A stretch of DNA of 64,000 bases from Geothrix sp. PMB-07 (GCF_030758935.1 NZ_CP132333.1:248001-312000); one strand, 5' to 3'. Shown: positions 1-64,000, numbered from the stretch's first letter. A program made the numbers and translations. Notes: generated from the sequence alone by a model not told the origin.

Positions 1-2313
1 ATGCTCGTCATGCTGCCCTACCCCAGCGGCCGCATCCACATGGGCCACGTGCGCAACTACACCCTGGGTGATGTCACGGCCCGATTCCGCCGCATGCGGG
101 GCTACGAGGTGATGCACCCGCTCGGCTGGGACAGCTTCGGCCTGCCCGCCGAGAACGCCGCCATCAAGCACGGCATCCACCCCGCCATCTGGACCCGCAA
201 GAACATCGAGGAGATGAAGGGGCAGATCCAGAAGATGGGCATCAGCTACGACTGGGATCGCGAGATCGCCAGCTTCCAGGACGACTACTACCGCTGGAAC
301 CAGTGGCTGTTCCTGAAGATGTGGGAACAGGGCGATGTCTTTCGTGCCAACCGCACCGTGAACTGGTGCGAGGAGCTGGGCACCGTGCTCGCCAACGAGC
401 AGGTGGTCGACGGCAAGGACGAGCGCACGGGCTTCCCCGTGGTGCAGAAACCGCTGGAGCAGTATTTCTTCAAGACGACGAAGTACGCGGACGAGTTGCT
501 GGAGTGCCTCGACGGCCTGGACTGGCCCGAGAACGTGAAGACCATGCAGCGGAACTGGATCGGCCGCTCCGAGGGTGCGCGCCTGGCCTTTGACCTGGAG
601 ATTGGCGGTCAGATCGAGGTCTTCACCACGCGCCTCGACACCTTGTTTGGCGTCACCTTCATGGCGCTCAGCACCGAGCATCCCGTCATCGAAAAGGCCG
701 CGGAAACCGACGCGGCCCTGAAGGCCTTCTGCGACCAGGTGGCTGCCGTGAGCCGCGAGGAGCGCATGACCAGCGACGTGAAGCTGGGCCACCGCACCGC
801 GCTGTCAGTGATCCATCCCTTCACCGGCGAGAAAGTGCCCGTATTCGCGGCGAACTATGTGCTGATGGACTACGGCACGGGCGCCGTCATGGGCGTGCCT
901 GCGCATGATGAGCGGGACCACGAGTTCGCGACGAAGTACTGCCTGCCCATCCCTCAGGTGATCGAATCTGAGAGCGAGTGGGATCTCGGCACGCTCATCA
1001 ACAGCGGTGAGTTCACGGGGATGAAGAGCGAAGATGCCGTCACGGCCATGGTGGCCAAGCTGGGCGGTCGCGCTGAGAAGACCACCACGTACAAGCTGAA
1101 GGATTGGGGCCTCAGCCGCCAGCGCTACTGGGGCACGCCCATCCCCACCGTGCACTGCGACACCTGCGGCGTGGTGCCCGAGAAGGCCGAGAACCTGCCC
1201 GTGCGTCTGCCCGAAGATGTGGCCTTCACGGGCGTGGGCCCTTCGCCTCTCACCACGTCTTCTTCCTTCTTGGACACGAAGTGTCCAAGCTGCGGCGCGA
1301 AGGCCCGGCGTGAAACCGACACCATGGACACCTTCGTGGACAGCAGCTGGTACTGGCTGCGCTACCTGGATCCCAAGAACACGGAGCTGCCCTTCGCGAA
1401 GGCGGAGAGCGATGCTTGGATGCCCGTGGATCTTTATGTGGGCGGCATCGAGCACGCCACCATGCACCTCATCTACGCCCGCTTCTTCTACAAAGTGCTG
1501 CGTGACCTGGGTCTGGCCTCGGGGCCGGAACCCTTCCAGAAGCTCATCTGCCAGGGCATGGTGCTGAAGGACGGCTCGAAGATGAGCAAGTCCAAGGGCA
1601 ACATCGTGGACCCCGACGAAGTCATCTCGAAGTACGGCGCCGACGCCCTGCGCCTCTTCATGATCTTCGCGGCGCCCATCGAGAAGGAGATCGACTGGAC
1701 GGGCTTCGAGGGCATCGAGGGCGCCAGCCGCTTCCTGAAGCGCGTCACGCGCATGGTGGAGGACCATGCCGTCACCGCTGCGCAGCTGCCCGCGAAGGAT
1801 CAGCTCAGCGCCGAGGAAAAGGCCCTTCTCATCAAGCTCAACCAGACCCTGGCCCGCCTCACGGATGATCTGGAACGCCGCTATCAGTTCAACACGGTGG
1901 TCTCGGGCCTCATGGAACTCTCCAATGCCCTGAGCGATCTGCCGACGGACGCCCCCCATCGCGGCGCCGTGATGCAGCACGCGCTGGATGCCTTCGTGCG
2001 TCTGATGTCGCCCGTGGCGCCCCACCTCGCCGAACAGCTCTGGAATCAGCTGGGCCATCAGGGGCTTTGCATGGAGGCCGCCTGGCCCGAGGCGGACCCC
2101 CAGTACCTCGAGGCTGATGAGGTGCTCGTGGTGGTGCAGGTGAACGGCAAGGTGCGCGGGCGCATCACCGTGCCCGCCTCGGCCACCGAGGACCAGCGCC
2201 GCGAGGCTGCCCTGGCTTGCTCCGAAGCCCAGTCCCATCTGGCGGGCAAGGAGATCGTCAAGGTCGTGCTGCCCCCCGGCGGTAAGCTGGTGAGCATCGT
2301 GGTGAAGGGCTGA
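1..2313 (+). CDS. leuS: Leucyl-tRNA synthetase, 5' end cut by window edge
   Basis: Class I aminoacyl-tRNA synthetase that charges tRNA-Leu in the cytoplasm. The visible 770 residues begin at MLPYPSGRIHMGH, which in this family lies about 30-40 residues after the true N terminus, so the gene starts outside the window. The HIGH signature appears as HMGH at residues 13-16 and the KMSKS loop at residues 527-531. An editing (CP1) domain lies between them, and the C-terminal end has the usual VQVNGKVRGR segment. Total length would be near 800-810 residues, like the shorter bacterial LeuS type. The ureohydrolase gene follows 10 bp downstream on the same strand. Confidence 0.97.
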   Translation: MLVMLPYPSGRIHMGHVRNYTLGDVTARFRRMRGYEVMHPLGWDSFGLPAENAAIKHGIHPAIWTRKNIEEMKGQIQKMGISYDWDREIASFQDDYYRWNQWLFLKMWEQGDVFRANRTVNWCEELGTVLANEQVVDGKDERTGFPVVQKPLEQYFFKTTKYADELLECLDGLDWPENVKTMQRNWIGRSEGARLAFDLEIGGQIEVFTTRLDTLFGVTFMALSTEHPVIEKAAETDAALKAFCDQVAAVSREERMTSDVKLGHRTALSVIHPFTGEKVPVFAANYVLMDYGTGAVMGVPAHDERDHEFATKYCLPIPQVIESESEWDLGTLINSGEFTGMKSEDAVTAMVAKLGGRAEKTTTYKLKDWGLSRQRYWGTPIPTVHCDTCGVVPEKAENLPVRLPEDVAFTGVGPSPLTTSSSFLDTKCPSCGAKARRETDTMDTFVDSSWYWLRYLDPKNTELPFAKAESDAWMPVDLYVGGIEHATMHLIYARFFYKVLRDLGLASGPEPFQKLICQGMVLKDGSKMSKSKGNIVDPDEVISKYGADALRLFMIFAAPIEKEIDWTGFEGIEGASRFLKRVTRMVEDHAVTAAQLPAKDQLSAEEKALLIKLNQTLARLTDDLERRYQFNTVVSGLMELSNALSDLPTDAPHRGAVMQHALDAFVRLMSPVAPHLAEQLWNQLGHQGLCMEAAWPEADPQYLEADEVLVVVQVNGKVRGRITVPASATEDQRREAALACSEAQSHLAGKEIVKVVLPPGGKLVSIVVKG

Positions 2314-2323
2314 GGCGCCCGCT

Positions 2324-3265
2324 TTGTCCAGGCTGCACGCCGCTCTGACGCTTCCGGATCCAGCCCTGCGTGGTGCGGATCCGGAGCGGGTGGGGATGCG
2401 CGTACAGACGTTGATGGAACCGGAATCACTCCAGCCTGGCGACGTCGTGTTGCTGGGCCTCTGCAACGAGCAGGGCGTCATCGCCAATGGCGGCAGACCC
2501 GGCGCCGCTCAGGGGCCCAAGGCCTTCCGCAAGGCCTTCTTCCGCCTCGATGCGGCGTGCCTGGGCCCTCGCCGTCTTTGGGACGCAGGCGATGTGCCTT
2601 CGGATGCACCCTACGAAGCCTTTCTTGAGGCGGCTGCGGCCACCGTTTCGGCCTGCCTCAAACAAGGCGCCCTGCCCATCGTGGTGGGCGGTGGCCACGA
2701 TTGCAGTTACGGCAACTACCTGGGACTGAGCGATGCCCTTGGGAGTGCTCCCGCAGTGATCGCCGTGGATGCTCATCTGGACATGCGTCCCACCCATGCA
2801 CCTTCCAGTGGCAATCCCTTTTTCCGGATGCTGGAGCATGGCCTTCCTGGCGATCAACTGGTGGAGGTGGGCCTCATCCCCTGGGTGAACGCGACACAGC
2901 ACCGCCAGTTCGGCGAGAACAGGGGCGCCCATCTGCATTTCCTGGAACCAGGCCAGGCGCAGGTGCCCGTGGATCAGGCGAGCCAGGCCCTGCGACGATT
3001 CGAGACCCAAGGAAAGCGTGTGCTGGCCACCTTCGACCTGGATGCCTTCGAGGCGGCGCACACACCTGGCGTGTCGGCGGTGAACCCCTGGGGCCTTACG
3101 GCCGATGCGGGACTGGCCATGGCGCGGGCTTTCGGCGCCTGCCCGTCGGTGGCCTGCCTCGATCTCATGGAGTTGGCACCTCCGTTGGATCCAGATGGAC
3201 GGACCTCCCGGTTCGCGGCCTTTTTGGTGGCGGCCTTCCTGGAGGCGCGCCTGCGGGCGCAGTAG
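2324..3265 (+). CDS. Ureohydrolase (arginase/agmatinase/formiminoglutamase family)
   Basis: A 313-residue binuclear-manganese ureohydrolase, expected to hydrolyse a guanidino or formimino substrate such as formiminoglutamate, agmatine or arginine. Metal ligands are visible in order: His125 in GGGHDCSYG, Asp149/His151/Asp153 in DAHLDMRP, and Asp238/Asp240 in FDLDAFEAA. The substrate cannot be set from sequence alone; the general look is closest to the HutG/formimidoylglutamase branch, but no other hut genes are in the window. The assigned start is TTG, 10 bp after leuS. An in-frame ATG at 2396 is an alternative but would remove part of the N-terminal fold. Confidence 0.85.
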   Translation: MSRLHAALTLPDPALRGADPERVGMRVQTLMEPESLQPGDVVLLGLCNEQGVIANGGRPGAAQGPKAFRKAFFRLDAACLGPRRLWDAGDVPSDAPYEAFLEAAAATVSACLKQGALPIVVGGGHDCSYGNYLGLSDALGSAPAVIAVDAHLDMRPTHAPSSGNPFFRMLEHGLPGDQLVEVGLIPWVNATQHRQFGENRGAHLHFLEPGQAQVPVDQASQALRRFETQGKRVLATFDLDAFEAAHTPGVSAVNPWGLTADAGLAMARAFGACPSVACLDLMELAPPLDPDGRTSRFAAFLVAAFLEARLRAQ

Positions 3266-3358
3266 AATCAGAGAGCGGAGATTTCAGTACGGCGACGATT
3301 CTCCATACCGCCGCACGCACGGCATGTCCAAGCATTCCCTGGCTGATTTGGAGCTGCA

Positions 3359-4024
3359 ATGACCCTTTCCTCCCGAGACCTCGCTGGTTGTCTTCTGCAG
3401 GCGGGGGCGGTGCGCCTGCAGCCGTCCGATCCCTTCACATGGGCCAGCGGTTTGAAGTCCCCGATCTATTGCGACAACCGTCAGCTCTTGGGCCTGCCGG
3501 ACGTGAGGGATCAGATCATCACGGCCCTGGCCGCAGGTTCGTCGGGCCTTCAGCCCACCCTCATCACAGGAGCCGCCACGGCCGGCGTCCCCTGGGCTGC
3601 CATGGTGGCGGACCGCCTGAAGCTGCCCATGGCCTATGTCCGCCCCACGCCCAAGAACCACGGCATGGGTCGCCAAGTCGAAGGCCCCCTGGCCAAGGGG
3701 CACCGGGCTGTGCTCATCGAGGATTTGATTTCCACTGGCATGTCCAGTCTCAAATGCGCTGACGCGCTGCGAGCGGAAGGTGCGGAGGTGTCTGCGGTGC
3801 TGGCGCTATTCAGCTACGGCCTGCCTCAGGCGGATGCGGCCTTCACCGCCGCGGGCATCGGCCTCACGGTGCTGAGCTCCTTCGAGGTGCTCGTGACCGA
3901 AGCCGAGGCCCGGGGAATTCTCGACGCGGCTGGATTGGTCGCCTTGAAGGCCTGGCGCTCGGATACCGTGGCTTGGAGCCGCGCCCATGGCGGGGCCCAG
4001 CCAGCATCCACGAGGTCTGAATGA
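3359..4024 (+). CDS. pyrE: Orotate phosphoribosyltransferase
   Basis: Transfers phosphoribosyl from PRPP to orotate to give OMP, the fifth step of pyrimidine synthesis. The 221 residues are the usual PyrE length. Visible features are FTWASGLKSPIYCDNR near residues 26-41 (orotate side) and the PRPP-binding loop HRAVLIEDLISTGMSS at about 115-130. The start is ATG. The gene's stop overlaps the ATG of the cobalamin adenosyltransferase gene in an ATGA, so the two are probably translationally coupled. The 93 bp between the ureohydrolase gene and this gene show no clear terminator. Confidence 0.95.
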   Translation: MTLSSRDLAGCLLQAGAVRLQPSDPFTWASGLKSPIYCDNRQLLGLPDVRDQIITALAAGSSGLQPTLITGAATAGVPWAAMVADRLKLPMAYVRPTPKNHGMGRQVEGPLAKGHRAVLIEDLISTGMSSLKCADALRAEGAEVSAVLALFSYGLPQADAAFTAAGIGLTVLSSFEVLVTEAEARGILDAAGLVALKAWRSDTVAWSRAHGGAQPASTRSE

Positions 4025-4581
4025 AGCTCTACACGCGCACGGGTGACGATGGTTCCTCAGGCCTCTTCGGAGGTGACCGGGTGAGCAAGTCGCATCTGCG
4101 GCTGGTAGCCTTCGGCACGCTCGATGAGTTGAACAGCGTTGTGGGCCTGCTGCGTCTTCATGCGACTCCTGGTTGTGCGAACGAGGCGGTTCTCCAACGC
4201 ATTCAGCACGACCTCTTCGTGCTGGGGGCCATTCTGGCCACGCCCGCGGCGCGCCAGGAGCTGCTGGGCTCCCACATGAACCGGCCCACCTGGAATCTCG
4301 AGGACATGGAAGCCGACATCGACCGTTTAACCGCGATGGCGCCACCCATGACTGCTTTCGTCCTGCCGGGAGGAACCTCTGCTTCCGCCCATGCGCATCT
4401 CGCCCGCACCTTTTGCCGTCGCGCGGAACGCGAAGTGGTGGCGCTCACCCACGAAGAGCCCATGGATCCCGCCGTGCTCACCTACCTGAACCGTCTGAGC
4501 GACTGGTTTTTCGCCCTGGCCCGTGCCGAGAATGCTGGAGCGGGTGTGGCGGATATTGTGTGGGTGGCGAAGGACGAGTGA
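4021..4581 (+). CDS. PduO-type cob(I)alamin adenosyltransferase
   Basis: ATP:cob(I)alamin adenosyltransferase that makes adenosylcobalamin. The 186-residue protein has the family N terminus MKLYTRTGDDGSSGLFGG, which contains the ATP-binding RTGDDG region. The helical core DELNSVVGLLR follows, and FCRRAEREVVAL near residues 136-147 matches the conserved R-x-x-E-R helix of the PduO/MMAB fold. It overlaps pyrE by 4 bp. Its product is the cofactor expected for the CarH-like regulator at 46683, although the two genes are far apart, so that link is only functional inference. Confidence 0.93.
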   Translation: MKLYTRTGDDGSSGLFGGDRVSKSHLRLVAFGTLDELNSVVGLLRLHATPGCANEAVLQRIQHDLFVLGAILATPAARQELLGSHMNRPTWNLEDMEADIDRLTAMAPPMTAFVLPGGTSASAHAHLARTFCRRAEREVVALTHEEPMDPAVLTYLNRLSDWFFALARAENAGAGVADIVWVAKDE

Positions 4582-4708
4582 GGGCTCTGGTTCGTTCGTC
4601 ATGAGGCATTCAAGCCCCGGGGGCGAATCGGCGATCCGTTAGCTTTAGCACAGAGTGCGGTTCAACCCGCCTTCGGCCCGATTTCAGAGCAATGAGAACG
4701 GCGAACCC

Positions 4709-5506
4709 TCATTCCGCAGGAGTGACTCTGATGGCACTCAACAGTTCGGGCCTAATCTGGACTTGGGCTTGGTTGGCCCGTGCGAGCCAAGCCTTTGCCT
4801 GAGCCAGTTCATGACGCTCCAGGCATAGGCCGATGAGGTTGTTCCATGCAGGTTCCAGTGATGGGTTTGATTCAATGGCAGTCTGATAGTTGGCCTTGGC
4901 CTCACCAAATTGTTTCAGCCGATAGTGGCAATTCCCAAGCAATAGGAACAGCTCTGCTGGAACGCCGATTGTTTCAACGGTATCGCCGCGTGTCTCACCC
5001 CGCTGCCGCTGGTCATTCAGGTTGTGTTCTCTTGCAATGTAGAGTCCGCCGGAGCAACCACGAGGATCGACGCCGACTTGCTCGAGCTCAGCCAGGCTTG
5101 CCTGGAGCGTGGCCTCCAGAGCGGCTGCCTGAGCTGCTGCGGCCGCGCGCTCTTGCCGCTGTATTCGCTCAACATGGGCATAGCCTTGCTGCGATGCCTG
5201 AATGTGAGCCAGACAGGCTTGGTAGCGCCGTTCTTGATAGGCCATCTGGGCCAGCAGGAAGTGCGCTTCTGGATGGTCAGGAATGACTTCCAAGCAGGGT
5301 TCCAGCTTGAGTGTTGCATCCCGGAAACGATTTTGATCCATGAGCTGTTTCGTCTGCTGGAGGGTTCGATTGAACCCGACGTACCGTCGGAGCAGGAAGG
5401 CGTCGTCAGGGGAAGAAGGAGGTTTTTGCAGCACCGACTGGACCGGTGGCGCCCCACCGTGAAGAAACGGTGGGGCAATCAGGAGGGAGATGGCTAGGCA
5501 AATCAC
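4709..5506 (-). CDS. Secreted TPR-repeat protein, function unknown
   Basis: A 265-residue exported protein with tetratricopeptide repeats. The GTG at 5506 is preferred because AAGGAG lies 5 bases upstream and it leads straight into a signal peptide (MICLAISLLIAPPFLHGG). The frame stays open to a GTG at 5530. TPR-like helices occupy roughly residues 50-110 and 180-250 (PEAHFLLAQMAYQERRY; LLLGNCHYRLKQFGEAKANY; PAWNNLIGLCLERHELAQAK). An Ala/Gln-rich helix lies between them. It probably acts as a scaffold in the envelope; no partner can be named. It is downstream of the first TonB receptor on the same strand but separated from it by a strong hairpin, so it is likely transcribed on its own. Confidence 0.8.
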   Translation of the reverse strand: MICLAISLLIAPPFLHGGAPPVQSVLQKPPSSPDDAFLLRRYVGFNRTLQQTKQLMDQNRFRDATLKLEPCLEVIPDHPEAHFLLAQMAYQERRYQACLAHIQASQQGYAHVERIQRQERAAAAAQAAALEATLQASLAELEQVGVDPRGCSGGLYIAREHNLNDQRQRGETRGDTVETIGVPAELFLLLGNCHYRLKQFGEAKANYQTAIESNPSLEPAWNNLIGLCLERHELAQAKAWLARANQAQVQIRPELLSAIRVTPAE

Positions 5507-5564
5507 GGCCGCTCCTTCATCACAATCCACAGGGTAGGCACCTTTCCTTCAATGTGAAGGCCGA

Positions 5565-5603
5565 GTAAAGGAAAAGGCCCCGGTGAGGGGCCTTTTCCTT
5601 TAC
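5565..5603 (-). terminator. Perfect 17-bp hairpin terminator after first TonB receptor
   Basis: The arms 5565-5581 and 5587-5603 are perfectly complementary around the loop GGTGA. The stem core is GGCCCC/GGGGCC with A/T-rich outer arms, so it could stop transcription from either side. It lies 18 bp beyond the receptor stop and 58 bp before the TPR gene start. Confidence 0.85.
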
Positions 5604-5621
5604 GGTTGGAACAGGGCAAGG

Positions 5622-8546
5622 CTAGAAAACAAGCTTGACCCCGAAGCGCATGGCCCGTCCAGTCTGCCAGGAGTTGGGAGACTGCCAAGCCGGGTTCAAG
5701 TTGCCCGTGGCGTCCGTGGCCTGTTGGATCTCGGTCAGCTCTTTGCGGGAATTGGCCAGATTGAAGATGTCAATGGACGGAACAATCTTCAGCTTTCCAG
5801 ACTTGAACTGAAGGTCCGCATGAACGTCGATGTTCTGGATACCAGGTGTCCGGCCGTACTGGCCCATTTTCCCATTGGCGGGCGTGGCGTTGCCGTAATT
5901 GCCCATGTCGAGGGGAATGTTGCCGGAACCAAGGGTTCCCGGGGCAAGGCCCATGGTGGTGGAACCCTCGTCGAAGAGGCTGATGGGAGTCCCGGACTGG
6001 AAGCTGTAGTTCCAGCCGAGGTTCAAATCGGCAAAGCCCAGCGCAAACCGGTAGGAGCCGTAGACCTTCACCACACTGGTGCGGTCATTGGGCAGCAGGC
6101 CATAGCCCACATAGGGGTAGTAGTCGAAGGAGGCGGTGATGTTGTTATCCGCCTGACCGTTCGAACTGGAGACCAGCCCCTCGTAATTGCCTTCCAGACG
6201 GCTCCAGGTGTAGCTCGCCCCAAAGGTCAGGCGATCACCCTTGTAGTCGAGGGTGAGGTCGACGGACTTGTAGGTGTTGCCGGCTTCCGGATAGAGCGAA
6301 TTGCCGGTGACAGGGACACTGCCGTTGTAGGGCGATGTGCGGTAGGACACCTGGCCGGGGTGGGGATTCCACAGGATTGCGGACCCGCCAGAGACATCCC
6401 CATGCAGTTCGTTGCCAAGCGCATCCGTGATGACGGAATCCTCGATGGGATTGACCATCTTGCGGTAGCGACCATGAATGCCGGCGGTCACGTATTTGGC
6501 GAAGTTCCAATCCAGACCCAGGGTGTACTCACGACGCTCGGGCAGCTTGGTGCCATCGGCGATGGGATCAAAGCTGAAGGGTGTGGCGTAATCGGTGACA
6601 CCGTTGTTGGGACCGGACGGGTTGTAGGTGAACCCTGCGGTGGTGAAGTTGTAGTTGAAGCTGCCAGGGTTCGGGACCCCGTGTGAATCAACCGACGTGG
6701 GGCTGTTGTAGCGAGTGCGGGTGTAAATCTCGTTGGCGAACACCCGGATGCCCAGGCGCTGAGGAATGGACTCAAAGTAGCGGGCCACACTGCCGGCCAG
6801 CTTTATTGTCCCGTCCTTCTTGATGTCCCACGTGAAGCCCAGGCGGGGCTGAACCAGGTCACTGAAGTTGTCGAACTTCAGGTAGGTCTTGCCTTGGTAA
6901 TCCTTCAGCTCCTGCTTCTCGTAGCGGAACCCATACATCAAACGGAAACCGCTGTCAGAAAGGCTCCACGAATCCTGGGCGTAGAAGGCCGTGAAGGCAT
7001 TCTCGACCGTGGCATCCGTCCAGTTGTACTGGTCGAGCATGTAGATGCCCGCAGGAGATGCCCCGCGAATGCGGTGCCAGTTGCCGCCCGTGGTGGCCTG
7101 CTTGTCCTGGTACTTGGAATCAAGGTAGGACACACCGAACTTGAGGTTGTGGTCTCCAAGGAAGTAGGAGAGGTCAATTTTGAATTGAGTGGTGTCGTTC
7201 TTCGAGAGGCTGTCATAGACACCGTAACCACCGCTCTGCCACCGGGGTGCGCGAGAGGTGCCGAAGAAGGGGATGCCGTATTGATTGCCCGCGAGGAAAC
7301 CCGGGCCCGTGCGGTACCAGTTGCCGTTGTCGATGCCGGCGCTCTGATCTTCAGGGGTGAGATCATCCTTCAGTTCGGTCTTGCCGAGCTTCACGGACAG
7401 GAACAGGGCCGGGCTGATGGTCCAGTCGTAGTTCAGCGCAAGATTGTTGGTGGTGCTGTGCAGGCTAGCGCCCCAGTTCGCATCGCCATCCAGCGGGCGA
7501 GCCTGCGGGGTATCCCGCTTGTGGTCATTGACGTTCACGAAGAAGGTGAACTGCTGGTCCAGGGTGAGGTACCAGTTGAGTTTGCCCACAAACTGCAGCT
7601 GCTTGTCCTGAATACCGCCGTCGGCCGCCAGATTGCGGTTGGTGTCGCCGGGAGCCTTCGAGTCGATGTAGCTGAGGCCAACGAAATAGAAAAGCTTGTC
7701 CTTCTGAAGCGCGCCCCCCAACTGGGCACCGATATCGTACCGGTCATCCGTGGGGCTCTGTTTGGCATAGAGGCCCTTCTTGCGGTCAGCCTTCAGAGAG
7801 CGGGGATCGATGTTCAACCAGGAGGAGCCCTTGAAATCGTTAGAGCCCGACTTGGTGACGGCGTTGAAGACGCCGCCGAGCGCGCTGAACTCAGGCTTGT
7901 AGCCGCCGGTCTGCACTTCGTATTGGTCGATGAAGTCGGTGGCGAGGTTCTGGCCCTGGAAACCACGACGGAAATCCGTGGTGTTCAGGCCATCCACGAT
8001 GTAGGTGTTCTCGGCGGCAGAACCGCCACCCACGGAGGGATCACTGCCGAAGCCCGAGGATATGACGCCGGGTGTAAAGAAAGCCAGGCTGTTGAAATCA
8101 CGCCCGGTGGGCAGCGAGGAAATGCTTTCTGCAGTGAGCGTTTGGCCCTGGGTGGTCGAGGTGGTATCGATTGAGGCGGAAGAGGCGACGACCTCCACCG
8201 TGGCCTTGGCTTCAGTGGCCATCTTGACGTTGATGGGCTGGTTCTGATTGGTCAGAACACTCACGTACTGCTTCGAGGTGCTGAGCCCGGTCTTCGAGAA
8301 GGTGATGCTCCATTGGCCAGGATTGAGGAGGCCCAAACGGAAAGATCCGTCCGCGGCTGTGACCACGAATCGGGAAATCTGCGCAGAAGTAGCCGTCACA
8401 GCCACACCGGAAACAGGGTTTCCCGTGGCGTCGGTGACGATGCCACTGACGCTGCCTGTCGTGCTGCTCTGGGCGTGCAGCACCGTGCCGCTGCCAGCGA
8501 CCAAGGCGGCGGCGGTGAACCCGAGCCGGGTGAAAATGCGATGCAT
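5622..8546 (-). CDS. TonB-dependent receptor with carboxypeptidase-regulatory-like domain (Oar-like), copy 1
   Basis: A 974-residue outer-membrane receptor of the Oar-like class common in Acidobacteriota. Residues 1-26 form a signal peptide ending VLHAQ. Residues about 30-110 are a CarboxypepD_reg-like beta domain (GSVSGIVTDATGNPVSGVAV). Residues about 150-260 are the plug, including LPTGRDFNSLAFFTPGV and YIVDGLNT. The rest is a beta-barrel ending in Phe (RFGVKLVF). The start at 8546 is chosen because AGGAG lies 5 bases upstream; the frame is open for 54 more codons but these do not look coding. The ligand is unknown; in this class it may be a glycan, peptide or siderophore. Confidence 0.92.
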   Translation of the reverse strand: MHRIFTRLGFTAAALVAGSGTVLHAQSSTTGSVSGIVTDATGNPVSGVAVTATSAQISRFVVTAADGSFRLGLLNPGQWSITFSKTGLSTSKQYVSVLTNQNQPINVKMATEAKATVEVVASSASIDTTSTTQGQTLTAESISSLPTGRDFNSLAFFTPGVISSGFGSDPSVGGGSAAENTYIVDGLNTTDFRRGFQGQNLATDFIDQYEVQTGGYKPEFSALGGVFNAVTKSGSNDFKGSSWLNIDPRSLKADRKKGLYAKQSPTDDRYDIGAQLGGALQKDKLFYFVGLSYIDSKAPGDTNRNLAADGGIQDKQLQFVGKLNWYLTLDQQFTFFVNVNDHKRDTPQARPLDGDANWGASLHSTTNNLALNYDWTISPALFLSVKLGKTELKDDLTPEDQSAGIDNGNWYRTGPGFLAGNQYGIPFFGTSRAPRWQSGGYGVYDSLSKNDTTQFKIDLSYFLGDHNLKFGVSYLDSKYQDKQATTGGNWHRIRGASPAGIYMLDQYNWTDATVENAFTAFYAQDSWSLSDSGFRLMYGFRYEKQELKDYQGKTYLKFDNFSDLVQPRLGFTWDIKKDGTIKLAGSVARYFESIPQRLGIRVFANEIYTRTRYNSPTSVDSHGVPNPGSFNYNFTTAGFTYNPSGPNNGVTDYATPFSFDPIADGTKLPERREYTLGLDWNFAKYVTAGIHGRYRKMVNPIEDSVITDALGNELHGDVSGGSAILWNPHPGQVSYRTSPYNGSVPVTGNSLYPEAGNTYKSVDLTLDYKGDRLTFGASYTWSRLEGNYEGLVSSSNGQADNNITASFDYYPYVGYGLLPNDRTSVVKVYGSYRFALGFADLNLGWNYSFQSGTPISLFDEGSTTMGLAPGTLGSGNIPLDMGNYGNATPANGKMGQYGRTPGIQNIDVHADLQFKSGKLKIVPSIDIFNLANSRKELTEIQQATDATGNLNPAWQSPNSWQTGRAMRFGVKLVF

Positions 8547-9055
8547 AGGTACTCCTATAGGAGAGAGGGCGGCGGAGGGGGCCGCAAAAAGCGTTATGAG
8601 GTCTGGCCAATCCCAAGTGAAAAATCCCCGGCAATGAAATGCCAAGGTTTTAACGAGAGAACGACCAAAGATCGGGGAAGTGTCGAAAGGATAGAACAAG
8701 TTTCCCATTCGCGATCAATAATTTTCGGATTAGGTCGTCCTGAGTATCAATAAACGAGGCTTTAATGGGATATAAATATCGCCTTACATGGCCTCATAAG
8801 GGAATTGCATATCCTTTCTACAGTCAGTCTCTCTTTGAGGTTGCATCGGACAGAAATAAACAGGCTGCTGCTTTTCATAAAATCTTGAGGCCATGGACGA
8901 ATACCTAAGGGGGGCTGGATGCCTTCGGAGCCGACTTCATGATTGGATGAGTCGGCGTTCCAGACCCTATCACCATATTTTTGTGGGTGGGAGTGAAGCA
9001 GAAGGTTCGGCCTTCATAACCCTCTATCCTCTATCCATTGAATCCATTCTCTAGA
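8547..9055. other. Non-coding region upstream of receptor 1, AT-richer than surroundings
   Basis: About 500 bp without a convincing gene. The base composition is visibly AT-richer than the receptor (for example around 8720-8900). The minus-strand promoter of the receptor should lie here, but I cannot point to a clear -35/-10 pair. The right edge is the CTAG at 9051-9054 where the IS481-type remnant begins. Confidence 0.5.
8552..8563 (-). promoter_or_regulatory. Palindrome covering the ribosome binding site of receptor 1
   Basis: CTCCTATAGGAG is a perfect 12-bp palindrome that contains the AGGAG Shine-Dalgarno of the receptor gene, 5 bases before its ATG. In RNA two such sites could pair between molecules, or fold with a strained loop. 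A regulatory role is inference only. Confidence 0.35.
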
Positions 9056-9870
9056 TGTACCTGCCATAGAGGTTGTTCATCCGGACTGAGCTGGGAGGCT
9101 GTTGTTGCGACGCAGCAGCCTTCGAGGAGACAGCCCGGATGAACCTTCACAGTTCAGCAAAGACATGCCCATTTAGTTGAGGGGTTTTGGTCCGGAGGGT
9201 CCGTCGGCTTGGTTGGACGGTCAAACAGGCGGCCCAGGCCGCGGGCATCAGCGTTCGGACGGCCTACAAGTGGCTGGCCCGGCGGTTCGGGATGCCCCGA
9301 TCCACCGTGGGCCTCATCCTTCGCCGAAAGGGACTCTCCCGGTGGTCGGCGCTGGAGAAAAAGGAACCACCCAGGCGCTACGAGATCGCCGAGCCAGTCG
9401 GCCTCCTTCACCTCGACATCAAGAAGCTTGAGAGGATCCAGGGCGTGGGACACCGGATCCATGGCGACCGTCGCACCCGCCAGCGGGGCATTGGCTGGGA
9501 GCATTTGCACATCGCCATCAATGCCCATTCTCGAAGCAGCTACGACGAAGTGCTCCCGGACGAAAGGAAGGAGACCACGGCCGCCTTTCTCCAGAGGGCG
9601 CTTTTCCACTACGCCAGCCAGGGCGTCCAGGAGTTTATCACTCCTCACACTCCCGAGCATAATGGTCTCTGCGAACGCATCATCCGCACGCTCAAAGAAC
9701 AGGCATCCACCATTACCGCTTCGAATCCATCCAGCACGCTTCCCGCGTCGTTGGCGACTGGACTCACTTCTATAACCACGGGCGGCCTCACCAAGCCCCC
9801 GGCATGAAGACGCCTCGACAAACCTACCTGCTTAACCAGCAACCTTGAGCAGTTTTTGATGGGTCAGTAC
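9056..9870 (+). mobile_element. Chimeric IS remnant: IS481-type left part joined to IS3-type right part
   Basis: The left end at 9056-9079 matches the terminal repeat of the IS481 copy at 10680 (TGT...GCC...AGGTTGTTCA) and sits directly after a CTAG (9051-9054). From 9139 the leader ATGAACCTTCACnGTnnAGC also matches that copy. Around 9630-9640 the coding sequence switches from IS481-type (HIAINAHSRSSYDEVLPDE) to an IS3-type OrfB C terminus (ITPHTPEHNGLCERIIRTLK). The right edge near 9870 is estimated from the IS3-like end after the OrfB stop; no right IS481 terminus is present. Confidence 0.75.
9139..9848 (+). pseudogene. Fused IS481/IS3 transposase remnant
   Basis: The best reading starts in IS481 sequence: helix-turn-helix VKQAAQAAGISVRTAYKWLARR, then LLHLDIKKL with the first catalytic Asp. 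It then jumps near 9635 to an IS3 OrfB tail. The second catalytic Asp region of the IS481 protein is missing. Within the IS3 part a one-base loss near 9703 shifts frame. The continuation HYRFESIQHASRVVGDW and FYNHGRPHQA is readable only in another frame and ends at a TGA at 9846-9848. The N-terminal IS481 part is also shortened after the leader. It cannot encode a working transposase. Confidence 0.8.
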
Positions 9871-10033
9871 ATCTCCAGCCTGACCCACCCGCATAATGTG
9901 AGGACCTATCCTGAATGGGCCCACCCGCTCCCAAGTCCGATAACACTTGCCAAACGCCCCCCGGGAAAGGTCAGAATTGCCACATCTGAACTGCAACTGA
10001 AAACCCGGGCAAATCACTGCTGAGGTTATCCAA

Positions 10034-10573
10034 TTACGATTGACTACGGTTATATTGAATACGACTTTGAATGGCGAAGGTTTTCCCGTCCTGTGAAGTT
10101 TCAACAATCTCTACAAAGGCATTCGGAGAGATAACTTCTATAGTTTCCCTTACCTTCCATGTTACAGAAACACCTGTTGGCGGTTCCATCTCAAAAACAA
10201 GCTTAGCTGGTACGCTATGTGTTTTGGAAAGAGTGAATACACCAGTTCGATAAATTTGGTCATCCTGCCGAAACAATCGAATGTTACCAGTTCGATCTTT
10301 CGCAAAGAAACTAGCCTGAGTTGTTACAGAACCGTTGGGATAGAGAGCCTGTGGAGGAAAATTGTAGGTACTTTGTTCCTGTAAATACTCACCACTAAGA
10401 ATTAATCGATAGCGGCGGATCACTGAACCTTTTCCTTGATCCCCTTGGATGGACCCACGCCATTCACCGAGGAGGAATTGAACCTGAGACCATCGCGCAC
10501 TTGCCGATTGTTGACATAGTGCAAAGGGTGCAAATCCGACGATGCAAAGCAGTGATTGAGTAAATTTCATCAT
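10034..10573 (-). CDS. Secreted lipocalin-like (DUF1579-like) protein, function unknown
   Basis: A protein of about 179 residues with a signal peptide (MMKFTQSLLCIVGFAPFALC) followed by FLLGEWRGSIQG, the opening typical of small beta-barrel families such as DUF1579 and nitrobindin-like proteins. The ATG at 10573 follows GAGGG by 4 bases; the next codon is also ATG. The gene is clearly AT-richer than its neighbours and lies between two insertion sequences, which suggests acquisition with them or a relic stranded by insertions. No operon partner is visible. The family assignment rests on overall look and is tentative. Confidence 0.6.
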   Translation of the reverse strand: MMKFTQSLLCIVGFAPFALCQQSASARWSQVQFLLGEWRGSIQGDQGKGSVIRRYRLILSGEYLQEQSTYNFPPQALYPNGSVTTQASFFAKDRTGNIRLFRQDDQIYRTGVFTLSKTHSVPAKLVFEMEPPTGVSVTWKVRETIEVISPNAFVEIVETSQDGKTFAIQSRIQYNRSQS

Positions 10574-10679
10574 GACGCCCTCAATGTACACAAAAATACG
10601 ACAACTAGTCTCGGGTGGGTTGGATGCCCGATCGCTTATTTATAGTCCATCACCTATCGAAATGGAAGCGTTCACTAGC

Positions 10680-11673
10680 TGTAAGTGCCAATCAGGTTGT
10701 TCATCCGAGTTGATGTGGAAAGCTGAAAGCGCCAACCAACAGCTTTCAAAGGAACTCGAATGAACCTTCACGGTCAAGCAAAGTCCTGCCCATTCAGTCG
10801 AGCGTTATTTGTGGAACAGGTTCTATCGGAGATGACGGTGATCCAGGCATCCGAGATGGCTGGGTTCAGTGAACGGACCGGCCACAAGTGGCTCAAACGC
10901 TTTCGGGAAGAGGAAAAACCGGGCCTTCGGGATCGCAGCAGCCAGCCCAGGCAACTGGCCCGAAGCCACGAGCTTGGCCTCGTCGTTGAGGCCGTAGGAA
11001 GGCTCCATGTCCGTGAGTCAATGGCGAACGGGAGTTGCCAGATCCACCTTGGGCTTCTGGCTCTGGAAGGCCGGGATTTCGCGGCCCTCTGCTCTGCAAG
11101 TAAAAGAACCGCCGAACCGATATGGGCACGGAGCCCCAGGCGACTTGCTGCACCTCGACACGAGAAACTCGCCAGATCTCATGAGGTAGGCCATCGCGCC
11201 ACGGGTATTCGCCACGGCAAGAACCGGAAGGCAGGCTATCAGGTGCTTCCTGTCTGCAACGACGACCACTCGCGGGCCTGCTACATGGAGGTTCTCCCGG
11301 ACGAGAAGAAGGGCACGGAGGTCGCATTCCTCCTGAGGGCGCTTTTACATGCCCAGGCCCAAGGCGTCCCGGTCCGCAAGCTGCTGACGGACAATGATTC
11401 GCCCAACCATTCCAAGGAATTCAAGGCCATGCGAGAGGCCTTTGGCCTCAAGCACGCCCGCACCCAACCATGCCGCCCGGGAACCAACGGCAAGGCCGAG
11501 CGTCTCATCCAGACTGCTCTGCGTGACTGGGCATACGGCTCCACTTGGCAGAGTTCAGACGGAAGAAGCCAGGCGGTTAGCGCCTGGCTCCACTCCTACA
11601 ATCACCATAGGCCCCACTCGGCCATAGGTGGTCAGCCCCGTCACTAGGCTGAACAACCTCGTTGGCACCGACA
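10680..11673 (+). mobile_element. IS481-family insertion sequence, 994 bp
   Basis: The terminal inverted repeats are 10680-10703 and 11650-11673; 20 of 24 positions match and the inner ten (AGGTTGTTCA) are identical. Both ends are flanked by CTAG (10675-10678 and 11675-11678), the core of the NCTAGN target known for Bordetella IS481. The outer bases of the six-base target differ between the two sides (ACTAGC versus TCTAGG), so a simple six-base duplication is not preserved. One transposase gene fills the element but its interior is frame-damaged. Confidence 0.88.
10760..11647 (+). pseudogene. IS481-family transposase with two compensating frameshifts
   Basis: The 295-codon frame stays open, but residues from about 78 to 142 are not transposase-like. 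In the +1 frame the same DNA (about 11007-11185) gives the expected IS481 sequence, including PSALQVKEPPNRYG and PGDLLHLDTR with the first catalytic Asp. Outside this block the annotated frame gives the HTH (VIQASEMAGFSERTGHKWLK), LLTDNDSP with the second Asp, and RPGTNGKAERLIQ with the Glu. So one indel lies near 10990-11025 and a second near 11175-11190. The product lacks a DDE residue and should be inactive. Confidence 0.82.
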
Positions 11674-11677
11674 TCTA

Positions 11678-12538
11678 GGGCCTGTTTTCAAAGTCAAGAA
11701 AGGCAAATGGACGTAAGGGGTTGTACAAATTGCCTAACTGCGGTACCTCATGGGTATGACGTTGAGGTAGAGCGTGGCGAGAACTTTTCTGACTGAACGA
11801 ATGTGGGCCAGGCTAGAGCCTCTGCTGCCGAGCGAGCAGGGTGGAATGGGGCGCCCTCGCCTGGACAATCGCCCCATCGTTGAAGCGATCCTCTGGAAGC
11901 ACAGAACGGGAGCGCCCTGGAGAGATTTGCCTGAATCCTTCGGACCTTGGAACACGGTCTTCACGCGCTTCAATCGGTGGAATCGGAGCGGAGTCTGGCA
12001 GCGGGTCCTCGAAGCCCTTCGAGGTGAAGCGGATTGCGAATGGGTCATGGTCGACGGAACCGTTATCCGCGCCCATCAGCATGCGGCTGGTGCAAAAGGG
12101 GGACCTACATCCAAGGGCTTGGCCGCTCGCGCGGCGGTTTCTCGACCAAAGTCCACCTGATCGGGGATGCCCACGGCAACCCCGTCGATTTCGTGCTGAC
12201 ACCAGGCCAGTCGCACGAGAGCAAGCAACTCGGAAGCCTATTAATGGGCCGGGAGGCCGGGGCTGTTCTCGGTGATCGTGCCTACGACGGAAAGTCCTGC
12301 CGGGATCAGATCGCGTCTATTGGAGCAGAGGCAGTTGTTCCACCTCATCCATGCAGGAAGGATCCAGCCGCCTTCGATAAGCATTTCTACAAGGCCCGCC
12401 ACGCCGTCGAGAACCTGTTCGCGAAGCTCAAACAATACCGAAGCCTCGCTACCCGTTACGACAAAACCATGCGCAACTACAGCGCCATGGTCGCCATTGC
12501 CTGTGTCCTTACCTGGCTCCGACTTTGAAAACACACCC
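11678..12538 (+). mobile_element. IS5-family (IS427-like) insertion sequence, about 861 bp
   Basis: The ends are inverted repeats: the left begins GGGCCTGTTTTCAAAGTC and the right, read in reverse, GGGTGTGTTTTCAAAGTC. The element is flanked by TA on each side, or equally by CTAG at 11675-11678 and 12538-12541 depending on where the ends are drawn. The left CTAG is also the right flank of the IS481 copy. Two overlapping transposase frames lie inside. Confidence 0.9.
11774..12528 (+). CDS. IS5-family transposase made from two overlapping frames (-1 frameshift)
   Basis: The first frame (11774-12160, GTG start) encodes the N-terminal part (WARLEPLLPSEQ, GAPWRDLPESFGPWNTV, VMVDGTVIRAHQHAAGA with the first Asp). 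The second frame (ending at 12528) supplies GRSRGGFSTKVHLIGDAHG, VLGDRAYDGKSCR with the second Asp, and the C-terminal ARHAVENLFAKLKQYR with the Glu. The frames overlap at AAAAGGGGG in the codons after HAAGA, a slippery run of the kind IS427-like elements use for programmed -1 frameshifting. The fused product would be about 250 residues, so the element looks potentially active. Confidence 0.88.
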
Positions 12539-12560
12539 TAGCTCTTTGACCATTGACGAG

Positions 12561-12602
12561 GCCCTAAAAGACGAGGCCCGAAAGGGCCTCGTCTTTTAGG
12601 GC
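12561..12602 (-). terminator. Perfect 19-bp hairpin terminator after second TonB receptor
   Basis: The arms 12561-12579 and 12584-12602 are fully complementary around a GAAA tetraloop, with a T run at the end of the arm on either strand. It lies 16 bp beyond the receptor stop and 20 bp from the right end of the IS5 element, so the insertion just missed it. Confidence 0.9.
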
Positions 12603-12618
12603 AACAATGTTTTGGGAT

Positions 12619-15477
12619 TCAGAAGCGGAATCCCACGGCGAGATTAAGTGCGCGAGCAGCAATGTAATTAGACGAGGAAGTTGCCTTGCCGAAAGAACTG
12701 CTACCCGCCTTAAAGGGCAAGGTGTAGTTGGTTGCGTAGCTGGAATTGGCAGCCGTGGCCTGAGTGAGGGTGTATGTACCCCCAGTCGTGTTCCAATTCA
12801 GCAGTTCCTGAGTGTTGAAGAAATTGGTGATGTTTAGACGTGCGAAGGCGGAAAGCTTGTTATACACCGGGTAGTCATATGAAATCTGGACATCCGTGCG
12901 GTAGGTTTCCGGGAAATGGAAAGTTCCGCGGCCATCCGTGTAGTTTGTGAAAGTTCCGGAATAATAGCTGGGAGCTCCAGCGGGATTCGCCAGAGAAGGC
13001 GACGTGACCGTCTTCGAGTAGGGGGCTCCACTGGTGTAGAACTGCAAAGCGGACAGGGAGAAATGACCCTTGCCCAGGGCCGTCTTGTAGGTCATGTTGC
13101 CAATGAACTGAATCGGCTGATCCGCTGCAAGGACGCCGTATGGGTTCAGGCGTTCCGAGGGGATGTTTGTGGGCCCGTAATTATTTGTCTGAGCGGATGC
13201 ACCGGCCTGGCCGCCTTCAAAATTACCCTTCAGGGAGCTGAAGGTAAGGTTGAACCCGTAGCTGAAACTGGAATTCAGCACGCGCTGATAGGTGGTTTCA
13301 ACGCTCCAATAATCGCGGGTGAGGGTGGGATCATTTTTATTGGTAATGGTGGCCTGCCCAGAAACAGGATCGCCGGCCGTGTAGAAGTCATCAACAAATC
13401 GGTCCCACTTGCGCTTTGAGAAGGCGATGCTCCAAACCGTTCCCTCCAAGTCGTCGTGTCGGAGGCTGGCGATGTGCTCGCGCATCCGAGGGGTTTTGAG
13501 ATTGGGGTCCGTCTTGAAATACGGACGGAACAGGCTTGGGTCGGAAGCGAAGAAGGGTGTGTTCGACCAGCTGGCGCGCAGCAGTGGATCGCCACCGAGA
13601 TATGCGTATTTGTATTCGGCGGGGTTGCCAACGACCGAGGAACTATCGGTGGCGCCTTGCACGACCTGTCCGACATAAACGCTGTAGTTGTAAGAAACAA
13701 CCCAGCGATTGTCACCGTAAATGTCATAGGTCGCCGAGAGGCGAGGCGAAAGATCCTTGAAGTCGAAATTGTTTACGCCCAAATCGTTCTGCGACTTGAA
13801 GGTGTCCAGGCGCAAGCCGAGGTTGAATGCCCAATTTTTGTTAACCTTCCACTTATCGTTAATGAAGTACCCATCGATCCGGTTTTTGGTGGTGGCGCCA
13901 AAGACCGGTACCCAGACATCCAGGAAAGTCTGGCCGCCGGTGGTGTCGTTCGGGGTCAGAGCTCGATTCGAGATGGCCGTGCTGTGGTTGTTTGGGTCAA
14001 CGAAGCCGTTGAAATAGATGAACGTGTTGGTGGGGCTCTGAGAGTTGGCAGCGTTGTGCTGCGACTCAAACAACTGAGCGCCTACCTTGATCTCGTGCGA
14101 ACCGGCGGCTTCTAGGAAATAGGTTGCATCGATGTTGGCGGTGCGAATGGGTCTGGAGTCGGAATCGCTACCGAAGAAACCATTGTCAAACATGGTGCCC
14201 GACTGGGTATCGATCCAGGGGATAGCCTTGCCGCCCTGGCCACCACTGCCAGGGCCACCCAGGGATTCCTTCTTATGATTGAACCGGGCATTCAGGTAAA
14301 GAGAGGGAGTTATCTGGCCAAGGTAGCCAAAAGTGACATAGCTGAACGTATCATTCTGAGATGATAGAACCTCTGTACCGCTGCTGCCGCCCGCAAAAGT
14401 TGTGGCGTAGTCGACGTTCTTGCGCTTAGATTCGGTCTTATTATACTGCCAGAAGACCTTGTGATCAGTGCTGATCTGCCAATCCAGCTTGATATCCTTG
14501 CGCTCTTCAACGCGGGTGGCGAAGAATGACTTATTGATGCCATCGCCGGCACCATCAACACCAGTGGTCGCATTAGGTGTGGAAGTCATCGGGGAAGTGG
14601 TGCGATAGCCGACCACGAAGAAGATGCGATCCTTGAGGACCGGACCGGAAACCACATATTGCTGAACCGTACTGTTGGCTCCGGCCAAGGGCTTCTGGAG
14701 AGGGGCAAGGGCATTCCACTTGCCAGGGTTGGTGATATCCCAACGGAACACACCAGAGAATTCATTGGTGCCGGACTTGGTTGTGGTATTAACCACACCA
14801 CCCGTGAACCGACCATATTCAGCGGAGGCGCCACCCGTGACGACTTGGACTTCTTCCAGCATTTCTTCGTTGAGGCGAACAGAAGGGCCGCCGGTCACGG
14901 GATCCATGACGTCCGCGCCATCAACCAGGAATTGAACCTGGGTGGCCTGGGATCCACGGATGGTGATGCCGTTGCTATCGCTGCTAACGCCTGGGGTTAA
15001 AGAGGCGATAGCCCTAATCTCTCGGTTGTTGATAGGAAGCGAGTTGACGCTTTCCAAAGCGAAGTTCTGACCAGTTTTGGTATCTCCAGGTTCGGCGACG
15101 GCCGTGGCGGCCGTGACAACCACCGTTGCGCCGGTTTCCTGGATGGGCTTCAGAACTACATCGTAGGCGGCTGCTTTATCGATGTTGATACGGAGCAGGA
15201 TGCTTGCCGACACATGGTTGGGGGCGGAAATGACCAGTTTCGCGTCATTCGGAGGAAGCTGCTGAAAGCGGAAGGAGCCATTGAGATCGCTGACGGTCTG
15301 CTTATCGCCTTGAGGGGTCTTAAGGACGATTGTGGCGCCGGGAATAAACTTTCCGGTGGCTGAATCCTTGACGGTTCCGATCACCGATCCTGTCTGGACG
15401 CCCTGAGCGACGAGCATCAGACCGCCTGAGGCAAGGAGCGCCGTGAGTCGGCCAAGCCGGTGGTTCAAAAGATGCAT
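12619..15477 (-). CDS. TonB-dependent receptor with carboxypeptidase-regulatory-like domain (Oar-like), copy 2
   Basis: A 952-residue outer-membrane receptor built like copy 1. It has a signal peptide (MHLLNHRLGRLTALLASGGLMLVAQ), a regulatory-like beta domain (GSVIGTVKDSATGKFIPGA), and a plug with LPINNREIRAIASLTPGVS and VQFLVDGADVMDP. The barrel ends NLAVGFRF. The ATG at 15477 has GGAGG 6 bases upstream, which decides it over the longer open frame to 15540. The protein is only distantly similar to copy 1, so these are separate receptors, not a recent duplication. The 261 bp upstream (15478-15738) probably carry its promoter; I see nothing else there. Confidence 0.92.
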   Translation of the reverse strand: MHLLNHRLGRLTALLASGGLMLVAQGVQTGSVIGTVKDSATGKFIPGATIVLKTPQGDKQTVSDLNGSFRFQQLPPNDAKLVISAPNHVSASILLRINIDKAAAYDVVLKPIQETGATVVVTAATAVAEPGDTKTGQNFALESVNSLPINNREIRAIASLTPGVSSDSNGITIRGSQATQVQFLVDGADVMDPVTGGPSVRLNEEMLEEVQVVTGGASAEYGRFTGGVVNTTTKSGTNEFSGVFRWDITNPGKWNALAPLQKPLAGANSTVQQYVVSGPVLKDRIFFVVGYRTTSPMTSTPNATTGVDGAGDGINKSFFATRVEERKDIKLDWQISTDHKVFWQYNKTESKRKNVDYATTFAGGSSGTEVLSSQNDTFSYVTFGYLGQITPSLYLNARFNHKKESLGGPGSGGQGGKAIPWIDTQSGTMFDNGFFGSDSDSRPIRTANIDATYFLEAAGSHEIKVGAQLFESQHNAANSQSPTNTFIYFNGFVDPNNHSTAISNRALTPNDTTGGQTFLDVWVPVFGATTKNRIDGYFINDKWKVNKNWAFNLGLRLDTFKSQNDLGVNNFDFKDLSPRLSATYDIYGDNRWVVSYNYSVYVGQVVQGATDSSSVVGNPAEYKYAYLGGDPLLRASWSNTPFFASDPSLFRPYFKTDPNLKTPRMREHIASLRHDDLEGTVWSIAFSKRKWDRFVDDFYTAGDPVSGQATITNKNDPTLTRDYWSVETTYQRVLNSSFSYGFNLTFSSLKGNFEGGQAGASAQTNNYGPTNIPSERLNPYGVLAADQPIQFIGNMTYKTALGKGHFSLSALQFYTSGAPYSKTVTSPSLANPAGAPSYYSGTFTNYTDGRGTFHFPETYRTDVQISYDYPVYNKLSAFARLNITNFFNTQELLNWNTTGGTYTLTQATAANSSYATNYTLPFKAGSSSFGKATSSSNYIAARALNLAVGFRF

Positions 15478-15738
15478 AGCATCCTCCAAAATGAAAATCG
15501 GGACGTATTTGGGGGGTCCCGAGGGGGGGAAGAAAACCACTCCGCATCACAACTGAAAGTTGCGCCCAGTCCACGATGGATTGGGCGGCTACCAAGAGTT
15601 AAGTGATGGGAGGCAGAAAAGAGCAAGAGTACAGGTGAGTAACCTTAGCAGGTTCGGCGGACAAACCAGGAGAAAATGTGAACCCTAGGGAACTCTAGAT
15701 TCCAATCCGGCATCTAGCTAAGTTGTAAATCACAAGGC

Positions 15739-17043
15739 CTACTGGATAATATGGCTCAATAGATATGGGGTGATAGGCGGTGCAGTCTCAGTGAGTTGAA
15801 GGGTGTCAAGGTATAAACGGGAAAAAATGTTGTCGGCAGCCTTTGCGTAGACTCGAAAAACAACATCTCCCATCCGCACGTATTTCCCGACCTGAGCCAT
15901 AACCCGAATGCCCACACCAAGATCGAGCACATCGTTCTGGTTTTTCCGGCCTGCACCTAATTCCATGGCAAGCAGGCCCAGGCCCCGGCCGTCGATGGCG
16001 GTGATGTAACCATCGCGGTCGGCCAGGATGTCGACCACTTTCCCAGCCTGGGGCAGCAGGCTGAAATCGTCCAGTGCGCGCACATCACCACCGTTGAGGG
16101 CGACGAAGCGGCGCAGCGTCTCAATGGCCGCGCCGCTTTGGATGCTGGCCTGCACCTTGGCCTGGGCCTCGGGCAGGGTTTGGGCCGCGCCGCCCATGAT
16201 CAGCATTTCGGCGGCCAGGCGGAAGCTCATCTCCGCCAGCTCGGAATCGCCATGCTCGCCGCGAAGGATTTCCACGGACTCCATCACTTCGAGTGCATTG
16301 CCAATGGCCCAGCCCAGGGGCGCGTCCATGCGGGTGATGAGCGCGCGGATCTGCATGCCGTGGGCGGTGCCCACATCGACCATGCTTTGAGCGAGGCCGC
16401 GTGCTTCTTCCAGGGTCTTCATGAACGCGGTGGGACCGCACTTCACGTCCAGCACCAGTGCGTCGGCCCCGCCGGCGAGCTTCTTGGACATGATGCTGGC
16501 CGTGATGAGGGGAATGCTTTCGACAGTGGCTGTCACATCACGAAGGGCGTATAGCTTCTTGTCGGCGGGGGCGATGTTACCGGTCTGGGCGGAATTGGCA
16601 AACCCGGTTTCCGCGAGGCTGCGGATGAATTCGGCCTCGCTCAGTTCGACCTTCAGGCCGGGAATGGCCGCGAATTTGTCCACCGTGCCGCCGGTGTGGC
16701 CGAGGCCCCGGCCGCTGAACATGGGGCAGGGCACGCCGCAGGCCGCCACAATGGGGCCCAGGATGAGGGTGGTCTTGTCCCCCACGCCGCCGGTGCTGTG
16801 CTTATCCACCTTGAGGCCGGGCACTGAGGAGAGATCCAGCCGCTTGCCCGAATCCCGCATGACCAGGGTGAGGGCGAGGGTTTCTTCGGTGCTCATGCCG
16901 CGCCAGCAGATGGCCATGAGCAGGGCGCTGCTCTGCTCATCGGGAATGCTGCCATCGGCGGCTCCCTTCACCCAGAAGGCGATCTGCTCTGGGGACAGGG
17001 CTCCGCCCAGCTTCTTGGTATAGATCAGGTCGTACATCCGCAT
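15739..17043 (-). CDS. deoA: Thymidine/pyrimidine-nucleoside phosphorylase
   Basis: Phosphorolyses thymidine or other pyrimidine nucleosides to the free base and (deoxy)ribose 1-phosphate for salvage. The 434-residue length and the signatures KHSTGGVGDKTTL and SGRGLGHTGGTVDKFAAIPG are those of the DeoA/Pdp family. Sequence alone does not separate thymidine-only (DeoA) from broad (Pdp) enzymes. The ATG at 17043 is chosen because GAGGAG lies 7 bases upstream. The gene for the membrane-anchored protein is just upstream on the same strand, 26 bp away, so the two may be cotranscribed. Cytidine deaminase, another salvage enzyme, is at the far end of the window. Confidence 0.94.
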   Translation of the reverse strand: MRMYDLIYTKKLGGALSPEQIAFWVKGAADGSIPDEQSSALLMAICWRGMSTEETLALTLVMRDSGKRLDLSSVPGLKVDKHSTGGVGDKTTLILGPIVAACGVPCPMFSGRGLGHTGGTVDKFAAIPGLKVELSEAEFIRSLAETGFANSAQTGNIAPADKKLYALRDVTATVESIPLITASIMSKKLAGGADALVLDVKCGPTAFMKTLEEARGLAQSMVDVGTAHGMQIRALITRMDAPLGWAIGNALEVMESVEILRGEHGDSELAEMSFRLAAEMLIMGGAAQTLPEAQAKVQASIQSGAAIETLRRFVALNGGDVRALDDFSLLPQAGKVVDILADRDGYITAIDGRGLGLLAMELGAGRKNQNDVLDLGVGIRVMAQVGKYVRMGDVVFRVYAKAADNIFSRLYLDTLQLTETAPPITPYLLSHIIQ

Positions 17044-17069
17044 GGGATGACTCCTCGGCAAATTGGTCT

Positions 17070-17750
17070 TCAGATGCTGCGAACGAGGTTCTCGATGGCG
17101 GACGCGTCGCCGCGGCCCTTGTAGCGGGCCTTGTAGTCGGCGAGATCCTTCAGGCCTTGCGCGCGGTCGCCCGCGAGACGGTCCACATCCACTTGGCTGG
17201 TCCAGAAGGCTTCGCCCCAGGCTTCGTCCGGCTGAGCCTTGGTGCGCAGGGGATCCAACTGGGCCCGGGCTTCCTGAACCTGCCCCAAGGCGAGGGCGCG
17301 CTGCGCGAGGCGGATTCGGCCCCAGGCGTCCTCCGCCTTGGCAGGCGCCTGACCCTTGCCATCCAGGGCCAGGCGCCAGGTGGCCAGAAGGCCTTCCGTG
17401 GCGGCCTTGCGGGAGGAGGGCGCAGCCTGGGTCAGGGCCTCGAGGCGGCCGAGGCGTTCTCGCATCCGCTTCTCCACCTCGGCCGCGGGCAGCGGCGTGA
17501 CGCCATCTCCTTCCACTTCCATTTGGAGCGCGGAAAGCGCTGCTTCATGCTTCTCGGCCACCGAGGTGCGCCAGAGGTTCCACCCGCCGAAGAGCAGGCC
17601 CAGGATCAGCAGGGAGGCGGCACCGATGAGAATGGGTTTCAGCAACCCGGCGTCCTCTTCCTGTCCCTGGCTGAACTTGGTCTGGAAATGGGCCAGGCTT
17701 TGGGCGGGTTTCTGGACTTGGATTTCGCGGATCTTATCGGGGCGGGCCAT
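17070..17750 (-). CDS. Membrane-anchored helical protein, YfgM/TPR-like, function unknown
   Basis: A protein of about 226 residues with a basic cytoplasmic N terminus and one transmembrane helix at roughly residues 39-58 (PILIGAASLLILGLLFGGWNLW). A helical C-terminal domain follows with alanine-rich repeats (WGRIRLAQRALALGQVQEARAQLD; EAFWTSQVDVDRLAGDRAQG). The single N-terminal anchor followed by helical repeats resembles YfgM-type ancillary proteins, but the family is not established. The ATG at 17750 has AGAGG upstream; the open frame extends to 17777. It probably heads a two-gene unit with the phosphorylase gene. Confidence 0.7.
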   Translation of the reverse strand: MARPDKIREIQVQKPAQSLAHFQTKFSQGQEEDAGLLKPILIGAASLLILGLLFGGWNLWRTSVAEKHEAALSALQMEVEGDGVTPLPAAEVEKRMRERLGRLEALTQAAPSSRKAATEGLLATWRLALDGKGQAPAKAEDAWGRIRLAQRALALGQVQEARAQLDPLRTKAQPDEAWGEAFWTSQVDVDRLAGDRAQGLKDLADYKARYKGRGDASAIENLVRSI

Positions 17751-17838
17751 GACGAACCTCTTCGGATGAAACATCAATCAGACCCTTGAGGATGCACCAA
17801 TCCCCTCACTTCTGGCACTTGAAAATGCGCCCCCGGCT

Positions 17839-17932
17839 GGTATCCTGATCATTCCTGCCTGGGTAGCTCAGTTGGTAGAGCAATGGATTGAAAATCCATG
17901 TGTCGGCGGTTCGATTCCGTCTCCAGGCACCA
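17839..17932 (+). repeat. Left direct repeat of the tRNA-Phe island (attL-like)
   Basis: These 94 bp recur at 22535-22628 with a single mismatch (A at 17851, C at 22547). The repeat contains the whole tRNA-Phe gene plus 18 bp upstream and stops exactly at the CCA end. Confidence 0.85.
17857..17932 (+). tRNA. tRNA-Phe (GAA), left copy
   Basis: A 76-base cloverleaf with encoded CCA. The acceptor GCCTGG pairs with CCAGGC, the D arm is AGCTCAGTTGGTAGAGC, the anticodon loop TTGAAAA carries GAA, and the T arm is GGTTCGATTCC. It is identical to the copy at 22553. A hairpin terminator follows directly. Confidence 0.97.
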
Positions 17933-17935
17933 GTG

Positions 17936-17969
17936 AAACCCCTGACCCTTCAACGGTTCGGGGGTTTTT
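17936..17969 (+). terminator. Terminator of left tRNA-Phe
   Basis: AAACCCCTGA pairs with TCGGGGGTTT with one internal mismatch, followed by a T run at 17965-17969. It starts 4 bases after the tRNA CCA end. Confidence 0.7.
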
Positions 17970-18034
17970 CGCGTGTGGGGATGCTGTCTCAAAGAGCCCG
18001 ATGTGATGCCCTAATTCTAACATTTGCGGGGCTG

Positions 18035-18056
18035 ATTCCCTACAAAATCCCTACAT
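18035..18056 (+). repeat. Paired CCCTACA repeats near left end (candidate integrase arm sites)
   Basis: ATTCCCTACA followed 11 bp later by another CCCTACAT. The same arrangement with the same 11-bp spacing is at 22458-22479 near the other end. About one helical turn between repeats on the same face fits a protein-binding pair. The role is inferred. Confidence 0.6.
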
Positions 18057-18315
18057 CGGATCAGAGCAGAAACCCGCGCCGATGCTGGATTTTCCTGCAC
18101 CAATGGCAGGCGAAGTCCAGGATGCCCCGTCCTGAAGCGCTGATGCCCCTACACGTCCTCGAAGCGCCCCACAGGGACGGGAGGGGTTTTATCTGATTTC
18201 GCCCCTCCTGCGCCTGACAAGGCAGGGGTGGTCAACATTCCAACGGAACCCGCATGATGAAGTCCCCGGGTTCTGCCCCACCACCGGGCAGTCAATCAAA
18301 GGCGATCGGATCTCT

Positions 18316-18975
18316 TCAATCGCCGGGCTCCCCCTCGAACCGCCCATGGGAATCGCCGTAGACCTCCCCATGTGCCTCATAAATCTTGGCGGGCAGGTCA
18401 TCGACCCCGGACATGCCAGCAAGCTCATTCGATGCCATCAGACCGAGCGTACCTGATGAGCGAAGGCAGACTACAACATCCTTTGGGTGGAAGTTCGCAC
18501 CGATCTCATTCCTTGTTACATAGGCACTCACGGCGATTTTCCCGCCATGAGTGAAGTCATGCAGCATGTTGATCGTGTCACTCAACCTTGAAAAAGTGCC
18601 GCCGTTGTAGCGCTCCACACTCTCAACATCATTAATCAACTGCTCGTAGCGGATCGGCGGGATGTTCTTCGCATACTCCTTTTCTGAAAACTCTTTGATC
18701 TGCTCGTCTGTCGCTTTCTCCAAGAACCAGACTCCACGCACAAAGGCGTCCAGTTGAGACCGCAGAAGCGCCTTCCCAGGGGCGATCATCTGCGCATCCA
18801 TCAAAAGGAGGATCCCAATTTGATGCTCCATCGAAATAAGAAACAATGCCGCTGCGATCTTGTTCCGTGGGGTCGCATCGACTGAAATGGCGTCTGTCAA
18901 CTCACGCGAGCGTCGGACCCACTCCTTCGCCATTGCGATCTCGGCATGAACCTCAGGCTGATCTCGTAGCTCCAT
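18316..18975 (-). CDS. Island protein, helical, DUF5677/DUF6988-like; function unknown
   Basis: A 219-residue, mostly helical cytoplasmic protein. A hydrophobic helix (KIAAALFLISMEHQIGILLLMDAQ) is followed by APGKALLRSQLDAFVRGVWFL. That pattern, a hydrophobic stretch then RSxxDAFVRG, recalls the DUF5677/DUF6988 group of helical bundles found on mobile and defence islands. The assignment is only by pattern. Its ATG at 18975 has a GGGGAG run just upstream. It is the last gene of the cargo block, all on the minus strand. Nothing in the sequence identifies an enzymatic site. Confidence 0.6.
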   Translation of the reverse strand: MELRDQPEVHAEIAMAKEWVRRSRELTDAISVDATPRNKIAAALFLISMEHQIGILLLMDAQMIAPGKALLRSQLDAFVRGVWFLEKATDEQIKEFSEKEYAKNIPPIRYEQLINDVESVERYNGGTFSRLSDTINMLHDFTHGGKIAVSAYVTRNEIGANFHPKDVVVCLRSSGTLGLMASNELAGMSGVDDLPAKIYEAHGEVYGDSHGRFEGEPGD

Positions 18976-19104
18976 ACTCCCCCCACCTGGGACGCCGATC
19001 CCCACCACGATTACTTTCGCAATGGAGGATAAAGCGTTTACTGTCTACACCCTATACCGTGGGGACCTGGCGCGTAATGAGCAAGGTCCCCAGACCGTGC
19101 GCCC

Positions 19105-19611
19105 TCACCCTTCCCCCTCAGAGAACGCGAAGGTCCTCATTCGGCTCATGGGGTCCCTTGGAGGGAGATCCATGTCAGCAAGCTGACAGAAGATTGCCGC
19201 ATTAGTGATCCCCATCGCTTCACGAACTCGTCCCCACTTACTCCAGTCCGCCGTGAGTACAACTCGCATCGTTTGCCCGATGCCGTCAGGAGGCACGAGT
19301 CGATCCACCGCCCAAATATGGTGTTCGATTTTCTCGATGCTCCTGCTGTCAAATGCCCTGAGAAGATTGTGGAAGGCGTGCGCCCCCGCCCGCTTGCTCA
19401 AGAACACGGCTTCAAACGCCGCATCACCCATATCCCCGAATAAAAACTTGTTCTTATTCTGCTGGTCGATGGCGAGGGCGTACAGGTGCCCCAGGAGCTC
19501 CTCGGAAAGGGCATGAACTTGTTTGAGGCGCACAAGGATGTCCTCCTTGGTTGCTTTCTGGAGGTGAAACAGGATCTCGGCTTTCAGGCGGTCGGGCACA
19601 AGGTCGGGCAT
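19105..19611 (-). CDS. Island protein, unknown function (168 residues)
   Basis: A hypothetical soluble protein with a good start: ATG at 19611 preceded by GGAGGAG at 4 bases. It is predicted mainly helical (RLKAEILFHLQKATKEDILVRLKQV; EELLGHLYALAIDQQNK) with no signal peptide, membrane segment or recognised motif. The 243 bp upstream (19612-19854) are AT-rich around 19675-19715 and probably contain its promoter. It lies between the other two island genes in the same direction but with gaps of about 130 and 240 bp, so it may be transcribed separately. I do not recognise its family. Confidence 0.6.
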   Translation of the reverse strand: MPDLVPDRLKAEILFHLQKATKEDILVRLKQVHALSEELLGHLYALAIDQQNKNKFLFGDMGDAAFEAVFLSKRAGAHAFHNLLRAFDSRSIEKIEHHIWAVDRLVPPDGIGQTMRVVLTADWSKWGRVREAMGITNAAIFCQLADMDLPPRDPMSRMRTFAFSEGEG

Positions 19612-19854
19612 GATCTCCTCCGGGTTGGTGGAGAGAGTGCCTGAAGGGGGACCCCCTAGCGCAAGACCCGGGGTCGTGATATAAAATATTGATAATAGGC
19701 TACATTGACAGAGTCATGCTCGCCTTGCGATCAGGCGTTCCCAAACAGGTCTGGTGCTTGCCTCATCCAAAAACGGAGCGTGAAAAGCCGGAATCCCCAG
19801 CAACATATACGATAGGGGGGGGTGAGTGACTGTGGGGTGAGTGTGAGGGAGCCT

Positions 19855-21168
19855 CTAAGCAGCTAACGAATTAACTCTGCTCCCTTCAGCGCAAAGTCCG
19901 ACTCCCACGAAGTAGTACCCGCCGCGATCCTTCTTCCGCTCCACTCCCGATGGGAAGCGTGCTGTCATCGCTTCACGGATGATCGCCCCGAACACCCCTC
20001 GGTGCTCCGAAACCCAGGGCGCAGCACTGCGGAACCTCACCCAGAGGTCGCCGACCGTAACACGCTGTTCTTCCCCCTTCTCACAATGCTCCACCAAGAA
20101 GTTCTGGAGGTCGTCCCACATCCCGTTCCGGATGTCCGCTCGCTTCTCAGAGCGGCGCTTGGACGACTTCTTGCTCTTTGCACTCTCCCTCTCGTGTGCC
20201 TTCCCATATGGGCGGTTCAAATCGCCGTTGTCTTTCATGTGCGAAGCGGCTTCCCGGATCGCTTTTACCCCATCGAAGTTATTTTGCTGTTCGAAGAACT
20301 GCACAATATCTTCCGTGATGGCGTCACCCCATTTCACTGCAAGCCCACGTTCCTGCACGGAAACGCCTGATTCCCAATACGCAAGTTCATAAAGGCGCTG
20401 ACTCACGCCGAGCAGAACTCCCATGCTTGGAGCGGAACCTTGGTGCGCCTCCCAAAATTCGCAAACCTCCCGGAACGTCTTCCCTTCTACCTTCGATCTC
20501 ACTTCATCGAGGGTCATGGGAACAAGGGCACCAGTCCCCACCTGCTCGTGGGTGAGATTTACGAGATCCATCATCCTCTGGAAGTAATCCACCGTCTTGG
20601 TCTTCACGCGCTCAAGATCGAGCGCCAACTTCCAATCCTCTTCATTCACAAATCGCGGGGCACCATCCCGTTCAAGAGTGTCATGGTCGATCTTGAATGG
20701 GGATCCGTCGCTACCAACCAAGAACCACATCGCAAGGTGGTATTCGAGCGGCGCTAAAAGGTCCTCACCGCCCTTCCCCTTAACCTGGAGAGGCGTATCC
20801 AGTGCGCGAGTCACTGCGTTCTGGATGTTCTCGATTCCCGCCACATGATTGTCCCCCCAGCCCGTTTCTGCTTCATTGAGCTTCGTCCGCTGAGTTCGAA
20901 GTATGCGACTTGCGACTTCACCCCCCCACTTTCCAGCAACAATGGTGTGGAAAATGAACAACTGATACTGAATTAGGCAACCTTTCCAGAATTGCTTCGC
21001 CTCCTCGGGGGCACCATCTCCTAGCGCGTCCCAACCGTCAAACGGAGATTCGTTCTTTCGAATCAACTCAAATGGCAGCATGGAAAATGCCTGCTCGGAG
21101 AACTCGAACTTGGTTGGAGCATGTTGTTTTTTTGCAAACAATGACTTCACGCCATCAAGCAAGCCCAT
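19855..21168 (-). CDS. Island protein, unknown function (437 residues)
   Basis: The largest island gene. ATG at 21168 with GGAGAG 6 bases upstream; the frame is open to 21195. The protein begins MGLLDGVKSLFAKKQ, continues with a long helical region, and has a highly charged linker near residues 325-345 (ESAKSKKSSKRRSEKRAD). It ends in a compact domain (VTVGDLWVRFRSAAPWVSEH ... GGYYFVGVGL) that looks like a winged helix of the kind found at the end of phage primase/helicase proteins. No ATPase or nuclease motif is visible. It may be a nucleic-acid-binding island protein, but the function is unassigned. Confidence 0.62.
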   Translation of the reverse strand: MGLLDGVKSLFAKKQHAPTKFEFSEQAFSMLPFELIRKNESPFDGWDALGDGAPEEAKQFWKGCLIQYQLFIFHTIVAGKWGGEVASRILRTQRTKLNEAETGWGDNHVAGIENIQNAVTRALDTPLQVKGKGGEDLLAPLEYHLAMWFLVGSDGSPFKIDHDTLERDGAPRFVNEEDWKLALDLERVKTKTVDYFQRMMDLVNLTHEQVGTGALVPMTLDEVRSKVEGKTFREVCEFWEAHQGSAPSMGVLLGVSQRLYELAYWESGVSVQERGLAVKWGDAITEDIVQFFEQQNNFDGVKAIREAASHMKDNGDLNRPYGKAHERESAKSKKSSKRRSEKRADIRNGMWDDLQNFLVEHCEKGEEQRVTVGDLWVRFRSAAPWVSEHRGVFGAIIREAMTARFPSGVERKKDRGGYYFVGVGLCAEGSRVNSLAA

Positions 21169-21349
21169 AACAGACTCTCCGTGGTCTCCCGCCATTTCAG
21201 GTTATACCAGCACGGTCAGAGTGAAGTGCCCCCACATGGTCTGACAAGATCAAACACGCTTGATCGCTTTAAGCCCCCGAACCTGGTTGCGAAGCCTCCA
21301 CGCCCCTCCGCCATGCCTTCATCGCGTCCCCCCCCGGTGGGGGGGAGCC

Positions 21350-21499
21350 GTGAACCCCACCGCATTAGTTAGCGCTGTGTCCCACACGACCGGCATCCAG
21401 ATCACGACCCCCAACGGCAAGCGGGTGTATTTGGGCTTCTCCCTGACGAGGCGAGTCGGGGCATTCCCGGGAAGCATGTCGAAGCGGCGTAGGCGGTGA
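21350..21499 (+). CDS. Possible small basic protein (49 residues)
   Basis: A short frame starting at GTG with GGGGAG two bases upstream, ending in a run of basic residues (MSKRRRR). The middle (GIQITTPNGKRVYLGFSLTRR) looks like a beta-hairpin. It lies in the 400-bp gap between the large island gene and the integrase remnant, divergent from the former. It could be chance; no homologue is recognised. Confidence 0.25.
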   Translation: MNPTALVSAVSHTTGIQITTPNGKRVYLGFSLTRRVGAFPGSMSKRRRR

Positions 21500-21500
21500 G

Positions 21501-22414
21501 CTACTTGGGACCGGGGTTGTTGATGACCTTGAACTCACCCTTTTCCAGCTTCGGTCCCCAGAACTGAATCACCGATTCTGCGTCCTCCGGCTTGCTGGCA
21601 GCTTCCCGGAGGATGGTCTGGACGGGTCCCCAGGGAAGACCAAGCCGCTGAGGGTGCCCTTGGGCATGGTGGATAGGGCGTCCCACACCCATGAAGGGAT
21701 GGGCAGCACCCGCGCCTCCTTGCCCTTTGCGCGTCCCACGGTGTAGGTCCGCTGCTCCAGGTCCATCCAGTCCCAGCGCATCCCGGCGACCTCGCTGGAG
21801 CGCAGTCCCAATCCCAGCATGACGCGCACCATCACCCGCACCTGGGGGTTCTTCGTGGCGTGGTCAAAGGCGGCGAGGAAATCCGACACACGACTGGCGG
21901 GGACGGTGGGGCGGGGCTTCCGCTGCACCCTCAGCAACTCCACCTTAAGGGCTTTCCGCAGCCTTCCGCGCTTCACGGCGAAGTTGAGGAGGGTCCGCAG
22001 GGAGATGAGGACATTGTTCGTATAGACGGGGGACCGCCCTGCCACCAGGAGGTCGTTCCTCAACTGGTCGACCATAGCTGCGTCGATGCGATCCACGGGG
22101 GTCTTGCCCAGGCGAGGGGCGATCCACACCCGCCAGTGCGCGGTGGCAGAGGTGATGTAGCGGGGACTCGCAGAAGGGGTCTTGGACGCCAGGAACTCCA
22201 GGTGGACTTCCTCCAGCAGTAGGGTTCGGCGGGTGTCCTTGAGGGCGAGCTTGCCCCGGGCGATGTCCAGGCGAAGCTGACTCAGGAACAGGGTGGCGGT
22301 CTTCAGGTCCGTGGTCTTGGTCGATCCCTGGTAGCGGACCGCATCCACCACGATGTCGTAGTTCCAGACAGACCCGCCCCGCTGGGTGAGTCCTGGGGTC
22401 TTGCTGCGTGTCAT
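21501..22414 (-). pseudogene. Tyrosine-type site-specific integrase, truncated
   Basis: The intact frame (21569-22414, 281 residues, ATG with GGAGG 5 bases upstream) has an N-terminal SAM-like DNA-binding region (residues about 50-165) and the start of the catalytic domain. Box I Arg is visible in MLGLGLRSSEVAGMRWDWMD and the beta-strand Lys in RAKGKEARVLPIP. After LVFPGD, about residue 265, homology fails. A second frame carries a few more integrase-like residues (GPVQTILREAASK) and ends at 21501. No HxxR box or nucleophilic Tyr is found in any frame, so the C-terminal catalytic half has been lost through a frameshift plus deletion. Confidence 0.75.
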
Positions 22415-22457
22415 GGCGTCCTCCGAAGTGGAGGCGCTTCAAGACAGCGGAGGGACC

Positions 22458-22479
22458 ATTCCCTACATTTCCCCTACAT
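22458..22479 (+). repeat. Paired CCCTACA repeats near right end (candidate integrase arm sites)
   Basis: ATTCCCTACA then CCCTACAT at 11-bp spacing, between the integrase start (22414) and the right tRNA copy, in the same orientation as the left pair at 18035-18056. Confidence 0.6.
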
Positions 22480-22534
22480 GGGGCGAAGGTGCTGGGCGTG
22501 GGATCTATGACCAGGGTCGCAAGTGTTGCAACCG

Positions 22535-22628
22535 GGTATCCTGATCCTTCCTGCCTGGGTAGCTCAGTTGGTAGAGCAATGGATTGAAAATCCATGTGTC
22601 GGCGGTTCGATTCCGTCTCCAGGCACCA
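22535..22628 (+). repeat. Right direct repeat of the tRNA-Phe island (attR-like)
   Basis: Second copy of the 94-bp repeat at 17839-17932, with one mismatch. Because it includes the complete tRNA and its upstream bases, either the element carries a whole tRNA gene or it sits between two ancestral tandem tRNA-Phe genes. Confidence 0.85.
22553..22628 (+). tRNA. tRNA-Phe (GAA), right copy
   Basis: Identical in sequence to the tRNA at 17857-17932, with the GAA anticodon and encoded CCA. It has its own following hairpin and keeps the 18 bp upstream. Confidence 0.97.
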
Positions 22629-22633
22629 CGTCG

Positions 22634-22653
22634 AGGCCCCCGGTTGGGGGCCT
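22634..22653 (+). terminator. Hairpin after right tRNA-Phe
   Basis: AGGCCCCC pairs with GGGGGCCT around GGTT, 6 bases after the CCA. The following bases (TGATGTTTGT) are only mildly T-rich. Confidence 0.6.
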
Positions 22654-22721
22654 TGATGTTTGTGGGTAGGCTCCGGTCATCGGTGAAATCTGATCGGAAC
22701 CATGCCTGGCCGTTGGCGGGC

Positions 22722-24037
22722 TTAGATGACGCCGCCTGCTTTCAGCTCGAGGTAGCGGTTCACCAGGGCGGTGGGGAGTTTGGCGGGGCTCACGTCCAGC
22801 ACGCCGACGCCCTGGTGGTGGATGTGCTGGAAGAGGGCTCGGCGCCGGGCCATGTAGTCGTGGGCGGCGGCGTGGTCGAGGGCGGCCTCCACATCGTGGA
22901 CGGGCTGGGCCAGCAGGCCATCGACCACGCCTTCCCGCAGGTTGGCGAGCATCACCAGGTGGCGACCTCGGAGCAGCTTCAACGCGGGCAGAAGGGTGGC
23001 GTCCTCCTCATCGCGCAGGTTGGTGATGAACACCACCAGGCTGCGTTTGCGGAACTGCTTCAGGAAGCGCTCCGCCGCCGCGAGGTAGTCCGGCGCGTGG
23101 GTGGTGGGCTGCACATCGAAGAGCTCCTGGAACAGTCTCTCCAGCGTAGCCAGGCTCTTGTGGGGCGCCACGGTGCGCGGATGGTCTTCGGCAAAGGTGG
23201 TCACGCCCACGGCGTCGCCCTGCTTCAGAGCCACGTAGCTGAGGAGGAACAGCGCGTTGAGGGCCTGGTCGAAGTGGCCCAGTTCGGTGCCATCCAGCTC
23301 GTCGAGGGGTTTCATGCGCCGCCCGCAGTCGAGCAGAAACACCACCTGCTGATCGCGCTCGTCCTGGTACTCGCGGCTGATGAGCTTGCGGCTTCGGGCG
23401 CTGGCCTTCCAGTCCACCTGGCGCAGGGTGTCGCCCTGCCGGAATTCCCGCAGCTGGTGGAAATCCAAGCCCTCACCGCGGCGGGGGCGTTTGAGGATGC
23501 CGAGCATGGACAGCCGCTGGTCCGTGGCCAGCAAGGCGTAGCGGGCGACGGCGGCAAAATCAGGGAAGACGCGCACGGGAAGGGGAGCGGGCAGGCTCAG
23601 GAGGCGGGCCCAGAGGCCGAGGCTGGTGCGAAGGCGCACCTGGATGGGGCCGAAGGCGCGCTGGCCCCGGGCCGTGGGGCGCACCTGGTAAGGCTGCTCA
23701 AGGAATCCCTGCGCCGGAAGATGGTGCTCGCTCGGCAGGCCCCGGCTGTCGAAATCCGAAGGGTGGTGGTCGAACAGCTCCACGTGCAGAGGGAACCGAG
23801 AGGGGTTGCGCAGGCGCACACGGATCTCCCGCCACTCGCCCAGGGCCAGGCTGGATGGGGCTTCCCGCGCTCCGCTGAGCTGCTTGGGCCAGAGGGTGAG
23901 GAGGAGGTCCAGCAGGAGGAACCCCAGCAACACCCAGCCGCAGATGCGCCAGACCGGCATCAGGCGCGCCCACACCGAGGCCGCCAGACCCAGCAGGGTC
24001 CAGGCGGCCAGGAGGCGGAGCAGGGGGAGGGTGGGGA

Positions 24038-24041
<4 letters not shown>
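22722..24041 (-). CDS. DUF58 domain protein
   Basis: A 439-residue protein with two N-terminal membrane helices (residues about 5-50) and a DUF58 domain. The DUF58 signature is visible as RRGEGLDFHQLREFRQGDTL followed by RQVDWKASARSRKLISREYQ near residues 205-245. A von Willebrand A-like fold follows (VVFLLDCGRRM; SLVVFITNLRDEED). DUF58 proteins are regularly encoded beside MoxR ATPases and are thought to act with them in assembling or activating envelope proteins. It is the last gene of the operon; its ATG overlaps the MoxR gene's stop by 4 bp. Confidence 0.93.
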
Positions 24042-25033
<992 letters not shown>

Positions 25034-25069
25034 GAGGCGGTCCCGTGAAGATGCTTGGTCAGTGGGCGA

Positions 25070-26242
25070 TCAGAGGCGTTGCCGGAGGCGTTCGAGGGTG
25101 AGGAGATCCTGGGCCAGCTGATGGGAGGATCGGCCCGGCCGAGCATCCAGCGCAGCGCCGATGGCATCGGCGTTGCCGCCCGCGGTCTGGGCCAACCAGG
25201 CGGCGCGGGCGCCGAGGTCCATGGATTCGTAGGCGGGGTTCAGGCGTTGGGCCCGGCGCTCCAGAGCTTCGCGGGTGCAGGCCACCAGGTGGGGTGCGGC
25301 GCCGCCATGCCAGAGCAGACGCGCGCTGGCGCTGAGGTGCTCCAGCAGGGAACGCCGCTGCGGCTTGGCCTCGGGCAGCATGGGGCCGAAGCGGGGCCAG
25401 CCCTTCCACACCCAGGCGCCCACGAGCGCCAGCAGGGCCAGCAGCGGCGCCCGCGCGTGCTCCCACACCCAACTGAAGAGGGACAGCTCCACGGGGCGCG
25501 ACCAGATCACCACCGGAGCACATCCCGACTGCAGGGCCAGAAGCCGCTGCACGTAGGCTGCGTGATCCAGTTGCCCCAGGGAATCGCGGTAGACGAAGTT
25601 GAGATCCGGCGTGAGGGTGATGCGCCCCTTGCCTTCGACGCGGGTGAGCAGCACCTCCAGGCCCTTGTCGCCCAGGCTGTAGCTCCACGCCTTGGCATCC
25701 TCGGGTACCAGGCGCCACCGCGCCGTGCGGCGCACCCGGTAGGGCTGTTCTCCGTCGTGGAAGGTGTCCGTGTCCTCCTGCTGCTTTGCCTCCGTCAGGT
25801 TCGGCTCACCGGCCTGCTTGTTCTGAAGGGTGACGCCCAGGGTCTGGTGCAGCAGGGCCAGGCCTCGGTCATCGTTGAAGGGTGCGGCGGTGCCATCGGT
25901 CAGCAGGTGGCCACCGCGGCGCACCCAAGCCAGCAGGGTGTCCACCTCGGTTTGCGTCAGAGGCTGGCTCAGGTGGAGCAGCAACACAACGGCCCCTTCG
26001 GGCAGTTCCGGGGCCACTACTTCGCCGCCCTTCCGCTGCACGAGGCGGCCTTCGGCCTCCAGCCACTTCTGCAGCAGGAGGGTGGGGTTCTCCAGGGCCT
26101 CGCCGCGCAGCCCCACCTCGATGCTCTGGGGCGCTCGGCGGAAGGAATGGCGGCTCAGCCACACCAGTGTGGCGCACCCCGCGAGGAAGGCCATCAGGAG
26201 GGTGAACAAAAGTCGCCGCATCGCGCTCGGGCCGGAACTCAT
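25070..26242 (-). CDS. DUF4350 domain membrane protein
   Basis: A 390-residue protein with an N-terminal membrane anchor (MRRLLFTLLMAFLAGCATLVW), a DUF4350-type domain and a second transmembrane helix near residues 270-290 (APLLALLALVGAWVWKGW). A cytoplasmic helical tail follows. The DUF4350 part shows PTLLLQKWLEAEGRLVQRK and LLAWVRRGGHLLTDG, the fold of GATase-like sensors of this family. The start at 26242 is set by an ATGA overlap with the end of the DUF4129 gene; the frame stays open to 26269. The position inside a MoxR operon is typical for DUF4350. Confidence 0.85.
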   Translation of the reverse strand: MSSGPSAMRRLLFTLLMAFLAGCATLVWLSRHSFRRAPQSIEVGLRGEALENPTLLLQKWLEAEGRLVQRKGGEVVAPELPEGAVVLLLHLSQPLTQTEVDTLLAWVRRGGHLLTDGTAAPFNDDRGLALLHQTLGVTLQNKQAGEPNLTEAKQQEDTDTFHDGEQPYRVRRTARWRLVPEDAKAWSYSLGDKGLEVLLTRVEGKGRITLTPDLNFVYRDSLGQLDHAAYVQRLLALQSGCAPVVIWSRPVELSLFSWVWEHARAPLLALLALVGAWVWKGWPRFGPMLPEAKPQRRSLLEHLSASARLLWHGGAAPHLVACTREALERRAQRLNPAYESMDLGARAAWLAQTAGGNADAIGAALDARPGRSSHQLAQDLLTLERLRQRL

Positions 26243-27798
26243 GGCTGCCCCTGGAAGGCGGCGGGCCAAGAGGCGCAGAGGTGATCGAAGGATTCCTCTG
26301 AGGGGCGTTCATCCTTGTAAGCGAGACGCAGCCAGCTGGTGGTGAGGTCGTGGAACGTGGCGGCAGAATCCGCTTCCAGTCGGCTTCCGGCCGCCCGCAG
26401 GCAATCGCCTTCGGTGGCGCTGGCGGGAATCTCCATCCCGCGGCGATGGACCAGCTCGGCCAGAGCGCCCCGATAGAGCAGGGCCAGCGCGGCCCGGGCT
26501 TCACCGTTGGCAAAGAGAAGACGCGCCGCGGCGGGTACATCCGGCGGCAGGCTTTCCGGCCGGATATCCAGTCCCGCGATGGCCTCGGGGGCCTCCCAGG
26601 CCTGGGCCTTCGCCCCGGGCAGGCCGAGACGGTGCCGAAAACGATAGATCAACCACAGTAGGAAGACGAGCAGGCTGCCCACGAGCAGGATCTTGCCCAC
26701 CATGGCCAGCACATCGAAGAGGGCCTTCAGGAAATCCAGGTTGCGGGGCGCGGTGGGTTTGGCGGGCTCCTTCTTGGCGAAGAAGAAATCCAGAAGGCTG
26801 CGCAGCCATTTCGGCTCACTGCCCGTGGGATCGTAGCGGAGGGTCCGAATCTCTTCGGTGCGCTTGAAGGCGGGATCCTCCTTCAGAATGCGCTGGGCGC
26901 GGAAGCGGGCCTCCTCCCCGGGACGGATGGGCCCCTTGTTCGGGGTGGGCGATGGGGTGGGGGCGCCTTCGGTTTGGGCGGGTGCTGGCGTGGCTGGGGG
27001 CTCCTGAGCGCGGAGCCCCAGCCCGCCCAGAATCAGGAGGAGGGCCACGCTGAGGCGGGCGGCCATGCGGCGGAAAGCCTGCTCCAGATCCCAGCCTTCG
27101 AGATGCGTGCGCCGGTTCAGGTAGAGGCCGAAACCCCCGGCCACGAACAGAGGCTCCGTGAGGGTGAGCACCAGCAGCGCCACACCGACCAGGAACCACT
27201 GAAAGCCTGTGTTCATGGCACCGAAACCTTCCCACAGCTGCAGGCGGCTGCCGGGCGGCAGCATGGCCTGAAGGAGGGCGATGACGCCCACCAGGCTGAG
27301 CAGGGTGAAGACCCACCCCGAGCAGGTGAGCAGAAAGGCAGTGCCGCCGCCCTGCCGCGTCAGCACCCGCGCACGCTGGCGGTAGGCGAGGCCGCGCAGG
27401 CCTTCCAGCTGGAAGATCGGCAGCACGTAGCTGCGCATGGGCGAAAAGCGCCGCCAGAGCAGCCCCGCCACAAGGCCGCAGCGGTGAAGGTTCCGCCATT
27501 CACCCAGGGCGTCCCACAGGGAGGTGGGCTGGCCGAATACGGCGCGGCTGAGCACGAAGAGCACGCCCCGATCCAGCCAGGGCTTGAGCCACCACAGGAG
27601 GAGCAGGATCCACAGCGGTCGTGCGTATAGAAAGGGCAGGCAGAGCGCCAGCACCAGGCCCAGCTGGAGGATCCACAGGGCGGCAACGGGCTTCCAGTGG
27701 GCCTGGAGCAGGCTGAGGCCCAGGTCCACGGCCTCCAGGGTCGAGCGGGTGCGGGGCACGAAGCCCATGCCCGCCTGTTTCGCGGCGGCGGGCTTCAC
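26239..27798 (-). CDS. DUF4129 domain multi-pass membrane protein
   Basis: A 519-residue protein beginning VKPAAAKQAGMGFVPRTR at a GTG whose GTGA overlaps the SpoIIM gene's stop. It has about five membrane helices in the first 260 residues (KPVAALWILQLGLVLALCLPF; TAFLLTCSGWVFTLLSLVGV; FLVGVALLVLTLTEP). A proline-rich stretch (residues about 270-300) and another helix (ILLVGSLLVFLLWLIY) follow. The C-terminal DUF4129 domain is AARLLFANGEARAALALLYRG. A much longer open frame runs upstream through the SpoIIM gene but reads shadow sequence there. The domain is common in MoxR/DUF58 operons. Confidence 0.85.
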   Translation of the reverse strand: MKPAAAKQAGMGFVPRTRSTLEAVDLGLSLLQAHWKPVAALWILQLGLVLALCLPFLYARPLWILLLLWWLKPWLDRGVLFVLSRAVFGQPTSLWDALGEWRNLHRCGLVAGLLWRRFSPMRSYVLPIFQLEGLRGLAYRQRARVLTRQGGGTAFLLTCSGWVFTLLSLVGVIALLQAMLPPGSRLQLWEGFGAMNTGFQWFLVGVALLVLTLTEPLFVAGGFGLYLNRRTHLEGWDLEQAFRRMAARLSVALLLILGGLGLRAQEPPATPAPAQTEGAPTPSPTPNKGPIRPGEEARFRAQRILKEDPAFKRTEEIRTLRYDPTGSEPKWLRSLLDFFFAKKEPAKPTAPRNLDFLKALFDVLAMVGKILLVGSLLVFLLWLIYRFRHRLGLPGAKAQAWEAPEAIAGLDIRPESLPPDVPAAARLLFANGEARAALALLYRGALAELVHRRGMEIPASATEGDCLRAAGSRLEADSAATFHDLTTSWLRLAYKDERPSEESFDHLCASWPAAFQGQP

Positions 27799-28742
27799 GG
27801 GCGCCTCCGGCCTGCGAGGAGCAGCCAGAGGCAGAGCAGCACCCAGAACAGGAGACCCAGGGCCACCTTGGCCTTCCAGGGCACCAGGGTGTTGGCGGAC
27901 CAGAAGCCCTCGAAGCAGGCGGCGATGAAGGTGAGGATGGCCGCGCCGAACAGCAGCCGGGAGCCACGCCTGGCGCCGTCCTTCAACGCAGCGAGGCGAG
28001 AGCGGCGGCCCGGGTGCATGAAGGCGATGCCCATGCGCAGGCCGCCGGTGCCGCTGAGCACGACGCCGATGAGCTCGAAGGAGCTGTGGCCGCTGATGAA
28101 GCCGTAGAACGTGGCCGTCAACCCGTGGTTGGTGAGGTGCGCCATCACCGTGCCGCCGTGGAGGCCGTTGAAGGGCAGGAAGAACAGCGGCCCCACGCCC
28201 GCCAGCAGGCCCGAGGCGAACACTTGGAAATCGATGCCGATGTTGTTGAGGATGTAGTAGCCGAACATCATGACGTCGCGGGTCGCCCCGGTGGCGCCAG
28301 CCACGGGGGTTTTCGGATCGTACATCTGCACGTATTTGGCGGCCTCGTCCGGGCTCAGCAGCAAGTGCACCAGGTTGGGATGGGCCCGCACCAGCAGGAA
28401 GGCCGCGATCCAGGTGCCGAAGAAGAGCAGGCTGGACACGGCCACCAGCCGCCATTCCTCCCGCACCTGCCGGGGCAGGTCGTGCCACAGGAAACGCCAG
28501 GCGCTCAGCAGGCCCTCGCCGCGCTCGCCGTAAAGCTTCTGGTGAACGCGCAGGGCCAGCTGCTGAAGCCGCTCCACCAGCGCCGGGCTGTAGTGCCGCT
28601 CCCGGGCCACGGCCAGGTGATGGCAGAGCTGCCGGTAGGAGGATGGCGCATCCTCGACGCCGAGGGTCGGCCGGTCTTCCACCCAGCCCAGCAGGTTCTC
28701 CCACAAGGGCCGGTGCTGCTGCTCGAAGAGCTGCTGCCTCAT
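27795..28742 (-). CDS. SpoIIM/DUF95-family integral membrane protein
   Basis: A 315-residue member of the stage II sporulation protein M (DUF95) family. A soluble N terminus (MRQQLFEQQHRPLWENLLGW) is followed by several membrane helices, including VSSLLFFGTWIAAFLLV, the VFASGLLAGVGPLFFLPFNG segment typical of the family, and a C-terminal LLFWVLLCLWLLLA. There is no sign of sporulation here; in non-sporulating bacteria the family travels with RDD and MoxR genes. Its ATG overlaps the stop of the RDD gene by 4 bp, and its stop overlaps the GTG of the next gene by 4 bp. Confidence 0.9.
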   Translation of the reverse strand: MRQQLFEQQHRPLWENLLGWVEDRPTLGVEDAPSSYRQLCHHLAVARERHYSPALVERLQQLALRVHQKLYGERGEGLLSAWRFLWHDLPRQVREEWRLVAVSSLLFFGTWIAAFLLVRAHPNLVHLLLSPDEAAKYVQMYDPKTPVAGATGATRDVMMFGYYILNNIGIDFQVFASGLLAGVGPLFFLPFNGLHGGTVMAHLTNHGLTATFYGFISGHSSFELIGVVLSGTGGLRMGIAFMHPGRRSRLAALKDGARRGSRLLFGAAILTFIAACFEGFWSANTLVPWKAKVALGLLFWVLLCLWLLLAGRRRP

Positions 28743-29446
28743 GAGCCGCCCCACAGGTAGCGGGCCATGCCCAGCAGGTGGGCCAGGCCCTTGGCGCCTC
28801 TCGCGCCGCTGAGGGGGACGAGCACGTTGGCCAGTTCTTCGCTGCGCGCCGGGGTGAGGCGCGTGCTGCGTTCTGCGAAGGAGATGAGGGCCGATTGCTC
28901 CTCCAGCGTGAGGGGATGGGATGGCGCCATGGGCTCGGCCATGGGCAGCCGGGGCGCCTGGATGCTGGCTTCCACGTGCACCACGAGGGTGCCGGCCACG
29001 AGGTCGCCGATGCGCTGGAAATCCCGCGTCAGCAGGAGGCTGATCAGGCCCACCGTGTAGGCGCCCGGCAGCCCATCCACCACCCGCAACAGGTTCCGGA
29101 TGAGGCTGGGGCTCCAGCCCACGGGGCGGCCATCGGCCATGAGCACGCGGAGTCCGACCCAGCGCTTGCCCAGGGTCCGGCCCCCACCCAGCACCTCGAA
29201 GAACACCGGATAGAGCCACTGGGCGAAGAAGGCGAGGATGAGCCACAGGCCCAGACCCAGGGGCCCGAGAAAGGCCAGCCCGATGCCCACGACCATCAAG
29301 GCGATCCAGACCAGGGCCTGATCCGCGGCAAAGGCCCAGAGCCGCGCCACGGGGCCGGCGGGACGGAGCTGCAGCTCCACGCCCTCCGGCGTCTCGATGG
29401 TTCGCACCGTATCGACGACGGTCAGGGATGGGCTTGGGCCGGACAA
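28739..29446 (-). CDS. RDD-family membrane protein, first gene of the MoxR operon
   Basis: A 235-residue protein with the RDD domain in its first 150 residues. RLWAFAADQALVWIALMVVG carries the Arg and Asp of the family name. It is followed by membrane helices and GRTLGKRWVGLRVLMADGR. The C-terminal 80 residues are soluble and helical. The assigned start is TTG with no strong ribosome site; an in-frame GTG about 13 codons further in is another option. It starts the six-gene minus-strand operon. The 261 bp to the divergent DUF4097-like gene probably hold both promoters. Confidence 0.85.
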   Translation of the reverse strand: MSGPSPSLTVVDTVRTIETPEGVELQLRPAGPVARLWAFAADQALVWIALMVVGIGLAFLGPLGLGLWLILAFFAQWLYPVFFEVLGGGRTLGKRWVGLRVLMADGRPVGWSPSLIRNLLRVVDGLPGAYTVGLISLLLTRDFQRIGDLVAGTLVVHVEASIQAPRLPMAEPMAPSHPLTLEEQSALISFAERSTRLTPARSEELANVLVPLSGARGAKGLAHLLGMARYLWGGS

Positions 29447-29707
29447 GGCTAGGCTTGGGCCGCGACCACGAGGGGTCGGCCCGTGGGGTCGGAGAAGCCG
29501 CGCTCCGCGTCGGGCGCAGCCGGGGCTTCAGAGGGAGGGGGGGCGGTCATAGGGGTCCCGGGGGCGTTCCATGGTAACGGGATCGGACCCACGACCTCTG
29601 TGGTTATGCAGGGCTGTATCCCCGCGGTGATTCGGCGTGGGGTGCTGCCCAGGCGTAAACGGGTGCGGTGGCTCCGCGTAGAGCTAGCCACAGCACCGGA
29701 GGTGGCC

Positions 29708-30307
29708 ATGTGGAAATCCCTTGTCCTTTGGGCGGGTCTCACAGGAGCCTCCCTGTTTGCCCAGGCTCCAATGGACGGCCACGGCATGAGCCGCACCTTG
29801 CAGGATCTCGGGCAACCTGTGGGGAACGTGCTTTCGCTGGATTCAGAGGCGGCGGGTCTCACCATCCTCCCCAGCGAGGATGGCCATGTGCGGGTGCGTT
29901 TCACAGGTGCCAAGGAGCTGGATCTCGCTCATCTGCGGGTGCGCTTCGAGCCATCGGGGCATCCGGCCCGGCTGCGAGTGACGGACACGCCCCACCATGA
30001 TTTCCAGTACGAGGTCCAGGTTCCCCGCAGCATCAACCTGATTCTCCGGATGTCCGCGGGCGAGGTGAAGATCCATGGCGTGGAGGGCGACAAGGATCTG
30101 CGCCTCCATGCGGGCGAGGTGGTGGTTCAGGTGGGAGATGCCAGCGCCTACGGATCGGTGTCCGCTTCGGTCTGGGCCGGCGAGATCCACCCCGGCCCCT
30201 TCGGCGGCGACAAAGAGGGCCTGTTCCGCAGTTTCCACCGGGAAGGCCAGGGCCGCTACAGCCTGCTGGTCAAGGTGAAGGCGGGCGAAGTCACTTTCCA
30301 GAAGTGA
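29708..30307 (+). CDS. Secreted DUF4097-like beta-repeat protein
   Basis: A 199-residue exported protein: signal peptide MWKSLVLWAGLTGASLFAQ, then repetitive beta-strands of the DUF4097 adhesin-like type (INLILRMSAGEVKIHGVEGD; LRLHAGEVVVQVGD; SASVWAGEIHPG; KVKAGEVTF). The AGE motif recurs four times at nearly regular distance, as in a right-handed beta solenoid. The ATG at 29708 has GGAGG 5 bases upstream; the longer open frame from 29483 is not supported. It is divergent from the MoxR operon. The function is unknown, probably periplasmic or surface exposed. Confidence 0.75.
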   Translation: MWKSLVLWAGLTGASLFAQAPMDGHGMSRTLQDLGQPVGNVLSLDSEAAGLTILPSEDGHVRVRFTGAKELDLAHLRVRFEPSGHPARLRVTDTPHHDFQYEVQVPRSINLILRMSAGEVKIHGVEGDKDLRLHAGEVVVQVGDASAYGSVSASVWAGEIHPGPFGGDKEGLFRSFHREGQGRYSLLVKVKAGEVTFQK

Positions 30308-30337
30308 ACGGGGCTCCCGTTTGGGAGCCCCGTTCAC
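30304..30337. terminator. Perfect 15-bp hairpin between convergent genes
   Basis: The arms 30304-30318 and 30323-30337 are perfectly complementary around GTTT. The stem contains the stop codon of the DUF4097-like gene and lies 19 bp from the end of the convergent lipoprotein gene, so it can serve both. T tails are weak on both sides. Confidence 0.7.
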
Positions 30338-30356
30338 GACAGCGCTGTTGCGCGGG

Positions 30357-30953
30357 CTATTCCCCGGCGGGGCGGTAGTCATCGGCGAGGGTGACGGGCA
30401 CCTTGGCCTTGATTTCCTTCTGGATGTCCTGGCTGATGGTGGCCATGCGCTGCTGCTTGTAGCCCTGGGCCACCTGGGCTTTCACAGCCTCGAAGGGGGG
30501 TACCGTGGCGCCGCCCTGGGCCTTCATGCGTTCGACCTGCTCCTTGTAGAAGGCGAGCAGCTGTTCGTCGGTGGGTTCGGCGGCACCCATGCGCTTCTTG
30601 GCCAGGGCCTGGAAGTAGACGTTGGCCTGCTGCTGTTCCAGCTGGCGCTGGACGCTGGGATCCTTGTCCAGGCCCGTCTGCTTGGCGTAGGAGGTGATGG
30701 CGCGGGACATGGCGATGCGGTTGGCCAGCTGGGCGCGCTCTTCGCGGGCTGCGGGGTCGGTCAGGAAGGTCTGGGCCTCCTTGGGATCCGCTGAAAGGGT
30801 GGTGACCACATCGCGGAACTCGGCCTCGGTGATCTTCTCGCCGCCCACATTGGCGATGACGCGACTGGTGTCGGGCTTGCTGGGCTTGCAGGCCAGCGAA
30901 AGCAGAAGCGCCGAACCTGCGAGGAGGGCGGCATGGCGGATCATCTTGGACAT
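30357..30953 (-). CDS. SurA-N-like lipoprotein without a PPIase domain
   Basis: A 198-residue predicted lipoprotein: MSKMIRHAALLAGSALLLSLAC with the lipobox LSLAC. A SurA_N-type chaperone region follows (RVIANVGGEKITEAEFRDVV), with long helices and a C-terminal segment. The parvulin-type rotamase domain that normally follows is absent and the total length leaves no room for it. The ATG at 30953 has GGGAG 5 bases upstream. It is probably a periplasmic chaperone for outer-membrane or secreted proteins. It is convergent with the DUF4097-like gene and divergent from the glutaredoxin gene. Confidence 0.8.
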   Translation of the reverse strand: MSKMIRHAALLAGSALLLSLACKPSKPDTSRVIANVGGEKITEAEFRDVVTTLSADPKEAQTFLTDPAAREERAQLANRIAMSRAITSYAKQTGLDKDPSVQRQLEQQQANVYFQALAKKRMGAAEPTDEQLLAFYKEQVERMKAQGGATVPPFEAVKAQVAQGYKQQRMATISQDIQKEIKAKVPVTLADDYRPAGE

Positions 30954-31008
30954 GGAAGCTCCCCAAAAGGCATCAAAGGATCCAGAATGACAGGTCCCGG
31001 GAGATCCC

Positions 31009-31302
31009 ATGAGTCGAATTGAGGAGCTGGCCAGCTTGGATCTGGCGGTCTACAGCGCCACCTGGTGCCCGGACTGCCGTCGTCTGGAGGCCTGGCTGGC
31101 GGAGCATCAGATCGCCCACCGGAAAGTGGACATCGAAAACGAGGACGGGGCCGCGGAAAAGCTGGAAACCGAGACCGGAAAGCGGGCCATTCCCTACATC
31201 CTGGTGGATGGGAAGCGCTGGGTCCGGGGCTATCACAAGGAACTGCCCCAGCGCCTGGATGGGGACCTGCTGGTGGAGGAGCTGCTGGCGGGCAAGGGCT
31301 GA
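31009..31302 (+). CDS. Glutaredoxin-family protein
   Basis: A 97-residue thioredoxin-fold protein with the redox motif CPDC in VYSATWCPDCRRLEAWL and the cis-proline loop in KRAIPYILVDGKRWVRGY. It would reduce disulfides or glutathione mixed disulfides in the cytoplasm. CPDC is less common than CPYC and is seen in NrdH/glutaredoxin-like and Mrx1-like proteins. The last 18 codons are duplicated at 31386-31439. mreB follows, about 210 bp away. Confidence 0.88.
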   Translation: MSRIEELASLDLAVYSATWCPDCRRLEAWLAEHQIAHRKVDIENEDGAAEKLETETGKRAIPYILVDGKRWVRGYHKELPQRLDGDLLVEELLAGKG

Positions 31303-31385
31303 CCCTCGCGTTCGTGATTCCCTCCCTGTGGGGCCCCGCTTTGCAGGCTGCACAGCAGCCTGCTCCGCGACCCACATGGTCGGGA

Positions 31386-31439
31386 CAGCGGTTGGACGGG
31401 GACCTGCTGGTGGAGGAGCTGCTGGCGGCGAAGGGCTGA
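31386..31439 (+). repeat. Duplicated 3' end of the glutaredoxin gene
   Basis: These 54 bp repeat 31249-31302 with five differences, up to and including the stop codon, 137 bp further on. In the third frame they read QRLDGDLLVEELLAAKG. The stretch between the copies does not encode the rest of a glutaredoxin in any obvious frame, so this is a remnant of a partial duplication. Confidence 0.7.
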
Positions 31440-31514
31440 ATGCCTGGATTTCCTGCCAGTGGTGGCCGTTGCGTCCGGTTCGTGGCACCCTAAGAGGTTC
31501 TCCGGGAGTCCTCT

Positions 31515-32558
31515 GTGGCCAGTATTTTTTCCAGCCAGTTCTGGTCCAACCTGTTCAATTCGGACCTGGCCATCGACCTGGGCACGGCGTCGACCCTGAT
31601 CCACACGAAACAGGCTGGGCGCATTGTCATCTATGAACCTTCCATCGTCGCCGTGAACACGCTCACCCACGAGGTGGAAGCGGTGGGTGATGAAGCCAAG
31701 CAGCTGCTGGGTCGCGCCCCTCAGGGCGTGCGCACCATCCGGCCCATGAAGGACGGCATGATCTTCGAGGTGGATGCCGCCGAGAAGATGCTGGCCCAGT
31801 TCATCGCGAAGGCGCGCCCCAACCGCGGCATCGCCCGCACGCGCATCGTCGTCAGCGTGCCGCCCCGGGCCCATCAGGTGGCCCGCCGCGCCGTGAAGCA
31901 GGTCTGCTACGACGCCAAGGCCGGTGAAGTCTTCCTCGTCGATCAGACCATGGTGGCCGCCATCGGCGCCGGTCTCGCCATCAACGAAAAGCGCGGCTGC
32001 ATGATCGTCGACATCGGCGGCGGCACCACGGACGTGGCCGTCATCAGCTACAACGGCAAGGTGTTCTCGGATTCCATCCTCATCGCCGGCGACGAGATGG
32101 ACGAGGCCGTGATCAAGTACATCCGCGAAAAGTACAACGTGCTGATCTCTGAAGCCTCCGCTGAGGAAGTGAAGTGGACTCTGGGTTCCGCCTCGCCCTC
32201 GGAACTGACGCGCACCATGGAAGTGAGTGGCCGCGACCAGTTCGAAGGCCTGCCTAAGACACTCACCCTCAACGACGCCGAAATCCGCGAAGCCCTGGCC
32301 GAGCCCATCAACGCCATCATCGATCTGGTGCGCAAGGCGCTGAACGAGACCCCGCCCCAGCTGGCGGCGGATCTCATCGACCGCGGCATCTGCCTCACGG
32401 GCGGCGGCTCGCTCATCCAGGGCCTGGACGAGCGCCTGCGCAAGGAAACCCATCTGCCGGTTTTCCGCGCAGAGGATCCCCAGACCGCCGTGGTGCGGGG
32501 CACCGCGCTGCTGCTGGAGAACATTCCCCTCCTGCGCCGCATCCAGATCCTCGACTAG
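31515..32558 (+). CDS. mreB: Rod-shape actin homologue MreB
   Basis: A bacterial actin that polymerises under the inner membrane and directs lateral wall synthesis. The 347 residues contain the phosphate-1 motif DLAIDLGTASTLIH, the phosphate-2 motif VDIGGGTTDVAVIS and the adenosine motif LTGGGSLIQGLDE. The start is GTG with GGGAG 6 bases upstream. It heads a tight operon mreB-mreC-mreD-mrdA-rodA and is 12 bp from mreC. The N terminus (MASIFSSQFWSNLF) could form the usual amphipathic membrane-binding segment. Confidence 0.97.
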   Translation: MASIFSSQFWSNLFNSDLAIDLGTASTLIHTKQAGRIVIYEPSIVAVNTLTHEVEAVGDEAKQLLGRAPQGVRTIRPMKDGMIFEVDAAEKMLAQFIAKARPNRGIARTRIVVSVPPRAHQVARRAVKQVCYDAKAGEVFLVDQTMVAAIGAGLAINEKRGCMIVDIGGGTTDVAVISYNGKVFSDSILIAGDEMDEAVIKYIREKYNVLISEASAEEVKWTLGSASPSELTRTMEVSGRDQFEGLPKTLTLNDAEIREALAEPINAIIDLVRKALNETPPQLAADLIDRGICLTGGGSLIQGLDERLRKETHLPVFRAEDPQTAVVRGTALLLENIPLLRRIQILD

Positions 32559-32570
32559 AGGAGCCTTTTC

Positions 32571-33458
32571 ATGGCGTTCCGCGCTGCCAGGTGGGGTTGG
32601 AGCCGCACGGGTTGGCAACGCCTCGTCGTGCTGCTGCTCTGGCTGGGCCATGGTGTGTGGGTGTTCCTGGGGCCTCATCCCGGCCGCCACTGGGCCGCCG
32701 TCGCTGGTGCCGTGTCGCGACCCACCCAAGGGCTGGCCGCCCGCTGGACCGATTGGCGTATCAATCGGCGCGATGCCGGCCGCACCTTGGCCCAACTCCG
32801 CGCTGAGAACGCCCAGCTATCCGCTGAATTGGCCCAGCTGAAGGTGCAGGACGCCCAGAACGCGCCGCGGGTGGCGGAAGCCGACGAGGCTGTGCGCCTT
32901 CTCGCCCTGAAGAAGCAGATTCCCCTGGAACTGGCCTCGGCGCGGGTGATCTTCGCCACCCGCCCGGCCACCTTCGGCGGCCTCATCCTGGACCGGGGGC
33001 AGGATGCGGGGCTGGTACCCGATCAGGGTGTGCTCGTGCCGGAAGGCATCGTGGGGCGGCTCTGGTCTGTCAACGCCACGCAGTCCAAGGTGCTTCCCGC
33101 CGATGCCCCGAATGCCTCCGTGGCGGTCATGCTCATGCGCAGCCGGGCGACGGGAGTCTTGCAGGGCCTCGGTTCCGGCAGGGCGCTCATCCGCTACGTG
33201 AGCAACCAGGAAGTCGTGCAGGTGGGTGAGGCGGTGCTGACCAGCGGCCTGGACCGTGTCTTTTCCCGGGGCCTGCTGGTGGGTTACGTGGCTGAAGTGG
33301 CCCAGGGCGATCTGGAGCTGCGGGTCATCGTCAATCTGGCGGCGCCGCTGGATCGCGTGAGCCATGTGCTGCTGCTGCCGCCGCAGCCGCCGCTCGAAGT
33401 CCAGCCACCCTTCATCGAACCCGATCAGAAACCCCAGCGGAAGCGAGGTGCGCCATGA
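32571..33458 (+). CDS. mreC: Rod-shape protein MreC
   Basis: Periplasmic elongasome scaffold that couples MreB to PBP2. The 295 residues have an N-terminal membrane anchor (RLVVLLLWLGHGVWVFLG), a coiled coil at about residues 66-90 (LAQLRAENAQLSAELAQLK) and the two beta-barrel subdomains (ATFGGLILDRGQDAGLVPDQ; VLTSGLDRVFSRGLLVGYV). AGGAG lies upstream of the ATG. Its stop overlaps the mreD ATG by 4 bp. Confidence 0.95.
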   Translation: MAFRAARWGWSRTGWQRLVVLLLWLGHGVWVFLGPHPGRHWAAVAGAVSRPTQGLAARWTDWRINRRDAGRTLAQLRAENAQLSAELAQLKVQDAQNAPRVAEADEAVRLLALKKQIPLELASARVIFATRPATFGGLILDRGQDAGLVPDQGVLVPEGIVGRLWSVNATQSKVLPADAPNASVAVMLMRSRATGVLQGLGSGRALIRYVSNQEVVQVGEAVLTSGLDRVFSRGLLVGYVAEVAQGDLELRVIVNLAAPLDRVSHVLLLPPQPPLEVQPPFIEPDQKPQRKRGAP

Positions 33459-33937
33459 GGCTGGCCGCGCCCTCCATCACCCGCCAGAACCTCTTCTGCG
33501 CGTTGCTGCTGGGCCTGCTGTTGCTCTGCGCGCCCTTTCCGCGGCTTCAGCTCATCCTTCACGCCATGCTGGTGCTGGCCCTCGCGCCACGGGCGGGCGC
33601 TCCCCTGCCCACGGCGCTTTGGGCGCTGGCCGCGGGTTGGGCGCTGGAGGGTTCCCTTCGTCTCTACCCTCACCTGGGCGGCACCGCCTGGGCGGATATG
33701 AGCGTGGCCTTGCTGGCAGGCTGGATGGCCGGACGCTGGCCCCTGGAGGGTCTGAAGGGCTGGCTGGCGCGCCTCGCGGCCTTCTGCCTTCTGCAGACCC
33801 TGCTGGTGCACGCCGCCGTGCGCCTGGCGACGGTGGCCCATCCCTGGGGTTGGGGCTGGCTCCTGGTTCTCGTGACCCTGCCGCTATGGGGCTGGCTCGC
33901 CTGGCGCATGCTCCACGCCGGGGCTGGGCGGCGCTGA
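33455..33937 (+). CDS. mreD: Rod-shape protein MreD
   Basis: A small integral membrane protein of the elongasome. The 160 residues form about five hydrophobic helices (FCALLLGLLLLCAPF; LILHAMLVLALAP; ALWALAAGWALEG; WLLVLVTLPLWGWLAW). Identity rests on this pattern and on position between mreC (ATGA overlap) and mrdA (3 bp gap), because MreD sequences diverge widely. Confidence 0.9.
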   Translation: MRLAAPSITRQNLFCALLLGLLLLCAPFPRLQLILHAMLVLALAPRAGAPLPTALWALAAGWALEGSLRLYPHLGGTAWADMSVALLAGWMAGRWPLEGLKGWLARLAAFCLLQTLLVHAAVRLATVAHPWGWGWLLVLVTLPLWGWLAWRMLHAGAGRR

Positions 33938-33940
33938 GCC

Positions 33941-35838
33941 ATGGATCCCCGGCACCGTCCCGTTCTGCGCCGGAGGCTCGGAGTCTTCCGGGGCCTGACC
34001 TGGTGCCTGGTGGCGCTGCTGGTGCTCATCTATGCCTGGCTGCAGCTGGTGCGACATTCGGAGTTCAAGTCGCTGGCCATGCAGCAGGCGGTGAAGGTGC
34101 GGCCGATTCCCGCGCCCCGGGGCCTGGTGTTGGATCGCAACGGCCACCGCCTGGTGGACAACCGCCGTGCCCTGCACCTGGTGGTCCAGCGTGAGGACCT
34201 GCCCACCAAGCCCGAGGTGATCGCCTCGCTGGCCGCGGCCCTGGAGCTGGATCCCGCCGCCCTCACTCGGAAGATCCAGAGCTACCGTTTCGCGGGAAAG
34301 GGCCGCCCCCTGGTGCTGAAAGAGAACCTGGACGAGGCGGGCATCGCCATCGCCGAGCGGATTCGCGCCCGCTATCCCTTCCTCAGCGTGGAAGTGGCGC
34401 CCCGGCGGGTCTACCTGGGCGACGAGTTGGCGGGGCACGTGCTGGGTTATGTGGGTGAAGTCGATGAACTGATGATGAAAGTCAAGCCTGACCTCTACCG
34501 TCTGGGCGAAACCATCGGCAAGGAGGGCTTCGAGGCCAGCGGCAATGACAAGCTCAAAGGCGTGGATGGCCAGAAGCGCATCCTGGTGGATCAGCTCGGT
34601 ACCGAAGTTGCGAATTTCGGGCAGAACGACGCGGTGACGGGGCGCAGCCTCTTTCTCACCCTGGATGCGGGCCTGCAGAAGGTGGCCCAGGACGCCATGG
34701 GGGAGGAATCCGGCGCCGTGGTGGTGCTGGATCTGCGCGATGGCGGCGTGCTGGCCCTGTATTCCAGCCCCTCGTACGATCCAAACCTCTTCCTGAACCG
34801 TCTCAGCCAGGACATGGTGGACCGCTACCTGGCCAACAGCGTGACGCGGCCCATGGTGAACCGGGCCACTCAGGGCATCTACGCGCCGGGTTCGACTTTC
34901 AAGCTGCTGGTGGCCCTGGCGGCCCTGGAACGCGGCATCATCTCGCCCCAGACGCCCATCTACTGCGCCGGGAAGAAGAATTTCTACGGCCGTGATTACC
35001 GCTGCGACAAGCCCACGGGCCACGGCAGCCTCTCCATGATTCAGGCCATCGCGCAGAGCTGCGACGTCTACTTCTACGAGCTGGCCTCCCGCATGGATGT
35101 CGACGACATCTACGCCACGGCGGAGAAGTACGGCCTCACGGAGCGCACGGGTATCGATCTGCCCCAGGAAAAACGCACCCGCATTCCCAGCCGTGAGTGG
35201 AAGCGAGCGGCAAGGCCGAAGGATCCCAAGTGGTTCGCGGGCGAAACCATCAGCGTGGGTATCGGCCAGGGGGCCGTGGGTGTCACGCCCATTGGGTTGG
35301 CAAGGTTCTACGCGCTGCTGGCGACCAAGGGCAAGCTCCTCACCCCCCACCTCTTTTACGGCTTCCGCGACGATCAGAAAAACAGTCTGGAACCGGCTCC
35401 GGTTCCTCCCATGAAGGACACGCCGCTGGATGAGAAACACTGGGCGATCCTGGATGAGGGTCTGCGGGAAGTGGTGCTGAACGGAACCGCCGCTGCCAAT
35501 CCCTTCATCCGCGAAATCGCCAAGGGGACGCCCTTTTCGGGCAAGACGGGCACCGCGCAGGTGGCCACCTTCGTGGACAAGGCCCACTACGCGCGCCAGG
35601 CCAAGAAACTCAAGGACCATGCCCTCTTTGCGGGCTACGCGCCGCAAGAGCACCCTCAGATCGCTTTCGCTGTGGTGGTGGAGAACGCTGGTTTCGGCTC
35701 CACCGCGGCAGCTCCGGTGGCGGCCAAACTGGTGAAGTACTGGTTTGCGGATCGCCTCAGCAATCCCATTCCGCCGCCCCGCGGCAAGATGGTGGATCCC
35801 TTCGCGCCCCAGCAGACCCAACCCCAGGAGGCGCCCGA

Positions 35839-35842
<4 letters not shown>
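33941..35842 (+). CDS. mrdA: Penicillin-binding protein 2 (elongasome transpeptidase)
   Basis: Class B PBP that crosslinks peptidoglycan during cell elongation. The 633 residues have one N-terminal membrane helix (WCLVALLVLIYAWLQLV), a pedestal domain starting PAPRGLVLDRNGHRLVDN, and the transpeptidase domain. Active-site motifs are SxxK at residues 318-321 (YAPGSTFK), SCD at 373-375 and KTGT at 535-538. The C-terminal tail is proline-rich. The stop overlaps the rodA ATG (ATGA), matching the PBP2-RodA functional pair. Confidence 0.97.
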
Positions 35843-38995
<3,153 letters not shown>

Positions 38996-39083
38996 TGGGT
39001 GGGGCCCCTTCCTCCTTCCAAAAAGGCCTGGACGGAGTCGGACGCGCATCCGATGATCGGATTTTGAACGTCCGGAACCCCCC

Positions 39084-40430
39084 GTGCTGACGCGCCTTGG
39101 CAAGTTCGAGATCATCCGCCTGCTGGCCCAGGGCAGCATGGGCGAAGTCTACGTGGGCCGCGATCCCATCATTGGCCGCGAGGTGGCCATCAAGGTGATC
39201 CATACCTCCGCCGGGATGGGCCCCCAGGCCCGGGAGCGCTTCGCCACGGAAGCCCGCGCCGCGGGCGTGCTGAACCACCCGAACATCGTGACCGTCCACG
39301 AACTGGGTGAGGATCAGGGCGTGCTCTACCTGGCCATGGAGCTGGTGAAGGGCGAGGACCTGGGCACGCTGATCCGCGCGGGCACGCTGAGCCCCCGCGA
39401 CACCCTGGAGGTGCTGGCCCAGGTCTGTGACGGCCTGGCCGTGGCGCACCGGCACCAGATCCTGCACCGCGACATCAAGCCCTCGAACATCCGCGTGGTG
39501 TGGGATGGCAAGAGCCTGCAGGCCAAGGTGCTGGATTTCGGCGTGGCCAAGGTCATCAACTCCGATACGACCGACGAGGGCACGGTGTTCGGCACCGTGA
39601 ACTACATGGCGCCGGAGTACCTCCAGAGCGGGCGCCCGGATTCCCGCAGCGACCTCTTCGCCGTGGGCGTGATCCTCTATGAATCCCTGGCGGGGATCCC
39701 GCCCTTCGATGGGCCCAGTCCGGGTTCCGTCATCTACCGCCTGCTGCACGAGACGCCCGGCCCGCTGCCGCCCACGGCCTTCCACGGCATCAGCAGGGAC
39801 GTGCAGGGCATCCTGCAGCACGCGCTGGCGAAGGATCCGGGCAACCGCTTCCAGACCGCCGAGGATCTGGCCACCGTGCTTCGCGCCGCCAAGGACACAG
39901 GCTGGCGCTGGGATCAGGAGCGTCCCACCACGGTGCTGAAGGTCAAGCGGCCCCCGATTGAACACGTGCAGAAGGCGCCCACGCCGCCCCGGGGGTTCGG
40001 AGGCATTCCCTCCGCGCTGCGTTCGCTGCCCCCCGTCAAGCCGAACCCCGGAGGTTCGGGGTCCCTCATCCTGCCGACCAAGCTCCCCAGGCCCACGGTG
40101 CGGGAGGTGCAGGCCACGGCCAGCTCGGGGCCACACGGCCGGACCGAGGTGCGCCGGGATGTGTTGGAGACCACCCGCCTTCAGCTGACCCAGGCTCTGG
40201 AACTGGATCCCACCAATGCCAAGGCCTACGCCATGCTGTTGGTGACCCACTACCGGTTGGGGCGCATGGATGCGCTCATGCAGACCCTTCGGCAGGCCAA
40301 ACTCCACGGCATCCATCCCAACCAGCTGAAGGCCGTTCCCCGCTGCGAGCAGGTGGTGCAGGAGGAGATGGCGACCTGCCGTCTGCCCTTGGATCTTCAC
40401 GCTGAATTCATGGAGTACCTCGGTCTTTGA
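39084..40430 (+). CDS. Soluble Ser/Thr protein kinase with C-terminal TPR-like domain
   Basis: A Hanks-type kinase of 448 residues. Glycine loop LLAQGSMGEVYVG (about 13-25), catalytic Lys37 in VAIKVI, the HRDIKPSN loop and LDFGVAKV are all present, so it should be active. The kinase domain ends near residue 270. A proline-rich linker follows, then a helical domain (LTQALELDPTNAKAYAMLLVTHYRLGRM) resembling a degenerate TPR. There is no membrane helix. The start is GTG. The neighbouring kinase gene 71 bp downstream has the same layout plus a membrane helix, so the pair arose by tandem duplication. Confidence 0.92.
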   Translation: MLTRLGKFEIIRLLAQGSMGEVYVGRDPIIGREVAIKVIHTSAGMGPQARERFATEARAAGVLNHPNIVTVHELGEDQGVLYLAMELVKGEDLGTLIRAGTLSPRDTLEVLAQVCDGLAVAHRHQILHRDIKPSNIRVVWDGKSLQAKVLDFGVAKVINSDTTDEGTVFGTVNYMAPEYLQSGRPDSRSDLFAVGVILYESLAGIPPFDGPSPGSVIYRLLHETPGPLPPTAFHGISRDVQGILQHALAKDPGNRFQTAEDLATVLRAAKDTGWRWDQERPTTVLKVKRPPIEHVQKAPTPPRGFGGIPSALRSLPPVKPNPGGSGSLILPTKLPRPTVREVQATASSGPHGRTEVRRDVLETTRLQLTQALELDPTNAKAYAMLLVTHYRLGRMDALMQTLRQAKLHGIHPNQLKAVPRCEQVVQEEMATCRLPLDLHAEFMEYLGL

Positions 40431-40501
40431 GGTTTTGAGGCATTCAACCGACAAGGGGACTTTGGGATCCATCGTTACAAACGGGGTTTCCAGGTGGTGA
40501 G

Positions 40502-42007
40502 ATGCAGCAGAAACTGGGACGGTTCGAGATCCTCCGACGGCTGGGGCAGGGGGCCATGGGTGAGGTGTTTCTGGGCCGCGATCCCGCCATCGGCCGCGAA
40601 GTCGCCCTCAAGACCATCCGCCAGGACGCGGCCCAGGGCGATGAAGCCCGGGAGCGCTTCGTCCGCGAAGCCCGGGCCGCCGGGACGCTGAACCATCCCA
40701 ACCTGGTCACCATCCACGAATTCGGCGAAGACGAGGGCCTGCTCTACCTGGCCATGGAGTACGTGCCTGGTGTGGATCTGGAGGCCATGTTGCGGGACCG
40801 TGTGCTGGCGCCGGTGCAGGTGCTCGATCTGCTGGCCCAGGTCTGCGACGGCTTGGCTCACGCCCACCAGAAGGGCGTGTTGCACCGCGACATCAAGCCC
40901 AGCAATGTGCGGGTGCGCCGGGAAGGGGATCAGCTCCACGCCAAGGTGATGGATTTCGGCATCGCGCGGGTGGCTGGCTCCGACATGACAGGCACAGGCA
41001 CTTTGATGGGCACCTTCGGTTACATGGCACCGGAATACATCCGGACCGGCGTGCCGGATGCGCGCAGCGACCTGTTCGCCGTGGGGGTGATTCTCTACGA
41101 AGCGCTGGCCGGCCGCCGTCCCTTCGAGGGCGACACCACCGCCACGGTGCTCTATCGCGTGGTGAACGAGGAACCGGCCCCCCTGGCCGCTTCGGATATC
41201 CGCGGCATCAGCCCCCAGATCGGCCGCCTGCTGGCCAAGGCCCTGGCCAAGGATCCCGACCATCGCTTCCAGAGCGCCGAGGCCATGGCCCGCACCCTGC
41301 GCGAGGCCATGAACCCCGCCTGGACAGGCGCAGCGTTCGGTGCGCCCACCCGAACCATCGCGCGGCCCCCGGTTCCCACGGCCCAGCCCCGTTCCGCTTC
41401 GAGGGGCCGGAGCCTCTGGTCCTTGGCGGCGGTCCTCATGATCGTGGGCGGCGGGGGCTTCGGCCTCTGGTTCTGGTGGCAGCATCGGCCGCCCCGCCTC
41501 ATCACGATGCCAGAGCCTGCGCTGCCTTCCTCCCAGCTCGCCCTTCAGGCCACGGCATCTCCGGAACCCACCTCGACTCGGCCTGCCCCCAAACCGCATT
41601 CGACGGTGAAGGCCCCCGCTCGCATGACGGAACTGGAGGCTTCCGCGCTGCTCAACGAGGCGGCCAAGGGCCTGGTGGATCAGCCCCAGGGCAGCCTCGC
41701 GTTGTGTGATCGCGTGATCCGCGACCATCCGCTGAATCCCCGCGCTTACGCGCTGAAGATGACGGCCCTTTACGGCTTGGGGCGCTACCAGGAGATGCCC
41801 GGCGTGCTGGATGCGGGCAAGGAACAAGGCATCACACCGGCCCAGTTCCTGGCCTTCGGCCACTTCACCGCCATGCTGCGGGAAGAGCGGCGGGAGCGGC
41901 GCCTGCCGCCCGAAGTGCGGGAATCCCTTGTGGCGGAGCTGCCCCTGGGGGCGCTGAAGCCAGGGCAGGGCGGCCGGCGGCGGGCTCAGCGGCCGTCGAG
42001 GGACTGA
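40502..42007 (+). CDS. Membrane-anchored Ser/Thr protein kinase, paralogue of the preceding gene
   Basis: A 501-residue kinase with LLR-type glycine loop (RRLGQGAMGEVFLG), catalytic Lys in VALKTI, HRDIKPSN and MDFGIARV, all intact. After the kinase domain comes a single transmembrane helix near residues 303-325 (SLWSLAAVLMIVGGGGFGLW) and a Pro/Thr-rich stretch. The C-terminal domain (IRDHPLNPRAYALKMTALYG) is similar to the end of the preceding kinase. Here that domain would be extracytoplasmic, a plausible sensor, while in the neighbour it is cytoplasmic. The 3' end overlaps the convergent lipoprotein gene by 22 bp. Confidence 0.92.
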   Translation: MQQKLGRFEILRRLGQGAMGEVFLGRDPAIGREVALKTIRQDAAQGDEARERFVREARAAGTLNHPNLVTIHEFGEDEGLLYLAMEYVPGVDLEAMLRDRVLAPVQVLDLLAQVCDGLAHAHQKGVLHRDIKPSNVRVRREGDQLHAKVMDFGIARVAGSDMTGTGTLMGTFGYMAPEYIRTGVPDARSDLFAVGVILYEALAGRRPFEGDTTATVLYRVVNEEPAPLAASDIRGISPQIGRLLAKALAKDPDHRFQSAEAMARTLREAMNPAWTGAAFGAPTRTIARPPVPTAQPRSASRGRSLWSLAAVLMIVGGGGFGLWFWWQHRPPRLITMPEPALPSSQLALQATASPEPTSTRPAPKPHSTVKAPARMTELEASALLNEAAKGLVDQPQGSLALCDRVIRDHPLNPRAYALKMTALYGLGRYQEMPGVLDAGKEQGITPAQFLAFGHFTAMLREERRERRLPPEVRESLVAELPLGALKPGQGGRRRAQRPSRD

Positions 42008-42408
42008 AGCTCCACCAGGTTCCAGTCGCTTCCGCTTCGAGCCCAGCGCAGGCTGAAGCTGCGATGGGAGGCGTCCTGGGGCAGCAGGCCCCCGCTGCGT
42101 CCCGTCAGGATGAGATCCACTTCCTGGAACGCCTGGTTCCCGCGAACGGTCACTCGGTTGTCCACCACGGTGACTCCCACCTTCTCCTGGCGCAGCATGC
42201 CCATCAGGAAGAGCCTCGCCGTCGCCTTGTCCATGCCCTCGGGGCCCCGGAAGGCGGCATCCAGGGCTTCGGATGCTGTGGCGGCATCGCCCTTCTCCAC
42301 GGCGGCGCGACAGGCCTCGAAACGCCGTTTGACCTGATCTTCCGGCTTGTCAGAGTGGCATGCCAGCAAGGCAAAGATCGCAAAAAGGGTGACAATGCTT
42401 TTCCCCAC
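41986..42408 (-). CDS. Small lipoprotein, function unknown
   Basis: About 140 residues. GTG at 42408 is preferred because GGAAGAGG lies 7 bases upstream; the frame is open to another GTG at 42426. The signal sequence VGKSIVTLFAIFALLAC ends in the lipobox LLAC. The mature part is a small alpha/beta domain (EDQVKRRFEACRAAVEKGDA; WNLVELQSLDG) of the NTF2/DUF4878-like type: an accumulating helix followed by curved strands. That fold call is tentative. It is convergent with and slightly overlaps the membrane kinase gene. Confidence 0.65.
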   Translation of the reverse strand: MGKSIVTLFAIFALLACHSDKPEDQVKRRFEACRAAVEKGDAATASEALDAAFRGPEGMDKATARLFLMGMLRQEKVGVTVVDNRVTVRGNQAFQEVDLILTGRSGGLLPQDASHRSFSLRWARSGSDWNLVELQSLDGR

Positions 42409-42604
42409 GGCGGCACCTCTTCCCACTGAACCTCACGTGGAGGATAGCGCCTTGGATCATGAAGCCCGTTTCGAGATCCTTCGCATCCGCGTGGGGCTGG
42501 CCTCAACGACTGTTCGCTGCGCCTCAGTGTGGGCGTGAAATGAGGAGCAGGATCTTCCCGAGGATCTGGAGCGGGTGCTGCCGGTCTTGAATCACCCGCC
42601 GACC

Positions 42605-42669
42605 ACAGGAACACCGAGAAGGGCAGCAGGGCGATTCTCGGTGGCCCTCTGGGTTTTCTGTGTTCCTGT
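42605..42669. repeat. Two overlapping inverted repeats downstream of the CYTH gene
   Basis: The inner pair CACCGAGAA (42612-42620) and TTCTCGGTG (42635-42643) and the outer pair ACAGGAACA (42605-42613) and TGTTCCTGT (42661-42669) share bases, so they can form alternative hairpins. The outer arm is followed by TTTTTG on the + strand. It lies in the 250-bp gap after the CYTH gene, which otherwise shows no gene. Confidence 0.5.
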
Positions 42670-42679
42670 TTTTGCCGCT

Positions 42680-43204
42680 TCAGCCCAGCCCATGCGTCCG
42701 GTACAGCTCCGGGTAGCTGCGCGGTTCTGCGCGGTCCGGCGCGAGCCCGAGGCCCTCCATGGCCGCACGGATGGCCTGGGGGTCGCCTTCCAGCTCCAGG
42801 TAGCAGCCGAAGGGCGTTTCATCGAGGCAGGCTTCCAGCTCTTCCCGCTCCCACACGGCCCGCACCTTCTCCATGCGCATGACGGGCTCAAAACCCAGGG
42901 CCCTGAGAATGGCCTCCAGGGCGGCGGCATCGGCGATTCCGGTTTCGTGTTCAGGGCGGATCTTCAGGATGGGGTCGGGCACCTTGGGCCCCTTCCAGGT
43001 GAGGCGGGCGTGCCCTGCATACGAGCGGGTGCGCAGGGCGGAGCCCGCTGCACGCAGCTGGCCATCGCGATCCCAGAGCACGCTGATTTCGGCCTGGGCC
43101 GGTGTCACTTCATGAAAGCCCAGGGCCTCCAGCAGCGGGCGGTAGGGGCCCGTGGCGGGGATGCGAAGTTTCAATTCCGTTTCCAGGGCGGGCTTGTGCT
43201 TCAT
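42680..43204 (-). CDS. CYTH-domain protein (CyaB/thiamine-triphosphatase-like)
   Basis: A 174-residue protein of the CYTH superfamily, which hydrolyse triphosphates or act as class IV adenylate cyclases. The defining ExExK motif is ETELKL near the N terminus. Further charged strands follow as expected for the tunnel fold (RTRSYAGHARLTWKGPK; IRPEHETGI; AVWEREELEACLDETPF; CYLELEGD). The region near the C terminus ends in YPELY, common in bacterial CyaB-like proteins. The ATG at 43204 is preferred to the one at 43228. The substrate is not predictable from sequence. Confidence 0.85.
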   Translation of the reverse strand: MKHKPALETELKLRIPATGPYRPLLEALGFHEVTPAQAEISVLWDRDGQLRAAGSALRTRSYAGHARLTWKGPKVPDPILKIRPEHETGIADAAALEAILRALGFEPVMRMEKVRAVWEREELEACLDETPFGCYLELEGDPQAIRAAMEGLGLAPDRAEPRSYPELYRTHGLG

Positions 43205-43254
43205 GGCGGCGCAACTCCGATGAGTCATGATGGTGGTGTCTCAGCGGATCCATC

Positions 43255-44571
43255 GTGATTCCCCAACGGTACATCATCGCCACCCTCTTCATCGCCGCCA
43301 TGCTGCTGCTCTTCGCGGTGGTGCAGGCGCCGCGTCCGGTCAGCGCCGGGGGCGTCACGGCGGTGGAATCGCCAGCGGTCATGAACCTGGGCGGCTATGA
43401 AACGCTGGCGGAATTCCGCCTCGCGGATGGCTGGGCGCCGCGTTTCCAGGGTGCCCTGGATCCCGATCAGTCCGAGGCCTGGCCCTTCGAGGGGGGCTTT
43501 GGCACGCCCTGGGAGCCGGCCTCGCCCTACCTTGCGGACCAGGGTTTGGCCCTGAACGGCCCAGGGGGGCGGAGCGAGGTCGTTCTCTGGCGCGGGCTCG
43601 AATGGCGCCATTACCGCTTCGATGCCCCGCTCTGTTCGGCACGGCTGGATCCCGCCAAGGGCAACCGGCTGCTGGTGACGCTCCAGATGGGCGCCGCCCG
43701 TTTTGAAACCCGGCTGCTTGAAGTGCCTGAAGGGCGCGTCATTTGGTCCGCCCAGTCCGGCCCCTGGAGCCGGTTCAGCTGGGATGGCCGGGCCGCGCTG
43801 ATCGGCTTCTTTGAACCAGGAGAGGGCCGCAGTGATCCCAGGCTGCTTCTCAGCACCTTGCCCTGCGACCAGGAGCCGGGCGAAGCCACCCTGGCGGCCT
43901 GGGGTGAGCCCGACCTTCCCGCCGCGCCCCGGGGAACGGCGACCAAAGCTGAAGCCCTCACCGAGGATGGCCGCGACCTGCCGGGTCAGCGGGTGGAGCT
44001 TCCCTGGCATGCGGGTGACCGCTTTTGGCTCCCGAGGTCGGATCGCCTGTGGCATGGGGGGCAGCACGGATGGACTGCCTGGGGGCTCGAGGCGGGCCAA
44101 TGGCGCCGCCTGGCGACGGGCGGTGGCCTGTTGACCGCCCAGCCCCCGCAGCGCATGGCCCTGGTGGAACCTCTTCCGGAAGAAGGCATGATCCGGAAGA
44201 CCAGCCCCCTCACGAAGGCCGAGTGGACCGAGGTCGCTCCCGATGCTTTGGGCTGGCCCGCCTGGGATGCGGCCTGGGCCTGGCGGGCCGAGGGATCGGG
44301 CTGGGGCGCCTTCGATGCCTGGGACCAGCGCTGGAACGAAAGCGCCTTGCCGCCCGAACGCCAGCGCCAGACCCTCTTCGAGTCCTACCGGTCCGAGTGG
44401 CGATCCGCCTGCGGCCTGCGGCTCTCCGTGAAGGGCTGGCTGCCGCGGGGGCCGGAAATCGCCCTGCGGGAGCCACTGGGCACCGCCTGGATCTGGGTGG
44501 GAGACCGGGCTCTGTTGGTACGCCTGGTGGAGGTCGAGCGGGTCCGAATAATCAGGAAGCTGCTGCGCTGA
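43255..44571 (+). CDS. Membrane-anchored tryptophan-rich protein, function unknown
   Basis: A 438-residue protein with one N-terminal membrane helix (YIIATLFIAAMLLLFAVVQ) and a large extracytoplasmic domain. The start is GTG. About 30 of its residues are Trp, often spaced in beta-strand-like segments (VVLWRGLEWRHYRF; LPWHAGDRFWLPRSDRLW), which suggests a beta-propeller-like or carbohydrate-facing fold. I do not recognise a family. It is divergent from the CYTH gene with only about 50 bp between the starts, so the two may share a control region. Confidence 0.65.
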   Translation: MIPQRYIIATLFIAAMLLLFAVVQAPRPVSAGGVTAVESPAVMNLGGYETLAEFRLADGWAPRFQGALDPDQSEAWPFEGGFGTPWEPASPYLADQGLALNGPGGRSEVVLWRGLEWRHYRFDAPLCSARLDPAKGNRLLVTLQMGAARFETRLLEVPEGRVIWSAQSGPWSRFSWDGRAALIGFFEPGEGRSDPRLLLSTLPCDQEPGEATLAAWGEPDLPAAPRGTATKAEALTEDGRDLPGQRVELPWHAGDRFWLPRSDRLWHGGQHGWTAWGLEAGQWRRLATGGGLLTAQPPQRMALVEPLPEEGMIRKTSPLTKAEWTEVAPDALGWPAWDAAWAWRAEGSGWGAFDAWDQRWNESALPPERQRQTLFESYRSEWRSACGLRLSVKGWLPRGPEIALREPLGTAWIWVGDRALLVRLVEVERVRIIRKLLR

Positions 44572-44656
44572 ACCGATCCATTGATACCGAAGTGCACATT
44601 TCTGGTAGCGTTGTGCCCAGCCACTCTTTCCTTTTCCCGGCTTCCCGAGGTTCCCG

Positions 44657-45916
44657 ATGCCGCGTCTCCTCCTCGTGGACGACAATCCCAGCATCCACCG
44701 AATTGCCGAATCCCTCCTGGCTCCCACGGATGTGGAACTGACCTGCGTGGATTCGGCCGCCGAAGCTCTGGATCGCCTGGGACGCGGCGATACCTTTGAT
44801 GTGGCGCTGGTGGATACGGCCATGCCGGGCATGGATGGCTGGACCCTCCTCAGCCGGCTTCGAGCCATGGATGCCACGGCCCGGATGCCCATCGCCCTCA
44901 TGGCGGGCGTGCTCGATCCGGTGGATCCCGCCAAGCTGGCAAAAGCGCCCATTCAGGGCTTCCTGAAGAAACCCATCGAGCTGCGCGAATTGGGCGACCG
45001 CGTGAAGGCCCTGCTTGCCACCTCCGTGGCTCCCAGTCCATCCCCCTTCAGCACCGTGCCGGCCACCCCAGCCCAGGATCTGGTGAAGAAGGCGGAGGAG
45101 GCGCTGCCGGAACTGCGTCCGGCCGAAGCCCCGGAGTCCATCCTGAGCATGGACCTGGATCTGACGGCACCCGAAGACGACCTGCTGGTGTTGACCGCCG
45201 AAGATCTCTGGCCGGAGGAGAGCACCCTGCGCACGGTGCCGGAACCTCCCTTCAACCCGTTGCCGGATGTTCACCTTGAACTTGAGGAGTTGGACCTGGA
45301 CAGCCTCCAGGACCTCGCGGAAGAAGCGCCCGTGGCTCCCGCCCCGGCCCCCGTTCCTGCCCTGGACCTGGAGGCCCTGCTGCCTGAGGCCGGGGATGAG
45401 GATGACGAACTGGTCACCCTCTCGGGCCTGGATGATCTGGGCGATGTGCATGTGGCCCCGCCCGCATTTCAACCGCCACCCCAATCCATTCCCGAGCCGC
45501 CACCGGAACCTTCTGCGCCAAGCCATGCGCTGGAAGCCGCTGCCATGGTTGGATCAGCCGCTGTGGTCGGGCTGACGGCCCAGTCTTTCCTGGCCAAGGA
45601 ACACGAGCCTGCGCCCGTGGAAGAGACGCTGCCCCACAGCAGCCCTGCCGCAGGTGGGCAGGCCCTTGCCGTGTCCGGGCAGTCCGAGGCTGGCGCAACC
45701 GCCCACGCGGCTCCGGCTTCCGCCCCGGTTCCCGCGCCCTCCGAATCCAATGCCGTCTCCTCAGAGCAGGGCCGGGCCTTGGTGCAGGCTCTCTTGGCCG
45801 ACCCCGTGCTGGTGGATGCCCTGGTCAAGGCCGTGGTGGCCCGCATGGGCGACCAGGTGCTGCGCGAAATCGCCTGGGAGCTTATGCCGGATGTGGCGGG
45901 AAGATTGCAAAGGTAG
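44657..45916 (+). CDS. Receiver-domain protein with acidic/proline-rich linker and conserved C-terminal helix
   Basis: A 419-residue response-regulator-like protein. Residues 1-120 are a receiver: LLLVDDNPSIHRIAE with the acidic pair, the phospho-Asp in VALVDTAMPGMDGW, and Lys in FLKKPIELREL. Residues about 125-375 are low complexity, rich in Glu, Asp, Pro and Ala. The last 45 residues (LVDALVKAVVARMGDQVLRE then IAWELMPDVAGRLQ) form a helical module found at the end of similar receivers in deltaproteobacteria and acidobacteria. There is no DNA-binding or enzymatic output domain, so output is probably by protein contact. The MITGYNT-type gene follows directly. Confidence 0.85.
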   Translation: MPRLLLVDDNPSIHRIAESLLAPTDVELTCVDSAAEALDRLGRGDTFDVALVDTAMPGMDGWTLLSRLRAMDATARMPIALMAGVLDPVDPAKLAKAPIQGFLKKPIELRELGDRVKALLATSVAPSPSPFSTVPATPAQDLVKKAEEALPELRPAEAPESILSMDLDLTAPEDDLLVLTAEDLWPEESTLRTVPEPPFNPLPDVHLELEELDLDSLQDLAEEAPVAPAPAPVPALDLEALLPEAGDEDDELVTLSGLDDLGDVHVAPPAFQPPPQSIPEPPPEPSAPSHALEAAAMVGSAAVVGLTAQSFLAKEHEPAPVEETLPHSSPAAGGQALAVSGQSEAGATAHAAPASAPVPAPSESNAVSSEQGRALVQALLADPVLVDALVKAVVARMGDQVLREIAWELMPDVAGRLQR

Positions 45917-45970
45917 GTGGATGGTCCGCCCCGCTCCTTTTCCCACGACGCCGCTCCGCAGGTTCCTCCC

Positions 45971-46615
45971 ATGATCACTGGCTACAACACTGATGTGCGC
46001 CATGGGAACCGGATCTTCCATGTCCAGACCGAAGACAAGGGCGTGGCGAACCCCCGCATCGAGACCCTCATCTATGTCGGGGGCGAGATTCTGGACAGCT
46101 ACCGCGCCTCCTATGAGGATCTGCTGGCCGCAGCGCCATTGGCGGAATCGGCGGTCCAGGGGCGCATGGACGAGCAGCATCGCGCCATCATCCGTGACAT
46201 CAAGAACGGAAAGTACGACCTGACGCCCCCGGACCTCATGGAGCAGCAGGCCTTCAATGACCGGCCGCTGGACCAGGCCATTCTGGAGTTCCTGCAGCAG
46301 GAAGGGGATGTGGACACCCTGGAGTTGGTGCTCGATCAGCCGCTGAAACCCGCCTTCGGTGGCTTGTTTCGGGTGCAAGTCCGGGCGCGGCTCTGCCAAA
46401 GCCAGAACCCCGTGCCCGGCGCCGAGGTGACGGTCAAGCTGGTCTCCAGCCTCAAGAAGGCCACGGGCCTCCTCTCGGGCCGCACCGGTGCCGATGGCCA
46501 GTTCTACGGTGAAGTGCAACTGCCGCCCAGCCAGCCGGGCCAATGCGCCGTGGTGGTGAGCTGTGCCAGTGACCACGGTTTCGACGAGATGAAGGCCGTG
46601 GTGGTGGCTGTTTAA
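45971..46615 (+). CDS. Conserved MITGYNT-type protein with C-terminal Ig-like domain, function unknown
   Basis: A 214-residue protein beginning MITGYNTDVRHGNRIFHVQT, an opening I recognise from uncharacterised proteins in acidobacteria and deltaproteobacteria. The first third is a small beta-rich domain (TLIYVGGEILDSYRASYEDL). A helical middle follows, then a C-terminal beta-sandwich (VRARLCQSQNPVPGAEVTVK; GRTGADGQFYGEVQLP) of the carboxypeptidase-regulatory/Ig type. There is no signal peptide, so it appears cytoplasmic. The ATG at 45971 gives the conserved start; the open frame to 45917 is not used. It probably shares an operon with the receiver gene 54 bp upstream. Confidence 0.72.
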   Translation: MITGYNTDVRHGNRIFHVQTEDKGVANPRIETLIYVGGEILDSYRASYEDLLAAAPLAESAVQGRMDEQHRAIIRDIKNGKYDLTPPDLMEQQAFNDRPLDQAILEFLQQEGDVDTLELVLDQPLKPAFGGLFRVQVRARLCQSQNPVPGAEVTVKLVSSLKKATGLLSGRTGADGQFYGEVQLPPSQPGQCAVVVSCASDHGFDEMKAVVVAV

Positions 46616-46660
46616 TTGTTGAAATTAAAAATTAGACAATCTATTCGCGGCGTTTATCCT
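46611..46660 (+). promoter_or_regulatory. Dyad and possible promoter ahead of the CarH-like regulator
   Basis: TTTAATT (46611-46617) and AATTAAA (46623-46629) form an inverted repeat with a 5-base gap. ATTGT (46615) and ACAAT (46636) form a second one. A candidate -35 TAGACA (46633-46638) and -10 TATCCT (46655-46660) are 16 bases apart, 23 bp before the gene. It is the most AT-rich spot in the region, consistent with autoregulation. Confidence 0.4.
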
Positions 46661-46682
46661 GGTTTCCATCGAGAGGGGAGCC

Positions 46683-47531
46683 ATGGGCAAGGTCGAGCCT
46701 GAATTGCTGAGCATCGGAGACATCTGCTCGGAGACCGGCTTGTCTGCTGACGTGGTACGGGTTTGGGAGCGCCGCTACGGTTTTCCTGTGCCCGTGCGTC
46801 TGCCCTCGGGCCATCGGCGCTACCGGCGGGAGGATCTTCACCGGCTTCGCCTCATGGCCGAGGCGGTGGCCCAGGGGCATCGGCCTTCCGTGGTGGCGCG
46901 GTCGACTGAGCCAGGCCTGAAGCGGCTGTTGATGCCCGAGGAGAATCCCCAAGTGGAGGCCCTCTTCCAGGCCGTTCAGGCCATGGATTCGGATGGCATC
47001 CGTCGCTTGCTCGGCGAGGCGCTCCAGCAGCTGGGCTGGAATGCTTTTCTGCAGCAGGTGATCCCGCTGCTGTTGGATCGGGTGGGCCTGGCCTGGGCCG
47101 ATGGCAGCATCGGGATCCACCACGAGCATCTCGTGACGGAAGTCCTGGAGGATTTCCTCCGGCAGCTGCGCTTGGAATGCCGCACAGTGCCTGGCCGCGG
47201 ATGTGTGCTGCTCTGCACCCTTCCGGGGGAACGCCACCGCCTGGGCCTGCTCCTGGCGGCCCTGGCCTATGCCTCGCGGGGCGTTCGCACGGAGCTTTTA
47301 GGTGTAGACCTGCCGGTGTCGAGCATCGCCCAGGCGGCGAGGACGCTGAAGGCGGATCGTGTGGCCGTGAGTCTTTCCATCCAGAGCGCCGGGGAACCGA
47401 CGCGCAAGCTGCTCATGGACCTGCGGGATCGCCTTCCTGTAGGCTGCCGCCTGCTGGTGGGCGGACAAGGGGCCATGCGCACGCGGAAGGTCGATGGGGT
47501 GGAGCGGACGAACGGGCTGGAAGGGCTCTGA
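46683..47531 (+). CDS. MerR/B12-binding regulator, CarH/LitR-like
   Basis: A 282-residue transcription regulator of the CarH type, repressors that use adenosylcobalamin as a light sensor. The N-terminal MerR HTH is LSIGDICSETGLSADVVRVW followed by RRYGFPVPVRLPSGHRRY. The cobalamin-binding helical bundle has the Wx9EH signature (Trp138, Glu148, His149). The Rossmann part has ExHxxG with His185 in PGERHRLG as the expected lower cobalt ligand. The residue after Trp138 is Ala, where Thermus CarH has the His that binds cobalt after illumination. GAGGGGAG precedes the ATG. Targets are unknown; no carotenoid genes are in the window. Confidence 0.88.
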   Translation: MGKVEPELLSIGDICSETGLSADVVRVWERRYGFPVPVRLPSGHRRYRREDLHRLRLMAEAVAQGHRPSVVARSTEPGLKRLLMPEENPQVEALFQAVQAMDSDGIRRLLGEALQQLGWNAFLQQVIPLLLDRVGLAWADGSIGIHHEHLVTEVLEDFLRQLRLECRTVPGRGCVLLCTLPGERHRLGLLLAALAYASRGVRTELLGVDLPVSSIAQAARTLKADRVAVSLSIQSAGEPTRKLLMDLRDRLPVGCRLLVGGQGAMRTRKVDGVERTNGLEGL

Positions 47532-47533
47532 GC

Positions 47534-48436
47534 CTAGGCGGGCAGATCGCTGCTCCACTGTTTGCGGATCCGCCTCAGCAGCAGACGCAGCTCCAGCAGC
47601 AGGGGGCGCGCTGCGAGGAAGCAAAGAAAGCCGGCGAGGGGCACGGTCACCTTGAAGCCGACGTGGCGGAAGCCCAGGGCGCCGACGACGCCACCACCCA
47701 GGAACGACATCAGGATCAGCAGAAGCAGGGTGAGCTTCTGCCGGTTGGCGACAATGCGCTCGCGCCCATGCCGGTTGTGGAGATTCACATAGGTGAGTCG
47801 GCTCAGCTCGATGCCGATGTCGGTCACGGTGCCCGTCAGGTGCGTGGTGCGCACGGCGGCGCCCGAGATGATGGAGGTCACCGCATTGTGCAGGCCCATG
47901 ATGAAGCAGAGCAGCATGACGGTGATGGGCAGGGTGAACTTGATCTCCTGCTGCAGGCGGTTGCCCATGAAGCCGAAGATCAGCATCAGCACCGCTTCCA
48001 GCGCCAAGGTCAGCGCATAGCGGCTGCGCATGCGGTGCCGCTGGCCGAAGCTGATGAGGGTGGTGCAGACGAAGGCGCCGCTGAGGAAGCTCAGCATCAT
48101 GGCCAGGGCCGCCAGCGCGGTGTTGAGGTCGCCGTCCGCGAGTTCGTCGGCCATGGAGGACACCACACCAGTCATGTGGGAGGTGTAGTGACTCACGGCC
48201 AGGAAGCCGCCGGCATTGACGGCGCCCGCCACGAAAGCCATGGCCCAGGCCAGCTGCCGGTTGAGCGTTTCCGAGCGGAGGGCCCCTTCCCGAACCAGCA
48301 GCTTTTCCTGGATGGGCAGGGTGGCCAGGGTCGCTTCCACGGCGGCCTGTAGCTGCTGGCCATCCAGGCGGTTCCTGAGCAGCCGCCGGAGGTAGCGGGC
48401 CACGATGAGCTGGATGGTGCGGGGAATGCGGCGCAT
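47534..48436 (-). CDS. DUF1275/YoaK-family membrane protein
   Basis: A 300-residue integral membrane protein. The DUF1275 signature is visible in AMAFVAGAVNAGGFLAVSHY and TSHMTGVVSSMADELADGD, then FLSGAFVCTTLISFGQR and GLHNAVTSIISGAAVRTTHL followed by TGTVTDIG. There are about six membrane helices. The N-terminal 60 residues are soluble and helical, a little longer than usual. The function of this family is not established. It is convergent with the CarH-like gene (2 bp between stop codons) and divergent from the asparaginase gene. Confidence 0.9.
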   Translation of the reverse strand: MRRIPRTIQLIVARYLRRLLRNRLDGQQLQAAVEATLATLPIQEKLLVREGALRSETLNRQLAWAMAFVAGAVNAGGFLAVSHYTSHMTGVVSSMADELADGDLNTALAALAMMLSFLSGAFVCTTLISFGQRHRMRSRYALTLALEAVLMLIFGFMGNRLQQEIKFTLPITVMLLCFIMGLHNAVTSIISGAAVRTTHLTGTVTDIGIELSRLTYVNLHNRHGRERIVANRQKLTLLLLILMSFLGGGVVGALGFRHVGFKVTVPLAGFLCFLAARPLLLELRLLLRRIRKQWSSDLPA

Positions 48437-48565
48437 GGGGAGGGCTTTCCGCTTCAGTCTACGGCAGGGTCCGGGGGGCTCCGGTCATAAGACGGGCGAT
48501 TCACCAAGTGTCAAGGCTGGGAAGTTGGAACCGTGTCCGCAGGGTGAGATCAGTACACTGGCGCC

Positions 48566-49573
48566 ATGCGACGCATTCTGCTCCTCCATACCGGCGGCAC
48601 CCTGGGCATGACCCCCAGCGGCGATCCTGCGGCCTTGGCGCCGGGACGCTTCCTCGACCACCTGCAGGAGCAGGTGCCCGAACTGGGGCGGATGGCGGAG
48701 CTTTCGGTGGAAGTGCCCTTCAACCAGGATTCCGCCTGTGTCGAGCCCTCCCATGTGTTGCTGCTGGCCCGGCGCATCCGAGAAGCTGCCGCCCGCTTCG
48801 ATGGCTTCGTGATCATCCATGGCACCGACACCATGGCTTTCACGGCCTCGATGCTGGGCTTCCTGCTGGCGGATCTGGGCAAGCCCGTGGTGCTCACCGG
48901 CAGCCAGCGCCCCCTGGCCTTCGTTCGCAGTGATGCCCGAAGCAACCTGGTCAATGCTGTCGATCTGGCCTGCCGCGCCATCCCCGAAGTCGGCATCTGC
49001 TTCGGCACCCATTGGTTGCGGGGCGTGGGCTCGGACAAGCAGAGCGTCCACCAGTTCGAGGCCTTCCACAGCCCCAACCTGCCGCCCTTGGCGGAGATCG
49101 GCGCCGAAATCCGCCTGCATGGCGAGGCGGGCCAGTTCCCTCGCCAGTTGCCTGCCGGTCTTGGCGCGGCCCTCGACCTCACGATCTGCACCGTGACACC
49201 CCATCCGGGCATGGCCTGGTTCCCCGTCCCCGAGGGCGCCAAGGCCGTGCTCATCCAGGCCTTCGGTGCGGGCACCTTGCCCATGGAGCGCCCCGACCTG
49301 AAGGCTTTCCTGGAAGTGTGCCGCCAGCGGCAGCTGCCCGTGGTGGTGACCTCGCAGTGCCCCTTTGGCGGGGTGGATCTCTCCGCCTACGAGATGGGAC
49401 GGAAGATCGAAGCCATGGGCGCCATCTCCGGAGGTCTCCACACCCGCTGGGCGGCCCTGGCCAAGTTGGGCATCGTCCTGGGTGCTGGTGGTGGCATCGA
49501 ACAAGCGCGCACGGCCTTTGCCACCTCGTGGGCTGGCGAGCCCATGCCCGGGGCGGCCTGGCCGCAGGCCTGA
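48566..49573 (+). CDS. ansA: L-asparaginase, type I-like
   Basis: A 335-residue asparaginase that hydrolyses asparagine to aspartate and ammonia. Active-site signatures: first Thr in LLLHTGGTLGM, second in VIIHGTDTMAFTAS, with LTGSQRPLAFVRSDARSNLV between. There is no signal peptide, so a cytoplasmic type I-like enzyme is likely. The length is normal. It stands alone; the next gene on the same strand starts 288 bp further on. Confidence 0.93.
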   Translation: MRRILLLHTGGTLGMTPSGDPAALAPGRFLDHLQEQVPELGRMAELSVEVPFNQDSACVEPSHVLLLARRIREAAARFDGFVIIHGTDTMAFTASMLGFLLADLGKPVVLTGSQRPLAFVRSDARSNLVNAVDLACRAIPEVGICFGTHWLRGVGSDKQSVHQFEAFHSPNLPPLAEIGAEIRLHGEAGQFPRQLPAGLGAALDLTICTVTPHPGMAWFPVPEGAKAVLIQAFGAGTLPMERPDLKAFLEVCRQRQLPVVVTSQCPFGGVDLSAYEMGRKIEAMGAISGGLHTRWAALAKLGIVLGAGGGIEQARTAFATSWAGEPMPGAAWPQA

Positions 49574-49861
49574 GGCAGGGTACCCGCTGGGTTACTCCCG
49601 ATAGAGGCAGGGTGGGGTAAGGTTGCTTGTTGTAAGAAAATGTTGATTTTTAACAATACTCACAATAGCAACGCCTTAGATTGATTGGTGTGGGTTCATC
49701 ATGGATTTGCAAAGTGCGGTTATTTTGGAAAAGGTTCTAATCAAAGCGTTGGAATTCTCCCCAAAAGATTCAGACCCGGGCATAATCTTTAGTGCCTCAG
49801 CATTTGAGGGGTTTACCCGGCTCCCCCAACATCCCCAATAGGAGGTAGGAGGAATGTCCAA

Positions 49862-50587
49862 ATGAACATCAACCTAAAGCACATCGCTTTGCTCGCCTCG
49901 TTATCGGCAGGATTGCCGATGGGTCTTCACGCCCAGGAACTTCACTACGGAGTCAAGTTTGGTGGCGGCGCTGTGGTGGGCGCCATCGGTCCCCAGGCTT
50001 CGCGAGCCACCATGAATGCGGCCTTCATTGCTGAATACCCCCTCGGTAAGGACAAGGAAGTATTCGGTGAGGTGAATTACCGAGTGTTTCGCTCTGTGGA
50101 CCACGAGGTAACCCCTATCGGGCAGCTCGCCTATACTCCCACCAACACCACGGGCCTGCTGTATGCCGCGACCTCCGTGGACATTCGCAAGGACAACCTC
50201 GAGGGCTATTCCTTGAGTGCCGGCTACCGCCAGCAGATCGCCGCCTCGGCTTTCTGGTGGCAGGCTGGCCTCTCCCTCAATAACATGAATTCCCAGCAGG
50301 AGGTTACCGGGCAGCTTGTGGCCGGCGTGGCCACGCCGGGCGCCGTAACCAACGCCAACCATGAGGGCCTCAATTTCACCCCGGGGAAGACCTCCTTGCG
50401 CCCGGGCTTGTTTATCGGCGCCCAGGCCAAGGTTTCCCCGAGCTTTTTTGTTGAGGCCAATTTGAATGGCATTGGCTACCAGTGGGTGAACTACACGCCC
50501 CACGCCTACACCGGGCAGGCCTCCCATGTAGAGACGAACAATAAGTTCAAGCTTTCGCTCGACATCAACGTCGGATTCCGCTTCTAG
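49862..50587 (+). CDS. Outer-membrane beta-barrel protein, first gene of OMP-receptor-OMP cluster
   Basis: A 241-residue protein with signal peptide MNINLKHIALLASLSAGLPMGLHAQ and alternating beta-strands, ending in Phe (LSLDINVGFRF) as in outer-membrane barrels. The strand pattern (HYGVKFGGGAVVGAIG; EVFGEVNYRVFRS; GYSLSAGYRQQIAASAFWW) is like small OmpW/porin-type barrels. AGGAGG lies upstream. The 288 bp before it (49574-49861) are AT-rich around 49620-49750 and contain the inverted repeat TGTTG...AACA near 49650; they likely carry the cluster promoter. The TonB receptor gene follows 44 bp later. Confidence 0.78.
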   Translation: MNINLKHIALLASLSAGLPMGLHAQELHYGVKFGGGAVVGAIGPQASRATMNAAFIAEYPLGKDKEVFGEVNYRVFRSVDHEVTPIGQLAYTPTNTTGLLYAATSVDIRKDNLEGYSLSAGYRQQIAASAFWWQAGLSLNNMNSQQEVTGQLVAGVATPGAVTNANHEGLNFTPGKTSLRPGLFIGAQAKVSPSFFVEANLNGIGYQWVNYTPHAYTGQASHVETNNKFKLSLDINVGFRF

Positions 50588-50631
50588 CCGCAGCCCAACC
50601 CCACATTTTGGATCTATTTGGAGGTATGAAT

Positions 50632-53600
50632 ATGAAAACGCTACAGCGGCTGACGGCGCTGGGCGCGGTGCTGGTCGGCACCTCGCTCATGGCGCAGGAA
50701 AGCGTCGGTACTATCGTTGGTGTTGTCCGGGATGCCAAGGGGGCTCCTGTTGCTGGTGCGCGTCTTGAGCTTACCGGCCCGAAGTTGATCGGCCAGCGTG
50801 GGACCACAACCAATGAAAAGGGCGAGTACCGCCTGCCTCTGGTGCTGCCTGGTGAATATTTCCTGGCAGTCCGTAAGGAAGGTTTTATCGGATCGAAGGG
50901 CGAAATTCGCCTCAGCGCTGGCCAGACTCTTCGTCAGGAATTTGAGGTCAAGCCCATCGCCACTGCCTCCGCAGAGGTTGAAGTTGTGGCCACCGCCGCC
51001 GCGGCCGTAGATAAAACAGAGACCAAGACTGCCACCAGCATCACGGCCGATACCCTTCAGTCCCTGCCTGCCGTGTCTCTGAATTCCTACGGTGCCTTGC
51101 AGCTTGCGCCGGGTGTGGTGGGTAACACAGGTTACCCAGTTGTGCGCGGTGGTGTGACGGGCCAGACCCAGTTCACTGTTAATGGCATCAGTGTCCGCGA
51201 TAGCGTGGTGCGTCAGGGGCGCCAGTCTGAAGTGGTGATCGATGATCTCATCGAAGACATCACCGTGATTCAGAGCCCGATGAATGCAAAGTACGGCATG
51301 CCTCCGGCGGCATCGTCAACGCCGTGACCAAGACTGGCGGCAATGAATTCGGTGGAAGCCTCCGCGTCAAGCTGTACAAGGGTTCCTGGTCCAGCCTGAA
51401 TGGTCCTGTGCTTGGGCGCGATGGTTCCAGCTGGCTGTCGAACCGTTCCGTTCAGTCCGATGACCTCGGCAAAACCTATGAGTTCACGATCACCGGTCCA
51501 ATCATCAAGGACGTGCTGACCTTCACGTACGCAGGTCGCATTAACCCTGTCAACTTCCCGACGGCCACCAGCATCAACATTGTAGACAGCGGGCGCAATT
51601 TCCTCCCGGTGTTCTCGGGAACTGGCGCCGCGACTCCCACTGCCTGGACCTATGGCGCTTCTGCTGGCAACCCGGCCGTGGGTACCGGCCCGCAGAAGAC
51701 CAGCACCAACCAGTACAAATTGTTCTGGCAGGCGGCTCAGGGCCACCAATTGGAAGTGTTCTACACCGACGATAAACTCGGCCCCTACTTCGATACGCAG
51801 TACAGCAACCTTGACCAAGCAAACCAAGGTCTGGCTGCTTCCAACCAGACCTCCAAGAGGCCATTCTACGGCATCAACTACCGTGGCATTGTCGGGTCGA
51901 ACAGCGTCGTGGATGTGAAATACGGGAAGAAGCGCTCGGAAGTCATGTTCTCTTCCGGCCCGCTGGACCCTGTGAACGTTCGTGTGTGGACCAATGCTGC
52001 CACGACGTTTTTCGGCACCACCGGCACCCCCACGACCTATCTGACCAACGGCGATCCCTACCGCGCTACGGCCGAAATCCGACAGGCTGAGACCGCCAAC
52101 GCCAACTACAACTGGTTCAGTGGTGAGCACAACATTGATGTTGGCGTGGAATTGCTGAAGGAGACGTCGTTCCTGCCTGAAGCCAGCGGCATCGGCCGCC
52201 GGGTGCTCTACATGCCCGGTCGGGCCTTGAATGGCAACTACGTGGTTTACAACTACGTAGGATCCACCGCGCAGACCATGGCTTCGGCTACTCTGCGCAA
52301 TGGCGCAGCTTACATCCCTGAAATGCGCACCTATCAGGATGGTGGCACCGGCGATGTGAACAACTACGACACCACTCAGTCGATCTATGTGAATGACCTC
52401 TGGACGATCAACAACCAGTGGAGCCTCATGGGCGGTCTGCGTTTCGACCGCTGGGAAGACAAGGACCGTGCGGGCGTTAACATCAAGTCCAGCGCCGTCT
52501 CACCTCGTCTTGAGTTGAAATACGACGTTCAGGGCAACAACCAGCACCTGATGAACTTCTCCTACGCTGAATTCCGGGGCACCATCGGCCAGGGCAACCT
52601 CGGTGGCCTCTTCGCCCACCGTCCCGGCAACCAAGTGGCCCGCCGTTTCTGGAACGTGGGCAGCACCACCCCGGCAGCAACCGCCACGCTGGCGGACATC
52701 ACTAACCCTGCAAACTACGGTTATGTATACACGGTGCAGGACAATGATGCCCTCTACACCGTCAACCATGGTCTCAAACCCGAAGCCAGGCACGAATTCC
52801 AGCTGGGCTACCGCCGTGCTTTCAGTGGTGGTGGTTTCTTCCGTGCAACCGCGGTCTACGCCTGGTTCACGGAGCTCTGGTATCGCACGGCCTTTGATGC
52901 CGTAGTGAACATTCCGGATTTCACCGGTCAGGCTGCGGTTCAGCCCACGGGCTACCTGAGCAAGCTGGACAACGACCCTCAGGGCAAGCGCCGCTTCCGC
53001 AGTCTGGAAACGGAATGGCAGTACCCCATCGTGAAGGGATCGACCGCGTCCCTGGACTTCGGGGGCAACTGGACCTTCAGTCGCCTCTACTCGACCGAGA
53101 CCTGGCGTGAAGGCAATGTGGCCAGCTCCACGGCACGCTTCATCGACAAGTACAATGCGTTCGGCATTCCTCAGGAATCCTACAACCCGTATGGCCCACT
53201 GGAAGGTCTGAGCACGGCCAACGCTGTGAAGGCCTGGCTGACGGCCACCATCCTTTCCAAACGCGGCATTAAGAGCGAGATCAGCCTGTTGGGTACCTAC
53301 ACCAGCGGTGTCCCCTACAGCCTCTCCATGACCCAGTCGCTCCCAACGGGCTTCTTCACCAGCGGGGCCACTGGTCTTCCGACCACCATGCCGGAATACC
53401 TGAATGGCCGTGGCCGCTTCACGAACCCGGATTTCTTCCAGTGTGACCTGCAGTGGAACATCACCGTTCCCATGAAGGGCAAGCTGCAGTTCTTCACCTA
53501 TGTGAGCATGTACAACATCTTCAACACCATCATGCCCAACTACACGACCTCGGGTCCGGCCAACGGCATCTACCGGGATACCTCCAGCACGGTCCAGGCT

Positions 53601-53711
53601 TATCCGAATGCCAATCCCACCTTGCAGGTCGCCACTCCGTCGGGTTTCGGCCTTCCCAACAACCTGAGTGGCCGCCGGTCCTTCACGGTGGACATGGGCC
53701 TCAAGTTCTAA
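50632..53711 (+). pseudogene. TonB-dependent receptor (Oar-like), copy 3, split by a one-base frameshift
   Basis: The N-terminal frame (ATG 50632 with GGAGGT 6 bases upstream, ending 51327) encodes the signal peptide, the regulatory-like domain (GTIVGVVRDAKGAPVAGARL) and most of the plug up to SPMNAKYG. The second frame (51324-53711) continues without loss: the codons before it read SGGIVNAVTKTGGNEFGG, then the barrel ending FTVDMGLKF. Only one missing base near 51298, where AATGCC would be expected, separates the halves. The barrel shows no further damage, so this is a recent mutation, a sequencing error or a phase-variable state. As given, no complete receptor can be made. Confidence 0.82.
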
Positions 53712-53742
53712 TCCAACCAGCTGAAATCCCTAGGAGGATGAT

Positions 53743-54354
53743 GTGAATATGAAACTCTCAGGATGCCTGCTGGCTGGCCTTGCGTCCGTCAGCGCCTTCG
53801 CCCAGGATACGAGCGCCAAGCCGATTTACCTTGGTGCGACGTACGTCTTCAACGAAGGAGATCTCCGGAAATTTGCAGGCGGCAAGGTCATGTCCTACGC
53901 CTTTGAAACGGGCTATGAGCTTGTTCCCGCGGATGAAGCGATCGGTTCGCGAATTTACGCCCGTTACATGAGGACTTTCGGCGACCGCCGATTGGGAAGC
54001 GAATTTCCCGCGGGTGGCACCAAACTGCATGTGGATGCCTGGACAGGGGGGCTCGATCTCACTTTCGCGACCCCGGTCAAGGGATTGGTCCCCTACGCTG
54101 GCATGAATGTGACCTTCTACGATGGAAGCAAGTCAGAATCCTTCCAGGCGCCGAAGTTCTCCTTCGAGGATTCCAAGCCAAAGTTCGGCATCAGGCTTGG
54201 TGTGGAATACCAGATCAACACCACTTGGTCCGCCTCGGTGGATTACACCTTCACTGAATGGCGATCCGCCAGCAAGGAAGCCCGGATCCAAGGCGTCAAC
54301 CCCTTGAACCCAAGCTGGGTCGGCGTGACGGCGCGCTACCACTTTGCTTACTGA
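53743..54354 (+). CDS. Outer-membrane beta-barrel protein, last gene of the cluster
   Basis: A 203-residue protein with a short signal peptide (MKLSGCLLAGLASVSAFAQ), then alternating beta-strands (KPIYLGATYVFNEGD; DAWTGGLDLTFATPVKGLVPY; FGIRLGVEYQINTTWSASVD) ending GVTARYHFAY. It is a likely 8- to 10-stranded barrel. GTG at 53743 has AGGAGG 5 bases upstream; an ATG two codons later is also possible. It follows the receptor gene by 31 bp and is closed by a strong terminator, so the three genes form one unit. Confidence 0.78.
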   Translation: MNMKLSGCLLAGLASVSAFAQDTSAKPIYLGATYVFNEGDLRKFAGGKVMSYAFETGYELVPADEAIGSRIYARYMRTFGDRRLGSEFPAGGTKLHVDAWTGGLDLTFATPVKGLVPYAGMNVTFYDGSKSESFQAPKFSFEDSKPKFGIRLGVEYQINTTWSASVDYTFTEWRSASKEARIQGVNPLNPSWVGVTARYHFAY

Positions 54355-54369
54355 TTGAAATCAGGTGCA

Positions 54370-54407
54370 CCAAGGAAAAGGGCCCATTCGTGGGCCCTTT
54401 TCCTTGG
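54370..54407 (+). terminator. Perfect 17-bp hairpin terminator ending the OMP cluster
   Basis: The arms 54370-54386 and 54391-54407 are fully complementary around TTCG, with an AAAAGGGCCC/GGGCCCTTTT core. It starts 15 bp after the barrel gene's stop and lies 55 bp ahead of serS, isolating the two units. Confidence 0.9.
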
Positions 54408-54462
54408 TTCCGCCGAGTTCTCGGGCCTCCGCTAGAATGAAGGTTTCCGGGAAACCCACACC

Positions 54463-55728
54463 ATGCTTGACGCCAACCTCCTCCGCAACGACCTCGACGC
54501 TGTGGCGGCGCGCCTGTCTGAACGGGGCTACACGCTGGACCGGGCGGCCTACCAGGCGCTGGATCAGCGGCGCCGCGCCATCCTCCAGGAGGCGGAGGCG
54601 CTGAAGGCTGAGCGCAACCGCGTGAGCGACGAGGTGGGGCGCCTCAAGCGGGCCAAGGAGAACGCGGATCACCTCATCGCCCAGCAGCGGGAAGTGGGCG
54701 ACAAGCTGAAGGCCTTGGAGGCCGCCGAGCGCGAGGTGGAAGCGGCCTTCAAGGACTTCCTGTCGGGCATTCCCAATCCGCCCCACGCCAGCGTGCCCGC
54801 GGGCCGCGACGAACACGCCAATGTCGAGGTCAAACGTTGGGGCCAGATTCCCGCCATCGGGGCCCCGAAGGATCATGTGGAGCTGGGCACGTCCCTGGGC
54901 ATCCTTGATCTGGACCGGGCGGCCAAGCTCAGCGGCGCGCGCTTTGCCGTGCTGAAGGGGCAGGGCGCCAAGCTGGAGCGGGCCCTCATCACTTTCATGC
55001 TGGATCGCCAGACCGGCGCGGGTTACACCGAAGTGATTCCGCCCTACCTGGTGAACGCCGAGAGCATGTACGGCACGGGCCAGCTGCCCAAGTTCGAGCA
55101 GGACCTCTTCAAGATGCCCCATGGCGAAAGTTCGCTCTACCTCATTCCCACCGCCGAGGTGCCCGTCACCAACCTCTACCGGGATGAGATCCTGCCTGCC
55201 GAAGCGCTGCCCATGCGGCACTGCGCCTTCACGCCCTGCTTCCGCAGTGAGGCTGGCAGCTACGGTCGAGACACCAAGGGCATCATCCGACAGCACCAGT
55301 TCCACAAGGTGGAGCTGGTGACCTTCGCCGCGGCGGATCAGGCCGAGGTGGAGTTGGAGAAGCTCACCGCCGATGCGGAAGCCATCCTCGAAGCGCTGGA
55401 GCTGCCCTACCGCCGGGTGCTGCTCTGCACGGGCGACATGGGCTTCAGCAGCCAGAAAACCTACGACCTGGAGGTGTGGCTGCCCTCGCAGAACACCTAC
55501 CGCGAAATCAGCTCCTGCAGCTGGTTCGGCGACTTCCAGGCCCGCCGCGCCAACATCCGCGCCAAGGGCAGGGAAGGCAAGCCCGTCTTCGCCCACACCC
55601 TCAACGGCAGCGGCCTGGCCGTGGGCCGCACCTGGGTGGCCATTCTGGAGAACTACCAGCAGCCCGATGGCAGCATCCGCGTGCCTGCGGTGCTGCGGCC
55701 CTACGTGGGCGCCGAGGTGATCCGCTGA
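54463..55728 (+). CDS. serS: Seryl-tRNA synthetase
   Basis: Class II synthetase that charges tRNA-Ser (and tRNA-Sec where present). The 421 residues start with the tRNA-binding coiled coil ([20 protein letters not shown] to about residue 110). The catalytic motifs follow: motif 2 in [20 protein letters not shown], the serine site in [18 protein letters not shown], and motif 3 in [17 protein letters not shown]. The length is standard. Its TGA overlaps the proposed CTG start of the ABC ATPase gene. Confidence 0.97.
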
Positions 55729-56489
55729 AGCCAGCTCCTCTGCTGAGCGTTGAAGGCCTGGGCCTTCAACGCGGCGGAAGGGACTGCCTGCGCCAGGTTT
55801 CGTTTGCCATGGCCCCTGGTGAAGCCTGGTGCATCGCAGGAGAAAGCGGTTCAGGCAAGAGCACGCTGCTGAGCCTGGTGCTGGGCTTGGAGGACCCCTC
55901 TCAAGGGCGGATTCTGCTGAAAGGTGAGCCCTGGTCTCCGTTGCCAGAACGTGCTCGCCGTTCGCGGCGCCCCCTGGTACAGGCGGTCTTCCAGGATGCT
56001 TTGGCCAGCCTTCCGCCCCACCTCAGCGGCTGGGAGATTCTTCAGGAACCGCTGGAAGTGTGGCGGCGGGGCGATGCCGTTGCCCGGCGCGAAGCCGCAG
56101 CCCGCATGGCGGCGCGGGTGTCCTTCCCGGAACGGGCTTTGGATCAGCGTCCGGCTGCGTGGTCTGGTGGCCTGGCGCAGCGCCTGTGCCTGGGCCGGGC
56201 CCTCATGTTGGCGCCGGAACTGCTCGTGCTGGACGAGCCCTTCTCAGCCTTGGATCCCACGTTGGGGGGCTACCTGCTCTCCCTGTTGCTGGCCCTGAAG
56301 GCAGAGGGCACCGCGCTGCTCCTTGCATGCCATGACTTGGCCGCAGCCGGACGATGCTGCGATCACCTGCTGCTGCTAAAAGAAGGGGCCCCGGTGTGCC
56401 AGGGCCCCTTTGAACCGTTGGTGTCAAATCCACCGCATCCCCACCTGCAAGCGCTGCTGGACGCGGCGCCGAGGCTGGAGGGCCGTTAG
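55725..56489 (+). CDS. ABC transporter ATPase, Opp/Dpp-like, without visible permease
   Basis: A 254-residue ABC ATPase. Walker A is GESGSGKS, the Q-loop [14 protein letters not shown] is of the oligopeptide/dipeptide (OppF/DppF) type, the signature is [12 protein letters not shown], Walker B plus D-loop is [12 protein letters not shown], and the switch His is in LLACHDLA. No ATG, GTG or TTG gives a full-length protein. The best start is CTG at 55725, which overlaps serS in a CTGA and has AGGTGA 5 bases upstream. No permease or binding protein is nearby, so its partner must be elsewhere. It is convergent with the PpiD-like gene, with a 4-bp overlap. Confidence 0.8.
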
Positions 56490-58390
56490 TCTTCCAACGG
56501 GACTTGGACGGCGCTGGTGTTGATGTAGATGCCGCCGAAGTGGCCCCAGAGGCTGCTGAAGCCGGGGCGCAGGCGGCCCTGCTGATCAAGCGCCTGCATT
56601 TCGGTGGAGAGCAGCTTCTGAGCCTCGCCGGTCTGCAGATCCTGAATGAGGCTGCGGCGGGTTTCGAAGGTGAGGGCCGGGGCGGGTTCCCTTGAGGTGA
56701 TCTTGGCCACCCAGAGCTTGCCGTCCTGCGTCCAGAGCACGGGCGTGGTCTGGCCCACGGCGGTGTCCAGGAGCGCCTTGCGGATGCCGGGATGGGCCAC
56801 CAGCTCACGCAGCCCGCTGAGGGGGCCAGAGGCCTGATCGGTGACCGTTCCCACAGCCTGGAGGCCACCCTCCTTCAGGGCCTGCTGGGCCTTGGCCACG
56901 GCGGCCTTCCGGGCCTCTTCCAGGCGGTAGGCGGTCAGCGCCTTGGCACGGACTTCCTTGAAGGGGGGCACGGCCTCGGGCAGTTCGGACTGGACGCGGA
57001 ACAGCAGGTACCGCTCGCCGAAGGCCATGGGCTTGGAGACCTCGCCCACCTTCAGGCGGAAAGCCTCGTTGACCAGCTGGGGCAGTTCAGGAAGCCCCTC
57101 CGACTGGGCGCCGGGCTCGTTGCTGAAGGGCTGAGTGAGCTGGGCGGGGCTGCCCAGGCTCTTGGCCGCGGCGGCCAGGTCGCCGCCGTTGGCGCGCTTG
57201 CGCACCTGCTCCAGGCGCTCCTGGGCGCGGGAGGCGAAGCGGCTTTCGGAAAGCTCCCGGGCCAGGCTGTCCTTCACGTCCTCGAAGGTCTTTTCGCGGC
57301 GGCCTTCGAGTTTGATGAGGTGGATGCCGAACTGGGTGCGCACTGGCTGGCTGATCTCGCCCACCTTCATGGCGGCGGCGGCATCGGAGAAGGGCTTGAC
57401 CATCTTGGAAGCGTTGAACCAGCCCAGATCGCCGCCGTTGCCCTTGGCGGTGGGATCTTCGCTCTGCTCCTCGGCGGTTTTGCCGAAGTCGAGGCCCTTC
57501 AGGAGTCGTTCGCGCAGGAGGTTGGCCTTGGCCAGGGCCTCCTGGATCTGGGCCTCGCCCTCGGCCTTGAACAGGATGTGGCGGGCTTTGAACTCAGTGT
57601 TGTCGGCCTTGCGAGAGGCGTAGGCGGCCTTGAGGGCGGCCTCATCCACTTGCACGTCCTTGCCCAGGGCCGCGCGGTCCACGGCGACGAATTGGAGGAT
57701 GCGGCGGGGCGGTTGGAGGAAGCGGTCGCCGCCGGCCTTGTAGAAGGGCTCCAGCGTGGCATCGCCGGGATCGGCCACCGAGGCGGGATCCACGGTCAGG
57801 CTGGCCTGCTGGAAGGCGACTTTTTCGTTGCGGAGGCGGTTCTCGAGGTTCACCCAGGCTTCGTCCACGGGCACCTGGAGGGCGGCCTGCTGGATGAGCT
57901 TAGTGCGCATCAGCTCTGAGCGGAGCATGCGCTCCTGCATGGCCGGGTTGAAACCGACCTCCTGGAAGATCTGCTTCAGCTCGGCGGTGGATTTCAGATC
58001 GCCCTTGGCATCCTTGAAGATGGGGTACTGGCGCAGGAAGGCCCGAAGTCGGGCACCCACCTCCTCATCCGTCACCACCACGTGGTGCCGGTCGGCCAGC
58101 TCCTCCATGAGCTTCTGGTTGGTGAGGTCCCGCAGGGCCTGGGATTGGACGAAGGGCTTGAGGGCTTCGGGGCTGGCCTGCTTGCCATAGCGCTGGTAGA
58201 GCTCCTGCATGTGCTCGCCGAGTTCCCGCATGGTCACTTCGTGGCCATAGATGCGGGCCACCACGGTATCCGCAGACACCGCCCCGCCTGAGGGCGCCAG
58301 GTAGGCCACCAGCCCCAGGAGCACGACGATCATCACCGCCGCCATGGGCGTACGGTTGGATTTGAAGACCTGGCGGAAGGAACGAAGCAT
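56486..58390 (-). CDS. PpiD/SurA-like periplasmic foldase with parvulin domain
   Basis: A 634-residue protein of PpiD layout. A short cytoplasmic N terminus and one membrane helix (MAAVMIVVLLGLVAYLAP) are followed by a SurA_N-like chaperone region (RIYGHEVTMRELGEHMQELY). A parvulin domain spans about residues 265-365 (ARHILFKAEGE; DLGWFNASKMVKPFSDAA; RTQFGIHLIKLEGRR). A second rotamase-like or chaperone region follows. It assists folding of proteins leaving the inner membrane. The ATG at 58390 has GGAG 6 bases upstream; 58423 is the open-frame limit. It is divergent from def. Confidence 0.88.
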   Translation of the reverse strand: MLRSFRQVFKSNRTPMAAVMIVVLLGLVAYLAPSGGAVSADTVVARIYGHEVTMRELGEHMQELYQRYGKQASPEALKPFVQSQALRDLTNQKLMEELADRHHVVVTDEEVGARLRAFLRQYPIFKDAKGDLKSTAELKQIFQEVGFNPAMQERMLRSELMRTKLIQQAALQVPVDEAWVNLENRLRNEKVAFQQASLTVDPASVADPGDATLEPFYKAGGDRFLQPPRRILQFVAVDRAALGKDVQVDEAALKAAYASRKADNTEFKARHILFKAEGEAQIQEALAKANLLRERLLKGLDFGKTAEEQSEDPTAKGNGGDLGWFNASKMVKPFSDAAAAMKVGEISQPVRTQFGIHLIKLEGRREKTFEDVKDSLARELSESRFASRAQERLEQVRKRANGGDLAAAAKSLGSPAQLTQPFSNEPGAQSEGLPELPQLVNEAFRLKVGEVSKPMAFGERYLLFRVQSELPEAVPPFKEVRAKALTAYRLEEARKAAVAKAQQALKEGGLQAVGTVTDQASGPLSGLRELVAHPGIRKALLDTAVGQTTPVLWTQDGKLWVAKITSREPAPALTFETRRSLIQDLQTGEAQKLLSTEMQALDQQGRLRPGFSSLWGHFGGIYINTSAVQVPLED

Positions 58391-58464
58391 GCGTGGCTCC
58401 AGACGGACCTCCCAGATTACCAAGGGATGGGCGTTGGATTACACTGGAATGCTGGAGAGGTTGA

Positions 58465-58968
58465 ATGGCTGTTTTGCCCGTGCTCACGTGGGGGGATCCC
58501 CGCCTCAAGAAGAACAGCGAGGATGTCGGGGCCTGGACCCCCGAGCTGGAACAGCTCGTGGCCGACATGTTCGAGACCGCCCTGGACGAAGAAGGGGTGG
58601 GCCTGGCCGCGCCCCAGGTGGGTGTGAACCTGAACCTGGCGGTCATTGACTGTTCCTGCGGGGAGAATCCCGAGGAGCAGATCGTGCTCATCAATCCCGA
58701 GATCATCCATGAAGAGGGCACCCAGGTGGGCCCCGAGGGCTGCCTGTCCATCCCCGGCATCCGCGAGGTGCTGGAGCGGCCCCAGAAGGTCACCCTGCGC
58801 AACCGCGGCAAGGATGGCACCTGGCACGAGCTCACCGGCGAGGATCTGCTGGCCCGGGCCTTCTGCCATGAGATCGACCACCTGCGCGGCCGCCTCTTCG
58901 TGGAGTATTTCGGGCCCGTGAAGCGGCAGGTGCTGCAGCGGAAATACCAGAAGCAGATGAAGGGGTAG
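58465..58968 (+). CDS. def: Peptide deformylase; stop codon formed by the MITE insertion
   Basis: Removes the formyl group from new proteins' N termini. The 167 residues carry the three motifs: GVGLAAPQVG (44-53), EGCLS (91-95, metal-binding Cys93) and HEIDH (135-139, metal ligands and catalytic Glu). The TAG stop uses TA from the insertion target and G from the first base of the MITE at 58968. Without the insert the junction would read TAACATG, giving a TAA stop one base before the fmt ATG. def and fmt act in the same formyl-methionine cycle. Confidence 0.96.
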   Translation: MAVLPVLTWGDPRLKKNSEDVGAWTPELEQLVADMFETALDEEGVGLAAPQVGVNLNLAVIDCSCGENPEEQIVLINPEIIHEEGTQVGPEGCLSIPGIREVLERPQKVTLRNRGKDGTWHELTGEDLLARAFCHEIDHLRGRLFVEYFGPVKRQVLQRKYQKQMKG

Positions 58969-59237
58969 GGCCTGTTTTCGGAATGGGGTGTGGCCGCGCA
59001 AGGGGCACCGCCCAAGTGAGACAAGGAAGGCGGCGATGGCAATAGCGGCACGATTGACGAGGCGCTTGACGCAGTATCGCGCCGGGCGCTGCCCCTTGCC
59101 CTCCGGGACGGGGCCAGCCACGCGCCCAGCGGCGTCTGCGGCCTTGAACGACGACCCACGTCGCCCTGCGGCCACATCCTTGCTGGATCACGTGGCTGGA
59201 CCCGTCGCGGCTCGCATCCATTTCGAAAGCAGGCCCT
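58968..59237. mobile_element. MITE-like element, 270 bp, between def and fmt
   Basis: The ends are inverted repeats: the left begins GGGCCTGTTTTCGGAAT and the right, reversed, GGGCCTGCTTTCGAAAT. Both sides are flanked by TA (58966-58967 and 59238-59239). The first 12 bases equal the left end of the IS5-type element at 11678. The interior encodes no transposase and no convincing gene. This fits a non-autonomous element moved by an IS5-type transposase. Confidence 0.8.
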
Positions 59238-59240
59238 AAC

Positions 59241-60167
59241 ATGGTCCGCATCGCCTTCCTTGGCACCCCCCGCGCCGCTGTTCCGGTGCTGCGGGCCCTG
59301 GCCGAGGAGGGGGTCGAGGCGGTGTTCTGCAATCCTGATCGGCCCGCCGGCCGGGGACGCCATTTGGAGGCTCCGCCGGTGAAGGTGGCGGCGCAGGAGC
59401 TGGGTCTGCCGCTGCACCAGCCCCTGAGCTGGAAGGCCCCGGAAACCCGCGAACTGTGGGAGAGCCTCCGCATCGACCTGGCGGTGGTGGTGGCCTACGG
59501 CCACATCCTGCCGCGGTGGATGCTGGATTCCTGTGCTCTGGGCACCTGGAACCTGCACTTCTCCCTGCTGCCCCGCTGGCGCGGCGCGGCGCCGGTCAAT
59601 CACGCCCTGCTGGCCGGAGACGAGGAAACCGGTGTCAGTCTCATGCGCATCACGCCGGGGCTGGACGAAGGGCCCGTGCTCTCCCAGAGCCACCGCGACA
59701 TCACCCAGCAGGACACGGCCGAATCCCTGCTGACGGAGCTCTCCAGCGACGCGGCGGAGCTGCTCATGGATCAGCTGCCCCTGCTGCTCTCCGGCAGCGG
59801 CCAGCCCAAGGAACAGGCGCACGACCGTGCCACCTACGCCGCCAAACTCCGCAAGGACATGGGCCACCTGGATTGGCGGCGCCCCGCATCAGTGCTGCAT
59901 CGTCAGGTCCGCGCCCTGTGGCCCTGGCCCGGCAGCGAGGTGCAGGTGGACGGTCAGACCCTCAAGGTCTGTGGGGTCGGGTCGCTGCGCCCTGTGTGCT
60001 ACCGCGATCCAGGCCAGCTCCTGTGGGGCAAGGAGGAAGGCGCCTGGCTGGTGACTTCCGAAGGGGCCCTGGAACTCACGCACCTCCAACGCCCAGGCAA
60101 GCCGGTTCAGCCCGCCCTGCAGGCCCTCCAGCCCTGGGGCGTTTCCGGAAGCCGACCGCTGGCCTGA
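59241..60167 (+). CDS. fmt: Methionyl-tRNA formyltransferase
   Basis: Formylates initiator Met-tRNA using 10-formyl-THF. The 308 residues include the N-terminal Rossmann domain, [20 protein letters not shown], and the catalytic [20 protein letters not shown] with the Asn/His pair. A C-terminal OB-type domain follows. The ATG lies one base after the right TA of the MITE. AGCAGG inside the MITE's terminal repeat, 7 bases upstream, is now the only visible ribosome site. Before insertion, GAAGGGG at the end of def would have served. Confidence 0.96.
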
Positions 60168-60189
60168 CGTCTTTCACGCAGGAGGGGTC

Positions 60190-60552
60190 ATGTACCAGCC
60201 CATCAACCTGGCCGAGAAACTGGCGCGCTTCCAGGACCACTGGGCCCCGCGCGTCATCGCCGAGATGAACGACTACCAGTTCAAGCTGGTGAAGCTCGAA
60301 GGTGAGTTCGTCTGGCATGCCCACGAGGACACGGATGAAGCCTTCCTGGTGCTCCGGGGCGAGATGGAGATCGCCTTCAGGGACGGTGCCGTGACCCTGC
60401 GGGCGGGCGAGTTGTTCGTGGTGCCGAAGGGCCGTGAGCACATCACCCGAGCCACGGCGGAATGCCAGGCCCTGATCCTGGAGCCCCGCGGCGTCGTCAA
60501 CACCGGCGATGCGGGCGGCAACTTGACCGCCGCGCAAGACGCCTGGATCTGA
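60190..60552 (+). CDS. Cupin-domain protein
   Basis: A 120-residue single-domain cupin. Motif 1 is [20 protein letters not shown], containing the HxH and Glu metal ligands, and motif 2 is [15 protein letters not shown] with the His. It probably binds one metal ion; the substrate is unknown. AGGAGG lies 6 bases upstream of the ATG, and the gene starts 22 bp after fmt, probably in the same transcript. The downstream TPR gene is convergent. Confidence 0.88.
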
Positions 60553-60568
60553 CTGCTTCGAGCCCTGC

Positions 60569-63391
60569 TCAGGCCAATCGCGCCGCCACGTCCCGGTAGT
60601 CGGGATCCATCTCGTGGACGGCTTTGAATTCTTCGGCGGCCATGGCGGTCTTGCCTTGCTGGAGGTAGATCTCGGCGAGATCGTAGCGCAGACCGATGCT
60701 GTCTTCCGGGGGGAAGCCGGGAGCTGTGATGCCCTGGCGCAGCCATTCCACGGCGGCATCCAGATCGCCCCGGGCCTGCTCGCAGATGCTCAGCATGGAA
60801 CAGCATTCCAGCGTGCGCTCGGGATCGCCCATGGCGATCTTGAACTCCTCGATGCCGGGCTCGATGAGCATCATCTCCTTGTAGGCGATGCCCAGGTTGT
60901 AGTGGGTGTCGTAGTCGTCGCCCTTGACCTGCTTTTCCACGCCCTCGCGGAAGGCGCTGAACAGTTCGTCGACACTCTGAATCTTCTCCACGACGTGGGT
61001 GGCATCGTGCATTTCCTCGCCTTCGCCGGTGTCCATGAGGGCGGTGCCCAGCACATCGGTGAGGTCGAAGAAGGAGTTGGCGAAATCGCTCTCTTCGAGG
61101 GCACTGGCCTTGTGGATGTGGCCCAGTTTCTGGAGAGCGGCTTCGGCGCGGTCCAGGCGGGATTCCAACTCTGGGTGCGCGGGAAACTGTTTCAGGGCGG
61201 CCAGAATCTCGATCTTGGCTTCTTCGGGGCTGCCGTAATCCAGCTGGAAATCAATGTCGCCCAGCAAGTTGTCAAGTTCTTCGGAATGGGGCGCAGGGGC
61301 GGGAATGGTGACGGGCGCCGCCGGTTCGGGCTCCAGTTCAGGCAGCGTGGAGAGGGCCTCGAGCACCTCGGGTTCCAGTTGCCGCGTGGGGATGGGAGGC
61401 AGGGGCGTGGTGGGGGCTGAGGCGCTGACCGGTTCCGCTTCAGGCTCGGGCACGAAGTCCGTGAGGGTGGTGTCCATCCAACTGAGGTCAGACGGGGCCA
61501 GGGCCGGGGGCTCGGCTGGCGAGGCGGGTAAAGCTGCGGCCGGAGGCGGGGGGACTGGGGGCAGGGGTGCCGGAGGCTCCGGTAGGAACGGATCCCGGCG
61601 CAATTCTGGCGGCGCGAAGGGATCGAGCGGAAGCTCCTCGATCTCGGGCAGCAGAGGCAGGCTTTCGCTCGCAGCGGAGGGCGGCGCTACCGGGGGCAGT
61701 GGCGTCCGGGTGGGCGGCGCGGCCTCGTGGGGCAGGTCCAGGGCGATGACCATGTCCACATCGCTGGGGGGCGGCGGCAGGGCGATGGCGGGTGAGGTGG
61801 CCTTGGCGACCGGGGCCCGGGAGGGCGGCGGCGGCAGCACGCCGGGTTCCGGAAGGCCCAGCGCACGGCGGTGGATACGCGTAGACCCGGGGAAGAGCTG
61901 TTCGGCCAGATCCAGCAGGTGGGCGGCCTCGCGCTTCTTGCCCATCCCCACCAGGGCCTGGGCGCTCTGCACGTACTGCATCTGCACCTGGGTGAGCCGA
62001 CCCGTGGTGCGGTGCACGGCCACGATGGATTCGATGATGGTGAGATCCGCGGGATCCAGCTCCAGGGCCTTCTTGTAGGTCTCGATGGCCCGCTCGTGGC
62101 TGCCGCCGCGCAGCAGGCTCTCCGCTTCGCGGGCGAACTGCTCGATGCGCATGCGGCGGAGGGGGTCTGTCTCCGTTTCACCGCCGGCACGCGCGCTGTC
62201 CATGGTCTCCGTGGCCAGGAAGGCCGCCGCAGGGGAAGGGAACACCGGCGAGGGCGGGGCCACAGCGCCGGGGACCGCGCCCAGGGCCTGCAGCTGACCC
62301 GCCAGCTGGAGGATGAGGTTCTGGTCGTTGTTCTGATAGGCCATGCCATAGGCGCTTTGCAGGGCCTGGACCTGTTCGGCGCGGTTGCCGCTCTGGTGGG
62401 CGATCTCGGCGAGCAGAAGCCAGGCCTCGATGCCGATGTGGCCCTGCAGAGCGCTGCGCAGGCAGCGGCCGACCACATCGCCGGATCCCCGGCGGGCCAT
62501 TTCCCTGGCGATGGGGGCGAAGAGCCGGAGCCCCTCCTCGCCGCGGTCGGCGTTCACGAGGTTGCGCAAGGCCTTCTCGCAGACCGGAAGTGATTTTTCG
62601 GGAAGCTGCGGGATGTCCGCCATGGCCTCCAGGGCCCGGTCAGGGTGGCCGCTGCGCAGCTCGATCTCGGCCAGGGCTTCCAGCAGTTCCATGTTGCGGG
62701 GGTTGGTGACCAGGCCCTCGCGCAGGTGCTGCGCGGCGGACGTGTAGTCGCCCTGGATCACGCCCAGGCGGCTTTGGGTCAGGTAGACCTGGGGCGTGGA
62801 GATCATGGCCTTGGCGCGGTCGAGAATCTGCCCGGCCTCGGCGTGCATCTGCTCCATGGCCAGCGACTCGGCCACCTCGAGGTAGATGCCGGCGGCGCGG
62901 TCCTTCATGCCCTCTTTGTTGTAGAGGTCCGCCAGCTTGACCTTCATCTTCAGGTTCTTGGGATCGAGGTCGACGACCTTGTTGAACTCCTCCAGGGCCC
63001 GCTTGATGAGGCCCTTTTTCTGGAAGTGCTCGGCCACCTGGAGGTGGACCTTTACGGCGTCGCCGGTCTTGTTCATCTGGCGGTAGAGATCCGCCAGCCG
63101 CTGGGCCGCGTCGATGTCATCGGGGGCGTTGCGCACCACCTTCTGGAAGATGGCGGCGGCGCGGGCGTGGAAGCCGTCGCGCTCATAGGCGCTGCCCAGG
63201 CGCTTGTGGATCTCCACGCCTTCTTTCACACGGCCGATCTGCACACAGAGGTCGCCGATCTGGTTCAGGGTGTTGTAGTCCTTGGGATTGTCATCGACGA
63301 GTTTTTGAAATTCGTCGATGGCCCGTTCGACCTTGCCCGCCGTCAAGAACTTGTCGGCTTCCTTCTTGACTTTGACGCGATCAATGGCCAT
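60569..63391 (-). CDS. Large cytoplasmic TPR protein with proline-rich hinge, function unknown
   Basis: A 940-residue protein without signal peptide or membrane helix. Residues about 1-290 form a run of TPRs (AIDEFQKLVDDNPKDYNTLN; AAIFQKVVRNAPDDIDAAQR; EFNKVVDLDPKNLKMKVKLA). More repeats follow at 390-500. Residues about 515-705 are Pro/Ala/Glu-rich low complexity, and a second TPR block ends the protein (YDTHYNLGIAYKEMMLIEPG). It is a large protein-interaction scaffold; similar long TPR proteins occur in acidobacteria and myxobacteria, but no specific process can be named. It is followed by no terminator that I can see before the convergent cupin gene. Confidence 0.82.
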   Translation of the reverse strand: MAIDRVKVKKEADKFLTAGKVERAIDEFQKLVDDNPKDYNTLNQIGDLCVQIGRVKEGVEIHKRLGSAYERDGFHARAAAIFQKVVRNAPDDIDAAQRLADLYRQMNKTGDAVKVHLQVAEHFQKKGLIKRALEEFNKVVDLDPKNLKMKVKLADLYNKEGMKDRAAGIYLEVAESLAMEQMHAEAGQILDRAKAMISTPQVYLTQSRLGVIQGDYTSAAQHLREGLVTNPRNMELLEALAEIELRSGHPDRALEAMADIPQLPEKSLPVCEKALRNLVNADRGEEGLRLFAPIAREMARRGSGDVVGRCLRSALQGHIGIEAWLLLAEIAHQSGNRAEQVQALQSAYGMAYQNNDQNLILQLAGQLQALGAVPGAVAPPSPVFPSPAAAFLATETMDSARAGGETETDPLRRMRIEQFAREAESLLRGGSHERAIETYKKALELDPADLTIIESIVAVHRTTGRLTQVQMQYVQSAQALVGMGKKREAAHLLDLAEQLFPGSTRIHRRALGLPEPGVLPPPPSRAPVAKATSPAIALPPPPSDVDMVIALDLPHEAAPPTRTPLPPVAPPSAASESLPLLPEIEELPLDPFAPPELRRDPFLPEPPAPLPPVPPPPAAALPASPAEPPALAPSDLSWMDTTLTDFVPEPEAEPVSASAPTTPLPPIPTRQLEPEVLEALSTLPELEPEPAAPVTIPAPAPHSEELDNLLGDIDFQLDYGSPEEAKIEILAALKQFPAHPELESRLDRAEAALQKLGHIHKASALEESDFANSFFDLTDVLGTALMDTGEGEEMHDATHVVEKIQSVDELFSAFREGVEKQVKGDDYDTHYNLGIAYKEMMLIEPGIEEFKIAMGDPERTLECCSMLSICEQARGDLDAAVEWLRQGITAPGFPPEDSIGLRYDLAEIYLQQGKTAMAAEEFKAVHEMDPDYRDVAARLA

Positions 63392-63458
63392 TCAGATGCC
63401 TCGGGATGCCTGGCGGGAGTTCGGAAAGTGTAGGCGGCGGCGCTTGTCTTGAATAGGG

Positions 63459-63878
63459 TTACCGGAAATGTCCGCCGGTGAAGCTGTGGGGCAGAAGCTG
63501 CTCCAGGCGATGGAGCTGGCGGCCGTGGCGGTTGGCCAGCAGCACGGGCAGCTCCCCGGCGAACTCCACCAGGGCCTGGCGGCAGGCCCCGCAGGGCGGG
63601 GTCAGTTCGGCCACATCGGTCACCACCACGGCAGCCACCAAGCCGCCGGGCTTGAGGCCCGCGGCCACGGCCGCGCTGAGGGCACCCCGTTCCGCGCAGA
63701 GGCAGACCGGGTAGGCGGCGTTCTCCACGTTGCAGCCGCCAAAGACGGTGCCCTGGCGGGTGAGCAGGGCCGCCCCCACCTGGAAGTTGGAATAGGGGGC
63801 GTGGGCGTGCTCCCGGGCCTGCCAGGCTGCCTCCAGAAGGGGGGTCCAGGCTGGGGATTGGGGATCGTTGAACACCAT
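63459..63878 (-). CDS. cdd: Cytidine deaminase
   Basis: Deaminates cytidine and deoxycytidine to uridine forms in pyrimidine salvage. The 139 residues carry the zinc motifs CAERGALSAAVAAG (Cys ligand and catalytic Glu) and PPCGACRQAL (two Cys ligands), and the substrate-binding YSNFQVGAAL and GCNVENAAYP. This is the homotetrameric type by length. It may cooperate with the nucleoside phosphorylase at 15739. The fragment of an upstream minus-strand gene ends 15 bp before its ATG, so cdd is inside an operon. Confidence 0.95.
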   Translation of the reverse strand: MVFNDPQSPAWTPLLEAAWQAREHAHAPYSNFQVGAALLTRQGTVFGGCNVENAAYPVCLCAERGALSAAVAAGLKPGGLVAAVVVTDVAELTPPCGACRQALVEFAGELPVLLANRHGRQLHRLEQLLPHSFTGGHFR

Positions 63879-63893
63879 GGCCTCCAGGACCTT

Positions 63894-64000
63894 TCAGCTT
63901 AGCGGAGCTTCGCCCGGGGCGCCTTCCCCGGTTCCCACGGCCTCTGCCAGGGCCAGGGCCCGCCAGCAGGGGGTGTGGCCGCGGACTTCCCGGATGCCCT
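63894..64000 (-). CDS. C-terminal fragment of a gene upstream of cdd, unidentified
   Basis: An open minus-strand frame runs from the window edge to a TGA at 63894-63896, reading IREVRGHTPCWRALALAEAV then GTGEGAPGEAPLS. Its position 15 bp before cdd and its codon pattern suggest the end of a real gene, but too little is visible to assign a function. Confidence 0.45.
   Translation of the reverse strand, partial: GIREVRGHTPCWRALALAEAVGTGEGAPGEAPLS

Follow-up and report, generated by a model that had tools for sequence, protein, structure and literature searches.

Two complete tRNA-Phe genes bound a small Geothrix island, as in a clade of integrases whose elements mostly adjoin complete tRNA genes

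The window analysed here, a stretch of 64,000 nucleotides from Geothrix sp. PMB-07 (genus Geothrix, Acidobacteriota), contains a genomic island lying between two complete tRNA-Phe genes. This island is quite likely an integrative element that entered tRNA-Phe by a crossover in the anticodon loop and that belongs to an integrase clade whose attachment site (attP) normally holds a complete tRNA; the copy in the window is itself very likely immobile. The association with complete tRNA genes is a property of the integrase clade and not of the window locus alone.

The island is bounded by the left (17839..17932) and right (22535..22628) copies of a 94-bp repeat, which differ at a single leader position (A at 17851, C at 22547). 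Each contains a complete tRNA-Phe(GAA), copy 1 at 17857..17932 and copy 2 at 22553..22628, both called by ARAGORN and both scoring 70.0 bits with the Rfam tRNA model; repeats and tRNA genes are all on the plus strand. Copy 1 is directly followed by a terminator of the element's own type (17933..17971, plus strand, with a terminator-like stem at 17947-17964), similar to those found after copy 1 in other elements of the clade, and the different terminator after copy 2 resembles the chromosomal type of relatives. An earlier note on this DNA had described an island between two complete tRNA-Phe genes, a 94-bp direct repeat with one mismatch that includes 18 upstream bases, a truncated tyrosine integrase just inside the right copy and a distinct terminator for each copy; all of this is borne out by the present coordinates and searches. 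Its further claim that part of the promoter region is duplicated holds for the -10 box (TATCCT), which lies within the 18 bases; the -35 box lies outside the repeat. The resident tRNA-Phe promoter, a predicted sigma70-like site (TTGAAA-16-TATCCT), is located at 17819..17846 on the plus strand. It is the sole -35/-10 pair found within 17700-22800, where the promoter scan gave no -35 upstream of copy 2, to which the repeat supplies a -10 alone. A TATCCT-like box is conserved upstream of tRNA-Phe in relatives, as is TTGAAAATG. Consensus promoter matches are weak evidence in either direction as to the use of copy 2. An assembly artefact is very unlikely, because matching arrangements recur in other genomes and in other genera.

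The integrase gene (21569..22414, minus strand, 281 aa), assigned from Pfam, from alignment with intact relatives and from its position in a tree, starts 139 nt from copy 2. The protein matches Phage_integrase (PF00589, E=4.3e-9), the match being confined to profile positions 7-82 of 172, and alignment with intact relatives shows that the C-terminal HxLR...H..Y part (HxLR, second H and catalytic Y) is absent, leaving an incomplete catalytic domain. Because the catalytic C-terminus has been lost, the window element is very likely an immobile remnant. Intact integrases are found in G143, G334, G007, G006, G032, G019 and others. The cargo comprises three minus-strand ORFs: one of 230 aa (18316..19008) assigned to DUF6988 and to the PADLOC candidate defence family PDC-S52 (E 7.9e-20 and E 1.1e-19), one of 168 aa (19105..19611) without a convincing family in profile searches, and one of 446 aa (19855..21195) without a family match in the same searches. 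On the plus strand, 21370..21460 may be a remnant of another element gene (TGIQITTPNGKRVYLGF); compared by eye with ORFs of other elements, it resembles the C-termini of proteins from the G333 and G143 elements, and it lies close to the broken end of the integrase. PHROGs searches of the tested proteins, with the four ORFs of the window element among them, matched integrases alone; a prophage or phage satellite was rejected, since no structural or packaging gene was recognised.

Following the integrase through the Holophagaceae yielded 22 proteins that form one clade (support 100/100). A complete tRNA gene, divergently oriented, is found 101-226 nt from the integrase start in 16 of the 22 members, and 14 of these 16 have a second complete copy of the same tRNA at the other end. 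Eight tRNAs are involved: Phe, Thr-TGT, Met, Asn, Arg-ACG, Arg-TCT, Arg-CCT and Pro-TGG. Both ends are complete in the elements of Phe (G000, G002, G017, G143, G334), Thr-TGT (G007), Met-CAT (G006, G143, G346), Asn (G032), Arg-ACG (G002, G019), Arg-CCT (G350) and Pro-TGG (G333), the copies of the G017 and G019 pairs being on two contigs. The Arg-TCT (G004) and Arg-CCT (G016) elements, which lie near contig ends, have a complete tRNA at the integrase side alone. Mapped on the integrase tree, the complete state clusters and can be explained by few changes, with parsimony blind to gain versus loss. A search by one repeat-form pattern was too strict and matched 2 genomes. No circular relative or attP was found in the viral collection, where the best relatives have at most 39% identity, and no close relative among plasmids (best 40%). 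Lengths range from about 1.8 kb, in a degraded element, to about 22 kb. The G006 Met element encodes a PD-Lambda-2-like and an IrrE-like protein (L078, 10963-14645), a pair that suggests defence cargo; a type I-like methyltransferase/specificity protein is encoded by the G032 element and a Prim-Pol protein by the G143 Met element.

Exact empty sites were found for two of these tRNAs. At the Asn site (L176), the sister genome G002 has upstream DNA 97% identical to that of the G032 element, then one tRNA-Asn, then the sequence found downstream of copy 2. At the Thr site, G015, G024 and G025 (L168-L170) have a single tRNA that joins the sequence upstream of copy 1 to the sequence downstream of copy 2 in G007. 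Moreover, copy 1 in G007 ends with TCGG instead of TCCA, and because the empty sites and copy 2 end with CCA, the 3' half of this copy 1 fits an origin in the element.

In the proposed mechanism, a tyrosine integrase would insert a small element in tRNA-Phe by an anticodon-loop crossover, and the attachment site of the clade would normally hold a complete tRNA gene where a 3' fragment is usual. The integrated element would be preceded by a copy 1 made of the resident promoter and 5' half plus the 3' half and terminator that it brought in, and followed by a copy 2 whose leader and 5' half come from the element side and whose 3' half and terminator are the resident ones. Such an exchange of halves would leave complete tRNAs at both ends. 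In the window, copy 1 would accordingly combine a resident 5' half with a 3' half from the element, if the crossover lies where sister elements place it, and copy 2 would carry the resident 3' half with its downstream terminator, following the logic seen for Asn and Thr. The inner copy would be kept matched to the resident gene, through either gene conversion or selection for a functional tRNA.

How the inner copy came to be complete can be approached by comparing it with the outer one. Over 14 pairs, 459/462 positions are identical in the 5' halves, as against 199/420 in the 30-nt leaders and 162/407 in the 30 nt downstream. Between the three Phe elements of Geothrix, 33/33 positions of the inner 5' half agree, as against 67-73% of the adjoining spacer. 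Most inner copies score like the outer ones; two look damaged, that of G143 Phe, where the first nucleotides differ (57.1 versus 72.8 bits), and that of G346 Met, which has a T-stem mutation (55.9 versus 65.4 bits). One rival explanation is that the element first left an ordinary 3' fragment, whose 5' half was rebuilt by gene conversion from the intact copy, so that a complete tRNA was never part of attP. The inner copies of G334 and of Geothrix have the acceptor stem of the host genus. The inner leader of G002 and that of G017 agree with the host's own at 16/16 positions, even though the two hosts differ at four of them; because the match extends to the leader, the inner copy seems to have been re-matched to the resident gene. 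Recombination continuing after integration was also suggested by the authors who described ICEMh1-like integrative and conjugative elements (ICEs) with two complete tRNA-Leu genes (PMC6861422). However, the two Arg-ACG elements (G002 and G019) have in common an inner leader with TATAAA, unlike the copy-1 leader of either host, so that in their case the complete tRNA seems to travel with the element. The clustering of the complete state on the tree also argues against repeated rebuilding, and partial rebuilds ending within the 5' half are nearly absent. Conversion of a fragment after integration is consequently rather unlikely as the general origin, and the favoured reading is that the complete tRNA is inherited with the element and at times re-matched to the host, the 5' half having been lost later in some lineages.

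The crossover position is suggested by the six of 22 clade members in which the integrase side holds a 3' piece only, from the anticodon loop on: Arg-ACG in G350, Thr-CGT in G335, and Arg-CCG in G347, G143, G002 and G031. The G350 Arg-ACG integrase shares 79% identity with its counterpart in G019, whose element has a complete copy. In most elements, paired repeats with an 11-bp period (CCCTACA, GGTGCAA and GGCACAA types) are found on both sides of the tRNA and are probably arm-type integrase sites. In the window these putative sites are CCCTACA-AAAT-CCCTACA at 18038..18055, with a spacing class like that of other elements, and CCCTACA-TTTC-CCCTACA at 22461..22478 (both plus strand). The right pair lies 107 nt before the anticodon, a distance found in three of the four other Phe elements and close to the 109 nt of G334. 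Over all complete cases the inner repeat is mostly 65 or 107-111 nt from the anticodon (145 for Asn, 174 for Arg-TCT), and in fragment cases with a recognisable repeat 66-67 or 109 nt. Since the fragment-only sisters keep an equal distance between repeat and anticodon, the anticodon loop is the probable place of the crossover, and the additional 5' half would occupy existing spacer and be dispensable for recombination. The initial working model placed the crossover in the D-arm or at the 5' end, with the whole gene carried along to restore it. It agrees with the G143 Phe element, where identity starts near tRNA position 5-6, and with the G007 Thr element, where it starts exactly at +1. Nevertheless, at equal arm spacing, closely related sister integrases leave nothing of the tRNA before the anticodon loop, and on this ground the model was dropped as improbable. 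In G002 and G031 the displaced Arg-CCG 3' pieces (L075, 10470-10515; L089, 10321-10373) have CGGGTAC, a perfect complement of the resident 5' GTACCCG, and the restored copy has CGGGTGC, with a G-U pair; in both genomes the Arg-CCG element has apparently substituted its own 3' half for the resident one.

The same tRNA-Phe site was compared by a search for the 94-mer in 60 related genomes, including 37 of Geothrix when that of the window is counted. Among these 37, two complete copies more than 90% identical are found only in the window's genome, G002 and G017. The second complete tRNA-Phe is absent from 34 of the 36 Geothrix relatives, and both exceptions carry the same type of element, with an integrase beside the right copy as in the window (82% identical to the window's in G002, where the tRNA copies are 1.8 kb apart, and 73% in G017). 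In many Geothrix genomes a single copy is followed, directly or past other DNA, by the gene at 30357 of the window. In G004 and G003 the same tRNA-Phe holds islands of other integrases, P4/DUF4102-like by eye, with 3' fragments of 51 and 47 nt. The tRNA-Phe site is thus a hotspot at which the complete second copy goes with one integrase type.

These comparisons bear on several proposals of the earlier note. The count of tRNA-Phe genes that it recommended gives one complete copy as typical and two only together with the element, and the old two-copy arrangement fixed across the clade that it had considered is contradicted by the relatives without a second copy. The empty-site comparison that it also advised succeeded in part, giving exact sites for the Asn and Thr elements and none for the Phe insertion. 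Most relatives have a single tRNA-Phe followed by different DNA; in G028, where the right flank of the window is present from 22723 on, other DNA lies in between. Of the two origins offered by the note, an element that carries a full tRNA is the better supported. Landing between two pre-existing tandem tRNA-Phe genes would account for an island flanked by two complete copies, but is most improbable in view of the single copy in relatives, the single-copy empty sites for Asn and Thr and the recurrence in eight tRNAs. A tandem tRNA duplication without a mobile element was rejected as well, none of the relatives compared having two copies without an insertion.

Some features of the surrounding loci may be mentioned. 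In the window, a 7.7-kb block (22629-30357; DUF58, a MoxR-type ATPase and neighbours) separates the right tRNA-Phe from the gene found after tRNA-Phe in many other Geothrix, and among the loci compared it is present in G028 only. A second scar resembling the left end of an element follows copy 2 in G002 (L032, 8843-9000), and a shorter piece of this type of scar follows the single tRNA-Phe of G032 (L035, after 9307); both are probably left over from an earlier element inserted there. In G028 (L031, 7251-7366) and G007 (L043, 7930-8084), an element left end without a right copy follows the single tRNA-Phe, which probably reflects decayed insertions.

Complete-tRNA attachment sites have reportedly been described for HP1 and SLP1. 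In searches of open-licence papers, an integrase clade with complete tRNA flanks as its rule over eight tRNAs was not found, ICEMh1 being the sole precedent that they gave. ICEMh1-like ICEs occupy tRNA-Leu(UUG) in Pasteurellaceae, and some genomes have a complete tRNA-Leu on both sides, less frequently than the usual attR, which does not conserve the D-arm (PMC6861422). The present elements resemble them in the direct repeat at the anticodon loop and in the occurrence of complete flanks. They differ in that completeness is the rule in one integrase clade and over eight tRNAs, and in their small size; no conjugation gene was recognised in the proteins that were tested. The P4/DUF4102-like islands mentioned above have the same target in the same genus, with another integrase type (by eye) and a 3' fragment instead of a complete gene. 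As in the A-subsite islands of Islander, the integrase is next to the attachment site, the target is restored, repeats mark the ends and empty sites occur in relatives (exact here for Asn and Thr); unlike in those islands, the second copy is a complete tRNA and not a displaced 3' fragment (PMC4383910). Islander looks for one tDNA accompanied by a tDNA fragment, and its tDNA filter drops any hit that falls within a full-length tRNA (PMC4383910), so that islands with two complete tRNAs would be discarded. Given this described filter, such islands may be under-counted in that database of precisely mapped tRNA islands.

Islands of the window type raise the copy number of tRNA genes. Moreover, the clade provides a natural series of related integrases whose attachment sites are complete, partly damaged or reduced to a fragment, and it allows one to ask how integrases change their target tRNA and whether the extra tRNA is used. 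A tentative but conceivable extension is that attP behaves as a self-sufficient tRNA cassette, in which an exchangeable complete tRNA is set between fixed pairs of arm sites and a terminator; a change of target would then be a swap of the whole tRNA, and each integration would add a working tRNA gene. In G008 (L081), two complete tRNA-Arg(CCG) genes with three differing positions (803-879 and 12835-12911) lie on either side of a region with an out-of-clade integrase that adjoins neither copy.
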